Source of the DNA: Ignavibacteriota bacterium
GTDB lineage: Bacteria; Bacteroidota; Ignavibacteria; UBA10030
Direction: 5' to 3'
DNA length: 52,607 bases
NCBI GenBank assembly: GCA_003142575.1
Contig: PLMS01000152.1
Location: 1-52,607 of the forward strand
The position numbers were made by a program, and so were the translations under genes. The notes under the pieces were generated by a model. It was not told where the DNA came from. It was given only the letters and a program-made list of their open reading frames with translations, and did not search any database. Shown here piece by piece: positions 1 to 52,607 of the stretch (position 1 is its first letter; each line of letters starts with the position of its first letter).

Positions 1-445
1 CCCACACTTTGGAATCCGCCTTGCCGTTACGATAACGATCGGCAAGGTAACGATAGAGAGGTTTACCTGCTATTTTTGCTACGGCATCCCATACCGCCAT
101 ATCGATCGTACCAACAGCGACAGATCGCTCACCATGACCACCGGGTTTTTCGTTCTTCATCAAAGCTGACCAGATACGGAACGGATCGAGGTTGTCTCCG
201 GCATCGTTCACTAATGTCTTGGGATCGGTTGCCATAAGGCGCGGGAACAATCGTTCGCGTATGAGCAAACCTTGACCATAACGCCCGTTTGAATTGAATC
301 CATAACCGATAACCGGTTTGCCGTCTCTCACAACATCGGTCATCAATGCGACAACCGAGCATGTCATTTTTGAGAAATCAATATATGCATTCGTAATAGA
401 TGAAGCGATGGAGACCGTCTTCTCCCGAACTTCCACAATTTTCAT
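1..445 (-). CDS. Enolase-superfamily dehydratase, D-tartrate dehydratase-like (partial)
   Basis: This is the first 148 codons of a gene whose 3' part lies outside the window. The N-terminus reads MKIVEVREKTVSIAS, followed by NAYIDFSKMTCSVVA and GKPVIGYGFNSNGRYGQG. This matches what I recall of the N-terminal capping domain of D-tartrate dehydratase (TarD) and close relatives in the mandelate-racemase group. The segment KPGGHGERSVAVGTIDMAVWDAV is also typical. The catalytic Lys, metal ligands and general base are all downstream of the edge, so the reaction cannot be verified. The start at 445 is supported by AAGGT upstream on the coding strand. The family abstracts a proton alpha to a carboxylate using Mg2+, and tartrate would give oxaloacetate. 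Superfamily is confident; tartrate as substrate is probable only. Confidence 0.82.
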   Translation of the reverse strand, partial: MKIVEVREKTVSIASSITNAYIDFSKMTCSVVALMTDVVRDGKPVIGYGFNSNGRYGQGLLIRERLFPRLMATDPKTLVNDAGDNLDPFRIWSALMKNEKPGGHGERSVAVGTIDMAVWDAVAKIAGKPLYRYLADRYRNGKADSKVW

Positions 446-1263
446 TTTATACCTTCAGATGAAAAACACTTCGGTCGGAATACGCTGTTCACCCAAGCAT
501 CGGAATTTTATTAATCTATTCAGTCGTAATTGTATTACGATAAACAAAAAATGGGGAATAATCAAAAAGACACGTTTGATTTTACCTTTCCAATAGTCAA
601 GTCAGACAAGTTTCGTTTTGCAGGAATACATCTTCTCTGTAAGCCAGTATTTTACAACAACCGGAAAACGATTCGACTTGCTGAATGTGGTCATGTAATA
701 CTGATGATGAATAGTGATAGTCTTTTATCCCAGTGGTTTATTTTGAGAAATGAACCCTAAGATCATGGATCTCAACAGCACAAGCAGAATAGTCGATCCA
801 AAAAGGAACGATATTTTATACATATCTGCTCCTTCTTACAGCTCAATAATCTTGTATGATGGGCTATTTCCCTCATTCAATGGTATGTGTGCTTGGTTGG
901 GGTACTCCGCAACACTAACTAACTACTTGATATACAGCGATTAAGAAATACACAAACGAACTCGCTCATTACTAGGTCTTGGGAAGGATTGAAGATTATG
1001 TCAAGGATTCTGACAGGATTTTACGTTTCATCAAAGATGAGTTAGAAAAAATCGAAAAATATTTCTTTTTGCTTGCGACAGGAAAATGTATCTCCCCAAA
1101 TTATAATGGCACCTATGAACATGAGATGGCATGGAAAAAATGCAATTTCGGAATTATGCAACAACAGAAAAGTCTTCAATACTAGTATGGAAATGAAAAC
1201 AATCTTTACCGCAAATCAAAAAAAGATTTAATACCATAAAATTCATGTCACAAATAGTACTTT
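446..1263. other. Intergenic stretch with no convincing gene
   Basis: This is about 820 bases between the tartrate-dehydratase-like gene and metV. Open frames are short, lack family motifs and mostly lack start signals. The one exception is a 32-codon minus-strand frame at 725-823, listed separately. No tRNA, IS end or strong terminator was seen; downstream of metV there is only a weak AAATC/GATTT hairpin around 1218-1234. The region reads like decayed DNA at the edge of the metF operon. Confidence 0.55.
725..823 (-). CDS. Possible 32-residue membrane peptide
   Basis: This very short frame starts MYKISFLFGSTILLVLL, continues through one hydrophobic stretch and ends in NKPLG. It is preceded by AAGGAGCAGAT directly before the ATG, one of the better ribosome-binding sites in this part of the window. 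It could be a genuine single-pass small protein, the surviving signal peptide of a decayed secreted protein, or chance. It stands alone between a metabolic gene and metV. I do not recognise a family. Confidence 0.28.
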   Translation of the reverse strand: MYKISFLFGSTILLVLLRSMILGFISQNKPLG

Positions 1264-1932
1264 TTATATCCTGTGATCCTCGCGAATTATTGTCCGGCTG
1301 CCGCCATCAATGCTTTTGCTCCAATCCTTGATAGGATGCTCCTTAGCAATTTTATCTAACTGATCGATATTTTTTAGTCTCTTATAAATGAGTTGCCACG
1401 CACATGGTTGATCGGCCCTGATTTCACATCTATCTTCACGCGAGCCGCCGCAAGGACCATTAAGCATGTGTTTCGCACATCGTGTAATCGGACAAATACC
1501 ACCAAAGTCAGATAGAACACAAGTCCCGCATTGCATGCATTTTTCCGTCCATACGCCTCTCGATTCGAGAATACCAAGGAAGGCTGTGTCGAGGCCTGCA
1601 TATACCGGAGTATCCGGGTAACGTTCAGCAATTGCCTGAACTCCTGCTCCGCAGCCCAATGAAAGGACTGCATCGTTTTTCTTGATTTCTTCGGCAGCGC
1701 CTTCTATAAAAACATTGTCGCACTGGCGTTCAATAGTAAATTCGTTGACTTTAATTTTCTTGCCTGCTTTGCGCGATGCAATTCTTAGCGCCGAGGATAT
1801 GATTGAAACTTCACGTTCGCCTCCGGCAAGGCATACAGTAACACAAGTACCGCATCCGAGAACCAAAACACTTTTGTGTTCTTGAATTACATTAAATATT
1901 TCCGGTATTTTTTTTCTTTGAGCGACTATCAT
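1264..1932 (-). CDS. metV: MetV-like methylene-THF reductase partner (MTHFR C-terminal family)
   Basis: This is a 222-residue cytoplasmic iron-sulfur protein of the zinc/Fe-S MTHFR_C family (MetV). In acetogens MetV pairs with MetF and connects the flavin site to the electron supply. The N-terminal half has a VLVLGCGTCVTVC motif, and a LSLGCGAGVQ motif near residue 90. The C-terminal third is the cysteine-rich signature: CMQCGTC, then CPITRCAKHMLNGPCGG and a final CEIRADQPCAW. It is the last gene of the operon, 25 bases after mvhD. The MetF partner is the second gene of the same operon, about 12 kb upstream. No good Shine-Dalgarno precedes the ATG. Family assignment is firm; the role in the complex is by analogy with Moorella. 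Confidence 0.88.
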   Translation of the reverse strand: MIVAQRKKIPEIFNVIQEHKSVLVLGCGTCVTVCLAGGEREVSIISSALRIASRKAGKKIKVNEFTIERQCDNVFIEGAAEEIKKNDAVLSLGCGAGVQAIAERYPDTPVYAGLDTAFLGILESRGVWTEKCMQCGTCVLSDFGGICPITRCAKHMLNGPCGGSREDRCEIRADQPCAWQLIYKRLKNIDQLDKIAKEHPIKDWSKSIDGGSRTIIREDHRI

Positions 1933-1957
1933 TGTAAATCCACTTTATTAAAATAAT

Positions 1958-2434
1958 TTATTTCTGTGAATTAAGCGTTTCAAATTCTTTAAATTCAATG
2001 TCTGGCCCATTATTTATTTTTCGAATAGGATTGGGACCGAGTTCTTTAATTATGTTTACCATTTCGTTTATGACCGCTGCTAAATTAGTAGCCATTGCCG
2101 CAGATATGTTTACCATTCGCAGGCGTTCTTTCTCGATACCGCTTTCTTGAAGAATGTCCCTGATAGCGCTAACCCTCTTTTTAGCGAGTAAATTTCCCTC
2201 TATAAAATGGCATCCGCCTTCAAGACAGCCGGCCACCAGAACGCCGTCGGCGCCGTTTTCAAATGCTCTCATATAATATTCTACTTCGAGTCTTCCTGTG
2301 CAGGGTGTACGAATGATACGCACTCCCGTTGGATATTGCAGCCGCATTGAACCGGCCAAATCGGCCGATGCATAAGCGCAGTAATGGCAGCAAAAGGCTA
2401 TTATTTTCGGTTCAAATGTCTTATCGCTCATCAT
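1958..2434 (-). CDS. mvhD: MvhD/FlpD-type [2Fe-2S] electron-transfer subunit (canonical)
   Basis: This is a 158-residue delta-subunit-type protein. In the methanogen hydrogenase/Hdr complex this family carries one [2Fe-2S] cluster and hands electrons to the FAD of HdrA. All signature cysteines are present: CCHYC at residues 15-19 followed by ADLAG, then PCTGR (C45), and GCLEGGCHF (C70, C75). The gene overlaps the end of the HdrA fusion by 4 bases, which implies translational coupling, and precedes metV. There is no hydrogenase in this operon, so the electron donor is presumably the GltD module, MetV/MetF or the glutamate-synthase-like proteins. A second, degenerate paralogue opens the operon at 14959-15372. 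Confidence 0.92.
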   Translation of the reverse strand: MMSDKTFEPKIIAFCCHYCAYASADLAGSMRLQYPTGVRIIRTPCTGRLEVEYYMRAFENGADGVLVAGCLEGGCHFIEGNLLAKKRVSAIRDILQESGIEKERLRMVNISAAMATNLAAVINEMVNIIKELGPNPIRKINNGPDIEFKEFETLNSQK

Positions 2435-5400
2435 ACGGTTTCTTCTACATTAAATAAATTGTCTATCATAGCCTTGAAGTGGTTCGACTTGAAATGATTA
2501 AGTTGAATTGCACGTGCAGGGCATTCGGATGCGCATATCCCGCATCCCATACATTTTGCTCTTTCAATTTCTGCTTTGTGGTTATGATTACTGTACGGAG
2601 CGCCGTACGGACAGGCATTCACACAAGTCATACACGATATGCATTTATTTTGATTTACAATCGAAACCTGTGCCCCCACTTCCAAATGGGTCTTTGATAA
2701 AATCGTTGCAGCACGAGCGGCGGCAGCTTTTGCCTGTGAAATATTTTCGTCGATCATTTTTGGCGAATGGGCCAATCCGCATACGAACAATCCTTCTGTA
2801 GCAAAATCCACAGGCCTCAATTTCATATGGGCTTCAACATAAAATCCGTTCGCATTGAGCGGAACCTTAAGCATATCTGAAAGCACTTTATTGTCCTTCT
2901 CGGCTTTAATTCCGGTGCTTAAGATAAGCTGGTCGGCTTCTATGAGAATAAGTTCTGGAAAATCCGGGCTTTCCACTTTCACCGAACTCAACACACCGTT
3001 TACATCAGATACGACAGGCAGGTTCTTTTCATCATATCTTATGAAAACCACGCCGGCTTCGCGTGCTTGTTTATAATAAATTTCCCTGAAACCGTAAGTT
3101 CTGATGTCCCTGTATAAGACATAAATGTTTGCAGTCGGATCTTCTCTTTTAATTTTTAATGCATTCTTGATTGCCATTGAACAGCAAATTCTGCTGCAAT
3201 ATGGATTTTCCGTATTGCGTGAACCGACACATTGGATCATCACATACGTCCGGCCTCTTTTTTCAATTTTGCCGCTATTAAGCGAACTTTCCAATTCTAC
3301 TTGTGTCATTACGTTTTTGACGGTTCCATAAGTATATTCTTTTGTCTCGGCGGGCCTTGCGCCTGTAGCAATTATTATAGCCCCGCAGATAAATTCTTTC
3401 GGTTTGCCGTCCTTCGTAATATTGATTTTAAATTCCCCGATATGGCCCGTAACGCTTTCAACTATAGAATTCAGGTGATAGTCGATGTTTCTATGCGTAC
3501 TGATTTTCTCAATAAGATCAGCTTTAAACTTATTGAGGCTCTCGTTTTCGAGAGTGGAATGAACAAGAGCCAAATTCCCGCCTAGCTGGGAAGACTTCTC
3601 GATCAATTCAACATCATAGCCTTGCTCGGCGAGCGAAAGCGCTGCGGACATTCCGCTGACACCGCCTCCGATAATAACGGCATTCTGGTAAATTGGAATT
3701 TTCTCTCCTTCGAGAGGCATTAACCTGAATGCTCTTGAGATGGACATCTTTACAAGCTCGATTGCTTTTACAGTCGCATTTTCAGGTTCGGATGAATGAA
3801 CCCAGGAACACTGATCCCTGATGTTTGCCAGTTCAAACAGGTAGGGATTAAGTCCCGCTTCCCGCAAGGTTTCGCGGAAGATAGGCTCATGTGTTCTCGG
3901 GGTGCACGAAGCAACGACAACTCTATTTAATCTGTCCTTTATTATTTGCTCTTTTATATTCGATAAACTTGCATCGGAGCAGGTATACATCGTGTGCGAG
4001 GCAAACACAACTCCGGGCTGATTTTTGATCGATTCTGTTACTTTTTCCACATCGACAGTTCCGGCTATATTGATACCGCAATGACAAACAAATACGCCTA
4101 TTCTGGGCTTTTCGTCGGTAACATCATGCTCATAAGGATATTCTCTTGATACAATTAACGAATTCTTCGAAGGCGACAATAATTCCATTGCCATTGCAGC
4201 GGCCGCGCTTGCCTGCACAACTGTTTCAGGAATATCCTTCGGTTCCTGGAATGCCCCTCCGACAAACACGCCGGGTTTAGATGTTACCAGCGGTGACAGC
4301 CTGTCTGTTTTGCAGAACCCGTATTCGTTAATTTCAATTCCAAGTTTGCGTACGCTTTCAGTAACAGATATTTTTGGTTCCAGACCGACAGCCAGCACAA
4401 CGAGATCAAACTCTTTCTCAGTATAACCTTGTAGAGGGTCAACATAGACTAATCGTAAATCGTTCGAGCCGGGTATCTGAATAATTCGAGATGGCATGCT
4501 CTTAACATATTCAATATTCTTCATTGCACGCGCGCGTTCATAATACTGGTCGAAATCTTTTCCATGCGCCCTGATATCCATGTTAAAGATCGTTCCCTGC
4601 AACCCACCAAGATGCTCGGAAGCAATCATGGCTTGTTTGGTTGTCGCCATACAGCAGATGGATGAGCAATATTCGTTTCCGGGTTTTGATTCGCGGGAAC
4701 CCACGCATTGTATCCATGCTATCCGTTTGGCATCTTTACCGTTGTCCCTGCGCACTATATGGCCGAGATACGGACCTGCAGCGGAAAGCATACGCTCAAA
4801 TTGGACGCTAGTAAGAACATTCGGATAGCGGTTAAATCCGTATTCTCCTTTTTGCTCTGCGTCAAATTCATCGAAGCCGGGAGTAAGTATGACCGCACCT
4901 ACTTCCAGTTCTACTTTTTCCTCGTTCATACCGTGATCGACTGCTTTCTTTTCGCACGCCGAAACACATTCCATACATTCAGAGCATTGAGCGCAGTTCA
5001 GACATCTTTCGGCTTCTTTAATTGCATCGTCTTCAGAAAAAGGATATTCGATCTCGTTGAAATTATTTATGCGGTTTTCAACTGTCAGTTCGTCGGCTGA
5101 AGCACGAATCTTTTTTGCGACTCTCTTTACAGAGGGGAGCAATTCTTCCGGAAATGGTTTCAGCGAATGTTCAAATCGGTTGGGCAGCATATCTTCATTG
5201 TTCAGATAACGGCTGATAGATTCTGCGGCACGTTTTCCGGCGGCAACGGCTTCTATGACACTGCCCGGTCCGGATGCATTATCACCGCCTGCGAAGATTC
5301 CTTCCACCGAAGTTTCAAGAGTGTCAGGATTTACTTTGAAACATCCGCGTTCAATATCAATCCCAATGTGCTTAGTAAGATCGCCATCTACCATCTGTCC

Positions 5401-6888
5401 TATAGATACGATTACTTGATCGGAATCAATTGAAATGCTATTATTTTCATCGTAAGTTGGTTTGAATTTGCCGCTTGAATCAAATACAGAAATACATTGC
5501 TTCAGTTCTATTCCGGTAACGGATCCATTGCCGAGTATTTGTTTCGGACCCCATCCGTTTCGAATTATGATCCCTTCGACTAAGGTTGCTTTAATTTCGT
5601 CTTTATATGCAGGCATTTCATTGCGCTGCTCGAGCGAAACAAGTTCTACTCTTTTAGCGCCGAGTCTGAGTGCTGTTCTGGCTACATCAACTGCGACATT
5701 GCCTCCTCCGATAACCACGACAGTATCCTTGACCTTCGGCCTGTTCTTTTCATCAGCGGCTTGCCTTAGGAATTCAACGCCGTAGTTCACACCATTTTTA
5801 TCCTCGCCGCCTATGCTTAATTTTCTGCTGACATGTGCTCCGGCACTGATAAATACCGCATCATTTTCCTTTTTCAATTCGGAAAAAGCTTTGTCCTTAC
5901 CGATAGTACAATTCAGAACAATTTTAACACCTTTACGTTTTATCAACTCTACTTCATAATCAAGTATATCTTTTGGAAGTCTGTATCGGGGAATTCCGCA
6001 ATAAAGCATTCCTCCCGCAGAGTTCCTCGATTCATATATAGCGACAGCAAATCCTTTATCGGCCAAATCGCCTGCCGCCGTTAATCCTGCCGGCCCACCA
6101 CCGATAATAGCGATCTTCTTTGCATCTGAAGGAGGATTCTTTTGCTCGGGCAGTTTCAACTCTCCGGATCTATACAATTTTATTTCCTGATCGGATGCGA
6201 ATCTTTTTAATTGTCTGATGGCCAAGGAGCTGTCGACTTTGGAGCGCGTGCATGCTGTCTCGCATGGAGCAGGGCAGACTCGTCCGCATACAGCGGCAAG
6301 AGGATTTCTTTCACGAATAAGATTTACAGCTTTTAGATATTCTTTCTTCTTTATTAATTGAATGTATCCCTGAACATTGATATTAGCCGGACATTTCATT
6401 TTGCAGGGAGAATGTCCAAGCTTCAATATATTAGGTTTATTGGGAACTGCCTGCGCATAATACTTTTGTATCGCTTTTCGTGTACCGAGATCGCGGTTAA
6501 ACTTATCGCTTACTTCAACCGGGCACGCCTTTGTGCATTCTCCGCAATCGTTACAGATTTTTTCATTGATGTATCGCGGTGATTTTTTTACCGTGACTCT
6601 AAAATTTCCCGGTTCTCCCTCAATTTTTTCCAGCTCCGAAAGCGTGAGAATTTCTATATTAAGATTTCTGGAACATTCGACCAGTTTAGGCGAAATGATA
6701 CATGTTGCACAATCGCCTGTAGGGAAAGTTTTATCAAGATGAGCCATCATACCGCCGATAGTTGCAGAGCGGTTTACGAGGTAGACTTTGTATCCTGAAT
6801 TAGCAAGATCGAGAGATGCCTGAACACCAGCTATGCCCCCGCCTTCAACCAATACAGCGCCAATCATCTTTTTCTTTTCAATCTTCAC
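2431..6888 (-). CDS. HdrA-GltD-HdrA fusion flavoprotein
   Basis: This is a fusion of nearly 1,490 residues, more than twice a normal HdrA. In numbering from an upstream in-frame codon at 6954, the modules are as follows. Residues 31-150: start of an HdrA FAD domain (EGGGIAGVQASLDLA, then GDCATCIISPK and a CNDCGEC cluster). Residues 175-600: a complete GltD/NfnB-type NADPH:flavin module with CGRVCPAPCETAC, GGGPAG and GGGNVAVD. Residues 650-930: Fe-S motif CLNCAQCSECMEC and the rest of the first HdrA domain. Residues 950-1090: HdrA N-terminal domain (CHCG). Residues 1091-1430: second HdrA FAD domain. Residues 1438-1480: two [4Fe-4S] ferredoxin motifs. The GTG at 6888 is preferred because it falls 17 bases after hdrB; ATG at 6867 is the alternative. 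Inferred role: NAD(P)H-linked flavin electron bifurcation hub. Confidence 0.9.
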   Translation of the reverse strand: MKIEKKKMIGAVLVEGGGIAGVQASLDLANSGYKVYLVNRSATIGGMMAHLDKTFPTGDCATCIISPKLVECSRNLNIEILTLSELEKIEGEPGNFRVTVKKSPRYINEKICNDCGECTKACPVEVSDKFNRDLGTRKAIQKYYAQAVPNKPNILKLGHSPCKMKCPANINVQGYIQLIKKKEYLKAVNLIRERNPLAAVCGRVCPAPCETACTRSKVDSSLAIRQLKRFASDQEIKLYRSGELKLPEQKNPPSDAKKIAIIGGGPAGLTAAGDLADKGFAVAIYESRNSAGGMLYCGIPRYRLPKDILDYEVELIKRKGVKIVLNCTIGKDKAFSELKKENDAVFISAGAHVSRKLSIGGEDKNGVNYGVEFLRQAADEKNRPKVKDTVVVIGGGNVAVDVARTALRLGAKRVELVSLEQRNEMPAYKDEIKATLVEGIIIRNGWGPKQILGNGSVTGIELKQCISVFDSSGKFKPTYDENNSISIDSDQVIVSIGQMVDGDLTKHIGIDIERGCFKVNPDTLETSVEGIFAGGDNASGPGSVIEAVAAGKRAAESISRYLNNEDMLPNRFEHSLKPFPEELLPSVKRVAKKIRASADELTVENRINNFNEIEYPFSEDDAIKEAERCLNCAQCSECMECVSACEKKAVDHGMNEEKVELEVGAVILTPGFDEFDAEQKGEYGFNRYPNVLTSVQFERMLSAAGPYLGHIVRRDNGKDAKRIAWIQCVGSRESKPGNEYCSSICCMATTKQAMIASEHLGGLQGTIFNMDIRAHGKDFDQYYERARAMKNIEYVKSMPSRIIQIPGSNDLRLVYVDPLQGYTEKEFDLVVLAVGLEPKISVTESVRKLGIEINEYGFCKTDRLSPLVTSKPGVFVGGAFQEPKDIPETVVQASAAAAMAMELLSPSKNSLIVSREYPYEHDVTDEKPRIGVFVCHCGINIAGTVDVEKVTESIKNQPGVVFASHTMYTCSDASLSNIKEQIIKDRLNRVVVASCTPRTHEPIFRETLREAGLNPYLFELANIRDQCSWVHSSEPENATVKAIELVKMSISRAFRLMPLEGEKIPIYQNAVIIGGGVSGMSAALSLAEQGYDVELIEKSSQLGGNLALVHSTLENESLNKFKADLIEKISTHRNIDYHLNSIVESVTGHIGEFKINITKDGKPKEFICGAIIIATGARPAETKEYTYGTVKNVMTQVELESSLNSGKIEKRGRTYVMIQCVGSRNTENPYCSRICCSMAIKNALKIKREDPTANIYVLYRDIRTYGFREIYYKQAREAGVVFIRYDEKNLPVVSDVNGVLSSVKVESPDFPELILIEADQLILSTGIKAEKDNKVLSDMLKVPLNANGFYVEAHMKLRPVDFATEGLFVCGLAHSPKMIDENISQAKAAAARAATILSKTHLEVGAQVSIVNQNKCISCMTCVNACPYGAPYSNHNHKAEIERAKCMGCGICASECPARAIQLNHFKSNHFKAMIDNLFNVEETV

Positions 6889-6905
6889 AAATAAATCTTT
6901 CTCTG

Positions 6906-7775
6906 TTAATTGCTTATGACAGCATCGATAATCGGCTTTGGAGAGACGACACATTTATCCATACCTAGCTTTTCGGGAGAAATGCCTAAACATAATCCCA
7001 CAAGCTGAGTTATATAAACAATCGGGATATCATAGTTTGTGTTTTTTGTTTTATTTATATCGCTTTGCCTTAAATCTAAATTTATCTGGCACATAGGACA
7101 GGCGACAGCCATACATTGTGCGCCGGCAGCTTTTGCCATCCCCAAAATAGAGTTGGAAAGTTCGATGACGATATCTGTCCGTGTGAGAGCGAATCCTCCG
7201 CCGCAGCATTCGACCTTATGGGGCCAATCGATGCTCTCACCGCCCATAATCGTTATAAGGCTGTCCATAATCATTGGATTTTCAGGATCATCAAAATTAG
7301 TCGCTTGATGCGGCCGTACGAGCAGGCAGCCATAATAATTGACTACCTTTAATCCGTCCAATGAATGTGTAAAGGCTTCCTGCAGCTTTTTAATTCCGAT
7401 GTCTTTGATAAGCACTTCTACAAAATGATGAACGTTCACACTGCCGTCATAATCTTCTCCCAATGAATCCGATATTTCTTTTCTGATTTTGGGATTTGTT
7501 TGAATTTCGTAGTTTGTGACTTTCATTCTGTTATAGCAGGCTGCACAAAACACAACCATATCGAGACCCATTTTTTTGGCCAAGAGTAGGTTGGCCGCAG
7601 GGAGAGCAATAGATAGAATTCTATCTGTGTGGTGAGCCGGAGTCGATCCACAGCAAGTCCAACCCTTCGGCTCAATCAATTCTATGTCCAAAGCTTTTGA
7701 GACTTCTCGTATTGACATATATTGGTCGCGCGCCGTGGACTCTGCCGAACATCCGGGATAATACGCATATTTCAT
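6906..7775 (-). CDS. hdrB: HdrB-type subunit with two CCG domains
   Basis: This is heterodisulfide reductase subunit B-like, about 289 residues from MKYAYYPGCS. The family carries two non-cubane [4Fe-4S] clusters, each bound by a CCG domain, and reduces a disulfide or another terminal acceptor in Hdr complexes. Both sets of ligands are visible: YYPGC, GWTCCG and CAAC for the first; NYYGC, ECCGGG and CPMC for the second. The protein should therefore be catalytically competent. The ATG at 7775 is chosen because it begins the conserved MKYAYYPGC; a TTG six codons earlier is possible. It lies between hdrC (69-base gap) and the HdrA fusion (17 bases). Its electron acceptor here is unknown, since coenzyme M/B is not expected in bacteria. 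Confidence 0.93.
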   Translation of the reverse strand: MKYAYYPGCSAESTARDQYMSIREVSKALDIELIEPKGWTCCGSTPAHHTDRILSIALPAANLLLAKKMGLDMVVFCAACYNRMKVTNYEIQTNPKIRKEISDSLGEDYDGSVNVHHFVEVLIKDIGIKKLQEAFTHSLDGLKVVNYYGCLLVRPHQATNFDDPENPMIMDSLITIMGGESIDWPHKVECCGGGFALTRTDIVIELSNSILGMAKAAGAQCMAVACPMCQINLDLRQSDINKTKNTNYDIPIVYITQLVGLCLGISPEKLGMDKCVVSPKPIIDAVISN

Positions 7776-7844
7776 TTGCTTGCAATTCTCCAATTTTTTT
7801 TTCCGGGCTTTCTTAAATTCTATAAAGCTGATAAAGGGTCTGCA

Positions 7845-8393
7845 TCACCTCTTTTTCTTCAATATTCTTTTTACGTATTTTTTATCGGCTTTGAAAGATG
7901 GAAATAATGCTATTTTCCTTTTTTGAAGCATCATTGGAAATTTATCCGTGTCCTGGAAATAGCTTGAAGTTCCAACTTTATATGCTGCGATCATTCCCAG
8001 ATCGTATGTCCTGCCGAACATGTTGATTGTTTTCAGGAACCATCTATTAAACAAAGGAACATTGCCCTTCTGTTTGGCTGCGTTTTTCTTGACTGAGATG
8101 ATCCGCAGAGCATCCATGACAGATGCCATATCGATTTGCATCGGGCAGCGGGAAAAACATGTTTCACACGAAGCACACATCCATACCAGGTCGCTGTTTA
8201 AAATCGAATCGCCTGCGTTCAACTGCAGTCTCCTAATTATTTCCGAGGGATGTACTTTGACCAGCGCTGTTACTGGACAGCCGTTGGTGCATTTTTTACA
8301 TTGCAGGCATCCGGCAACATCAACGCCGGAAATTTCCTTAACTGATTGCAGTAAGCCGGTATCTGTTTTTTCTTTACTTATGACAATGGGCAT
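7845..8393 (-). CDS. hdrC: HdrC-type ferredoxin subunit
   Basis: This is a 182-residue cytoplasmic protein with two [4Fe-4S] motifs: GCLQCKKCTNGCPV near residue 31 and CASCETCFSRCP near residue 75. HdrC shuttles electrons from HdrA to HdrB. A basic tail (KKYVKRILKKKR) ends the protein. It follows the amidotransferase-like gene by 25 bases and precedes hdrB, the usual C-B-A order. No Shine-Dalgarno is visible upstream of the ATG, as for most genes of this operon. The assignment is firm from motifs plus position. Confidence 0.92.
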   Translation of the reverse strand: MPIVISKEKTDTGLLQSVKEISGVDVAGCLQCKKCTNGCPVTALVKVHPSEIIRRLQLNAGDSILNSDLVWMCASCETCFSRCPMQIDMASVMDALRIISVKKNAAKQKGNVPLFNRWFLKTINMFGRTYDLGMIAAYKVGTSSYFQDTDKFPMMLQKRKIALFPSFKADKKYVKRILKKKR

Positions 8394-8418
8394 ATTTATT
8401 TCGAAAAATTATTTTTTA

Positions 8419-11082
8419 TTATTCGAGCACTTCTTCGGCGAGTTCATCAACTTCCTCCTCTTCCCCATAAACATCTTGTTCGGGCGTAGATGGAGTGCCT
8501 TCGATGCTCGGTGAAACTTTGCGATAAACTTTCATCGGATTAAGTTTTTTACCATTCACTGTCAGTAAATCATCTAATTTAATTCCGAAGAGCTTTTCGT
8601 TCTCCGTCAGATATGGCAAAATCAATTCCCAATCTTTTTCCGTAAAAGGGGAAAATATGCAGCCGTTTAACTGTTCTGAAATTAATTGCCGTTTAGGATC
8701 CCTTATAAAAGCAGCGCCTCCTGATGCAAGAGAAAAAAGGTTGCTTCCCGGATATGGTTCCGGCAGAGGCACGACCTGACCTTCTTCATTGAACTTCATA
8801 CCGTTGAGGATCACAAAGCCGCCTTTATTATGTGGGTCGCCCGCCATAAATGATTCGCCGAGAAAATCGAGGCTTGTGCCGTTGATGACAATCCTGGGCC
8901 TTCCGACAGAATTAATCATTGGCCGTCCGGCGGCGTTCCCTTTTACAAATATGGACCCTCCCTTCGCGCCGTACAAAAATGTCTGGCCGACATCACCGTG
9001 AATAACTAATTTCCCTTGTTTTATTATCTGTCCTAACTGGTCCTGGGCGTTGCCATGAACGGTTATAGTCATTCCATCGATACCGGAGCCAAGATAATCA
9101 CCGGAACTGCCGTAAATGTCGATTGTCAGGTCATGGGTTTCGGGTCCGAAACCGCATCCGACATAACGCTGGCCTGCGCAATGAAAGAGGATAAAATTTT
9201 TCCAGCCTAATTTATACGCTCTGACAAGAAACATTGCATCGCATTCATTGCCTTCCGGTGGAAAATTTTTCGAATTTACCACCAGTGTTTTTTCTTTGTC
9301 TTTGGGTCCACGCAACTCGCTTCTTGCTTCAAAATCGATTAGGCGATACTCGGACAATTCGTCGTTTTCAGGACGCAACCTTGGAATATTTATGAATAAT
9401 GAATTCAGTTCAGTCCGAATTATTTGAAGAATATGCGACCGTCTTTTAGTGCCTGTCGAGTACTGCCTGTCATTTAATAAAGTCAGAGTATCGATTGCAT
9501 ATGATGTATATTTATCGTCTTTGCCGATATCTCTCGTTGCCCGGCATGCAATACGTATATCATCGAATGACCATTGCGGAATGTTGTCCCTGATAAATTC
9601 AAAAATATATTTTCCGGCAACGGCATATTCGTTAATTATTTTTTCGATTTGCTCTTTATTCTTTGTGTCCGGAATTTCTTTCCTAAAATCGCAGCTTTCA
9701 GTTTTTTCAGTTATAACAACCGGAGTGCCAAATTTATCTTTACACTCAAGCCTGTATTTGCCTTTATTATCCGGAATAATATCGAACATGAAAGCTCCGC
9801 CATCGGAATAGCTCCCGCCGCGGGCATTCCAGTATTTATCTGCAATCGGACAAATTCGTTTATCATCCTTTGCGAGACTCTCAAGTGTCGCATCAATAGC
9901 CTGTTTTTCGGAGCCGATAATTCCAACCTGAACTTCGCCGTCAACAAAAGCAAAGACCTGCGGTCTCAGCATGGCTGTATCTGTGATGCCCAACAATTGG
10001 AATTTGCGGTTCTCAATAAGATTGCGCGCGATGATAAAGAACCAGGGTCCGTCCGGAGAACCATGCATATGTGTCGATTGAATTGCCCGGTAGATTTCTT
10101 GTTTTTCATTCGGCAGGCGGTCAAAGTCAAGTTCTGTCGTCGGTGCGAATGCCTCTATTATATATTCTACCGGGTATTTGTATATTCTAGACAATAAATC
10201 GAACATCTGCGCCGATACTTCGGTATCGGTTATAAACTGTGGATATATATTGCGCTGTTTTAAGTATTCCGTTACCGAATGGTAATTTGCAAAATCGCCG
10301 TTGTGTACCAATGCCATATTCATCGCAGTAAACGGATGGGCACCACCCGGATGCCAGACCCGGCCCCTTGTCGGATACCGTTGATGTGCAATCCAGACAT
10401 GAGCACAAAGATCGTCAATCTTATAATATTGAGTTACAGCTTCAGCATAACCGACAACTTTCAGGATCATAATATTACGGCCCTGCGACATTACAAAAGC
10501 CGTCTGCTTTTTCGCAGAGACATAAAATTCATGGTTGAGTTTGAAGCTGTTTTGGTTTATAAACTCATCTTCAACATCTCGCCGGTCAAGGTTTGCAAAA
10601 GTGTTTTCAGATATAAATTTACTTAAAGCGCTATCTTTAACACGTACGAAATATCGGTACACATCAGGCGGCTTGACTTCAAGCCCGGGAACACTTTTCC
10701 AATCATCGACCGTATCGAGCTTTGTGGATTTTTTTATATCGAACACAGGATCGACATATATTTTTTCAACATCGGGACGAGCGGAAGGATCAAGATATGC
10801 AATATGGAGCATATAATAATCGTCGAGCACCTCCCTTGATACGCCTAATTGCTCGGGAATAAAACCAACCGCTGCTATTCCGCCGCCTTTGCCGTTGCCG
10901 CGGTTATGCATCAATCTTGAAGGTTCATGAATATGCTTCCCCGGAACCGGCTCGGTGCAGCAAAATCCTACAACACCGCACCCGCCTTCAGCTTCCATTG
11001 CGCTCGATTTATCAGGCAGTTGAAGCGTCTTATTGAGATTTCTTTTCGATTTAAGAATATTTTTTATATTGTAGGAATTCAT
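8419..11082 (-). CDS. Glutamate-synthase-like subunit: class II amidotransferase plus GXGXG domain
   Basis: This 887-residue protein has an N-terminal class II glutamine amidotransferase domain. The nucleophile is probably Cys35 in GGCGVVGF, followed by HNRGNGKGGG near residue 59 and the glutamine-site region HQRYPTRG...HPF...LVHNGD at about 233-263. The 34 residues before Cys35 resemble in length the propeptide of bacterial GltB, which must be cleaved to free Cys1. A middle region follows, then a GXGXG beta-helix at about 635-760 (repeated G-x2-G-x3-G turns). Archaeal-type split glutamate synthases usually encode these as separate proteins (GlxB and GlxC types); here they are one chain. The FMN partner is the next gene upstream, 16 bases away. 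Expected chemistry is release of NH3 from glutamine; the final acceptor is unknown. The C-terminus is very acidic. Confidence 0.85.
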   Translation of the reverse strand: MNSYNIKNILKSKRNLNKTLQLPDKSSAMEAEGGCGVVGFCCTEPVPGKHIHEPSRLMHNRGNGKGGGIAAVGFIPEQLGVSREVLDDYYMLHIAYLDPSARPDVEKIYVDPVFDIKKSTKLDTVDDWKSVPGLEVKPPDVYRYFVRVKDSALSKFISENTFANLDRRDVEDEFINQNSFKLNHEFYVSAKKQTAFVMSQGRNIMILKVVGYAEAVTQYYKIDDLCAHVWIAHQRYPTRGRVWHPGGAHPFTAMNMALVHNGDFANYHSVTEYLKQRNIYPQFITDTEVSAQMFDLLSRIYKYPVEYIIEAFAPTTELDFDRLPNEKQEIYRAIQSTHMHGSPDGPWFFIIARNLIENRKFQLLGITDTAMLRPQVFAFVDGEVQVGIIGSEKQAIDATLESLAKDDKRICPIADKYWNARGGSYSDGGAFMFDIIPDNKGKYRLECKDKFGTPVVITEKTESCDFRKEIPDTKNKEQIEKIINEYAVAGKYIFEFIRDNIPQWSFDDIRIACRATRDIGKDDKYTSYAIDTLTLLNDRQYSTGTKRRSHILQIIRTELNSLFINIPRLRPENDELSEYRLIDFEARSELRGPKDKEKTLVVNSKNFPPEGNECDAMFLVRAYKLGWKNFILFHCAGQRYVGCGFGPETHDLTIDIYGSSGDYLGSGIDGMTITVHGNAQDQLGQIIKQGKLVIHGDVGQTFLYGAKGGSIFVKGNAAGRPMINSVGRPRIVINGTSLDFLGESFMAGDPHNKGGFVILNGMKFNEEGQVVPLPEPYPGSNLFSLASGGAAFIRDPKRQLISEQLNGCIFSPFTEKDWELILPYLTENEKLFGIKLDDLLTVNGKKLNPMKVYRKVSPSIEGTPSTPEQDVYGEEEEVDELAEEVLE

Positions 11083-11098
11083 AAATTCAAGATGGATA

Positions 11099-12670
11099 TT
11101 AATTTTGCTTCTTCGAGATATCCAGATGTATTAATAAGTCCGTTCTTCCGCGTAATTCTTTAATGGTTTTCAATTCGAGGCGTCTTAATATGTCTTTTAA
11201 TCCGATTGACCAGGCGTTGTAAAGATTAATGATCCGCTGTGTTCCCCATTCAATTGTAACTTGGGAGGCAAGTTCCGGATTTGTTGTCGCAATGCCTCTA
11301 GGGCAGCCTTTGCCGCTTTCGCATCTGCTGCATCTTAGGCAGCAAAGTGCCACCAATTCTGCAGTTCCAACAACAACTCCGTCAGCCCCGAGGCAAATCG
11401 CTTTTGCGATATCATAATAATTGCGTATACCGCCGCTTGCTATCAATACAACAGCGTCGCGTACACCTTCCGCTGAAAGGAAATTATGAACCTTCGGGAT
11501 CGCATAATCAATAGGCATTGCAATATTCTTCTTGGCTATATCAGGGGCAGCGCCTGTGCCTCCATACCCCCCGTCTATATGTATTATGTGTGTGCCTGCA
11601 TAATAACTTCCGACGGCAACCATATCGACATCGGTTGGAGTAGAAACCTTTGTAGAAATTAAAGCCCTCGGATTTATATGTTTTATCCAATCGATGTGTT
11701 TCATATGGTCTTCGATCGAATAGACGCTGTGAAAGGGGAACGGAGAGAACAATGGAATTCCCTGAACAGCTTCACGCATTTTTGCAACCGCAGGAGTGTT
11801 CTTCGTGCCCAACAAGTGGCCGCCTAAACCAGGTTTCGCGCCTTGGGCATATTTGAATTCGACGATAGGAACTCTTTGTATTGTTTCTTCTCTCACTCCG
11901 AAAAGTCCAGTAGCAACTTGTGTTATCATATGGTCGTCATACGGTCTCAGGCGTTCCATGTAACCGCCCTCGCCGGTGCAGGAAAAAGTATTCCATGCCG
12001 TTGCTGCCCGGACCTTCGCCAACTGTGTAACATTGCTTATGGAACCGAATGACATCCCTCCGCCGTACCAGGGCACGTCAATTTTTATCTTCGGCCTGCC
12101 GTCGTTTCTTCTATTCAGCTCAAGACTTATATCAATTTCATCGGAGTCGACTTTTGCAGGTTTGTCGGGAAACACAATTCGAATTCTATCGAATCCTCCG
12201 CCGGAGTCGCCGGTCTCATATACAAAATCGGAATCCTCAGGAAGAATTTCTCCGGTTTCAGCCATTCTCCATGTCGCAAGAATCATGTCCGACGTCCATC
12301 TGAAATCTCCCATAACTTCCATCATCGGATTTTTTATCAATCTTAAAGCACCGTTAGGACATTTTGCGACACAAAAATTTTCAGTTTTCTCGCAAACGAA
12401 CCCGTTGCATGTATAGCTTAATGAAGTAGCAAATAACTTATACCCTTTTTTCAGGACATGAACGCCCTTTGTACATGTCTTAACGCATGTACCGCACATT
12501 ATGCATTTCTCTTCATCGCGATAGATGAGATATTTTGCGATTTCATTGCGGTACCTCGAAGGAGCCGGTTTTATATTTTTTTCGACCTCGACCTGCGGAA
12601 CACGGGTTTTAAAAGTGTTACAGGGGAGTATCTCTTCCAGGTTAATTTTATTTTCTAAAGATCGGCCCAT
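11099..12670 (-). CDS. Glutamate-synthase-like FMN subunit with ferredoxin domain
   Basis: This is about 523 residues from MGRSLENK. A ferredoxin region sits near residues 55-105 (CIMCGTCVKTC, then a second, irregular set ending CVAKCPNG). The FMN-binding glutamate-synthase barrel follows, with YAQGAKPGLGG near 275, SIEDH near 320, GGYGGTGAAP near 355 and the 3Fe-4S-type cysteine loop CLRCSRCESGKGC near 447. Bona fide GltB enzymes have SPPPHHD before the SIED motif; here it is SPFPFHS, so the 2-oxoglutarate/iminoglutarate site may be changed. The start at 12670 is chosen because it begins after the paralogue's stop region with only a 23-base overlap. This is probably the catalytic FMN partner of the amidotransferase protein. 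Glutamate as product is uncertain. Confidence 0.85.
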   Translation of the reverse strand: MGRSLENKINLEEILPCNTFKTRVPQVEVEKNIKPAPSRYRNEIAKYLIYRDEEKCIMCGTCVKTCTKGVHVLKKGYKLFATSLSYTCNGFVCEKTENFCVAKCPNGALRLIKNPMMEVMGDFRWTSDMILATWRMAETGEILPEDSDFVYETGDSGGGFDRIRIVFPDKPAKVDSDEIDISLELNRRNDGRPKIKIDVPWYGGGMSFGSISNVTQLAKVRAATAWNTFSCTGEGGYMERLRPYDDHMITQVATGLFGVREETIQRVPIVEFKYAQGAKPGLGGHLLGTKNTPAVAKMREAVQGIPLFSPFPFHSVYSIEDHMKHIDWIKHINPRALISTKVSTPTDVDMVAVGSYYAGTHIIHIDGGYGGTGAAPDIAKKNIAMPIDYAIPKVHNFLSAEGVRDAVVLIASGGIRNYYDIAKAICLGADGVVVGTAELVALCCLRCSRCESGKGCPRGIATTNPELASQVTIEWGTQRIINLYNAWSIGLKDILRRLELKTIKELRGRTDLLIHLDISKKQN

Positions 12671-14048
12671 AAATTTCTTCTTCAATTTCGTCTTTAAACA
12701 TTGCGCGCCCAACATCGCCGCGAAGTCTGCGCACTTCCCGCATTCCCATTGCTCCCATAAGTTCTACTAATTGCCAATGCCATGCGCCTATTAAATTGGT
12801 CATGCGTCCGCCCCCGTATTGCAAATCGATTTCTGTTTCTAATTTTGCCGGACAGTAATCGCCGGGCCTGCAGCTTTCACACAGGCGGCACTCGATTGCA
12901 ATCAACAGCGGCAGATTCATTGAAACAAGATCGGCGCCGCATATAATAGCTTTAGCGACATGTTCGGATAAACCGATTCCACCTCCGGCAATGAGAGTTA
13001 TTTCATCCCTCTTTTCATTTTTTATCAAGCATTCATGAACTTCTCGAATAATTTCCTTCATGAACCGGGGATTTTTTGCGTTAATTTCATTGCCGTTAAG
13101 ATCGGCAACCAGATGAATGGCTTCAATGTCGATTCTTGACAATTCATCGACACGCTTTACGACTTTTTCATCCATGAATATCCGCACGGCAATAATTATT
13201 CCGGGATGATTTTTCTTTATCGATGCGATTTGTTGCTCGATATTTTTATTGTCCGGAATTTCCACCAGCCTTGTTTTATCGAGAATTTCTTTTGGTATCT
13301 GAGGCCCATCCGGACTTAAAAAGAAGGCAATATTTTTCAGGTATTGCTCTATGTTATGCAGCTTTATCGATTTCCATTTCTTTGAGTCGATAATAGCGAT
13401 AAGGCCTGTTTGCTTTGCTGTCTCAATAATGCAAGGCTCGAGAACGGGAAGCGTATGTTTTTCGGAAGACATGTCAAAAATAACAGGGAAAGGAATAGAA
13501 ATAAGAGGAGGAAGGACTGTCTCTAATTTATTGTTTTGAAAATTCAGGAAGGAAGGTTTCTTGCCTATATCAACGGATGTGCTGATATACTCTCTTCCGT
13601 GAATGCCGTCGCGTGTAGGGCGGACAATTTCGGACATATCGGTCCACATCGAATCAAAACCAGGACCCGAAAATTTTCCCCTATATCCTGCACCTGACAC
13701 CGGTACTTTTCCCGTTTCTGCTTCTAACCAGGTAGTACTTAAAATTTGTGGTGTCCAATATTCATTGCCGAGTTTTTGATATTCGGAATTTAAGGCCAGC
13801 GTCAATAAATTCTTCGTACAATTCTGGACACATGAGAAACATCCCATGCATTCATAATAGAGTGTATGGACTTCGTCCAAATCTCTGATGAATGTGTTTT
13901 CTTCCCGGTACTTGTCATAGACGCAAGCCTTCTTTACACAGTTATGACATCGTGCACAGTCTTCGCGCCAGTCCACAATTCCGCATTTCCCTATGCGGGG
14001 AAGTCTGGGCAGAACATGGCTCGTTTTGATATGATATTTTTCAGGCAT
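12648..14048 (-). CDS. Degenerate glutamate-synthase-like FMN-domain paralogue with Fe-S domain
   Basis: This 466-residue paralogue of the following gene has N-terminal cysteine motifs CARCHNCVKKAC and CMGCFSCVQNC (about residues 32-80) and a shortened barrel. The C-terminal FMN-phosphate-type loop LIAGGGIGLSEHVAKAI (about 350-366) and the cysteine loop CRLCESCRPGDYC (about 386) survive. The QGAKPG and GGTGA active-site motifs of the family are absent. It may therefore bind FMN and Fe-S for electron transfer or act as a structural partner rather than a catalyst. It follows metF by 10 bases and overlaps the catalytic-looking paralogue by 23 bases, so the two are likely made in equal amounts. 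Function unknown. Confidence 0.78.
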   Translation of the reverse strand: MPEKYHIKTSHVLPRLPRIGKCGIVDWREDCARCHNCVKKACVYDKYREENTFIRDLDEVHTLYYECMGCFSCVQNCTKNLLTLALNSEYQKLGNEYWTPQILSTTWLEAETGKVPVSGAGYRGKFSGPGFDSMWTDMSEIVRPTRDGIHGREYISTSVDIGKKPSFLNFQNNKLETVLPPLISIPFPVIFDMSSEKHTLPVLEPCIIETAKQTGLIAIIDSKKWKSIKLHNIEQYLKNIAFFLSPDGPQIPKEILDKTRLVEIPDNKNIEQQIASIKKNHPGIIIAVRIFMDEKVVKRVDELSRIDIEAIHLVADLNGNEINAKNPRFMKEIIREVHECLIKNEKRDEITLIAGGGIGLSEHVAKAIICGADLVSMNLPLLIAIECRLCESCRPGDYCPAKLETEIDLQYGGGRMTNLIGAWHWQLVELMGAMGMREVRRLRGDVGRAMFKDEIEEEIYGPIFRK

Positions 14049-14058
14049 ACGTAACTAT

Positions 14059-14949
14059 CTATAATCCGGCTTGAGAAATAATTTCATTTATAATGTCTTC
14101 TTTTCCGCCCGATATGATATGGATGCCGCTCAACCCTTTCATTTCCTTTATTTTATTGATCGTTTCAACACAGATTGCGATGCCTCTTTTCTTTTGTTCG
14201 GCGGGACCGCCGGCATCTTTCATACTATGTATATGCGACTCGGGTATATAAAAATCGGTGTGTTTTTTCAGGAGACTGATCGCTTCGTCATAACTTTCAA
14301 GCGGATAAATTCCTGCAATAAATGCGGCCTTCTCAGTCAGACCTTCCTGATATGCCGCGTTTAACCATTCATGAAAATCGGTAGTATTGAAGACGCCCTG
14401 TGTCTGTATGAACTTTGCCCCGGCCCTAATTTTTTTGGCCAATCGCATAATGTTAAGTTCAAGGGGCCTTACATAGGGATTTGCGACCGCACCGACAAGC
14501 ATAGAAAACTTGCCGCCGATTTTTGAGCCGTTGAGAAGGACCCCTTCATTGTTCATCCTTGTTACAATGTCTATCAGTTGAATGGAGTCGACATCGTATA
14601 CATTTGCCGATTGCGGCATTTCCGATAGGCTTTGATGGTATCCTGAAAGGCATAAAATATTTTTAATACCCAATGATGCGGCGCCTAATATATCGGATTG
14701 AAGAGCGATCCTGTTGCGGTCACGGGTAACAATTTGGTATACCGGCTCGATTCCTGCTTGTTTTAATTTTACCGCCGATGCCAATCCTGATATAATAGGG
14801 CCATACGGATTGTCTGCTACATTCACCGCCAGAACACCTGAAATTTGTGATTTATTGACAGGATCGGAATCAATATTAGTGCCGGCAAGATATTCGGCAG
14901 TAATAATGAAATCCCCTTCTTCAATTTTTTTTGCTAGTAAGCTGTTCAT
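14059..14949 (-). CDS. metF: 5,10-methylenetetrahydrofolate reductase
   Basis: This is a 296-residue FAD enzyme interconverting methylene-THF and methyl-THF, the usual length for the MetF family. Glu19 in TAEYLAG aligns with the catalytic Glu of E. coli MetF, and the folate/flavin motif TRDRNR is present near residue 75. Where E. coli has RGD next to the flavin, this protein has SGY (102-104, in CLSGYHQS), so the flavin-tuning Asp is not obvious. The C-terminal half keeps the barrel motifs GAKFIQTQGVF and AGIYPL. It sits second in an operon with mvhD, metV and hdrABC, as in acetogens with the multi-subunit reductase. A purely biosynthetic (methionine) role is possible but does not explain the partners. 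Confidence 0.92.
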   Translation of the reverse strand: MNSLLAKKIEEGDFIITAEYLAGTNIDSDPVNKSQISGVLAVNVADNPYGPIISGLASAVKLKQAGIEPVYQIVTRDRNRIALQSDILGAASLGIKNILCLSGYHQSLSEMPQSANVYDVDSIQLIDIVTRMNNEGVLLNGSKIGGKFSMLVGAVANPYVRPLELNIMRLAKKIRAGAKFIQTQGVFNTTDFHEWLNAAYQEGLTEKAAFIAGIYPLESYDEAISLLKKHTDFYIPESHIHSMKDAGGPAEQKKRGIAICVETINKIKEMKGLSGIHIISGGKEDIINEIISQAGL

Positions 14950-14958
14950 TGTATGGTC

Positions 14959-15372
14959 TTAGAATGTTTCTGTTACTTTTTCCTGTTCGTTTATTATTTG
15001 CCGGATGCAACTTGATAATTCATTTATAATATTTTCGGTTTTATTTTTATTATCGATTTGAATAAACGAGACGCAATCGCTTCCCATGCCTGTTTCGTTT
15101 AAAAGGTCGTTTATGGCGTCTATTCGTTTACGTGCGCGGAGGTTGCCTTGAAGAAACTTGCATTCACCCGTCATACAGCCGGCAAGTATCACGGTGTCGG
15201 ATCCCGTCTCGATAGATTTTAAAATATATTCAGTGGCGATTTTCCCGGAACATGGCACACTGATGGTATTTAATTCAAATTCACCCAATTGCGAACTTAT
15301 TTGATTTATTTCTTCGGGGGAAATTGAGTTTGAACAATGAAAGAGAGAAATTTTGATTGATGGATTTTTCAT
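14959..15372 (-). CDS. Divergent MvhD/FlpD-like protein with missing cluster ligand
   Basis: This 137-residue protein opens the operon, 9 bases before metF. The family fold is recognisable from VPCSGKIATEYI (C41) and AGCMTGECKFLQGN (C66, C71). The N-terminal C-x2-C of canonical members is reduced to CSNS (only C13 remains) and the ADLAG helix is lost. With four cysteines left it could still hold a [2Fe-2S] cluster in altered geometry, or it may be a structural adaptor between MetF and the rest. The ATG has no Shine-Dalgarno; the upstream sequence is AT-rich. Family membership is fairly sure, cluster binding is not. Confidence 0.75.
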   Translation of the reverse strand: MKNPSIKISLFHCSNSISPEEINQISSQLGEFELNTISVPCSGKIATEYILKSIETGSDTVILAGCMTGECKFLQGNLRARKRIDAINDLLNETGMGSDCVSFIQIDNKNKTENIINELSSCIRQIINEQEKVTETF

Positions 15373-15938
15373 TTTAAATAATAGTATTGACCGACTACAT
15401 TTTGTGCTTAAATAATCCCATTGGAAACAATTACTTTACCAGTCATCCACTCATCGTCTTTATGATCACTCGTTTGTCTTACCTGTGACCGTATTTGTTT
15501 TTGAGATTCTACGATTCGCTCGCTCGTATTCACATACTACGGCACTTGATGCTGCTCAATTTTTACAAATTGGGGTCACCAATTAGGATTTCTAAAGAAG
15601 GGAACTTGACACTCGGTCGGTGTTCCGTCTATCAATCCCTTAAAACGATCGATGAGGTTTTACTTATCTATCGCTTGCACAAAGAATTAATTAATGAGCT
15701 TCACTTCTTTATTAATAATTAAGGTTTATTCAAATAAGTTGCAAGTATAAAATTAAAAAAGATTAAAATTTAATAAATGAGGAGCATATTTCTTTACATA
15801 ATAGAGATGGTCAATTTAAAACCACTCGTGATTTACTTTTTTCAAAGGGAATATCAAGATAAAAGTTACATCCAATTGCGTGTAGATCTTCGAGCTGTTT
15901 AGACAATATTTTTGGAACTCGACAACATGCAGGCTGTT

Positions 15939-16121
15939 TTATTCATTTCTAAACCGAATTTCAATGTGATTCCCTTTCTCTCGTAAGAGACTGCAGCAAT
16001 CGAACCTCGACGTACGGAACATGTTGTTCGCTTTCAGGACAAGCGAATCATTCAGAGTCGCTTCTGCAATGTGATGAATAAACATACTCGCCATACAGGT
16101 AAATAGAAGAAAGTGTTTCAT
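15939..16121 (-). CDS. Possible small secreted protein or remnant
   Basis: This 60-codon frame begins MKHFLLFTCMASMFIHHIAEA, which looks like a weak signal peptide, and is preceded by CGGAGAGTT directly before the ATG. The rest (about 40 residues) has two adjacent cysteines and no family I recognise. It could be a real small exported protein, or the truncated start of a larger decayed gene. It stands apart from its neighbours in an otherwise empty stretch. Confidence 0.3.
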   Translation of the reverse strand: MKHFLLFTCMASMFIHHIAEATLNDSLVLKANNMFRTSRFDCCSLLREKGNHIEIRFRNE

Positions 16122-16144
16122 AACTCTCCGAGAATGATATGTAT

Positions 16145-16186
16145 TTCATGAATTTACGGAACGCACATGAAATGCGAGTTCATGAA
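16145..16186. repeat. Paired palindromic octamers TTCATGAA
   Basis: TTCATGAA occurs at 16145-16152 and again at 16179-16186, 34 bases start to start, with a related ACATGAAATG between. Each copy is its own reverse complement. They lie about 50-90 bases ahead of the glycosyltransferase start and just beyond the start of the small minus-strand frame. A dimeric regulator site is possible; chance in AT-rich DNA is also possible. Confidence 0.3.
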
Positions 16187-16236
16187 TGTTCGGTGTTTTA
16201 TTCTGCGTAGAACAGTTTTGCATTTCTTTTAATTGA

Positions 16237-17580
16237 TTGCTACTATACATTCAAATAATAATATCGTGTACTCTCGTGAACAAAATATCGCTTTTTAAAC
16301 TTTCCTTCAGCATAACTCTTTTGGCGTTCGGGTTCCTGTTCGTCCATTCCTCTTTTCTCCACCCGGTTATCACATACACATTTGCATTCATTGGAACATC
16401 ACTTGTTTTTTGCTGGATGTGCTGGTTGATTTTTCGAACTGAACCTCCAAAGAATTATATATTCTACTGTCTTGGACTTGCTCTTTTCATCCGGTTAAGC
16501 TTTCTCACCGCCACTCCTATCGGCTCGGATGATGTGTACCGTTACATGTGGGATGGAAAAGTACAGACATCCGGACTTAATCCGTACTCGTACGCGCCTA
16601 ATTCTGATTCGTTGAATCATTTGCATTCGGTTCTGCTCCCTGCTTCCGTGAACCACCCTGATATCAAAACTTTGTATTTTCCGTTCAGTGAATGGATATT
16701 CTCTCTTTGCTACCAAATGAGCGGCGAAGCAATCTGGGGATATAAGTTGATATTGCTGTTCTCTGAAATCGCAACCATTATTGGATTAATCTTACTCACA
16801 AGTCGACTTCACATACAATCCAAGTTTGTTCTTCTTTATGCGCTCTGTCCTTTATCACTCTTTCAATTTGCAATCGACAGCCATCTCGATGGATTAGGTT
16901 TTCCATTTCTCATCTTTGGCGTCTTAGCATATCTTCAGAGAAAGACTACACTTGCTTCGTTTTTACTAGGCCTTTCCATGTCGATAAAACCTGTTGGATT
17001 AGTATTGCTGCCGATATTGATCATTCACGAATCTCTATGGAAAAAAAGAATACTTCTCCTGGTTATTCCAGCACTAACCATCTCATTTCAGTTTATTCCG
17101 TATCTGTTGAATTCCAATCCATTAGAGGCCTTGTTCACATTTGTAAAACATTGGACATTTAATGGTATCGTCTTCGAATCTCTTAATCTCTATTTCTCAG
17201 ATAATCAAAAAACGAGGCTTATCTGTGCTCTTCTTTTTGGGCTTTTTCTTTTACTCCTCTCCGTAAGCAAAAAGCCACTCTTCGATAAATTGTATCTTTC
17301 TGTTCTGTTGCTCCTTCTTTTCTCACCCGTCGTGCATCCTTGGTATATTGCATGGCTCATGGTTTTCCTCCCAATAATGCAGCGATGGTCCGGTATACTC
17401 TATGTTGCAACAGCAAGTTTAACCAGTCTTACCATTCTCAATTATAAACTGTTCGGTGTTTGGAAGCAGGAACCTGCGGTTTTAATAATCGAATACCTGC
17501 CGGTCATTGTATTTCTTTTCTTTGAACTCTGGACTCCTCAAAACACTGCGGCTCTGTTTGATAAAAACATGAAGGAATAA
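16237..17580 (+). CDS. GT-C-type polyprenyl-phosphate-dependent glycosyltransferase, membrane protein
   Basis: This is a polytopic membrane protein of up to 447 residues with roughly ten hydrophobic segments. The motif SDDVYRYMWDGKVQTSGLNPY near residue 92 is typical of GT-C mannosyl/glycosyltransferases of the DUF2029/GT87 and related families, in which the acidic pair in the first periplasmic loop is catalytic. Later motifs ALCPLSLFQFAIDSHLDG, SIKPVGLVLLP and VHPWYIAWLM also fit these families. The sugar and acceptor cannot be told. The start is uncertain: a GTG at 16276 would remove 13 residues. It is monocistronic and convergent with the glucokinase gene. Confidence 0.78.
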   Translation: MLLYIQIIISCTLVNKISLFKLSFSITLLAFGFLFVHSSFLHPVITYTFAFIGTSLVFCWMCWLIFRTEPPKNYIFYCLGLALFIRLSFLTATPIGSDDVYRYMWDGKVQTSGLNPYSYAPNSDSLNHLHSVLLPASVNHPDIKTLYFPFSEWIFSLCYQMSGEAIWGYKLILLFSEIATIIGLILLTSRLHIQSKFVLLYALCPLSLFQFAIDSHLDGLGFPFLIFGVLAYLQRKTTLASFLLGLSMSIKPVGLVLLPILIIHESLWKKRILLLVIPALTISFQFIPYLLNSNPLEALFTFVKHWTFNGIVFESLNLYFSDNQKTRLICALLFGLFLLLLSVSKKPLFDKLYLSVLLLLLFSPVVHPWYIAWLMVFLPIMQRWSGILYVATASLTSLTILNYKLFGVWKQEPAVLIIEYLPVIVFLFFELWTPQNTAALFDKNMKE

Positions 17581-17592
17581 TTTCATCATACT

Positions 17593-17620
17593 TCTTCACC
17601 GCTGATGAAGAGAGATTTTT
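17593..17620 (+). terminator. Weak terminator after the glycosyltransferase
   Basis: TCTTCA (17593-17598) pairs with TGAAGA (17606-17611) across a 7-base loop and is followed five bases later by TTTTT. The stem is short and AT-rich, so this is only a candidate. Its position between two convergent genes is suitable. Confidence 0.3.
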
Positions 17621-17664
17621 CTGATATCGACTCTCATTTCTTCGACCACCAGCTATTCATTCCA

Positions 17665-18630
17665 TTACATCTTAAGAAGCTGCTTCCACATGAGAGCAGC
17701 AGCTCCAAGAATTGCTGCATTTCCCTTAGGTAAGCTCGACGGCAATAGCCGTACTTTGTTCTTAAAGATATTGAGAAGAAATTCTTCCATATATTTTTTT
17801 GTGGGGGAAAATATAAAATCTCCTGCCGCTGCTAATCCGCCAAAAAGAATAATGGCTTCCGGACTTGTATAAGCGACAGAATCTGCAAGTTTCAATCCGA
17901 GATATCGCCCTGTCAATTCAAATGCTTCCAACGCAAGTTTATCTCCGCGCTGTGCTGCTTCGAAGATGCGTTTTGACGTGATACTCTCAAGACCGATTTC
18001 ACGAAGTTCACTTGGAGGAGCAGGCATTTTGAGAAGTTCCTCAACCGTTCTCCGAATTCCGCTTGCTGATGCGTAAGTCTCCAGGCACCCACGTCGTCCG
18101 CAGCCGCACTGACGTCCGTTCGGATCGACAATGGTGTGACCAATTTCTCCTGCAAAACCATCGTGGCCGTAGATTAATTCTCCATTTGCTACGATGCCGC
18201 TCCCAAGTCCTGTCCCCAGCGTAATGACAATAAAATCTTTCATTCCTTTCGCTGCACCAAACAACATCTCTCCCAGTGCAGCAGCATTTGCATCATTTGT
18301 CAAGGCAATAGGAATTGAATACCAGCGATGCAACAACGCAACAACATCAACAAATTTCCAGCTCAAATTTGGCGGCTGTTCAATGGTGCCTTTATAGTAG
18401 TTGCCATTCGGAGCGCCCAGTCCAATACCCACAAGCTTTAAATTTTCTTTCTTTGATGCAAAGAGAATTTCAGCTTGGTTGTGAAGCCGTTCAAAGAATT
18501 CTTCAGCCGGTCGATGCGCTTCTGTCAGCATCTCTCCTTCAGCGAGAAGATTTCCGCTTTTATCGACATAGCCAAATTTCGTGTTGGTGCCTCCGATATC
18601 AACACCGAGCACAACTTCTTTCTGATTCAT
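17665..18630 (-). CDS. glk: ROK-family glucokinase
   Basis: This 321-residue cytoplasmic sugar kinase phosphorylates glucose (or a related hexose) with ATP. The phosphate-binding motif DIGGTNTKFG is at residues 11-20, the substrate motif NDANAAALGE near 120, and the ROK zinc motif CGCGRRGCLE near 180 (preceded by the metal-binding GHT). AILGAAAL lies near the C-terminus. Length and motifs are normal. AAGGAT lies upstream of the ATG at 18630. A terminator-like hairpin separates it from the DUF3078 gene, so it is probably transcribed alone. Glucose specificity is inferred from ROK glucokinases; N-acyl-hexosamines cannot be excluded. Confidence 0.88.
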   Translation of the reverse strand: MNQKEVVLGVDIGGTNTKFGYVDKSGNLLAEGEMLTEAHRPAEEFFERLHNQAEILFASKKENLKLVGIGLGAPNGNYYKGTIEQPPNLSWKFVDVVALLHRWYSIPIALTNDANAAALGEMLFGAAKGMKDFIVITLGTGLGSGIVANGELIYGHDGFAGEIGHTIVDPNGRQCGCGRRGCLETYASASGIRRTVEELLKMPAPPSELREIGLESITSKRIFEAAQRGDKLALEAFELTGRYLGLKLADSVAYTSPEAIILFGGLAAAGDFIFSPTKKYMEEFLLNIFKNKVRLLPSSLPKGNAAILGAAALMWKQLLKM

Positions 18631-18677
18631 ACTTATCCTTTTTTATATGCGGGAATATGTCCTCTCATTCCATACAT

Positions 18678-18709
18678 AAAGCCCGAACGTTCAACGAACC
18701 CCGGGCTTT
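18678..18709 (-). terminator. Hairpin after the DUF3078 gene
   Basis: AAAGCCCG (18678-18685) pairs with CGGGCTTT (18702-18709), with a 16-base loop that itself contains GTTC/GAAC. On the minus strand it follows the DUF3078 stop by about 23 bases. The U-run is short, so termination may be partial and allow read-through into glk. Confidence 0.55.
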
Positions 18710-18731
18710 CTTTCGGACAATGATTCTCTCT

Positions 18732-19595
18732 TTACATCAGCATGTAGCTGAATCCTAACGCAAGAGTTTGTTTAATCTGTGTCCTCGCCTGTACTTGAGG
18801 ATCGTTGATAAGACAGACATTCAGGTTCATGGAAAGGAATTTGTTTACTTTTGCCGAAAGCGTATTGTCGCTCCGAACGGACGTTCGATCAAAATGCATC
18901 ACTGGTGCGAAGATTTCTAATTTGGCATTGAGAACAACATTTTCCATCACTGTCCATCCGACTTCTGTAACCGATTCCACGCCAAATTCAATTCTCAATT
19001 TTTCTACCTCGGAAGTCGTTGTCAAATCATCAGTGTATTTACCGGCAAAAGTCTTTGCGATAGTTTCACGCACAGCAGCGCCCAATCGTGTCTTAACATC
19101 CGGACCGGGCTGGTACCCGACGCCCGCCGATTGTATGATGTATGCCGGATCGAAAAAATTCGAGACCGGTACGTCATGACCGGCTGCATCATACGTGTCG
19201 CCTTCGGTGAATTGCGTCTCCAAAGATACAGATGCATATGGATTAATAATCGTTCCGATTTTATAAGTGATTACGCTTCCAAGATCGATTATGTCATCTG
19301 TCTTGCGGATGCTTTGTGTCCCAAGCTTCGCCTGTCCGTAACCGAATTTATACTCATTCACCCATTCGATTACATCTTTCGCGTACGCCGACTTGCCTTC
19401 GAGGAATAATGCGTATGCAAGCGCATTCTCACCACCCTGCGACCAATCGGTGAACGATATCTGCGTAAGGTTTGCACTGATGATCATCGTGTGCTTCCAC
19501 GACGTATCGGCCGATGCAGGTACTACAGGTTTGGATTCCTGCGCCAGGGCGGCGCTTGCAGCAATCAATAACAACAACGATATCATGGTTTTCAT
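18732..19595 (-). CDS. DUF3078 domain-containing outer-membrane-type protein
   Basis: About 287 residues from MKTMISLLLLIAASAALAQES, a clear signal peptide with cleavage after AQA-like ALAQ. The mature part starts with SWKHTMIISANLTQISFTDWSQGGENA, the hallmark of DUF3078 proteins found in Bacteroidota and Chlorobi. Alternating beta-rich segments end in ALGFSYMLM, consistent with a small outer-membrane barrel. The function of the family is unknown. The start at 19595 is chosen for the signal peptide; an earlier in-frame codon would overlap mscL. It follows mscL by 31 bases and may be co-transcribed with it. Confidence 0.87.
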   Translation of the reverse strand: MKTMISLLLLIAASAALAQESKPVVPASADTSWKHTMIISANLTQISFTDWSQGGENALAYALFLEGKSAYAKDVIEWVNEYKFGYGQAKLGTQSIRKTDDIIDLGSVITYKIGTIINPYASVSLETQFTEGDTYDAAGHDVPVSNFFDPAYIIQSAGVGYQPGPDVKTRLGAAVRETIAKTFAGKYTDDLTTTSEVEKLRIEFGVESVTEVGWTVMENVVLNAKLEIFAPVMHFDRTSVRSDNTLSAKVNKFLSMNLNVCLINDPQVQARTQIKQTLALGFSYMLM

Positions 19596-19626
19596 AACAT
19601 TTTTCGTATGATAACAGATGTGGATG

Positions 19627-20049
19627 CTATTGAAGAGCGGTCGTACAATGTCCGCATCGCTTTGCATTGATAGGAATGACCATCAAACATTCCGGACATT
19701 CTTTTGTTGTCGGGCCTACCGGTGCGACTTCCGGCTTCTTCACCAACCGATTCATCGCCTGGATAATCATGAATATTGCAAATGCAACAATCAGAAAATC
19801 GATGAAGATATTGATAAACATTCCATATTTAATCACCACTGCTGGATGATCCGCAACAGCTTCCTTCACGGTAACGCTAAGACTGCTGAAATCCATGCCG
19901 CCAATGAGTACGCCAAGCGGAGGCATTAAGACATCGTTGACCAGTGAACTGATAATTTTGCCAAACGCTGCTCCTATGATAATACCGACCGCCATATCGA
20001 CAACATTGCCGCGCATTGCAAATGATTTGAATTCTTTAAACAATGACAT
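19627..20049 (-). CDS. mscL: Large-conductance mechanosensitive channel
   Basis: This 140-residue inner-membrane channel opens under membrane tension to release solutes during hypo-osmotic shock. The N-terminus [30 protein letters not shown] contains the amphipathic N-helix and the pore-lining TM1; TM2 is around residues 78-100. The C-terminus carries a zinc-ribbon-like tail, CPEC then CGHC (about 119-136), seen in some MscL variants instead of the plain charged bundle. A strong AAGGAGGTTGT precedes the ATG. Length is normal. Confidence 0.95.
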
Positions 20050-20180
20050 ACAACCTCCTTGTGTTGATTGTGTGAACGGTTTTCATGATAAGGAGTCAAA
20101 TTCCCGTAGGCATGGTTAGAATGATTTGGCATGGGAAATTTGTTCAGTGCTGCTAATTTAAGACGTTTTTTTTGTTCCTT

Positions 20181-20561
20181 CTACTTTTTACTTTCCAACA
20201 CCACAAAAGCAACAATCGTGTTGTCGGTATGAGAGAGCGAAAGATGCACTGTACACTGCTCCAAAGCCTTAGCAACATCGCGGGATAACAAAATGTGCGG
20301 CGCTCCGGATTGATCGTTTACGACTTCGATATCTCTCCAGTGAAACGCCCCGCTCCAGCCAGTGCGCATGGCTTTTGCCACTGCTTCCTTGGCGGCAAAC
20401 CGCGCACCGAAATGAATGTATGGTTTCTTACGGGTTTTACAGTAGGTCACTTCCATGTCGCTAAACACTTTATCGAGAAACACTTTTCCCTGTTTCTCCA
20501 GCACGTCTTTCATGCGCTGCACATCGACTACATCCACACCGATACCGAGAATCTTACTCAT
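20181..20561 (-). CDS. acpS: Holo-[acyl-carrier-protein] synthase
   Basis: This is a 126-residue enzyme that transfers 4'-phosphopantetheine from CoA to a serine of apo-ACP. GIGVDVVDVQRM holds the Mg2-binding Asp, and ARFAAKEAVAKAM the second metal/CoA motif. HLSLSHTDNTIVAFVVLE is the typical C-terminal strand pair. Its start overlaps the end of the HAD gene by 4 bases, so the two are probably co-translated. Length matches the family. Confidence 0.95.
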   Translation of the reverse strand: MSKILGIGVDVVDVQRMKDVLEKQGKVFLDKVFSDMEVTYCKTRKKPYIHFGARFAAKEAVAKAMRTGWSGAFHWRDIEVVNDQSGAPHILLSRDVAKALEQCTVHLSLSHTDNTIVAFVVLESKK

Positions 20562-21250
20562 AGTCGCACGTTCCGATTTTCCTCTTTGACGATATCGATG
20601 AGCTGAGTGATGTCGTCAATATCATAATTGGCATTGGATATCTCCGTACCGAAAGTGTTGCCGTACCGTGCAAAAACTGTTTTCATCCCAACTTGTGCCG
20701 CACCAAGTACATCGCGTTCAGCCCAATCTCCCACCATGAGAGCTTCACCCGGTTCTATCTGCAGCATCTCTAATACTTTTCGGAATGGCTCCGGATTTGG
20801 CTTCCGCATACCGGTATCATCGAATGTGACAACCGCATCGAAGAGGTGATGAAAATTGAGATAACAAAGACGAAGCCACGCTTCCTTGCCCGGTGCGTCC
20901 GAAACAACTCCGAGTTTTAACTGCATCTTCGAAAGCTTGATGAGTGTCATCGTGACGTGCGGATAAGGAACAAGCGCTGCTTCCCGTGCACGGCGGTATG
21001 CGATGACGCCGGCAGAAAGAATTTTATGATCGATTTTGCTGAACTCGCGGTAGAGCAATTCATCGAAGACACTTTGGAATTCAATTCCACGCTCTTTATA
21101 AATCTGATCGATACGCTGGCGGATTTCATCTGTGGAAAGTTTGAGTCCTGCATCACGCATGGCGTTAATAGCTGCATCGACAGCCTGCTTTTTCATCAGC
21201 ATAAAGTCGACAAGTGTATTATCTAAATCGAAAATGACAGCTTTGAGCAT
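20558..21250 (-). CDS. HAD-superfamily hydrolase (subfamily IA)
   Basis: This 230-residue phosphatase-like protein has motif I DLDNTLVDF at residues 8-16 (nucleophile Asp8), motif II GVVSDAP near 112, and motif III/IV FRKVLEML...MVGDWAERDVLGA near 170-185. The helical cap lies between about residues 18 and 95. This arrangement fits small-metabolite phosphatases such as phosphoglycolate phosphatase or YjjG-like enzymes. The substrate cannot be told. It is upstream of and coupled to acpS. Confidence 0.86.
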   Translation of the reverse strand: MLKAVIFDLDNTLVDFMLMKKQAVDAAINAMRDAGLKLSTDEIRQRIDQIYKERGIEFQSVFDELLYREFSKIDHKILSAGVIAYRRAREAALVPYPHVTMTLIKLSKMQLKLGVVSDAPGKEAWLRLCYLNFHHLFDAVVTFDDTGMRKPNPEPFRKVLEMLQIEPGEALMVGDWAERDVLGAAQVGMKTVFARYGNTFGTEISNANYDIDDITQLIDIVKEENRNVRL

Positions 21251-21310
21251 GTTAGCATTCAGCTTTCAGCGGCCAGCAATTGATCGTTCACCATTTGTTC
21301 CCCAGCACTC

Positions 21311-21736
21311 TCAGCTCTGTTCTAGAATAAATTCCACCGCCAACTCATACCCCCGCGCACCGAATCCTGCAATAACTCCTTTGCACACCGGTGCAATGAC
21401 CGACTCACGCCGGAATTCCTCACGCGCATGGACATTACTCAGGTGCACTTCGATGACCGGAACCTTCAACGCAGCAGCTGCATCGCGGATGGCGTACGAG
21501 TAATGCGTAAATGCTCCGGGATTCAGTACAACACCGCCGATGGAACCATCCAGCCCTTTGTGCAAAGCGTCGATGATGGGGCCTTCACTATTCGATTGAT
21601 AGAATTCTAGTTTCACTTTCGGAAATTTTTCTTTCAACCTATTCTCGATATCCCACAGAGTCATAGTACCATAGATTTCCGGCTCGCGTTTGCCGAGAAT
21701 ATCAAGATTTGGTCCGTTGATAATGAGAATACGCAT
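21311..21736 (-). CDS. aroQ: 3-dehydroquinate dehydratase, type II
   Basis: This 141-residue enzyme performs the third shikimate-pathway step (3-dehydroquinate to 3-dehydroshikimate). INGPNLDILGKREPEIYG holds the catalytic Arg/Tyr lid residues (Tyr at 22), and the NPGAFTHYSYAIRDA and VIEVHLSNVHAREEFR motifs hold the active-site His. AAAGGA precedes the ATG. It forms dodecamers in characterised homologues. It is 60 bases upstream of the HAD gene on the same strand, so it may head an aroQ-HAD-acpS unit. Confidence 0.96.
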   Translation of the reverse strand: MRILIINGPNLDILGKREPEIYGTMTLWDIENRLKEKFPKVKLEFYQSNSEGPIIDALHKGLDGSIGGVVLNPGAFTHYSYAIRDAAAALKVPVIEVHLSNVHAREEFRRESVIAPVCKGVIAGFGARGYELAVEFILEQS

Positions 21737-21794
21737 GGTTGTTTTCCTTTGCTAAGTCATTAGATAGAAGTCAGAATTTTGAAATCAGAAAGTA

Positions 21795-21920
21795 AAAATC
21801 TCAAATCCAAGCCAATACATCACACACAATATCCAAATTTCAAAGCTCAAATTCCATATTCATTTTGGATATTGTCGTTTGGAATTTATTTGACAATTGA
21901 GATTTGTTTATTGAGATTTT
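21795..21920. repeat. AT-rich imperfect inverted repeat (hairpin element, no ORF)
   Basis: Nested exact inverted repeats are visible: AAAATCTCAA (21795-21804) with TTGAGATTTT (21911-21920), and ACAATATCCAAA (21826-21837) with TTTGGATATTGT (21864-21875). A/C-rich sequence on the left arm mirrors T/G-rich sequence on the right. It resembles the arms flanking the four-helix-bundle gene at 25.4-26.0 kb in style but has no gene inside, so it could be a non-autonomous relative. It fills the gap between aroQ and an 88-residue gene. Confidence 0.6.
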
Positions 21921-21950
21921 CCCCATATTTGTATGGTCTCATGATGCCAA

Positions 21951-22217
21951 TCAGGTTTTTGCCACACGCGCGAGTTCATCTTCTATATATTCACGCACAG
22001 CTGGCTTCAGGTACATTTCGTCAATACCAACTTCTGCAAGTCCTTGCGCCAACACAGATGTGCGGCGTGCCAGTGCCAACCGTTTATTGATAACAATGAG
22101 ACGTTCCGCTTTCAGCACACAATAGCCGCCATCGAAATCCCCTTTTTCGTAACGGATGGAGATTCCGCAGTTAGATGCAAGCTGCTCAAGTTCAGAGAGA
22201 ATTTGTTCGTGCGTCAT
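21951..22217 (-). CDS. Conserved-looking 88-residue hypothetical protein
   Basis: This small soluble protein begins MTHEQILSELEQLASNCGISIRYEKGDFDGGYC. It continues with a VINKRLALARRTSVLAQGL segment and a charged C-terminal helix. Codon pattern and composition look like a real gene, and it has a weak AAGAGAT upstream. I do not recognise a characterised family, although short proteins with a FDGGYC-like core occur near aroQ/rsmA-type genes in Bacteroidota-related genomes as far as I recall. No function proposed. Confidence 0.68.
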   Translation of the reverse strand: MTHEQILSELEQLASNCGISIRYEKGDFDGGYCVLKAERLIVINKRLALARRTSVLAQGLAEVGIDEMYLKPAVREYIEDELARVAKT

Positions 22218-22363
22218 TACTATCTCTTGTTTCTATCGTAATTCTACAATGATGTGCTCATGAAACTTATCGCATTTTGATGTGAGGTGCAATATGACAA
22301 TGAACATGAAGCTTTTAGTCTTTAACAATATGTTTTCTGCCTGCTCCCATCTCCATTTGCCTT

Positions 22364-23281
22364 TTACCTTTTTCTTTGTTTTTCCCACCATGATTGAATT
22401 TTTTTACCGCTCCAAATCGTAAACACAAAAAAGAGAACTCCTCCCAGGAGATCAACAACATAATGATATCGTAGATAGACTGTGCTTACAATAAGCAATC
22501 CGGCAAGGACAGTCATGATCCAGCGTGTCTTGAGCTTATACCAATGACCTACATAAACGATAATGAGTGCGAGCTGCGTATGACCGCTGGGAAAGACATC
22601 GCGCTGAACAAACTCTGCGGCGTTTGTCATGCGAAACGAAATCGACTCGCCTGCGTTGATAAAGTTTCTCATCCACGATGTGAAGAAAAGTCCTGGTAAT
22701 TCTTTGTTTATTCCATAAAAATCATGAAGAGTAAATCGCGGTCCGATCGCTGGCAGAAGAAAATAACCGAGATAGGAAAGATAAAATCCATACACGACAA
22801 GAAATGCACCATGATCGAACTCCTCAATCGTATGCTTGCGGTAGAGTTCAACACCAAGCATAATAAAAAGAATGTAGTATGAAAAATATGCTATTTGGAA
22901 TATCTCGGTCAGTACTGGATGCGCAAATTGCATCATCCATTGTGTCGGATTCACACCGAAGATCCAACGATCGATGGAAATAAAGAGCCAATCATAATCC
23001 ATCGGATGAATCGGCCGCACCATCAAATAGATCTCTTTGAAAACGAAGAGAATAAAAGGATACGCGTACAAGCGATGCAAACCGATGAAGAAACTGGTTT
23101 TTTTTGTCTCAGCCCAATATGCCAATGTGAATATTATTGCTATCACCGCTATATCGATGGCAATAATTTCCAGCCAAACAGAAACCCTGCTGAAGAAAAC
23201 AAGGTTGAGTCCGATGAGAAACAATAAGAAGACGATGGAGACAACATCAACGGAAGACAAATATGAGACAATCTTTTTCAT
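22364..23281 (-). CDS. PAP2-superfamily membrane protein (AUR1/inositol-phosphotransferase-like)
   Basis: This 305-residue protein has about six to seven transmembrane segments. The PAP2 motifs are visible: a KEIYLMVRP segment near residue 85, PSGHTQLALI near 230 (catalytic His), and LRYHYVVDLLGG near 278 (second His and Asp). The layout resembles the PAP2_3/AUR1-like group, which dephosphorylates lipid phosphates or transfers phospho-head groups such as inositol phosphate. The start overlaps the end of rsmA by 4 bases. The substrate is unknown. Confidence 0.83.
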   Translation of the reverse strand: MKKIVSYLSSVDVVSIVFLLFLIGLNLVFFSRVSVWLEIIAIDIAVIAIIFTLAYWAETKKTSFFIGLHRLYAYPFILFVFKEIYLMVRPIHPMDYDWLFISIDRWIFGVNPTQWMMQFAHPVLTEIFQIAYFSYYILFIMLGVELYRKHTIEEFDHGAFLVVYGFYLSYLGYFLLPAIGPRFTLHDFYGINKELPGLFFTSWMRNFINAGESISFRMTNAAEFVQRDVFPSGHTQLALIIVYVGHWYKLKTRWIMTVLAGLLIVSTVYLRYHYVVDLLGGVLFFVFTIWSGKKIQSWWEKQRKR

Positions 23282-24060
23282 TGCTTCGTAATTTTTCTAA
23301 TAGAGTCAGACAAGTTCAAAAATTCGTCCACGCTCAAATCTTCCGGCCTTCTCTTCAGGTCAAATGGTATCTGATCAAGCACGGTATCTTCAAGTACCAG
23401 AGACTTCAATCCATTGCGCAGAGTTTTTCGCCGCTTGCCGAATGTTGTGCGGACAATTGAACGAAACAGCTTTTCATCAACTTGCGGTAATTGGTCCTTG
23501 AAATTCAATCGCACAACAGCGGAATCCACTTCCGGCTTTGGATAAAAACAATTCCGAGAAACCTTAAACAGTATCTCACATTCGGTGTAGAACTGCGTGA
23601 AAACCGACAGAATGCCGTATTCCTTGTTCTTCGGCGGGGCAACAAGCCGATGCGCGACTTCCAACTGCATCATAATGGTCGCATCGGTGACAACCATTCG
23701 CGAATCGAAGAGCCAAAAAAGAATTTCACTTGTTAAATAATACGGAATGTTACCGACAATTCTGAGTTTTTTCCGATGCTTCTGTGAAATTTCCCGAAGA
23801 TCAACATCTAACACATTGGCGTGGAGGATGGTCATCTTTGCGCCATACCCGTGCTGCAACAATTCTATCGCTCGCTTGTCAACTTCAATGCCGATGAGTG
23901 TGATCGGAAGATCGACAAGATGCTTGGTCAGCGCGCCTTGACCGGAGCCAATTTCGATAACCACGTCGCCGGAAGACAGATGGAGACTTCCCACAATATT
24001 GCGGAGAATATTTTCATCTTGCAGAAAATTCTGTCCGAGTGACTTCTTGGGTTTCAGCAC
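23278..24060 (-). CDS. rsmA: 16S rRNA (adenine1518-N6/adenine1519-N6)-dimethyltransferase
   Basis: This is a 260-residue SAM-dependent KsgA-family enzyme that dimethylates two adjacent adenines in helix 45 of 16S rRNA. KKSLGQNFLQDENIL is the N-terminal signature, IEIGSGQGALT the SAM-binding loop, and GNIPYYLTSEILFW the catalytic NPPY-like motif. FGKRRKTLRNGL lies in the C-terminal helical domain. The start is a GTG at 24060. It overlaps the PAP2 gene by 4 bases. Length is normal. Confidence 0.95.
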   Translation of the reverse strand: MLKPKKSLGQNFLQDENILRNIVGSLHLSSGDVVIEIGSGQGALTKHLVDLPITLIGIEVDKRAIELLQHGYGAKMTILHANVLDVDLREISQKHRKKLRIVGNIPYYLTSEILFWLFDSRMVVTDATIMMQLEVAHRLVAPPKNKEYGILSVFTQFYTECEILFKVSRNCFYPKPEVDSAVVRLNFKDQLPQVDEKLFRSIVRTTFGKRRKTLRNGLKSLVLEDTVLDQIPFDLKRRPEDLSVDEFLNLSDSIRKITKQ

Positions 24061-24169
24061 GCTGGATTCCGTGTTAATGATGTGTCAATATACCGAAGAG
24101 TATGAGGAAGTTCAATGAATTAAGTTGTGGATCAACAATGCGCTTGCTGAAATCCAAAATCGCAGCATG

Positions 24170-25378
24170 TTACTTTACAACTGTCAGCGCTTCCCTCAGT
24201 GCATCTCCAAGAATTTGGATTCCCTTTTCGATCTTCTCTTCGGGAGTATGTGAGTATGCCAAACGGAAATGAGAATTATCCTTCCCCTCCGGATCGAATG
24301 TTTTCCCGACAACAAAGACCGCTCCCTTTTCAATGCTCCTCTTGAGTACTGTCATTATATCAAGCTGCGGAGGTAATTTCAGCCAGATATAAAAGCCGCC
24401 TCTTGGTTCGTTCCATGTAATTTCGTCTGGAAAATATTTGCGAATCGCAGCAGCCATCGTGTCTTTGCGTCTCTTATATATCACACGCATCCGCTCGATG
24501 TACTTTTCCATCTTGCCGCTTCGCAGAAATTCATTCGCCAGGACCTGCGTAAAGTTGGGAGAACAGGCATCCATTGATTGTTTGACCAGTTCTGCTTTTT
24601 GATATATCTCAGGAGGCACAAGCATCCATCCCAATCGGAAACCGGGTCCAAGTATTTTCGAGAACGTCCCCGTGTAACAGATCGTCAATTCGTTTTCGTA
24701 CAATGTCTTCATCGGCACAACTCTTTTTCGAGCTTCCTCATCGAAATACAATTCGCCGTACGCATCGTCTTCGATCAACGGCAGATCGTGTTCTTTCAGC
24801 ACAGGCACAAGTTCTTTCTTTCGCTGTTCTGTGTACAACGTTCCGGCTGGATTATGGAAATTCGGAGTGATGTATAAGAATTTTGGAGGAACAGATTTAT
24901 TCCGATCGAGAGACGCTTTGAGCGATGGAACATCAATACCGTCTTCATTTAAATCGATGCCGTGGATGTTCGCTTGATACGATTTGAATGCCGAGATGCC
25001 GCCGATGAAACATGGATTCTCCGTTACCACTGTGTCTTCAGGATCGATAAATACTTTGCCGAGAATGTTAATCGCTTGCAGCGATCCCGTTGTTATCATC
25101 AAATTGTTTGTCTCAACCGGCATTCCTTTCTTTTTCAGATATTCTTTCAGCGATTCAAGAAGAGGCGGATAGCCGGGAGTTGGACCGTATTGAAAAGCCG
25201 TTTGCTTGATATCAAGAGGCAAGTGATTGTAAATCTCATCGATCTCGTCAACCGGAAACAATTCATTCCCCGGCATCCCGCCGGCAAAGGAAATAATATC
25301 CGGGCGGATAGCAAGTCCCATAAGATCACGAATCTCTGATGTGCGAAGAGAGGAAACAGCTTTGGAAAAACGAATCAT
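24170..25378 (-). CDS. PLP-dependent aminotransferase, class I/II (LysN/2-aminoadipate-like)
   Basis: This 402-residue fold-type I aminotransferase starts ISFAGGMPGNELFP, typical of the 2-aminoadipate/aromatic aminotransferase subgroup. Also seen are FQYGPTPGYPPL, TTGSLQAINI, ITPNFHNPAGT, the DDAY cofactor motif near residue 206, and SKILGPGFRLGW around 240, whose Lys forms the Schiff base. The C-terminus has GGFYIWLKLP with substrate-carboxylate contacts. It moves the amino group between a broad-range amino acid and 2-oxoglutarate; the exact substrate is uncertain. AAGGTG lies before the ATG. Confidence 0.9.
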   Translation of the reverse strand: MIRFSKAVSSLRTSEIRDLMGLAIRPDIISFAGGMPGNELFPVDEIDEIYNHLPLDIKQTAFQYGPTPGYPPLLESLKEYLKKKGMPVETNNLMITTGSLQAINILGKVFIDPEDTVVTENPCFIGGISAFKSYQANIHGIDLNEDGIDVPSLKASLDRNKSVPPKFLYITPNFHNPAGTLYTEQRKKELVPVLKEHDLPLIEDDAYGELYFDEEARKRVVPMKTLYENELTICYTGTFSKILGPGFRLGWMLVPPEIYQKAELVKQSMDACSPNFTQVLANEFLRSGKMEKYIERMRVIYKRRKDTMAAAIRKYFPDEITWNEPRGGFYIWLKLPPQLDIMTVLKRSIEKGAVFVVGKTFDPEGKDNSHFRLAYSHTPEEKIEKGIQILGDALREALTVVK

Positions 25379-25398
25379 GGCAGCACCTTAAAACCTCT

Positions 25399-25978
25399 TA
25401 TGAAAAATCCAAATATCAATAATCAAATCATAAACAAATGACAAATGACAAATGATAAATGACAAACTCAAAATTCACATTTCCGAATTAAGTCGACTTC
25501 TCGATGATTTTACTAAGAATTTTCAATAATTCTGTTGATTCTTGAATCAATTGTTCTCTTAATGGCTGCAAATAGTCGTTGCACTCTATTAACTGAAGCC
25601 AATAACGACTTTCTTTTGCTTCCTTACGAGCAATCCGAGCATGCATCACAAAGTCTTTCTTTCCCAATGATTCATTTGCTTCAATATAATTTGCTCCCAC
25701 TGACCCTACTGATCGAATCAATTGCTTTGCGATTTCGATATTCGATAAACTCTTTGACACCTTATTGACCAGAGAAATAACGTCTTTAGTATACTATAGT
25801 GTCCGCTCTTCAAGATCATATGGTTTTTTGAGCTGCGGCTTATCCATTTTTTATTTTGTTGGGGGTTTGAATTTAATTATTGGAACTTGTTTGATGCTTG
25901 TGTTTTGAGATTTGTAATTTTTTCTTTCGTTGGAGCTTGTTTGGGTTTTGTCATTTGTTTATTGTGATTTACTTGTTA
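25399..25978. repeat. Inverted-repeat element enclosing a four-helix-bundle gene
   Basis: A/C-rich DNA at 25399-25486 is mirrored by T/G-rich DNA at 25855-25978. An exact 16-base inverted repeat, ATAAACAAATGACAAA, lies at 25430-25445 and as its complement at 25947-25962. The left arm also holds a short tandem run of ACAAATG units. The arms enclose exactly one gene (25488-25760). This resembles intervening-sequence-like elements, in which an S23-family ORF sits inside a long hairpin, but it is located in protein-coding chromosome rather than 23S rDNA. Mobility is inferred, not shown. Confidence 0.55.
25488..25760 (-). CDS. Four-helix-bundle protein (S23 / intervening-sequence family)
   Basis: This 90-residue, all-helical protein has the sequence signature of the four helix bundle (S23) family: SVGANYIEANES, then FVMHARIARKEAKESRYWLQLI. 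These proteins were first seen in 23S rRNA intervening sequences and are related in fold to Avd of diversity-generating retroelements. They bind nucleic acid in the cases studied; the function of the chromosomal copies is unknown. The start is a GTG. The gene lies inside an inverted repeat and is unrelated to its metabolic neighbours, which suggests an inserted element. Confidence 0.85.
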   Translation of the reverse strand: MSKSLSNIEIAKQLIRSVGSVGANYIEANESLGKKDFVMHARIARKEAKESRYWLQLIECNDYLQPLREQLIQESTELLKILSKIIEKST

Positions 25979-26404
25979 TTAAACTTCATAAACATCACTC
26001 GCCTTCAGCAATTCCATTTTATGCTTCTGCAAAACCGTGATGGTTTGTTGAACCGCTTCGGTGCGGATAATGACTGTCGCACGATCGCTCAGGGCAAATG
26101 CGTACATATATTCCACGCTGATTCCTTCGGAGGAAAGAATTTGCAGCGCTCTATGCAATCCTCCCGGTTCGTTGGGAACCACCAGGCCGATGACCTCTGT
26201 AATGTGCACCGAAAGTCCTTTTGCCTTCAGCAATTGTTCTGCTTGTTCCGGTTTATTGACAATCATCCGGAGGATGCCGTAATCAGCCGTGTCGGCTACG
26301 CTGAATGCGGAAATATTAATATGTGCAGAAGCCAGCGCTTCCGTTACTTCGGTCAGGCGTCCTGATTTATTTTCCAGGAAGATGGAAAGTTGTTTGATTT
26401 TCAT
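25979..26404 (-). CDS. Tandem ACT-domain amino-acid-binding protein
   Basis: This 141-residue protein has two ACT repeats: residues 3-70 (IKQLSIFLENKSGRLTEVTEALASA) and about 71-138 (VIGLVVPNEPGGLHRALQIL). Such proteins regulate metabolism by binding amino acids. They are often encoded beside phenylacetate-CoA ligase or indolepyruvate ferredoxin oxidoreductase genes. Here the gene follows the ligase by only 6 bases, so co-expression and a regulatory link to aromatic amino acid/aryl acid metabolism are likely. Confidence 0.88.
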   Translation of the reverse strand: MKIKQLSIFLENKSGRLTEVTEALASAHINISAFSVADTADYGILRMIVNKPEQAEQLLKAKGLSVHITEVIGLVVPNEPGGLHRALQILSSEGISVEYMYAFALSDRATVIIRTEAVQQTITVLQKHKMELLKASDVYEV

Positions 26405-26410
26405 AGCACC

Positions 26411-27712
26411 CTATGTTAGTTTTCTTTTGTCTATCACTCGTTTGGCTTTGCCTTCACTGCGCTCGATGGTTTTCGGTTCAACAAGTTTCACCGACGCATT
26501 AATACCCAACACAGATTCTATTTTGTGCTGAATTTTCTTCTTGAGGTCTTCCAGCTTTCTGATTTCATCCGAGAACAATTGTCCATCGACTTCCACCCAC
26601 ACTTCCAACACATCGAGATTATTCACGCGGTCGACAATCAGCAGGTAATGCGGCTTGGTTTCGTTTATCTCAAGAAGTACAGTCTCAATTTGAGATGGAA
26701 ACACATTGACGCCGCGGATAATAAGCATATCGTCCGACCTGCCTAAACACTTTTTCATGCGAACAAGTGTGCGGCCGCATGAACATTTCTCTGCGTTCAA
26801 TACTGACAGATCGCGTGTGCGGTACCGGAGCAGCGGCAAGGCTTCCTTTGTCACGCATGTAAAGACCAGTTCACCGATTTGACCGTATGGAAGCACTTCG
26901 AGCGTTTTTGGATCGACAATTTCCGGAATAAAATGATCTTCAAAAACATGCAGTCCGCATTGATCCATGCACTCGGACGCAACTCCCGGCCCGATGACTT
27001 CGCTCAATCCATAAATATCGATCGCCTTGATTTTCAATTTGCTCTCGATCTCGCGGCGCATTTCTTCTGTCCACGGTTCTGCACCGAAAACACCGGCTTT
27101 CAACTTGAATGAACCGATCGACATTCCCGCTTCAGCCATTGCTTCCGCCAGAAAGAGAGCATAGGACGGCGTACAGGCGAGAATTGTCGAGCCGAAATCC
27201 TGCATCAACTGCAATTGACGCTGTGTGTTGCCGCCGGACATAGGAATGACCGTTGCACCGATCTTCTCCGCGCCGTAATGCACACCGAGTCCACCTGTGA
27301 ATAAACCGTACCCATATGCAACATGCAACACATCCGTCTTCCCCGCTCCTGCAGAAGTAAGCGTTCGCGCTATAACTTCAGACCAGATATCAATATCTTT
27401 TCGCGTATATCCAACAACCGTCGGTTTTCCGGTTGTTCCGCTGGAGGCATGAAGGCGAACAACATCTGCTAAAGGTACAGCGAACAGACCGAAAGGATAA
27501 TTATCACGAAGGTCCTGCTTGGTTGTAAACGGAAGCATCTTGAGCTGCTCCACACTTTTAATATCGCCGGGTTCGATACCGTTTTTTTGAAACTGCTTTC
27601 GGTAGAATGGCACGTTATAATAGAGTCGTTCTACCATTGCAGACAATCGTTCGCTCTGCAGCTTGGTGAGCTGCTCGCGGTCCATACATTCTATATCTTC
27701 ATTCCAGATCAT
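26411..27712 (-). CDS. paaK: Phenylacetate-CoA ligase
   Basis: This 433-residue AMP-forming ligase activates phenylacetate or related aryl acetates with ATP and CoA. The adenylate motif [15 protein letters not shown] is near residue 95, [11 protein letters not shown] near 240 and the RTRDLS hinge near 300. The cysteine-containing CSCGRTL loop near 311 and the C-terminal lid ([15 protein letters not shown]) follow. With the ACT partner downstream it could serve fermentation or oxidation of aromatic amino acids through arylpyruvate:ferredoxin oxidoreductase, but that enzyme is not in the window. It is divergently oriented from hypF. Confidence 0.92.
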
Positions 27713-27847
27713 ATCCGCATATTTTTATTGTGTTCGTATAGTGAGATAGTCTAATTAAAGACATTTTTCCGACAAAATAAACTCATTTATATTGGCGCTG
27801 CGTTTCAGGCTGATTCTCATTCAAATATTTTGCACTTTATTTCTGTC

Positions 27848-30223
27848 ATGGGACATAAAGAGCACATAGAATTGGAAAAAGTGCGACTAAAAATCGTCAT
27901 CCACGGCGCCGTGCAAGGCGCCGGTTTTCGTCCGTTTGTCTATCGATTAGCAACGGAGATGAAACTTCAGGGCTGGATTTCAAACTCCGCTCAAGGAGTC
28001 TTTATAGAAGTTGAAGGTACAAAAGAAGTTCTCGATCGATTTCTCCTTCGTTTACAAAAGGAAATCCCACCGCGCGCCTTCATTCAGAGCTTAGAGTTTT
28101 CGTTTCTTGATCCAATCGGATTTGAAAAATTTGAAATTCGCGAAAGTGATGCCACCGGCGCCAAAACGAGCATCATACTACCAGATATCGCTACATGCCC
28201 TGATTGTTTGAAAGAAATCTTCAGTCCGTCGAATCGCCGCTACCTCTATCCGTTCACCAATTGCACGAATTGTGGACCGCGCTTCTCTATTATAGAGTCA
28301 TTACCGTACGATCGCCTTAATACATCGATGAAAAAGTTCGAGATGTGCCCCGAATGCCGAACAGAGTATGAAAACCCGATCGATCGGCGTTTTCATGCAC
28401 AGCCAAATGCATGTCCCACATGCGGGCCGCAGCTTCAAGTATGGGATACTGGCGGAAAGAAATTAGCTGAACGACACGATGCTCTTTTACAAGCAGTCAA
28501 AGCGATTGAAGCTGGAAAGATTGTTGCCGTGAAAGGTATTGGCGGATTTCATCTGATGGCAGACGCGAGGAACAATGAGGCCGTCAGACGTTTGCGCGAG
28601 CGCAAGCATCGGGAAGAAAAACCGTTCGCACTCATGTTCCCATCGCTGGAAGATGTGAAAAAAGAATGTGAGGTTGATAAACTCGAAGAACGTCTTTTGC
28701 TTTCCCCAGAATCTCCGATTGTGTTATTGAGCAGAATAATAGGACACTCTCACTTTCATCTCCCATCTTCCATCTCAACTTCTGTTGCCCCCAACAATCC
28801 TTACCTCGGATGCATGCTTCCCTATTCACCCTTACATCACATTTTGATGGGTCAGCTTGGATTCGCTGTTGTGGCTACGAGCGGAAATTTATCCGATGAA
28901 CCAATCTGCACGGACGAACATGAAGCACTCGACCGTCTTCACGAAATTGCAGATGTATACCTTGTTCACAATCGCCCCATTGTTCGGCATATAGATGATT
29001 CCATTGTGCGCGTCATGATGGGACGCGAGCTGGTCATACGACGAGCACGAGGATATGCACCGTTACCCATTACTATAAGAACACAGCATGCTGTGTCCCT
29101 GCTTGCGGTCGGCGCACATTTGAAGAATACCATCGCACTTACATCGGATTCAAATGTTTTCGTTTCTCAACATATCGGCGATTTGGAAACAAAAGAATCG
29201 CTCGATGCATTTCACAGCGTTGTCGCCGACTTTCAGACAATGTACAATTGCAAACCGGAATATATCGTCTGCGATCTTCACCCTGATTATCTTTCCTCAA
29301 AGTTTGCCCGGAGTACCGGCATTCCACTTTTAGAAGTTCAGCACCATAATGCACACGTCGCCTCCTGTATGGCTGAGAATCAACTTGAAGGTGAAGTGCT
29401 TGGTGTATCGTGGGATGGGACTGGCTATGGACTCGATGGTACGATTTGGGGCGGTGAATTTTTACTCACCACAAAGACATCATTTGAGCGCGTCGCGACT
29501 TTCCGTCCGTTTCGGCTGCCGGGTGGAGAAAAAGCCATCAAAGAACCGCGTCGTACGGCACTGGGGATGTTGTATGAATTATTCGGTGATGAAGTCTTTC
29601 GTCGACAAGACTTGCCACCATTGCATGCATTCACATCTACGGAACTTGAGCTCCTCAATCAAGTGTTATTAAAGAGAGTGAATACTCCTATCACCACAAG
29701 CGTTGGCAGAATCTTTGATGCTGTCGCTTCGCTGATCGGACTTCAGCAGAGAGTGAACTATGAAGGTCAGGCGGCGATGGAGTTGGAGTTCCTTACCGCT
29801 CAATCCAAAACAAAAGAATCATATGCATTTACGATGGACGATGGACGAATGCTGATTGAAAAACCTGTTGCTCAATTGGAAAATGAAAACCAAAAATCAC
29901 TTACTATTATTGATTGGTCTCCATTCATCAATGGAATTCTCGAAGATGTTCGTCACAATACCATATCACCAATTATCGCGGCAAAATTTCACAATACACT
30001 CGTTGAAATTATCATTGCAGTCGCAAAAAAGATTGGCCAACCGCGTGTCGTTCTTTCAGGCGGATGTTTCCAAAATCGATATCTTACAGAACGGGCAGTG
30101 AAGCGATTGCAGGAAGAGGAATTTCGACCGTCTTGGCATCAACGAGTTCCGCCGAATGACGGGGGGATTGCCTTGGGACAGCTCTATGCCGCTCTTCGTT
30201 CACTGAACGCAAATAGATCTTGA
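27848..30223 (+). CDS. hypF: Carbamoyltransferase HypF, [NiFe] hydrogenase maturation
   Basis: About 791 residues from MGHKEHIELE. HypF makes the thiocarbamate on HypE that becomes the cyanide ligands of the NiFe site. Domains in order: acylphosphatase (GAVQGAGFRPF), two zinc fingers (CPDC...CTNCGP and CPEC...CPTCGP), a YrdC-like domain (VAVKGIGGFHLM), and a Kae1-like carbamoyltransferase domain with VQHHNAHVAS and the LSGGCFQNRYL motif near the end. Length matches the family. The ATG at 27848 is favoured because an earlier one adds an atypical hydrophobic hexapeptide. It heads hypF-C-D-(kinase)-E. Confidence 0.95.
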   Translation: MGHKEHIELEKVRLKIVIHGAVQGAGFRPFVYRLATEMKLQGWISNSAQGVFIEVEGTKEVLDRFLLRLQKEIPPRAFIQSLEFSFLDPIGFEKFEIRESDATGAKTSIILPDIATCPDCLKEIFSPSNRRYLYPFTNCTNCGPRFSIIESLPYDRLNTSMKKFEMCPECRTEYENPIDRRFHAQPNACPTCGPQLQVWDTGGKKLAERHDALLQAVKAIEAGKIVAVKGIGGFHLMADARNNEAVRRLRERKHREEKPFALMFPSLEDVKKECEVDKLEERLLLSPESPIVLLSRIIGHSHFHLPSSISTSVAPNNPYLGCMLPYSPLHHILMGQLGFAVVATSGNLSDEPICTDEHEALDRLHEIADVYLVHNRPIVRHIDDSIVRVMMGRELVIRRARGYAPLPITIRTQHAVSLLAVGAHLKNTIALTSDSNVFVSQHIGDLETKESLDAFHSVVADFQTMYNCKPEYIVCDLHPDYLSSKFARSTGIPLLEVQHHNAHVASCMAENQLEGEVLGVSWDGTGYGLDGTIWGGEFLLTTKTSFERVATFRPFRLPGGEKAIKEPRRTALGMLYELFGDEVFRRQDLPPLHAFTSTELELLNQVLLKRVNTPITTSVGRIFDAVASLIGLQQRVNYEGQAAMELEFLTAQSKTKESYAFTMDDGRMLIEKPVAQLENENQKSLTIIDWSPFINGILEDVRHNTISPIIAAKFHNTLVEIIIAVAKKIGQPRVVLSGGCFQNRYLTERAVKRLQEEEFRPSWHQRVPPNDGGIALGQLYAALRSLNANRS

Positions 30224-30269
30224 TTATGGATTCAGGAATGAGAACATTGAAGATGGAAAGGAGTTCATG

Positions 30270-30521
30270 ATGTGTTTAGCAATCCCCGGAAAAGTGGTGG
30301 AAATTGATTCAACTGTTTCACCGGTTATGGGTAAAGTGAGCTTTGGCGGCATCAAGAAAGAAGTCTGCCTTGAGCTCGTGCCCGAAGTGAAAATCGGTGA
30401 ATATGTCATTGTACACGTCGGTTTCGCCATTAGTACGATGGATGAAGTGGAGGCGCTTGAAACGTTGAAATTATTTGAACAAATGGGGGAATCGATAGAT
30501 GAAGAAATTGATCCTTCCTAG
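30270..30521 (+). CDS. hypC: Hydrogenase maturation chaperone HypC
   Basis: This 83-residue chaperone begins MCLAIPGKVVEI. Cys2, exposed after Met removal, binds the Fe(CN)2CO unit together with HypD and delivers it to the large subunit. A doubled ATG occurs (30267 and 30270); the second is chosen because it places Cys at position 2. AAGGAG lies 7-10 bases upstream. It is 46 bases after hypF. Only one HypC-type gene is visible for two hydrogenases. Confidence 0.95.
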   Translation: MCLAIPGKVVEIDSTVSPVMGKVSFGGIKKEVCLELVPEVKIGEYVIVHVGFAISTMDEVEALETLKLFEQMGESIDEEIDPS

Positions 30522-30691
30522 ATGTTTGTCAAATCAGCTGAATCAACATTTTTTTGTTCCCTTGTCCGTCCTCACATTTCATAGTTGCACTGTGAGAAGG
30601 TTTTTGTTAGTATTGATAGTAGTACATAAAAAGAGGGGTGCCTCATCGCCAAATTTCAATCACTTATATTCCAAAAGAACATTGAGGGAAC

Positions 30692-31783
30692 GTGCGGTTC
30701 ATAGATGAATTCCGTAACGGTAAGACAGCCGCAGCATATATTGAACGTATCCATGCTGTCAGTACTCGTCCATGGACAATTATGGAAATCTGCGGCGGAC
30801 AGACACATACAATCGTCAAATCCGGAATTGATGATCTGCTTCCTTCCTCACTCACATTGGTTCATGGACCAGGCTGTCCGGTCTGTGTTACTCCTCTCGA
30901 AATCATCGATAAAGCTGTAGCCATCGCTTCACAGGCCGATGTTCTCTTCACATCATTCGGTGATATGCTGCGAGTGCCCGGTTCGGAGAAAGACTTGCTC
31001 GCTATCAAAGCGCAAGGCGGCGATGTGCGCATCGTCTACTCTCCCCTTGATGCAGTAAAACTGGCACAGCAGAACCCTGGTAAAAAAATTGTGTTCTTTG
31101 CCGTCGGTTTCGAGACCACGGCACCGGCAAATGCCATGTCTGTCTGGCAGGCAGCACAACTTGGATTAAAAAATTATTCGATCCTGTGTTCGCATGTGCT
31201 TGTGCCGCCGGCGATGGAAACAATTCTTTCTTCGCCGGCAAATCGCGTGCAAGGATTTCTCGCTGCAGGCCATGTCTGCACAGTCATGGGATATGAAGAA
31301 TACATTCCGCTTGCAGCAAAATATCGCGTCCCGATTGTTGTTACCGGATTTGAACCTGTCGATATTCTTCAAGGGATTCTCATGACGCTGCAACAGCTGG
31401 AAGAAGGCCGCTCAGTTGTTGAGAACCAATATTCGCGATCTGTTCGGCGGGAAGGGAATCGTCCTGCGCAAGAGCTGATCCAAAAAATATTTCAGATAAC
31501 CGATCGCGCATGGCGCGGCATTGGTTTAATTCCTAAAAGCGGTTACCGTGTACGCGATGAGTATGCTGCATTCGATGCTGAAAAGGTATTCGATGTTGCG
31601 ACTATTCAAACACAAGAGTCGCCGCTGTGCATTGCAGGTCAAGTGATGCAAGGGCTGAAGAAACCGCACGACTGTACTGCATTTGGTATGCAATGTACAC
31701 CGGAACATCCTCTCGGAGCACCCATGGTTTCTTCCGAAGGAGCGTGCGCGGCATATTATCATTATGGGAAAATGCGTCATTGA
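30692..31783 (+). CDS. hypD: Hydrogenase maturation Fe-S protein HypD
   Basis: This is the 363-residue scaffold for Fe(CN)2CO assembly. It has the catalytic CGGQTHTI (Cys near residue 33), [10 protein letters not shown] near 63, [13 protein letters not shown] near 85, [11 protein letters not shown] near 130, and the [4Fe-4S] region with [25 protein letters not shown] at the C-terminus. The start is GTG with GAGGGA just ahead. A 170-base gap separates it from hypC, so an internal promoter is possible. Length is normal for HypD. Confidence 0.95.
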
Positions 31784-31845
31784 AAATATATTCGATGCGG
31801 AGATTTCGCATAAAGACTTCTGAGCGTTAAGAAAGGATACGGCAC

Positions 31846-34800
31846 ATGAAAAAACGTCTATCCATCCAGACAACCTCTTGGTTTCTCATCGGTGTCTTCT
31901 TGTTCTTGGTAGCGGGGGTTCTCATCACAGGATTTCTTTTCTATCAAAAACAACAAGAGCGCATCAAAACGGAGGCTCAGAACAATCTTGCAGCGATCGC
32001 AGATTTGAAAATAGGACAAATTACACGGTGGCGACAAGAACGCATAATCGATGGCAAGCTTATCTATAACAACGCAGCGATAGCTCGTGAAGTTGATGCA
32101 TATTTCAAGACCCCAGAGAAAACTGGTCCCAAACAAGATCTCCTCAAGCTGATGAAATCCTTCCAGGAACATGCGGGGTACAAGTCTATTCTGCTGCTTG
32201 ATACAAAAAGAAATGTTCGTTTGTCAGTCTCCAATCACGATGATTCTGTTTGTTCGTATGGACGAACAATTTTTAGAGAAGCACTCCTTTATCGGCAAGT
32301 TACTTTTTCTGATTTACACCAATCGAAAAGTGTTCCGTACACGCACATGGACCTGATGGTTCCCATTTTATCGCCGGGTCGGAGTGATAGCACGATCATC
32401 GGTGTGCTACTCCTGCGCATCGATCCGAACGATGTTCTCTTCCCCCTCATCCAAACATGGCCAACACCAAGCCGCACATTTGAAACACTCTTGTTGGAAC
32501 AAGATGGAGACAGCATTGTCTATTTGAATGAGCTTCGTCATCGAAAAAATACGACGCTGACATTACGCATACCGATTTCCAACAAACAGCTTCCTGCTTC
32601 AATGGCGGTTCGTGGCATCGAAGGAATCGTCGAGGGTATTGATTATCGTGGTGTTCCTGTGCTTGCAGCGATTAGACCTATTCCCGATTCTCCTTGGTAC
32701 ATGACTGCAAAAGTTGACCAGGAAGAAATTTATGCGCCTCTTCGTTCACAGGCATGGATAGTAGGCATTGGGATGCTTCTTCTGATACTGGCAACCGGCG
32801 GTGTCATTGGTTTCTGGTGGCGGCATCAACGAGTGATTTTCTACCGTAAGCAGTATGAAGCGGAGCTGGAGCGCAAGGCAGTTGTTACACATTTCGATCA
32901 TATCATCAAATATGCCAATGACATTATAATGCTATCTAACATGGACGGCAGAATCGTTGAAGTCAATGATCAGGCTTGCCGAACATACGGTTATACACGG
33001 GATGAAATGTTCCAACTAAATATCCGGGACATTCGAACACTTGAGTCCATCTCCCAGAGTGAGATGCAAATGAAACAAGTTGAGAAGCAAAACGGCATGG
33101 TGTTTGAGTCTGAGCATCGACGAAAAAACGGTACGGTTTTTCCTGTTGAAGACAGTTCGCGATTCATCAAGATTGAAGGGGTGCGGTTCTATCAAAGCAT
33201 CATTCGCGACATCACCGAACGTAAACGGATTGAACAGGCGATGCAGGAAAATGAGGAACGATTCCGAAGAATATTTGAAGAAGGCCCGTTTGGCACGGTC
33301 ATTACTGGATTAGATTTTCATTTCACGAAAGCCAATACCGCTTTTTGTAGAATGATGGGATATTCCGAACATGAAATTACATCTCTCACTTTCCAAGACA
33401 TTACGCATCCAGAAGACATCTCAAATAGTGCAGAAGCCATGCGCAAATTGTTTAATGGAGAAATTCCGGTTTACAGGACAGAAAAACGGTATGTACGAAA
33501 GGATACGAAGATCGTCTGGGGATCATTAACTGTTACTCTTGTTCGAAATGAAAACGGACAATTCTTATACTATCTCGCAATGGTTGAGGATATTACTGAA
33601 CGCAAACTGGCGGAGGAATCTTTGCTCCAAAGCGAAGAGCGCTATCGACGCTTATTTGAACTTTCCCCTGATACTATTTTTATTCAAAGTGAAGGCAACA
33701 TTACGTTTATCAATAGTGCAGGTATTCGCTTGTTTGGAGCGACAAGTGCAGAAGAGCTCATCGGGAGACAAGTTGTAGATCTCATGCACCCTGATTATCG
33801 TGAAATTGTTGCGGAGAGAATAAAACACCTGAAAGAGTTACAATCACCGGCACCAATGATCGAAGAGAAGTATTTACGCTTGGATGGTTCTTCGGTTGAT
33901 GTCGAAGTAAGTGCAAGTTCTTTTCTGTATAAAGGGAAATCAGCGGCACAAGTCGTTGTTCGGGATATCACTGAGCGAAAGCGGGCAGAAGAATCGTTGC
34001 AAGAAAGCGAAGAGCGTTTCCGACGATTAGTTGGATCAGTGACCGATTATATTTATTCCGTAAAACTCGAATCTGGTCGCCTTGTTTCCACAACCCATGC
34101 TCCGGCATGTGTATCAGTAACCGGCTATACGGCGGAGGAATATGCAGCCGATCCGGATCTTTGGTTTCGAATGATCTATGAAGAAGACAAACAAATTGTA
34201 ACAAATCTTACAGAAAAATTACTTTCTGGATTTGATGTACTGCCTCTCGAGCACCGTATCGTTCATAAAAACGGTTCTCTCCGATGGGTAAAAAATACAC
34301 CAGTGCTCAAACGAAACGCCAAGGGCGTTCCTATCGCTTATGATGGTTTGATTGAAGATATTACCATGCAAAAACAAGCAGATGAAGTTCTGCGTGAGAG
34401 CGAAGAGACAGCACATGCACTCTTGAATGCACCAAGTGATGCAGCGTATCTCTTAGATACTGAGCGGAGAATTATCGCTGTGAATGAAGCTGGCACTCGG
34501 AGATTGGGAAAAAGCGTCGATGAATTGATTGGTGCTTGTGTTGACGACTTTATATCGCTGGAATTAGCAAAATCAAGAAGAGCATACATCGATGAAGTTC
34601 TTCGCTTATGCAAACCGGTTCACTTTGAAGATGAGCAATCCGAAATGCATTTAGAAAATGCACTCTATCCTATCACTGATGCACAAGGAAACGTAACAAG
34701 AATCGCAGTTTTTTCGAGAGACATCACCGAACGCATACAGACAGAGGAGGCGCGGCGGCAAAGTGAATCTCTCTTCAAAATGTTGGTCGAGTCCTCGCCT

Positions 34801-36633
34801 GTTGCTATTGCCGTCTTCTCCGGACCATCAAAGAAGCTTGAGTATGTCAGTGATAGATTCACAGGACTTTTCGGGTATGACAAAGAAGATATTCCTTCGA
34901 TGGATGCGTGGTGGCAACTTGCATATCCGGTTGAGGAATATCGCAATCAGATCGAAATTAAATGGTGCGAAACTCTTGTAGAAGCTCAGCACGAAGGGAG
35001 TGTCATTGAACCGCTAGAATCTGTCGTCACATGTCAGGATGGTTCTTCAAAGTACATCGAATCTACCTTCACATCGATTGGTGAAGATACTCTCGTCTTT
35101 TTCACTGATCTCACGCAGCACCGCTTGGCACAAGAAGCACTCCGCCAAACGCTTGCATTCAATGAATTGCTTATCCAAACGATGCCCTTCGGAATGAACA
35201 TTGTTGATGAAGAGGGAAATATTTTATTCGTCAGTAAAGCTATGAAGGAAATGCTTACTGTTGACGTGGTAGATATGTGCTGCTGGAAAGTGTATAAAGA
35301 CGATAATCAGCAGTGTGTTGACTGTCCGTTACGGAAAGGGATCGCTTTCGGAAAATCTGATGTTATCGAAACCACGGGAATCTTAGGTGGAAAAATCTTC
35401 CAGATCAGTCAAGTTGGAATGATGTACGAAGGGAAAAAAGCGATGCTGGAAGTCTTCCAGGATATCACAGAACAAAAAAAGCTCCAGCAAGAATTAATAC
35501 AATCTCAAAAACTTTTAAGCATTGGCACGATGGCGGGCGGTATAGCACACGACTTTAATAATATCCTCGCAATTATCCTCGGGTATTCCTCCCTCCTTCA
35601 TTCAATTAAAGATCATCCTCAAAAATTCTCCGATGCAGTGAGTGCCATAAGGCAAGCCGTCGATCGGGGCGCAGGGCTTGTCCGGCAAATTCTCACATTC
35701 GCCCGCAAAACCGATATCTCATTCGAACCACTCAGCGTGTCCGAACTTGTGAAGGAATTAGTATCGATGCTGCAGCAGACTTTTCCCAAAATCATTACTT
35801 TCAACACGAGTATGGAAAAACATCTCCCGTACATCAAAGCAGATCAGACACAAATTCATCAGGCACTTCTCAATTTGTGCGTCAATGCACGCGATGCAAT
35901 GCCCCAGGGCGGCGAGATATCCATTGCAATAGAAAAGATAACCGGCGAGAAATTGAGAGGGCGTTTTCCCTCTGCAACGAACCCATGGTACATAAGCCTC
36001 AGTGTTTCCGATACCGGGATGGGAATGGATGAGGCAATTCGCAATCAGGTCTTCGATCCGTTCTTTACGACAAAAGAGAAAGGAAAAGGAACCGGTTTGG
36101 GTCTGTCTGTTGTCTATGGTATTGTACAAGCACATCATGGTTTTGTCAATGTCGAAAGTACTCTTGAACGCGGAACGACATTCCTTCTCTATTTCCCTGT
36201 ACCACAAGAAAGCAGTGCTGCACTCGAATCTCATGAGCAAGTGGTTGAGCAGATTTCCGGCGGGAATGAAACGCTTCTCTTTGTTGAAGACGAGACTCTT
36301 TTGCTGGATATGGTGCAAATCCTTCTCGAATCAAATGGGTACACCGTGTTCACCGCAAAGGACGGAGAAGAAGCCGTCCATGTGTATCAACAGCATGCAC
36401 ATGAAATTGCGCTTGTTATCAGCGATATGGGATTACCAAAGTTGACAGGAGTGTCTGAATTCGAGAAACTGAAAGAAATCAATCCTGCCGTAAAAATTAT
36501 CTTTGCCAGCGGATATTTTGAACCTGATAGCAAAGCCAAATTGGTAAATGCGGGGGCAAAGGGATTCCTCCAAAAACCGTATGTCATTGAAGAAGTTCTT
36601 TTAAAGATTAGGAAGGCATTGGACACAAACTAA
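31846..36633 (+). CDS. Membrane-bound multi-PAS hybrid histidine kinase with receiver
   Basis: This 1595-residue sensor kinase has TM1 at about residues 12-32, an extracytoplasmic Cache-like sensor from about 33 to 297, and TM2 at about 300-322. Seven PAS modules follow, starting near 350, 476, 600, 725, 855, 975 and 1105, each joined by DITER/DITE linkers. The seventh carries a cysteine group (CCWKVYKDDNQQCVDCP). HisKA has the phospho-acceptor His1235 in GGIAHDFNN. HATPase_c follows at about 1335-1450 (TGMGMDE, GKGTGLGLSVVYG), then a receiver domain at about 1475-1590 with phospho-acceptor Asp1527 in VISDMGLP. AAAGGAT lies before the ATG. It sits between hypD and hypE on the same strand, 62 and 48 bases away, so it is probably co-transcribed. 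The signal and output are unknown. Confidence 0.9.
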   Translation: MKKRLSIQTTSWFLIGVFLFLVAGVLITGFLFYQKQQERIKTEAQNNLAAIADLKIGQITRWRQERIIDGKLIYNNAAIAREVDAYFKTPEKTGPKQDLLKLMKSFQEHAGYKSILLLDTKRNVRLSVSNHDDSVCSYGRTIFREALLYRQVTFSDLHQSKSVPYTHMDLMVPILSPGRSDSTIIGVLLLRIDPNDVLFPLIQTWPTPSRTFETLLLEQDGDSIVYLNELRHRKNTTLTLRIPISNKQLPASMAVRGIEGIVEGIDYRGVPVLAAIRPIPDSPWYMTAKVDQEEIYAPLRSQAWIVGIGMLLLILATGGVIGFWWRHQRVIFYRKQYEAELERKAVVTHFDHIIKYANDIIMLSNMDGRIVEVNDQACRTYGYTRDEMFQLNIRDIRTLESISQSEMQMKQVEKQNGMVFESEHRRKNGTVFPVEDSSRFIKIEGVRFYQSIIRDITERKRIEQAMQENEERFRRIFEEGPFGTVITGLDFHFTKANTAFCRMMGYSEHEITSLTFQDITHPEDISNSAEAMRKLFNGEIPVYRTEKRYVRKDTKIVWGSLTVTLVRNENGQFLYYLAMVEDITERKLAEESLLQSEERYRRLFELSPDTIFIQSEGNITFINSAGIRLFGATSAEELIGRQVVDLMHPDYREIVAERIKHLKELQSPAPMIEEKYLRLDGSSVDVEVSASSFLYKGKSAAQVVVRDITERKRAEESLQESEERFRRLVGSVTDYIYSVKLESGRLVSTTHAPACVSVTGYTAEEYAADPDLWFRMIYEEDKQIVTNLTEKLLSGFDVLPLEHRIVHKNGSLRWVKNTPVLKRNAKGVPIAYDGLIEDITMQKQADEVLRESEETAHALLNAPSDAAYLLDTERRIIAVNEAGTRRLGKSVDELIGACVDDFISLELAKSRRAYIDEVLRLCKPVHFEDEQSEMHLENALYPITDAQGNVTRIAVFSRDITERIQTEEARRQSESLFKMLVESSPVAIAVFSGPSKKLEYVSDRFTGLFGYDKEDIPSMDAWWQLAYPVEEYRNQIEIKWCETLVEAQHEGSVIEPLESVVTCQDGSSKYIESTFTSIGEDTLVFFTDLTQHRLAQEALRQTLAFNELLIQTMPFGMNIVDEEGNILFVSKAMKEMLTVDVVDMCCWKVYKDDNQQCVDCPLRKGIAFGKSDVIETTGILGGKIFQISQVGMMYEGKKAMLEVFQDITEQKKLQQELIQSQKLLSIGTMAGGIAHDFNNILAIILGYSSLLHSIKDHPQKFSDAVSAIRQAVDRGAGLVRQILTFARKTDISFEPLSVSELVKELVSMLQQTFPKIITFNTSMEKHLPYIKADQTQIHQALLNLCVNARDAMPQGGEISIAIEKITGEKLRGRFPSATNPWYISLSVSDTGMGMDEAIRNQVFDPFFTTKEKGKGTGLGLSVVYGIVQAHHGFVNVESTLERGTTFLLYFPVPQESSAALESHEQVVEQISGGNETLLFVEDETLLLDMVQILLESNGYTVFTAKDGEEAVHVYQQHAHEIALVISDMGLPKLTGVSEFEKLKEINPAVKIIFASGYFEPDSKAKLVNAGAKGFLQKPYVIEEVLLKIRKALDTN

Positions 36634-36681
36634 GATTTCGGGAGCTGAAGAGTTGCGCGAGAGAAAGAGAAATAAATCCTC

Positions 36682-37746
36682 ATGAATGAAAATCCCATGA
36701 ACCTGAATGATGGCTTCACGTGCCCGTTGCCGCTGACGGAGTACAAGAATGTTCTGCTGGCACACGGCGGCGGCGGCAAGCTCTCGCACCAGATGATCCA
36801 AAAAATATTTATATCACAATTTAAGAACGATCTCCTCGATCCATTGCACGATGGTGCAATGTTCACTCTTGGCGGCGCACGATGTGCCTTCTCGACCGAC
36901 TCGTACGTCATCAATCCCATATTTTTTCCCGGCGGCGACATCGGTACTCTCGCCGTCAATGGAACGGTGAATGATCTCGCCATGTGCGGCGCACGTCCGC
37001 TGTACCTTTCCTCCGCTTTCATTATTGAAGAAGGATTACCGATGGAAGATTTATGGCGCGTAGTGCTCTCGATGAAGCAGGCAGCGGAAGCAGCCGGCGT
37101 ACAGCTCGTAACCGGCGATACAAAAGTCGTGGACCGCGGGAAGGGAGATAAACTGTTTATCAACACGTCAGGTATTGGTATAATTCCGGATGGAGTTGAA
37201 ATCAGTCCGCAGCGCGCAAAACCAGGCGATAAGATCATTCTGAGTGGATCGATCGCTGAACATGGTATTGCGATCATGTCGGTACGGGAAGGCTTAGAGT
37301 TCGAGACACAAATAGAAAGCGATTGTGCTCCATTGAACGGATTGGTAGAAACCATGCTTGCAACAAGTAAGGAAATTCATGTTTTGCGCGATCCCACGCG
37401 CGGCGGTGTCGCATCTGCGCTGAACGAAATTGCTGAAAGTGCACAGGTTGGTATATCTCTAAGAGAAGAGCACATCCCGGTGAGCGAGGAAGTTCGTGGC
37501 GCTTGTGAGATACTCGGTTTTGATCCGCTCTACGTTGCCAATGAAGGGAAACTGATAGCTTTCGTTTCAGCAGAGGCAGCCGACAATGTTTTGAAAGCTA
37601 TGCGTACTCATCCTCTTGGTAAAAATGCGATCCTGATTGGCGAAGTTGTTGCCAACCATCCTGGTACGGTGATCATGAAAACACGCATCGGCGGCTCGCG
37701 TGTTGTGGACATGCTTTCCGGCGAGCAGCTGCCGAGAATTTGTTAA
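36682..37746 (+). CDS. hypE: Carbamoyl-phosphate-derived cyanide synthase HypE
   Basis: This 354-residue protein of the PurM/ThiL fold dehydrates the C-terminal thiocarboxamide to a thiocyanate, the cyanide source for the NiFe site. It ends in LPRIC, with the required C-terminal cysteine. HGGGGKLSHQMIQ and FSTDSYVINPIFFPGGDIG near the N-terminus and DPTRGGVASALNEIA near residue 237 are the ATP-binding motifs. It is the last gene of the hyp unit and is followed by a strong terminator. hypA and hypB are not in the window. Confidence 0.96.
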   Translation: MNENPMNLNDGFTCPLPLTEYKNVLLAHGGGGKLSHQMIQKIFISQFKNDLLDPLHDGAMFTLGGARCAFSTDSYVINPIFFPGGDIGTLAVNGTVNDLAMCGARPLYLSSAFIIEEGLPMEDLWRVVLSMKQAAEAAGVQLVTGDTKVVDRGKGDKLFINTSGIGIIPDGVEISPQRAKPGDKIILSGSIAEHGIAIMSVREGLEFETQIESDCAPLNGLVETMLATSKEIHVLRDPTRGGVASALNEIAESAQVGISLREEHIPVSEEVRGACEILGFDPLYVANEGKLIAFVSAEAADNVLKAMRTHPLGKNAILIGEVVANHPGTVIMKTRIGGSRVVDMLSGEQLPRIC

Positions 37747-37789
37747 TGTCGATCATATTCATCTTTAAAATTCTTAATTAGAATATAAA

Positions 37790-37816
37790 AAAAGCCGGAT
37801 TCATCATCCGGCTTTT
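37790..37816. terminator. Bidirectional intrinsic terminator
   Basis: A perfect 11-bp stem AAAAGCCGGAT (37790-37800) / ATCCGGCTTTT (37806-37816) with a 5-base loop. An A-run before and a T-run after make it functional on both strands. It separates hypE (plus) from the T9SS-cargo gene (minus). Confidence 0.93.
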
Positions 37817-37839
37817 CCCTGTACTATATCTGCAAATTC

Positions 37840-38709
37840 TTATTTAACAAGAAGCATTTGTTTCACCGAAGTATAACCTTCCGCCTCTAACCGATAAAAA
37901 TAGACACCGGTCGCCATGTTCGACGCAAGAAAGTGGACAGAATGATTTCCTGCCGATTGAAACCCATCTGCCAGAGTTGCCAATTCTTTCCCGAGGATAT
38001 TAAAGACACGTAACTTTACATAGGAGGCTTTTGGAATAGAATAGGAAATCGTTGTACTTGGATTAAACGGATTTGGATAATTCTGTTTTAGGTTCATTTC
38101 AACCGGAACATGCGAGCCCTGATTCTCGACATCAGTGGAACCGGAAAAAGCTAAATCATCAAGAAGATAATACGACCCAACATGTGGTGTGGCCTGTACA
38201 CCTGTACCAGAACCGACGATCGATATTTGAATAACACAAGTATCGGGAATATCGCTCGTCAAATAATTGAATGTAGCTGAAAATTGTGTATAAGAGGATG
38301 CCGCTGCCGAGATCACTAGGGCGCCAACAGCAACACCAGTTCCATCAACTCCTCCTTTATAGAGAACCGCATCAACGTAAAATCGATCTCCGCTTGAAGC
38401 AATAGGAAAAAATTGATAATAGCCGGTAATTGATACGGGCCTTTGACTATAAGCAAACCCCCGAGCATCTTGACCAGTTTGAATCGACGGAGGCATTATA
38501 TAAGTAAAAAATGATAAAACCTCTCCGCGTAGCGCTGATGATCCGGAGTGAACTGTTGAGGACTGAGTAACAGTTGTGACAGCATCATTATCAGCATACC
38601 ATCCATTGGGATTTCCGAGAGTCCAATTTTCAAATCCTGCATTGGGGATTTGTGCAAACGCGTTTTGTATGATCAAACAAAGAAAAATAGTCAACACAAT
38701 TTTATACAT
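37840..38709 (-). CDS. Secreted protein with type IX secretion C-terminal sorting domain
   Basis: This 289-residue protein has a signal peptide (MYKIVLTIFLCLIIQNAFAQ) and a mature start IPNAGFENW, as in proteins with an N-terminal carbohydrate-binding-like beta-sandwich (about residues 21-195). The last about 85 residues are a classic T9SS sorting domain: NYPNPFNPSTTISYSIP, then VFNILGKELATL and MATGVYFYRLEA, ending in QMLLVK. In Bacteroidota-type cells this directs export across the outer membrane and surface attachment. AGGAGG precedes the ATG. The cargo function is unknown. Confidence 0.9.
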   Translation of the reverse strand: MYKIVLTIFLCLIIQNAFAQIPNAGFENWTLGNPNGWYADNDAVTTVTQSSTVHSGSSALRGEVLSFFTYIMPPSIQTGQDARGFAYSQRPVSITGYYQFFPIASSGDRFYVDAVLYKGGVDGTGVAVGALVISAAASSYTQFSATFNYLTSDIPDTCVIQISIVGSGTGVQATPHVGSYYLLDDLAFSGSTDVENQGSHVPVEMNLKQNYPNPFNPSTTISYSIPKASYVKLRVFNILGKELATLADGFQSAGNHSVHFLASNMATGVYFYRLEAEGYTSVKQMLLVK

Positions 38710-38782
38710 GTCTATCCTCCTATGGAATGGTACAATATATCAATTTTTTCTTACAACGAAAATCGAAAAACCTTGTTTCCAC

Positions 38783-40009
38783 TTATTTCATCTTGGAAAC
38801 AATATCATGCATGGAACTCTTCGGAAGCATCACACCAAGCATTTTCAACTTCACGTAATCTTCATGAAAAAAATAATACCCAGGATGAGAGTTGTTGCGC
38901 GATCCGGAGCCGGAATCTTTGATCAGGTACCAATCCTTTCCATCTTTTTCTAAGTACCCGACTAAGTGAATACCGTGATCATCCCCTGTCGTTCCATTTT
39001 TGAAACGAAAGATTCGGGAAGATTCATCAATAAATTGCGGGGGAATATCGAATGTAGGTATAACAGCTATACCTGCATGACCATTAATACCCGGTTCTGA
39101 GACATCTCCACCTATAGACATGGTATAACCTGTGCGAATTGCATTCTTTATTGCAGACATAAAATCACTCAGAGGAACATTGAAGTATTCTTTGCTATGC
39201 CACCAGTTATCAGGAACATCATACTCCGTCCATTGATAATACGGCCGGTCGGCGAATGATACAAGCTCGACATATTCGTCAAGATCGAGTCTTACTACTT
39301 TTTCAAGGTACTCTCGCGGCGTCATTTCCTTCCCATTGATGGAAATTTTTTCAGGCGGAGCACCGATGTAATTATTGAGAATAGCTTTCACCACCCGCTC
39401 AACAGCTTCCACATCCCAAGCATTCGATGCTTTCACTGATTTTAAATATGCATCGAGTTCCGCGAACATTTTACTATGATCATGGAACGGCTGACCGTTC
39501 AGCATACCTGTATAAGAAGACGCAGGAACAATTCCATGGTTCTTCCAAATTCGTATCACTGCATCGGACTCAGAACCTTCGCCAAACTCCTGTTTTCCGC
39601 GTGCCAGGACATACCCGCGCGCTTTCTCGACATACTCCCAGTAAACCGTATACAACTCAGACAATTTAATTCCTTGTTTTCTCAGTCTATAAATCTCAGA
39701 CTCAAAGAACGAGGTGGTTGAAAAACACCAACACATCCCGGACACTGCTTGTGATATAGGTTTATTGTGCCAATAGGATTTAAACTCCTGTATTGAGTGA
39801 GGAGGATTGAATGCTTTAAAATCTACAGCGAGTTCTTTTTTACTGGTGCTGTCCGTCTTATAAAATGTATCGAGTGAAGTTTTGATAGAATCGTAAAATT
39901 CATTCTTTTTCTCAATGAACACTGCAGTATCACGGTGTGTCGGTTGGGCAAACATTAAAATAATTGTTACTATGTTCAACAATAAAAAAAGACAAACACT
40001 TTTTTTCAT
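38783..40009 (-). CDS. Exported papain-like (C1-family) cysteine peptidase
   Basis: About 408 residues from MKKSVCLFLLLNIVTIILMFAQ, a signal peptide. The catalytic cysteine is in SGMCWCFSTTSFFESEIYRL (near residue 92), and the catalytic His in DDHGIHLVGYL followed by WYLIKDSGSGSR, which supplies the Asn/Asp position. The spacing and insertions resemble bleomycin-hydrolase/aminopeptidase C-like C1 peptidases rather than plant papain. No T9SS sorting domain is present, so it is probably periplasmic. GGAGG lies 6 bases before the ATG at 40009. It is separated from the T9SS cargo gene by 73 bases. Confidence 0.87.
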   Translation of the reverse strand: MKKSVCLFLLLNIVTIILMFAQPTHRDTAVFIEKKNEFYDSIKTSLDTFYKTDSTSKKELAVDFKAFNPPHSIQEFKSYWHNKPISQAVSGMCWCFSTTSFFESEIYRLRKQGIKLSELYTVYWEYVEKARGYVLARGKQEFGEGSESDAVIRIWKNHGIVPASSYTGMLNGQPFHDHSKMFAELDAYLKSVKASNAWDVEAVERVVKAILNNYIGAPPEKISINGKEMTPREYLEKVVRLDLDEYVELVSFADRPYYQWTEYDVPDNWWHSKEYFNVPLSDFMSAIKNAIRTGYTMSIGGDVSEPGINGHAGIAVIPTFDIPPQFIDESSRIFRFKNGTTGDDHGIHLVGYLEKDGKDWYLIKDSGSGSRNNSHPGYYFFHEDYVKLKMLGVMLPKSSMHDIVSKMK

Positions 40010-40028
40010 AACATCCTCCAATATAGAA

Positions 40029-40562
40029 TCACACTACAAACGGAATAAACATTCGTGTCTTTTGCATGTAATCGATGTATTCCTCGCCGAATTTTCCTAT
40101 CATTTCCTTTTCCTCCCGCTTAGCGGTAGCTATCAGCGCAACAAAATTAACGAAAGCAAAAAGAGCGGTAATAATCGAAATGTCTTTTAGAAATATTCCT
40201 GTCCCTAAAAACAGAAGCGAAGCATACAGAGGATGACGAATAAAGCTGTAAAGCCCGACTGTAACGAGTTTTGTGGTGTTTTCAAAATCGCCCTGCGGTT
40301 TACCAATAAAACGCAGAAGGAGAAAACCCAAGACAGCGAACACGATAGAAACAAGTAGTAATATCCACGAGATGAGTTGGTTCCATACAAGAGGCTGATC
40401 GAACCAAACCGGAGCATTGAGAAGCACTAACAAGAGAATACTCTCAAATGCAAAAAAGCGCGGGATGCCGTGGGGACGCTTCTTTTTAATGGAGAATTGC
40501 AGCGTAAAGATACTGATTCCCATGGTGCCGATGACAAAGAGAACAAGAGATGCTGTATCCAT
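40029..40562 (-). CDS. Isoprenylcysteine carboxyl methyltransferase-like membrane protein
   Basis: This 177-residue protein has about four to five membrane segments. The C-terminal motif GLYSFIRHPLYASLLFL, then REEKEMIGKFGEEYIDYMQKTRMFIP, is the SAM-binding signature shared by ICMT and PEMT-like methyltransferases. Bacterial members methylate unknown lipids or small molecules. It is 45 bases downstream of mvhA, with a strong hairpin between, and could be co-transcribed with the hydrogenase operon. The substrate is unknown. Confidence 0.82.
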   Translation of the reverse strand: MDTASLVLFVIGTMGISIFTLQFSIKKKRPHGIPRFFAFESILLLVLLNAPVWFDQPLVWNQLISWILLLVSIVFAVLGFLLLRFIGKPQGDFENTTKLVTVGLYSFIRHPLYASLLFLGTGIFLKDISIITALFAFVNFVALIATAKREEKEMIGKFGEEYIDYMQKTRMFIPFVV

Positions 40563-40576
40563 AGGTTTTCTAATAT

Positions 40577-40602
40577 GTAGGTCGAACGTAAGTTCGACTT
40601 AC
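40577..40602 (-). other. Strong hairpin between mvhA and the methyltransferase gene
   Basis: GTCGAAC (40581-40587) pairs perfectly with GTTCGAC (40592-40598) around a GTAA loop, and the stem extends to GTAG/TTAC with one wobble pair. There is no U-run on the minus strand, so it is not a normal intrinsic terminator. It could stabilise the 3' end of the hydrogenase mRNA or reduce read-through. Confidence 0.5.
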
Positions 40603-40607
40603 AAGAA

Positions 40608-42086
40608 CTACCGTTTCAGTTCATCAATGAGATTGCCACTTTTATCCCGAATATGAACAAGCAAGGGCATCTCCCCGGGCAGTGAATGTGTTGCACAAGC
40701 ATTGCATGGATCGTAAGCTCGGAAAGCCATCTCGATCATATTGAGTAAACCGTCATTTACCTTCCCGCCGTGAATAAGTCCCTTCGCCGCCTTGTCAATA
40801 CCCATGGCAATCCGTGCACCGTTGTGCGCTGTGGCAACGATGAGATTCACCTTTGTAATCAATCCTCGTTCATCTGTCTCATAGTGATGGATCAGTGTGC
40901 CGCGCGGCGCTTCAACAATACCGACACCGACCGTTGGCGTCTTCGTGGGAATTGTGCGAATATCTTTGCTCGTAATTTCACTATCATTCACAAGTTCAAC
41001 ACATCTCTCTGCGGCCTGCAGCATTTCTACCACGCGTGCCCAGTGGTTAGCAAGTGTCATATGTACCGGTTTTCCACCGAGAGTTTTGTAGAGTTCATCG
41101 CATGCCGTTTGAGCTTCGGCAGTCGCCATACCATTGGATGCATTGAGACGTGCCAACGGAGCAACAGAATACACACCGCTCTCAACTCCATCGATAAATC
41201 CTTTCCATCCGATTTGTTTGAGGTACGGGAATTTCACATAGCTCCACGGCTCAACCTGTTCTGCAATGTGATCGAGATATTGTTGAGGAGCAAATTTAAG
41301 AAATTCTTTTCCGCTCGGATCGACGACACGGACTTTTCCGTCGTAAAAGTTTACCCTATTCTTTTCATCCACTAAACCCATATAGTACGTTTTATGAGTA
41401 TAGGTATCGGATGTAATCATCTTAACATACGTATCGTTCTTCAAAACAATATCTTTGAAAACTTGCAATGTAAACCGCGCAAACTCAAGTCCGTCTTTTG
41501 CAACTTCTTTAAACTTTGGCAAATCTTCCGGCGCAATACCTTTTGCCACACCTCCCGGCAAGCCGAAGACGGGGTGAATCACTTTCCCGCCGAGATAGCT
41601 GATGAGTTCACGTAATCGTCGCCGCATCGAGATCACTTTCTTACCCACATCGACTCCAACTTTACCAATCACACCGACGATATTGCGCAGTTCTTTTGGT
41701 GCATCCGGACCAACGATGAAATCAGGACCGCCGAGAATGTACACATGGAGTGCATGGTCTTCGAGCATAAAAAGATTGTAAATCAATTCGCGGATTTTCT
41801 TTGCCGCAGGGGGCGGATCAACCTTGTAAAGATCATCAAGCGCTTTTGTGCCTGCCATGTGATGCGCTGTCGGACAGACACCGCAAATACGACTGGTAAT
41901 TTGCGGCATATCTTCGGCGGGTCGTCCTTTTGAGAAAATCTCGAAACCGCGTAACTCAGGAATCTGATAGTAGGCTTTCGTCACCTCACCTTTGTCATCG
42001 AGAAAGATGTCGATCTTCCCGTGACCTTCGAGCCGTGTGATCGGATCAATCGTTATACGTCGTGTTGTAGTAGTGGTCGCTTCCAT
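40608..42086 (-). CDS. mvhA: [NiFe] hydrogenase large subunit, group 3c (MvhA-type)
   Basis: This 492-residue catalytic subunit carries the NiFe site. The L1 motif RICGVCPTAHHMAG is near residue 67, and the L2 motif DPCNACATH near 463. These supply the four Ni/Fe-bridging cysteines; no selenocysteine codon replaces them. About 24 residues follow the conserved His and should be removed by a maturation protease. The order hdrC-hdrB-hdrA-mvhD-mvhG-mvhA identifies the F420-non-reducing, Hdr-linked class, which splits H2 and passes electrons through MvhG and MvhD to HdrA. AAGGAA precedes the ATG. Confidence 0.95.
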   Translation of the reverse strand: MEATTTTTRRITIDPITRLEGHGKIDIFLDDKGEVTKAYYQIPELRGFEIFSKGRPAEDMPQITSRICGVCPTAHHMAGTKALDDLYKVDPPPAAKKIRELIYNLFMLEDHALHVYILGGPDFIVGPDAPKELRNIVGVIGKVGVDVGKKVISMRRRLRELISYLGGKVIHPVFGLPGGVAKGIAPEDLPKFKEVAKDGLEFARFTLQVFKDIVLKNDTYVKMITSDTYTHKTYYMGLVDEKNRVNFYDGKVRVVDPSGKEFLKFAPQQYLDHIAEQVEPWSYVKFPYLKQIGWKGFIDGVESGVYSVAPLARLNASNGMATAEAQTACDELYKTLGGKPVHMTLANHWARVVEMLQAAERCVELVNDSEITSKDIRTIPTKTPTVGVGIVEAPRGTLIHHYETDERGLITKVNLIVATAHNGARIAMGIDKAAKGLIHGGKVNDGLLNMIEMAFRAYDPCNACATHSLPGEMPLLVHIRDKSGNLIDELKR

Positions 42087-42101
42087 AATTATTCCTTGAT
42101 T

Positions 42102-43079
42102 TCAACCCGTGCTATTAAAATTTTTTCTTCTTAAGAGTGATACTGGTAAACCGTATCGATAGAATGTACCAACAGGGTCGGGGATAGTTGCCAACGTCTC
42201 ATCAATACCTTTTTCATCTTTTGCCTCGACTTGTGAAGCGAGAGCGGAGAGAATCTTTGCACCCTGGTCTTTTATTCGAGATGGAGGTCCGAAACAGCCT
42301 GTGCATGGCATATTCCCTGAAATACAAACACCCTCACATCCACCGCGGGTCGCCGGTCCCATGCAGAGAATACCTTGAGCCAGCAAGCATACTTTCGGAT
42401 CAATCTGCATCCAATGCGGTCGTTTGAATTCCGTGAATTTCAAATCACTTGGTTTTGTATCTTTCTTCGGGCATTCATCGCAGAGTGCAATATCCGGAGC
42501 GAGAACAGCTCCTTTCTCCGGTAATTTGCCGGAAAGGAGTACTTCAAGTGCTTGCTTCAGCAACTTCGGTGTCGGTGGACATCCAGGCAAATAGTAATCG
42601 ACATCGATGACCTGATCGAGCGCGCGAACAATATTGAAGAAATTGGGAAGTGTAACGGTACTTCCGTTTGCGATAACTTTAAGTTCCGGTCGTGTCTTCT
42701 GTGGATTCACCGTCGAAGGAGATTCTTCGTAGATGTACCGAAGTAATTCTTCTCGACCGAATTGGTTGGCAAGCCCGGGTATTCCACCGGTGTGTGCACA
42801 GGAGCCATACGCAATAATAAGTTTGCTCTTTTTCCGCATGAGCTTTGCCATCTCTTCCTGTTCTGAAGTTCGAACCGCTCCGTTCACCAAAGAGACAAGA
42901 ATAGAACCATCTGCCATAGCTTCGACATCTTTTTTCTTAAAGTCCATCGCAACAGGCCACATAACAATGTCTACCGCGGCAACCACATCAAGAATACTCT
43001 CGGCGAGATCGACAACTGATTCTTCACAGCCCCCGCAGGAGGCACACCAATAGAAAGCAACTTTAGGTTTATCAGGCAT
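42102..43079 (-). CDS. mvhG: [NiFe] hydrogenase small subunit (MvhG-type)
   Basis: About 325 residues from MPDKPKVAFYW. It starts with the proximal-cluster motif CASCGGCEESV; GSCAHTGGIPG and YLPGCPPTP supply further ligands. Two additional cysteine sets (CDECPKK and, near the C-terminus, CMGPATRGGCEGVC...CTGCFGP) bind medial/distal [4Fe-4S] clusters. There is no twin-arginine signal, so it is cytoplasmic. The start at 43079 is chosen because it begins the conserved region and has GAGGG upstream. It overlaps mvhD by 8 bases. Confidence 0.94.
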   Translation of the reverse strand: MPDKPKVAFYWCASCGGCEESVVDLAESILDVVAAVDIVMWPVAMDFKKKDVEAMADGSILVSLVNGAVRTSEQEEMAKLMRKKSKLIIAYGSCAHTGGIPGLANQFGREELLRYIYEESPSTVNPQKTRPELKVIANGSTVTLPNFFNIVRALDQVIDVDYYLPGCPPTPKLLKQALEVLLSGKLPEKGAVLAPDIALCDECPKKDTKPSDLKFTEFKRPHWMQIDPKVCLLAQGILCMGPATRGGCEGVCISGNMPCTGCFGPPSRIKDQGAKILSALASQVEAKDEKGIDETLATIPDPVGTFYRYGLPVSLLRRKNFNSTG

Positions 43080-43587
43080 GGATTGTGTCCCTCTTTCCAT
43101 TGACTTCGTGTTCAAGCGATTCCAGCTCCTTATCCCACTCTGCAAACTTCTTCGGCAACCCAAGGGGGCCAAGTGCACGCACTTGATCCGTCATCTCATT
43201 GATAACGGTCTTGACTCGTTCGCCTTCGGATGCAGAGATCCATTCGAGACGAAATCTTTTTTCTTCGATTCCCATGTCTTTCATCATCCGTTTGAGCAGT
43301 TGCATACGACGGAGCGCTTTGTAGTTGCCTTCCATATAATGGCAGTCGCCGGGATGGCAGCCGCCAATGAGAACACCGTCGGCTCCTTTGGAAAAAGCAT
43401 CGAGAATAAATTGCGGATCGACTCGCCCGGAGCACATCACGCGAATAATACGTGCGTTTGGGGCATAACGAAGACGCGAGACACCGGCAAGGTCAGCTGC
43501 CGTATACGTGCACCAGTTGCAGAAAAACGCAATAATACGCGGTTCCCAACTATTTTCTTTAGGTTGTTCTACAGTAGGCATTCTCAT
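43072..43587 (-). CDS. mvhD: MvhD-type [2Fe-2S] subunit of the hydrogenase/Hdr complex
   Basis: This 171-residue protein has the full canonical signature: FFCNWCTYTAADLAG near residue 21, VMCSGRVDP near 50 and GGCHPGDCHYMEGN near 75. It carries electrons from MvhG to the FAD of HdrA. It lies between hdrA (16-base gap) and mvhG (8-base overlap). GGAGAA precedes the start. Compared with the two paralogues in the metF operon it has the cleanest motif set. Confidence 0.95.
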   Translation of the reverse strand: MRMPTVEQPKENSWEPRIIAFFCNWCTYTAADLAGVSRLRYAPNARIIRVMCSGRVDPQFILDAFSKGADGVLIGGCHPGDCHYMEGNYKALRRMQLLKRMMKDMGIEEKRFRLEWISASEGERVKTVINEMTDQVRALGPLGLPKKFAEWDKELESLEHEVNGKRDTIHA

Positions 43588-43603
43588 TTCTCCAATTCAT
43601 TTT

Positions 43604-45616
43604 TCAGCAGCACGCTGGTGATTCCATCTTCAACAAGCCATCGATCTCACTGAAGATCATCTCATCTTCAAATAAATTCTGCTTGATAGCACCGGATGGA
43701 CATGCCGCCACACATGTACCACATCCTTTGCAGAGCGCCTCGTTGATAAATGCTTTCTGCTTTGCCTCGTCGCGCGAGATGGCGGTGAATGGACAGATCG
43801 TCAAACACGTTCGGCAGCCCGAGCATTCCTCCTGAACAACATATGCGGTGTTCGGTTCAAGTTCAATTTCTCCGCTGTCGATGAGGATGAGCGCTTGTGC
43901 TGCAGCAGCACCAGCTTGCGCAACGCTATCGGGTATGTCTTTCGGTCCCTGACAACAGCCGGCAATGAAAATACCGTCTGTAAATGTATCAACCGGAGCA
44001 AGTTTGGGATGTCGCTCAAGGAAGAATCCTTCTGTGGAGCATGAGATATTAAACATTCGCCGCACATCCTGCGAATCTGCCTGAGGCTCCATGCCAACAG
44101 CAAGCACGACCATATCCACCGGCACACGGCGCACAATACCGATCAGCGTATCCTCGGCGCGGATGATAAGCTTCCCTTCCTCCGATGGACGCACCGCCCA
44201 GTCGGACACTTCCGCTACACGCCCGCGAATAAAATGAACATTTTCATCGAGCAGCTTGTCGTAAAATTCCTCGTATGATTTTCCTGCTGCACGAATGTCA
44301 ATATAGAAATTGTAGACTTCTGCGTCAGTATGTTCCTTCAACAGATGTGCAAGCTTGAGTGAATACATACAACAGGTACGCGAGCACCAGCGGTTGGTGT
44401 TCTTATCCCGCGATCCAACGCAGTGAATGATGCCGACAGTTTTCGGATGGCGGCCATCCCGAAGAATCAATTCGCCGCCTGTAGGACCGGATGCATTGAC
44501 AAGTCGTTCCACTTCCAGCGATGTATACACGTTGGGATATTTTCCGTACCCGTAAAATGGAACTCGGCTTGCATCGAATGGTTGATATCCGGTAGTAAGA
44601 ATGATGGTGCCGACTTCAATTTCTTTGATTTCTTCTTTCTGCTGAAAGTCAATGGCTTTTCGATCACACGCTTCGACGCAAGTCTTTTTGCATCGCCCTG
44701 ATTTAAACTCTATACAAGTTTCCGGATCAATCACAACAATTTGCGGAGTTGCCTGCGGGAATGGAATGTAAATCGGTTTCCGCTTACTCAGTCCCAAGTT
44801 GAATTCGTCCGGTGTCTTGCCTTCTTTATATACACACTTCTCTATGCAATCCATACAGCCGACACATAATCCTTCGATAATATAGCGTGGTTTTCGTCGG
44901 ACAGAAATTTTGTAATTGCCGACATAACCATCTACTTTTGCAACTTCCGAATATGTCCAGAGTGTGATATTGGGATGATTTTTCACTTGCGACATTTTCG
45001 GCGTAAGAATGCACGCAGCGCAATCGAGTGTTGGAAATGTTTTATCGAACATCGCCATATGTCCGCCGATCGTCGGATCTCTTTCCACGAGATAGACTTT
45101 CTTTCCGGCGTTCGCGAGTGTTAGCGCAGCATGAATTCCCGCAATACCACCGCCAACGATAAGTACATCCGGATGAATTTTTACATGTTTTGTTTCAAGT
45201 GATTTATGGTGAAACACACGCTGTACTGCGGCACGAGCAAGATCTTTTGCTTTTTCCGTTGCTGCCTTCATATCGGTGTGCACCCATGAAACATTCTCGC
45301 GGATGTTCACCATCTGGAAATAATAAGGATTGAGTCCGCCTTTTTCTACCGCCGTGCGGAAAGTGTGCTCGTGCAACAGCGGTGAGCACGATGCTACAAT
45401 GATGCGATTGAGCGAATGTTCCTTAATATCTTTCTGGATGAGCTCCTGTCCCGGATCAGAGCACATATATTTGTACTCGCTCGAGACAACAACGCCAGAG
45501 AGAGACTTTATATACTCAGCAACCGCTTTCACATCCACGATGCTGGCGATGTTATGTCCGCAATGACAGATATAGAATCCGATGCGGACTGTTCCATTAT
45601 ATCCATTACCATGCAT
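43604..45616 (-). CDS. hdrA: HdrA, FAD electron-bifurcating subunit (hydrogenase-linked)
   Basis: This 670-residue, single-module HdrA has an N-terminal domain with GFYICHCGHNIA at 13-24, an FAD-binding domain from GGGIAGIHAALTLA at 154, and TLDCAACILTPKM near 197. Fe-S motifs CVGCMDCIEKC lie at 251-261. Two C-terminal ferredoxin clusters (CSGCRTCLTICP and CKGCGTCVAACP) lie around 600-645. In the methanogen MvhADG-HdrABC complex this flavin bifurcates H2 electrons to ferredoxin and the HdrB acceptor. AAGGAG lies ahead of the ATG. It overlaps hdrB by 11 bases. Unlike the fusion at 2431-6888, it has no GltD insert. Confidence 0.96.
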   Translation of the reverse strand: MHGNGYNGTVRIGFYICHCGHNIASIVDVKAVAEYIKSLSGVVVSSEYKYMCSDPGQELIQKDIKEHSLNRIIVASCSPLLHEHTFRTAVEKGGLNPYYFQMVNIRENVSWVHTDMKAATEKAKDLARAAVQRVFHHKSLETKHVKIHPDVLIVGGGIAGIHAALTLANAGKKVYLVERDPTIGGHMAMFDKTFPTLDCAACILTPKMSQVKNHPNITLWTYSEVAKVDGYVGNYKISVRRKPRYIIEGLCVGCMDCIEKCVYKEGKTPDEFNLGLSKRKPIYIPFPQATPQIVVIDPETCIEFKSGRCKKTCVEACDRKAIDFQQKEEIKEIEVGTIILTTGYQPFDASRVPFYGYGKYPNVYTSLEVERLVNASGPTGGELILRDGRHPKTVGIIHCVGSRDKNTNRWCSRTCCMYSLKLAHLLKEHTDAEVYNFYIDIRAAGKSYEEFYDKLLDENVHFIRGRVAEVSDWAVRPSEEGKLIIRAEDTLIGIVRRVPVDMVVLAVGMEPQADSQDVRRMFNISCSTEGFFLERHPKLAPVDTFTDGIFIAGCCQGPKDIPDSVAQAGAAAAQALILIDSGEIELEPNTAYVVQEECSGCRTCLTICPFTAISRDEAKQKAFINEALCKGCGTCVAACPSGAIKQNLFEDEMIFSEIDGLLKMESPACC

Positions 45617-46508
45617 TGACCATCTCTCCTTTTGGATGCGTGATCTGATTCAGCGAAGGCATTTTAAAGAGCCGCTGCATCCCAAGTTCCTTTTCCGACA
45701 AACCAAGCGCTACACCCATCAGTTGAGTGAAGAATGCGATAGGCATATCAATCTTTTCATCAAACTTACGGTTGATTCGCTCTTGATAACATTCGAGGTT
45801 GTGCTGACATAACGGGCAGCACGTGAGCATGATGTCAGCCCCTCGTTTTTCCGCCTCTTTGAGAAGCAGACGATTCAATCGCAAACCGGCTTCCTGAATA
45901 GTTCCCGTCAGACTACCTCCGCAGCATCGCGTCTTCAAAGGCCAGTCCACCGGCTCGGCACCGAGAGCATTCACCAGCCGATCCATTGTCTCAGGATAAT
46001 GGGAGTGATCGAATGTCTTAAATGGACGAACCATTTGGCATCCATAATAACTCGCCACTTTCAATCCCTTCAATGGATACTTGACACGTTTCGTGATGTT
46101 CTCCAGTCCGTAATCGTTCACAAAAACGTCAAGTGGATGACGCACATTCACGCGGCCATGGTAATGAAGTCCCGCTTTATCCAGCGTTGAATTGATCTTC
46201 TCACGGACATCCGGATAGCTTTCGAGATAACGCTCGGTCTTTAAAAGAACGAGGAAGCATGCACTGCATGGCGCAATAAGATTGATGGTGCCATCAGGAG
46301 ATTGCAATTCGGCAAGCGCAAGGTTACGTGCTGCTAGTGCAAATGCATCTGTCTCATCAATGGAAACATAGGATGTTGCACCACAGCAGTTCCAATCATT
46401 TAATTCTTCAAATGGGATATCCAACACTTTGAGAACGGAAAGAAGGGATTCTTCGTATGCACGTCCGGTGCTGCGCAACGAACATCCGGGATAATAAAGG
46501 TACTTCAT
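45606..46508 (-). CDS. hdrB: HdrB, CCG-domain subunit (hydrogenase-linked)
   Basis: This 300-residue protein starts MKYLYYPGCSLRSTGRAYEE. CCG domain one: C9, NDWNCCG and PCSACF. CCG domain two: YYGCQMVRP, TRCCGGSLTG and CCPLCQHN. Both non-cubane cluster sites look complete. It should accept electrons from HdrC and reduce a disulfide or other low-molecular-weight acceptor, whose identity in bacteria is unsettled. AAAGGAG precedes the ATG, and it overlaps hdrC by 4 bases. Confidence 0.95.
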   Translation of the reverse strand: MKYLYYPGCSLRSTGRAYEESLLSVLKVLDIPFEELNDWNCCGATSYVSIDETDAFALAARNLALAELQSPDGTINLIAPCSACFLVLLKTERYLESYPDVREKINSTLDKAGLHYHGRVNVRHPLDVFVNDYGLENITKRVKYPLKGLKVASYYGCQMVRPFKTFDHSHYPETMDRLVNALGAEPVDWPLKTRCCGGSLTGTIQEAGLRLNRLLLKEAEKRGADIMLTCCPLCQHNLECYQERINRKFDEKIDMPIAFFTQLMGVALGLSEKELGMQRLFKMPSLNQITHPKGEMVNAW

Positions 46509-47149
46509 AACGGCGCCTCTCCTTTCTTATGCTCAAGTATTGTGTGGAGTTGATCGCGGCGCTTTACATGTTCCCTGCCGATAGTGAGGCGGCCGCGGAG
46601 AAAAAGTTTGAGGCCAAGGATTGCTTCTCTGAGCATGATAAAGGGATTCGTGCGCAAATACAGACTGACGAGCAGCCAGCTTTCCGTGTTGCGCCCGTCT
46701 TTGAGTACACGTTTGTAGAACTCCTGAGCAAGAATGGGAATAGGCAGCCGCTTTGGGTGGAAGCCCATTTGAATCGCTTCGCGTTTGAGCGTGTACATTA
46801 CATCGGTAATATGAATTTGCCGCGGGCATTGCACATAACACGAATAGCATGATGCGCAGAGCCAGATCGTAAGTGAATTGAGGACTTCTTCCTTGAATCC
46901 TTCGCGTGTCATTGCAATAATTTTCCGGGGTGTGTAATCCATGTAATGGGCCAGCGGACACGTTGCACTGCATGTACCGCATTGAATACAGCTCAACAAT
47001 TTCTGACCGTATGCCCGATCGGCAACCCGCTCGCCAAAATTGAGGTCAAGCTCCGATTCAAACTTGATCCGCCGAATGACACGCTTCATCTTCTCGATTT
47101 TGTGTGGTTCTTCTTCCGAGTGAACCGTTGTTGGGGTGGGAAGTCGCAT
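46505..47149 (-). CDS. hdrC: HdrC, ferredoxin-like subunit (hydrogenase-linked)
   Basis: This 214-residue protein has [4Fe-4S] motifs CIQCGTCSATCPLAHY (near residue 53) and CASCYSCYVQCPRQI (near 97). It relays electrons from HdrA to HdrB. It is longer than the HdrC of the metF operon by about 30 residues at the N-terminus, which is charged and possibly disordered. AAGGAAAAATGC lies before the ATG. It follows the protease gene by 62 bases, so the group 3c set may be continuous with the upstream operon. Confidence 0.93.
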   Translation of the reverse strand: MRLPTPTTVHSEEEPHKIEKMKRVIRRIKFESELDLNFGERVADRAYGQKLLSCIQCGTCSATCPLAHYMDYTPRKIIAMTREGFKEEVLNSLTIWLCASCYSCYVQCPRQIHITDVMYTLKREAIQMGFHPKRLPIPILAQEFYKRVLKDGRNTESWLLVSLYLRTNPFIMLREAILGLKLFLRGRLTIGREHVKRRDQLHTILEHKKGEAPL

Positions 47150-47210
47150 GCATTTTTCCTTAGTTAAATAGACAATGATATTCTTGTTTAAAAGATATCT
47201 TCATTTACTT

Positions 47211-47720
47211 CTACTGGTTTGCTGTTTCGATTTCTCTCATAATTTGTTCAATCACCTGATTTGCCGCCTCCTTCACTATGGACGAGATTTTGACTCCTGC
47301 CGTACATACCGCACCTTCTATTCCATAGACCAAGAGCCTCGACGGCAATGTATTTATCACTCTCGCCAATTCAACCGCTTCCGCAACACCGAATGCATGT
47401 GTTGAATAATGAAAGAACTTTATTGGTACTGTCTCTTTATTTGCATCTATTCTGAAAATAGTACCGGGCATTGCGCCGGATGAAACTGCGTCCACTATAA
47501 TAACATTCTGAAATCCTTGCCAGGCTTCCATCAGGGCGGCGCCTTCGCCAGATTCTTCCTTTACTGTGACCGAAGGAATCAGTTTCTCATGTATCTTTCG
47601 CGCTACTACCAACCCGACGCCATCATCACTGCGATATTCATTGCCGACACCGACGAAAAGAGTCTTCCGAAGATTATTTTCGATCAAGTTCTTGGAACCT
47701 TCGGAAGGTTTCTCGATCAT
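47211..47720 (-). CDS. Hydrogenase maturation endopeptidase (HycI/HyaD family)
   Basis: This 169-residue protease removes the C-terminal tail of the [NiFe] large subunit after Ni insertion. Ni-ligand motifs are present: GVGNEYRSDDGVG near residue 22, VDAV near 77 and STHAFG near 104. It overlaps the YbaK-like gene by one base (TAATG). It lies between the group 3b and group 3c gene sets and is the only such protease in the window, so it may serve either or both large subunits. Confidence 0.93.
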   Translation of the reverse strand: MIEKPSEGSKNLIENNLRKTLFVGVGNEYRSDDGVGLVVARKIHEKLIPSVTVKEESGEGAALMEAWQGFQNVIIVDAVSSGAMPGTIFRIDANKETVPIKFFHYSTHAFGVAEAVELARVINTLPSRLLVYGIEGAVCTAGVKISSIVKEAANQVIEQIMREIETANQ

Positions 47721-48208
47721 TATTGTTCTTCAATTTCAAACCGCGAACGTGAGAATTCCGCAATTACCGGTTTCACCAATCCCAGATAGTCGTTCATCTT
47801 CAGTCGAAGCGATTTAGTATGCGAGCATGCATTAAAGACAATCTCGTCATCATTTGTCAGCGATTTATCGATGTACACAGGAAGAGCGTACAAATTACCA
47901 AACGGCGGCATTGCACCCAATTCACAATCCGGAAAGAGCGGTTTTAAATCTTCCTCTTGTGCAAGGTGTAATTGCTTCGCTTTTATTGCTTTACCCAGCA
48001 AATGTTCATCCAGACGGTGGTCAGCCGACATGACGACCATGCAATATTTGTCGTCTGTCTGAACGATGAGTGTCTTCGCTAAATCTTTATCCGGCACATG
48101 CGATGCAACCGCAGCCTCGTGCGCTGTAAACGCAGGAATGTGTTCTATTACTTCATAGCGCACACTGTTTTTTTTCAGGTAATCAATCATATCGCCAAGC
48201 TTCGCCAT
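47720..48208 (-). CDS. YbaK/ProX-type aminoacyl-tRNA deacylase-like protein
   Basis: This 162-residue protein of the YbaK/aminoacyl-tRNA-associated domain family has HIPAFTAHEAA near residue 23, AKTLIVQTDDKYCMVVMSADHRLD with the conserved Lys, and GAMPPFGNLY near 98. Family members hydrolyse misacylated tRNAs such as Cys-tRNA-Pro or Ala-tRNA-Pro. A strong GGAGGTGACGT precedes the ATG. It is translationally coupled to the hydrogenase protease, which is an odd neighbour. Whether it acts on tRNA or has been co-opted is unknown. Confidence 0.88.
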   Translation of the reverse strand: MAKLGDMIDYLKKNSVRYEVIEHIPAFTAHEAAVASHVPDKDLAKTLIVQTDDKYCMVVMSADHRLDEHLLGKAIKAKQLHLAQEEDLKPLFPDCELGAMPPFGNLYALPVYIDKSLTNDDEIVFNACSHTKSLRLKMNDYLGLVKPVIAEFSRSRFEIEEQ

Positions 48209-48351
48209 ACGTCACCTCCATAAAATGATGAATGTGCACCAGAGAAGTTTAAGGTTACCTTTTCAGCTGAATCGTTAATAATATACTTGTATTGTCGAGA
48301 AAAAGAGAAGTCCTTTGAAAGAATATTGAAGTGCGTTGTGTTTCAGATATA

Positions 48352-49641
48352 TCATTCATGTGCGATCTCAATCTTCAGAAAATGCGTTGCGCACGAGATA
48401 CATGGATCATAATTCCGAATCGCCTGCTCGCACTGCCATGTGAGTTTTTCCTGCGAGAGATTCATGCGTGACGGAATATACTCGCGCAAATCCTGCTCTA
48501 TCGTTTTCTGGTTCTGTGATGTTGGTGGAACGATCTTCGCATCAAGAATGATTCCTCGCTCATCTAAACGATAGCGGTGATAGAGAATACCACGTGGTGC
48601 TTCAGTGCAGCCATAACCGGTGCCGAGTTTTGGTTCGATATCCACCACTGCCTTCTCCGGTATCTTATATTCTTTGATAATACGGAGCGCTTCTTCACAT
48701 GCATAGAGCATTTCAACCGCTCGTACGATAATACTCTTGAATGGGTTATTCGTTCCCTTTCCGATACCTGCTGACTTGGCGGCATCCTGAGCCGCGGGAG
48801 TCAATTTATCAAAATTCAAATTGTAACGCGCTAGCGGTCCCACGAAGTACGCGCCGCGTTCTTTTAAAATCGAATGAAGTGCATTGGAATGCGAGACATG
48901 CTCTTCCATAAAATGGTTTTCATACTCGTGGATACCGATGTTCAATCCTTTGTTGGAAACAAGCCGTCCCTCGTTAAATGGATATTCCTGCTCGTGACGA
49001 AGGGCGACATATTCGTAGGGACGTTCGAATTCAGGAAACGGCAATTTGGCCGTAAACTTCACTGTCTGGATGGAAGCATCGACCGCCCACTTCAATCGCT
49101 CAACTAATGTTTCAAGCTCCTTTTTTGTCGGCAGTTTATAGAAGCCGCCAACACGAACATTAATTGGGTGGATTTCTCTTCCACCTACAAGAGTAACAAT
49201 ATCATTCCCAACCTTTTTAAGTTTCAGTGCCATCTGGACGACGGGGCCGTGGTCTTTCGCCATTTGGATCGCATCAGCATAGCCAAGGAAATCAGGGGCA
49301 TGCAGCATAAAGACATGCAATGCATGACTTTCAATCCACTCTCCGCAGTAAAGCAACCGACGGAGTGCGCGAAGCTGCCCATCCACCGTAACACCGAAGG
49401 CGTGCTCCATCGCGTGAACGGAACTCATTTGATACGCCACCGGACAAATGCCGCAAATGCGTGCGGTAATATCCGGTGCTTCACTGTACAATCTACCACG
49501 CAGGAATGCTTCAAAGAATCGCGGTGGTTCAAAGATGTTGAATTTCACATCGGTAACTTTCTTGCCGCTGATTTTCACAAGCAATCCGCCTTCACCTTCC
49601 ACGCGGGCAAGGTAATCAACTTTCAGTGTTTTACTTTTCAT
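48352..49641 (-). CDS. hydA: [NiFe] hydrogenase large subunit, group 3b (sulfhydrogenase alpha-type)
   Basis: About 429 residues from [20 protein letters not shown]1 [14 protein letters not shown] is near residue 62, and L2 [10 protein letters not shown] lies close to the C-terminus with only about nine residues following. The short tail and the partners (FAD subunit, Fe-S beta subunit) place it in the NADP-reducing bidirectional group 3b. The start at 49641 gives an 11-base overlap with the small subunit gene. 143 bases separate its end-coded neighbour ybaK, so a promoter may lie in 48209-48351. Confidence 0.94.
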
Positions 49642-50449
49642 GCGCTTCACTCTCTTTTCGGAATGCTTCGGCATAAGCATTGAATCCACGGAACAGACGT
49701 ACCAAATCGTCGTCCTTCACTCCGAGTGTTTTCCAGTACGTACTGAGCGCTGAAGTGTTCGGTGTTTCTTTCGGACCAAAACAACCGAAGCAACCACGAT
49801 GGTATGATGGACATAATGCGTCACAGCCCGCTTGCGTCACCGGACCAAGGCATATCGGGCCGTGCGCCACAAGACCACACGTAATACCGCGTCGTTTACA
49901 TTCAACACACACTGCATACGAAGGCGTATTTGGTTTTCGACCGTTGAGATATGCATTGATGACTTCTACTAGTTGGAGCTTACTGATTGGACAACCACGT
50001 AATTCAAAATCGACAAATACGTGATCTGCAATCGGTGTAGATTTGTTCAACGTCTCAATAAACTTAGGATTGGCATAAACTGCTGCGATGAATTGTTTCA
50101 CATCTTTGAAATTACGAAGTGCCTGAATACCGCCGGCGGTTGCACATGCGCCAATTGTAATGAGAACTTTCGATTGGCGCCGCACCTGGTGGATACGTTC
50201 AGCATCGTGTGGTGTTGTAATGGAACCTTCTACCAGCGAGATATCGTATGGACCTTTTGTTATCGCGCGAGATGCTTCCGGAAAGTTTGCAATGTCGACG
50301 TGCTCAGCGACCGCTAAAAGTTCATCCTCGCAGTCGAGCAGACTCAGTTGACAGCCGTCGCAGGAGGAAAATTTCCAGACGGCAAGTTTCGGTTTCCGGG
50401 TCTTCTTCTGTGTCGTCGCTTTCACGGCTGTTGTGCTCTTTTTTGACAT
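49631..50449 (-). CDS. hydD: [NiFe] hydrogenase small subunit, group 3b (delta-type)
   Basis: About 272 residues from [21 protein letters not shown], a basic N-terminal extension without a signal peptide. The proximal cluster motif [16 protein letters not shown] is near residue 27, [10 protein letters not shown] near 95 and FELRGCPIS near 145. Cysteine sets [11 protein letters not shown] and [18 protein letters not shown] bind further clusters. It transfers electrons between the NiFe site and the FAD subunit. It is 90 bases downstream of the FAD subunit gene. Confidence 0.93.
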
Positions 50450-50539
50450 CTGAGTACTCTTTCTTTTGCTACGAAGAAGTTGTATTTCCAACTTTCGCTT
50501 ATATTGTAACCATCAGCACTTTCGTTGTCTCCCAGTGGA

Positions 50540-51409
50540 CTAAATTTCCCACTTCACCAACATGTCTTTAATTTGATTGTATCGGAACACTGGGCCATCT
50601 TTACAGACAAAGACCGAGCCGAATTGGCAATGCCCGCACAGACCGATGGCACATTTCATATTGCGTTCCATCGAAACAAAAATATGATCATTATCGACAC
50701 CGCGTTTGTGCAGTTCCATTGTTGTAAACCGCATCATCACTTCCGGACCACAAACAAATGCCATGGTGTTACGCGGATCAAAAGGAGCCCGAGAAATGAG
50801 ATTCGTAACGACACCGACATTTCCACGCCAGCCGCTCATTGCACGATCAACTGTGACATAGATTTCAAGATCGAATCGCGCACGCCAGTTTTCAAGTTCT
50901 TGTCGGAAGAGAACATCTGAGGGAGTTCGTGTCCCGTATAAAAGCACAACTTTTCCATATCGCTCACGCTGCGCTACAACTTCATAAAGCGCCGGCCGAA
51001 GAGGGGCAAGTCCAATACCACCTGCCACGAATACAACATCCTGTCCGTTCGCGTGGTCTATCGGCCATGGTGTTCCGTACGGTCCGCGAATGCCGAGAAT
51101 ATCTCCGCGGCGCATTTTATCCATCGCTTTCGTTACGGAACCAACGGCACGTGTTGTATGTACGAGTGTACGCGGATTTGCCGGATCACCACTAATAGAA
51201 ATTGGAATTTCTCCGACACCGAACACATATATCATATTAAACTGTCCAGGCAAAAAAGTGAACTCTTCCAAATCGCCCAATGGCTGCAGTTCAATAGTAA
51301 AAGTATCTTCTGTCTCACGCTTCACCCGACTAATTTGAAACGGCCATGGAAGCATCGGATTCCGTTTATAATCAACTTTTAGGGACTGCAAATCAGGAGC
51401 GGTCGCCAT
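50540..51409 (-). CDS. hydG: Hydrogenase FAD/NAD(P)-binding subunit, group 3b (gamma-type)
   Basis: This 289-residue ferredoxin-NADP-reductase-fold protein has the flavin motif [10 protein letters not shown] near residue 52 and [10 protein letters not shown] near 108. The nucleotide-binding [18 protein letters not shown] is near 127 and the [10 protein letters not shown] motif near 218. The [2Fe-2S]-binding [12 protein letters not shown], with a further Cys in VCKDGP, is at the C-terminus. This arrangement matches sulfhydrogenase gamma subunits and dihydroorotate dehydrogenase electron-transfer subunits. It links H2 oxidation to NAD(P)+ reduction. It overlaps the upstream cNMP-domain gene by 17 bases. 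Confidence 0.93.
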
Positions 51410-51854
51410 AGATATCCAATAGTTGTAAGCGTGTGGATGCTAAACGTTTTGTCATAATATCGGCAAAACGCTTCAACAATTCGTATCCGAGATGATGATC
51501 GTTTTCGCATTTATTACGCAAGCATTTCCCATCAAGGGCGATCATACGGGTTAGTTCCAACGCCTTTGCATCAAAGTGCCAAGTATAGGGCGGTACAAGC
51601 CACGACCAGCCGAGAATGTCTCCTTCATCTAATGTTTCAATGATGACAGGCCCCTTATTGGGCGTCATCAATTGGAGTGTCACCTTTCCCGAACGAATGA
51701 GATAGAAGTGATTCGCTTCTTCACCTTCTCGAAGAATCATCTTACCGGCGTCGATGCGTACATTCGAGGCACAACCGACTATGAGCGCAAAATGTTCTTC
51801 ATCAAGTCCTTTAAAGAATGGATGTTCTGCAAGAATACTTTTAAGGTCTTCCAT
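51393..51854 (-). CDS. Cyclic-nucleotide-binding-domain protein without DNA-binding domain
   Basis: This 153-residue protein consists of a single cNMP-binding beta-roll ([31 protein letters not shown]) and a short C-terminal helix. There is no helix-turn-helix, so it is not a complete CRP. The phosphate-binding cassette lacks the usual R-x-A after the GE-L part ([18 protein letters not shown]), so cAMP binding is doubtful. It sits between the beta and gamma subunit genes, with a strong AAAGGAG upstream. Similar small proteins occur in other group 3b operons as I recall. A redox- or ligand-responsive subunit is a guess. Confidence 0.85.
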
Positions 51855-51884
51855 AAGTTTTCTCCTTTATTGGCGTTGACCCTC

Positions 51885-52607
51885 TCATGGTTGATTTTCA
51901 CGTATTGCACGCGCTTCTTCTGTAATATCAATACCAACCGGACACCACGTAATGCATCGTCCACATCCAACACAACCAGACGTACCAAACTGATCTACCC
52001 ACGATGCAAGTTTATGAGTCATCCATTGCCGGTAGCGTGCTTTTGCAGAGGCACGTACACTTCCACCATGAATATATGAAAAGTCGAGTGTGAAGCAGGA
52101 ATCCCATTTTCGCACACGATCTGCCTGCGTGCCTGCAAGATCAGTCACATCTTCTATCGTGACACAGAAACAGGTTGGACAAACCATCGTGCAGTTGGCG
52201 CAAGTAAGGCATCGCGCGGCAGTTCTTTCCCACCGCGGGTGTTCGGAATTTTGATACAGAATAGTTTTTAGATTGGATGTGTCGAGCAAACGTCCCATTT
52301 GTTTCACGGTCTTTTCGCATATTTCGTTGACCGCAATCAAATTTTCATCTGCTGCTTTTATGCACCTCACGCTCTTGAGAACATCTCCACCCAGCTCCGT
52401 TCCCACTTCCGCGATAAAGTAATGGCGCTTGTTGTCCAATATTTCAGTCAGCGCAAGATCAAATCCCGTTGCGGCTTTGGATCCTGTACCCATCGATGCG
52501 CAGAAACAGGTTCCACCGGCTTGTGCGCAATTTACTGTCACAATGAAATTCCCCGAGCGTCTTCGTTCATAGACCGGATCAATAAAAGGTCCACCAAGAA
52601 ATACTTT
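51885..52607 (-). CDS. hydB: Hydrogenase Fe-S beta subunit, group 3b (partial)
   Basis: The last about 240 residues of a gene whose start is beyond the window edge; the frame is open to base 52607 (KVFLGGPFIDPVYERRRSG). It contains CAQAGGTCFCASMGTG, then the ferredoxin-like CLTCANCTMVCPTCFC near the middle. GCVGCGRCITWCPVGIDIT lies near the C-terminus. These features match the sulfhydrogenase beta subunit (anaerobic sulfite reductase A-like), which carries [4Fe-4S] clusters between hydrogenase and flavin subunits. It is 30 bases ahead of the cNMP-domain gene. Confidence 0.92.
   Translation of the reverse strand, partial: KVFLGGPFIDPVYERRRSGNFIVTVNCAQAGGTCFCASMGTGSKAATGFDLALTEILDNKRHYFIAEVGTELGGDVLKSVRCIKAADENLIAVNEICEKTVKQMGRLLDTSNLKTILYQNSEHPRWERTAARCLTCANCTMVCPTCFCVTIEDVTDLAGTQADRVRKWDSCFTLDFSYIHGGSVRASAKARYRQWMTHKLASWVDQFGTSGCVGCGRCITWCPVGIDITEEARAIRENQP

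Follow-up and report, generated by a model that had tools for sequence, protein, structure and literature searches.

The window, the whole stretch of 52,607 nucleotides analysed here, encodes an unfamiliar form of glutamate synthase, set among MTHFR and Hdr genes in an arrangement that is both uncommon and conserved. We regard it as probably a split and duplicated archaeal-type glutamate synthase, in which GltB2 would be the live chain and its paralogue GltX a dead scaffold and electron wire, tied to MvhD, MetVF and Hdr. The genes concerned are the following:

1264–1932, minus strand: MetV-like protein (MTHFR C-terminal DUF5981; Pfam E 4.8e-36).
1958–2434, minus strand: MvhD (Pfam FlpD, E 5e-49).
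2431–6954, minus strand: HdrA with an inserted GltD/NfnB-like NAD(P)H domain (1507 aa; HdrA2, E 1.4e-291).
6906–7793, minus strand: HdrB homologue (Pfam CCG; two CCG motifs).
7845–8393, minus strand: HdrC homologue with two 4Fe-4S motifs (NCBIfam HdrC, E 4.5e-18, below the family cut-off).
8419–11082, minus strand: GATase class II and GXGXG protein, equivalent to GltB1 plus GltB3 (887 aa; Pfam GATase_6 and GXGXG).
11099–12715, minus strand: GltB2, the archaeal-type glutamate synthase FMN subunit and putative catalytic chain (538 aa; two ferredoxin-type cysteine motifs; SPFPFHS).
12648–14048, minus strand: GltX, the apparently catalytically dead GltB2 paralogue (466 aa; 12 cluster cysteines; strap SGAGY...GFDSMWTDMSEIVRPTRDGIHGREYI).
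14059–14949, minus strand: MetF-like MTHFR whose GD-motif aspartate is replaced by tyrosine (Pfam MTHFR, E 1.7e-24).
14959–15372, minus strand: MvhD/FlpD-like Fe-S protein upstream of metF, found at the same place in most loci (Pfam FlpD, E 1e-21).

The GltX and GltB2 frames overlap by 68 bases on the minus strand, and a profile–profile comparison (hhalign, 58 against 60 sequences) reveals homology over nearly the full length of both (E=2.5e-54, 24% identity). Each chain has a 4Fe-4S ferredoxin-type N-terminus and a C-terminal cysteine loop, as the initial annotation had described. In the alignment of 58 GltX homologues the eight N-terminal cysteines and C387, C390, C393 and C399 are all invariant; in that of 60 GltB2 homologues nearly all cluster cysteines are invariant or conserved above 90%. 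The Pfam family Glu_synthase matches GltB2 over profile positions 55–365 (E=2.7e-84), and its match to GltX is confined to the C-terminal third (positions 260–368, E=1.5e-12).

The two chains show complementary losses. QGAKPG and GGTGA had been noticed in one of the two proteins only, and this is correct: both belong to GltB2. In GltX a deletion of about 44 residues, located by profile comparison, has taken out the loop in full, QGAKPG through SPxPHH. In addition, NGNE replaces GGTGA, GMSFG is gone and the flavin-phosphate turn GTAEL has become NLPLL. Because the catalytic loop, GGTGA, GMSFG and this turn are all missing, GltX has presumably lost FMN. Only GltB2 unites the ferredoxin-type N-terminus, FMN barrel and QGAKPGxGGHL loop of the archaeal-type enzymes, the loop being what GltX lacks.

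GltB2, for its part, has lost the strap that precedes the barrel (S..V/L..P..D..RE...T.vLG). In archaeal-type, MgsC-like and other single-chain relatives this strap shares a chain with the catalytic loops; here the strap sits in GltX and the loops in GltB2. The strap is the most conserved stretch of GltX, almost invariant in 58 homologues. In the AlphaFold2 monomer models confidence is nonetheless low at the strap of GltX (residues 117–150), and likewise at the invariant catalytic loops of GltB2 (291–306, 320–331 and 384–398), as would be expected, though it is no proof, if these segments become ordered only within a complex. Both models find the GltS alpha subunit 1ea0 as their top structural match, GltX with Z 24.0 and rmsd 3.6 over 310 aligned residues, GltB2 with Z 30.6 and rmsd 3.3 over 366.

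A search of GTDB genomes returned 256 GltX relatives, of which 80 were kept, nearly all from MAGs. They occur in Ignavibacteria/Bacteroidota, Planctomycetota, Desulfobacterota, Chloroflexi, Omnitrophota, Hydrogenedentes, Latescibacterota and other genomes. At all 79 loci where the order can be tested, GltX is directly followed by GltB2; since the pairing recurs without exception, the side-by-side arrangement is not chance. Five Desulfobacterota genomes go further and carry natural GltX::GltB2 fusions in one chain of about 1000 aa. We set aside a 1103-aa frame of similar layout (locus L055), which is weaker than these five and whose linker resembles a translated repeat.

A tree of the common C-terminal half recovers GltX as a monophyletic group (UFBoot 100) whose sister is GltB2 (89), which appears to place the duplication before the spread of the pair; the sister relation is less than certain, given the long branches. 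GltX also evolves faster than GltB2. This rate and the lost catalytic loops are what one would predict of a functionless duplicate in decay, a reading that is for practical purposes refuted by conservation: the GltX frame is open and full-length, 78 of its positions are invariant across 58 homologues drawn from many phyla, most strikingly those of the strap, and GltX is retained in the five fusions. Invariance and fusions likewise dispose of the idea that GltX is a pseudogene. Nor is the pair a duplicate of the genome's canonical GltB, which is found on a different contig and has SPPPHHD. Within the window's own phylum, the pair occurs in one of 296 sampled genomes, that of the window itself, and this rarity suggests horizontal transfer.

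The initial annotation had proposed a heterodimer of one active and one structural or electron-transfer subunit. There is good indirect support for a pairing of one live chain with a dead one that resembles an electron-transfer protein: the obligate adjacency of a catalytic and a non-catalytic Fe-S protein, the fusions, the complementary losses, the match of the GltX model to GltS alpha and the old duplication. That the two proteins form a physical complex is what we infer from it.

At the synthase site, GltB2 has SPFPFHS in place of SPPPHHD, as first remarked from this sequence. The motif is invariant in 60 of 60 GltB2 homologues and recurs in further GltX-partnered copies, about 100 in the family as a whole, and it is absent from every one of the glutamate synthase comparators: canonical GltB has SPPPHHD (n=22) and the archaeal-type enzymes SPAPHHD (n=3), so that GltB2 departs from the archaeal-type consensus SPxPHHD. 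MgsC-like proteins have SACRHPD, and other relatives SPARFDD and similar motifs; SPFPFHS is thus specific to the family. Beside it, GltB2 keeps K294, H300, R314 and E335, H300 being a histidine as in the archaeal type. An ungapped offset to 1llw places these four on K972, Q978, R992 and E1013 of Synechocystis, which we take to be 2-oxoglutarate and tunnel residues of the ferredoxin-GltS. Because these neighbours are kept, SPFPFHS would be a family mark beside a mostly conserved site and is by itself no proof of a different product.

Still, the positions that the motif alters do not vary among known glutamate synthases, which is one point against our preferred explanation. One could read it as a change in specificity, with the complex aminating a 2-oxo acid other than 2-oxoglutarate or transferring a one-carbon amine. 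We consider this unlikely, if worth keeping in mind: SPFPFHS is invariant in its family, glutamate synthases having SPxPHHD and the MgsC-like proteins, which act on another substrate, SACRHPD; the window's genome already obtains glutamate through canonical GltB and a dehydrogenase (GDH); and the MTHFR neighbours hint at one-carbon chemistry. Against these stand the four retained residues, the glnA and carAB-purF neighbours of some clusters, and the fact that in most Desulfobacterota carriers this is the sole synthase found.

The glutaminase side of the enzyme appears intact. In the 887-aa protein the class II residues C35, R61, N261, G262, D263 and D286 are present in 57 of 57 homologues. In clusters of the Hdr-less type (described below), glnA lies directly upstream at four loci (L079, L084, L161 and L164) and carAB-purF downstream at three (L081, L083 and L084). 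Among 148 sampled genomes of Desulfobacterota, the phylum to which L081 belongs, 42 have this GltB2, set off by a clear score gap. No other GltS-type match at 1e-30 is found in 34 of these 42 carriers, whereas 65 of the 106 non-carriers in the same sample have a GltS-type match (Fisher p=3e-6, shared descent ignored). This pattern fits glutamate synthesis, and since the carriers are mostly left with no other synthase found, the GltX/GltB2 enzyme may be the glutamate route of many Desulfobacterota.

Taken with the loop lysine and arginine, the tunnel glutamate and the archaeal-type histidine, these results do not support the earlier suggestion of a product other than glutamate, although this holds less firmly for the window's type, the window's genome having both canonical GltB and glutamate dehydrogenase. 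The two enzymes rule out the complex as the organism's sole glutamate route. A full-size canonical GltB is also present in 22 of 40 carrier genomes searched, and a GDH-family gene in nearly all of 23 tested; with canonical GltB in these carriers and in the window's genome, the need for glutamate is not enough to account for the Hdr type. In the window's organism the complex must therefore bring an added benefit. A role in the Wood-Ljungdahl pathway is unlikely, as a search of the genome gave no match to CdhC/ACS.

Other GltS-like genes were seen along the way. An FMN/GltS-like family of about 545 aa with GQGAK-IGGE occurs in many carrier genomes (for instance L127, 958–2619), and at L161 (9652–11280) it lies just downstream of the GltX/GltB2 cluster. 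Locus L129 holds a 1025-aa frame (1322–4396) that joins GXGXG to a GltS-type FMN domain with SPSRHPD, beside an ammonium-transporter-like gene.

The pair is embedded in a larger setting of MetF, MetV, MvhD and Hdr genes, which extends beyond the two genes first described and was missed by the initial annotation. The conserved unit is MvhD-(MetV)-MetF-GltX-GltB2-GATase/GXGXG, and the window joins it to HdrABC with a GltD insert, so that homologues of HdrA, HdrB, HdrC, MvhD, MetV and MetF all fall within positions 1264–15372. Of 72 loci, 70 have MetF upstream of GltX; the GATase/GXGXG protein was seen at 60 of 63, and among 50 long loci 42 include HdrA. Three types can be told apart: that of the window, HdrC-HdrB-HdrA::GltD-MvhD-MetV; a second, more divergent Hdr type; and a Hdr-less type in Desulfobacterota, MvhD-MetV-MetF-GltX-GltB2-GATase/GXGXG. 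Two loci of the fused type (L159 and L161) have MvhD and no metV or metF beside the genes, which makes MvhD the more constant partner and MetVF dispensable in some cases. At a further locus (L163, 867–4587), HdrA-HdrC/ferredoxin-MvhD-MetV-MetF is immediately followed by MvhD-GltX-GltB2-GATase/GXGXG, an arrangement that looks transitional between the types with and without Hdr.

The MetF of these clusters often lacks the GD-motif aspartate, which we take to be Asp120 of E. coli MetF, a residue important for folate chemistry. At this position (alignment column 104), 55 of 70 proteins, mostly of the Hdr types, have Tyr, His, Phe, Thr or another residue, the second Hdr type having Thr or others; the remaining 15 keep the aspartate and mostly belong to Hdr-less clusters, L053 being one of the exceptions. 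In the window's genome two further MTHFRs retain it, and the cluster MetF has tyrosine. With the aspartate lost, MetF of the window's type may act as a relay or on an altered substrate. In the window's HdrA, the GltD-like matches cover residues 157–686, between the HdrA parts, as in type III HdrA. This is a bacterial HdrA with a GltD insert (2431–6954, 1507 aa), a layout so far described for a few methane-metabolising archaea.

So constant an association with MvhD, MetF and Hdr, together with the loss of catalysis in GltX, might be taken to mean that the triad makes no amino acid at all and serves the MTHFR/Hdr complex as an electron-transfer or regulatory FMN and Fe-S module, its glutaminase and FMN domains sensing or scaffolding. 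This seems to us quite improbable: the invariant glutaminase residues (57 homologues) and synthase loops (60 homologues) would be needless for a pure relay, and the neighbours from nitrogen metabolism point the other way.

We return to the split glutamate synthase. A duplicated archaeal-type FMN subunit would have divided its parts between GltX and GltB2. GltB2, holding the FMN site and the synthase loops, would form glutamate from 2-oxoglutarate with ammonia that the GATase/GXGXG protein supplies from glutamine. With its three sets of cluster cysteines and the strap now missing from GltB2, GltX would serve as an obligate scaffold and as the wire for electrons. Through it the synthase is probably docked onto MvhD and, via MvhD, onto MetV and MetF. 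In the window's type, MvhD would also link to the HdrABC-GltD complex, passing electrons from NAD(P)H. We infer the route and direction of these electrons, and glutamate as the product, from the genes and their order. For this type, whose HdrA contains a GltD domain, one would naturally guess at electron bifurcation from NAD(P)H. More tentatively, the enzyme could be a bifurcating or methyl-THF-driven glutamate synthase, in which GltX wires NAD(P)H, ferredoxin or methyl-folate and the strap of the dead chain completes the active site in trans.

Known glutamate synthases receive electrons from NAD(P)H through GltD or from ferredoxin. In many groups of anaerobic bacteria the pair stays together with genes for folate reduction and electron transfer, which suggests that the enzyme makes glutamate with electrons from an unusual source. 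In the literature searched, mostly openly accessible papers, we found no description of a split glutamate synthase associated with MetF or Hdr. If true, a widespread synthase coupled to modules of MTHFR and heterodisulfide reductase would directly connect the assimilation of nitrogen with the one-carbon and energy metabolism of anaerobes, and it would offer a clear case of a flavoenzyme whose parts are divided between a live and a dead paralogue.

Among known systems, the archaeal-type synthase (GltB1/GltB2/GltB3; L087, L111 and L114) has in common with ours the ferredoxin-type N-terminus, FMN barrel, QGAKPGxGGHL loop, four-cysteine C-terminal loop and separate GATase and GXGXG parts. It differs in having one FMN chain with both strap and loops, SPAPHHD, and no MetF/MvhD/Hdr cluster that we saw. 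Canonical GltB/GltD (1ea0, 6s6s, 1ofe), whose mechanism has been described (PMC8097209), shares the FMN-barrel fold and the synthase-loop residues, and the counterpart of its GltD is here the GltD-like domain inside HdrA of the window's type; canonical GltB is a single chain of about 1500 aa with SPPPHHD, no ferredoxin-type N-terminus and no dead paralogue. The MgsABC-like N-methylglutamate synthase (L088–L090, assigned by gene order and not proven enzymes) also has GATase, GXGXG and FMN parts as separate genes beside folate genes, but has a single FMN gene with no dead paralogue in the copies examined; its SACRHPD, absent from GltB2, excludes the latter from MgsC. F420-dependent glutamate synthases have been proposed as well (PMC9012536).

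On the electron-transfer side, the HdrABC-MvhD-MetVF complex of Moorella (PMC5736913, PMC7325909) likewise has homologues of HdrA, HdrB, HdrC, MvhD, MetV and MetF in one cluster, to which the window adds three GltS-type genes, a GltD insert in HdrA and a MetF that has lost the GD-motif aspartate. Type III HdrA, or HdrA9-11, of methane-metabolising archaea (PMC12054007, PMC9012536) has a GltD or NfnB insert and so shares the GltD-like domain inside HdrA; those proteins are archaeal and stand without glutamate synthase or MetF, whereas that of the window is bacterial.
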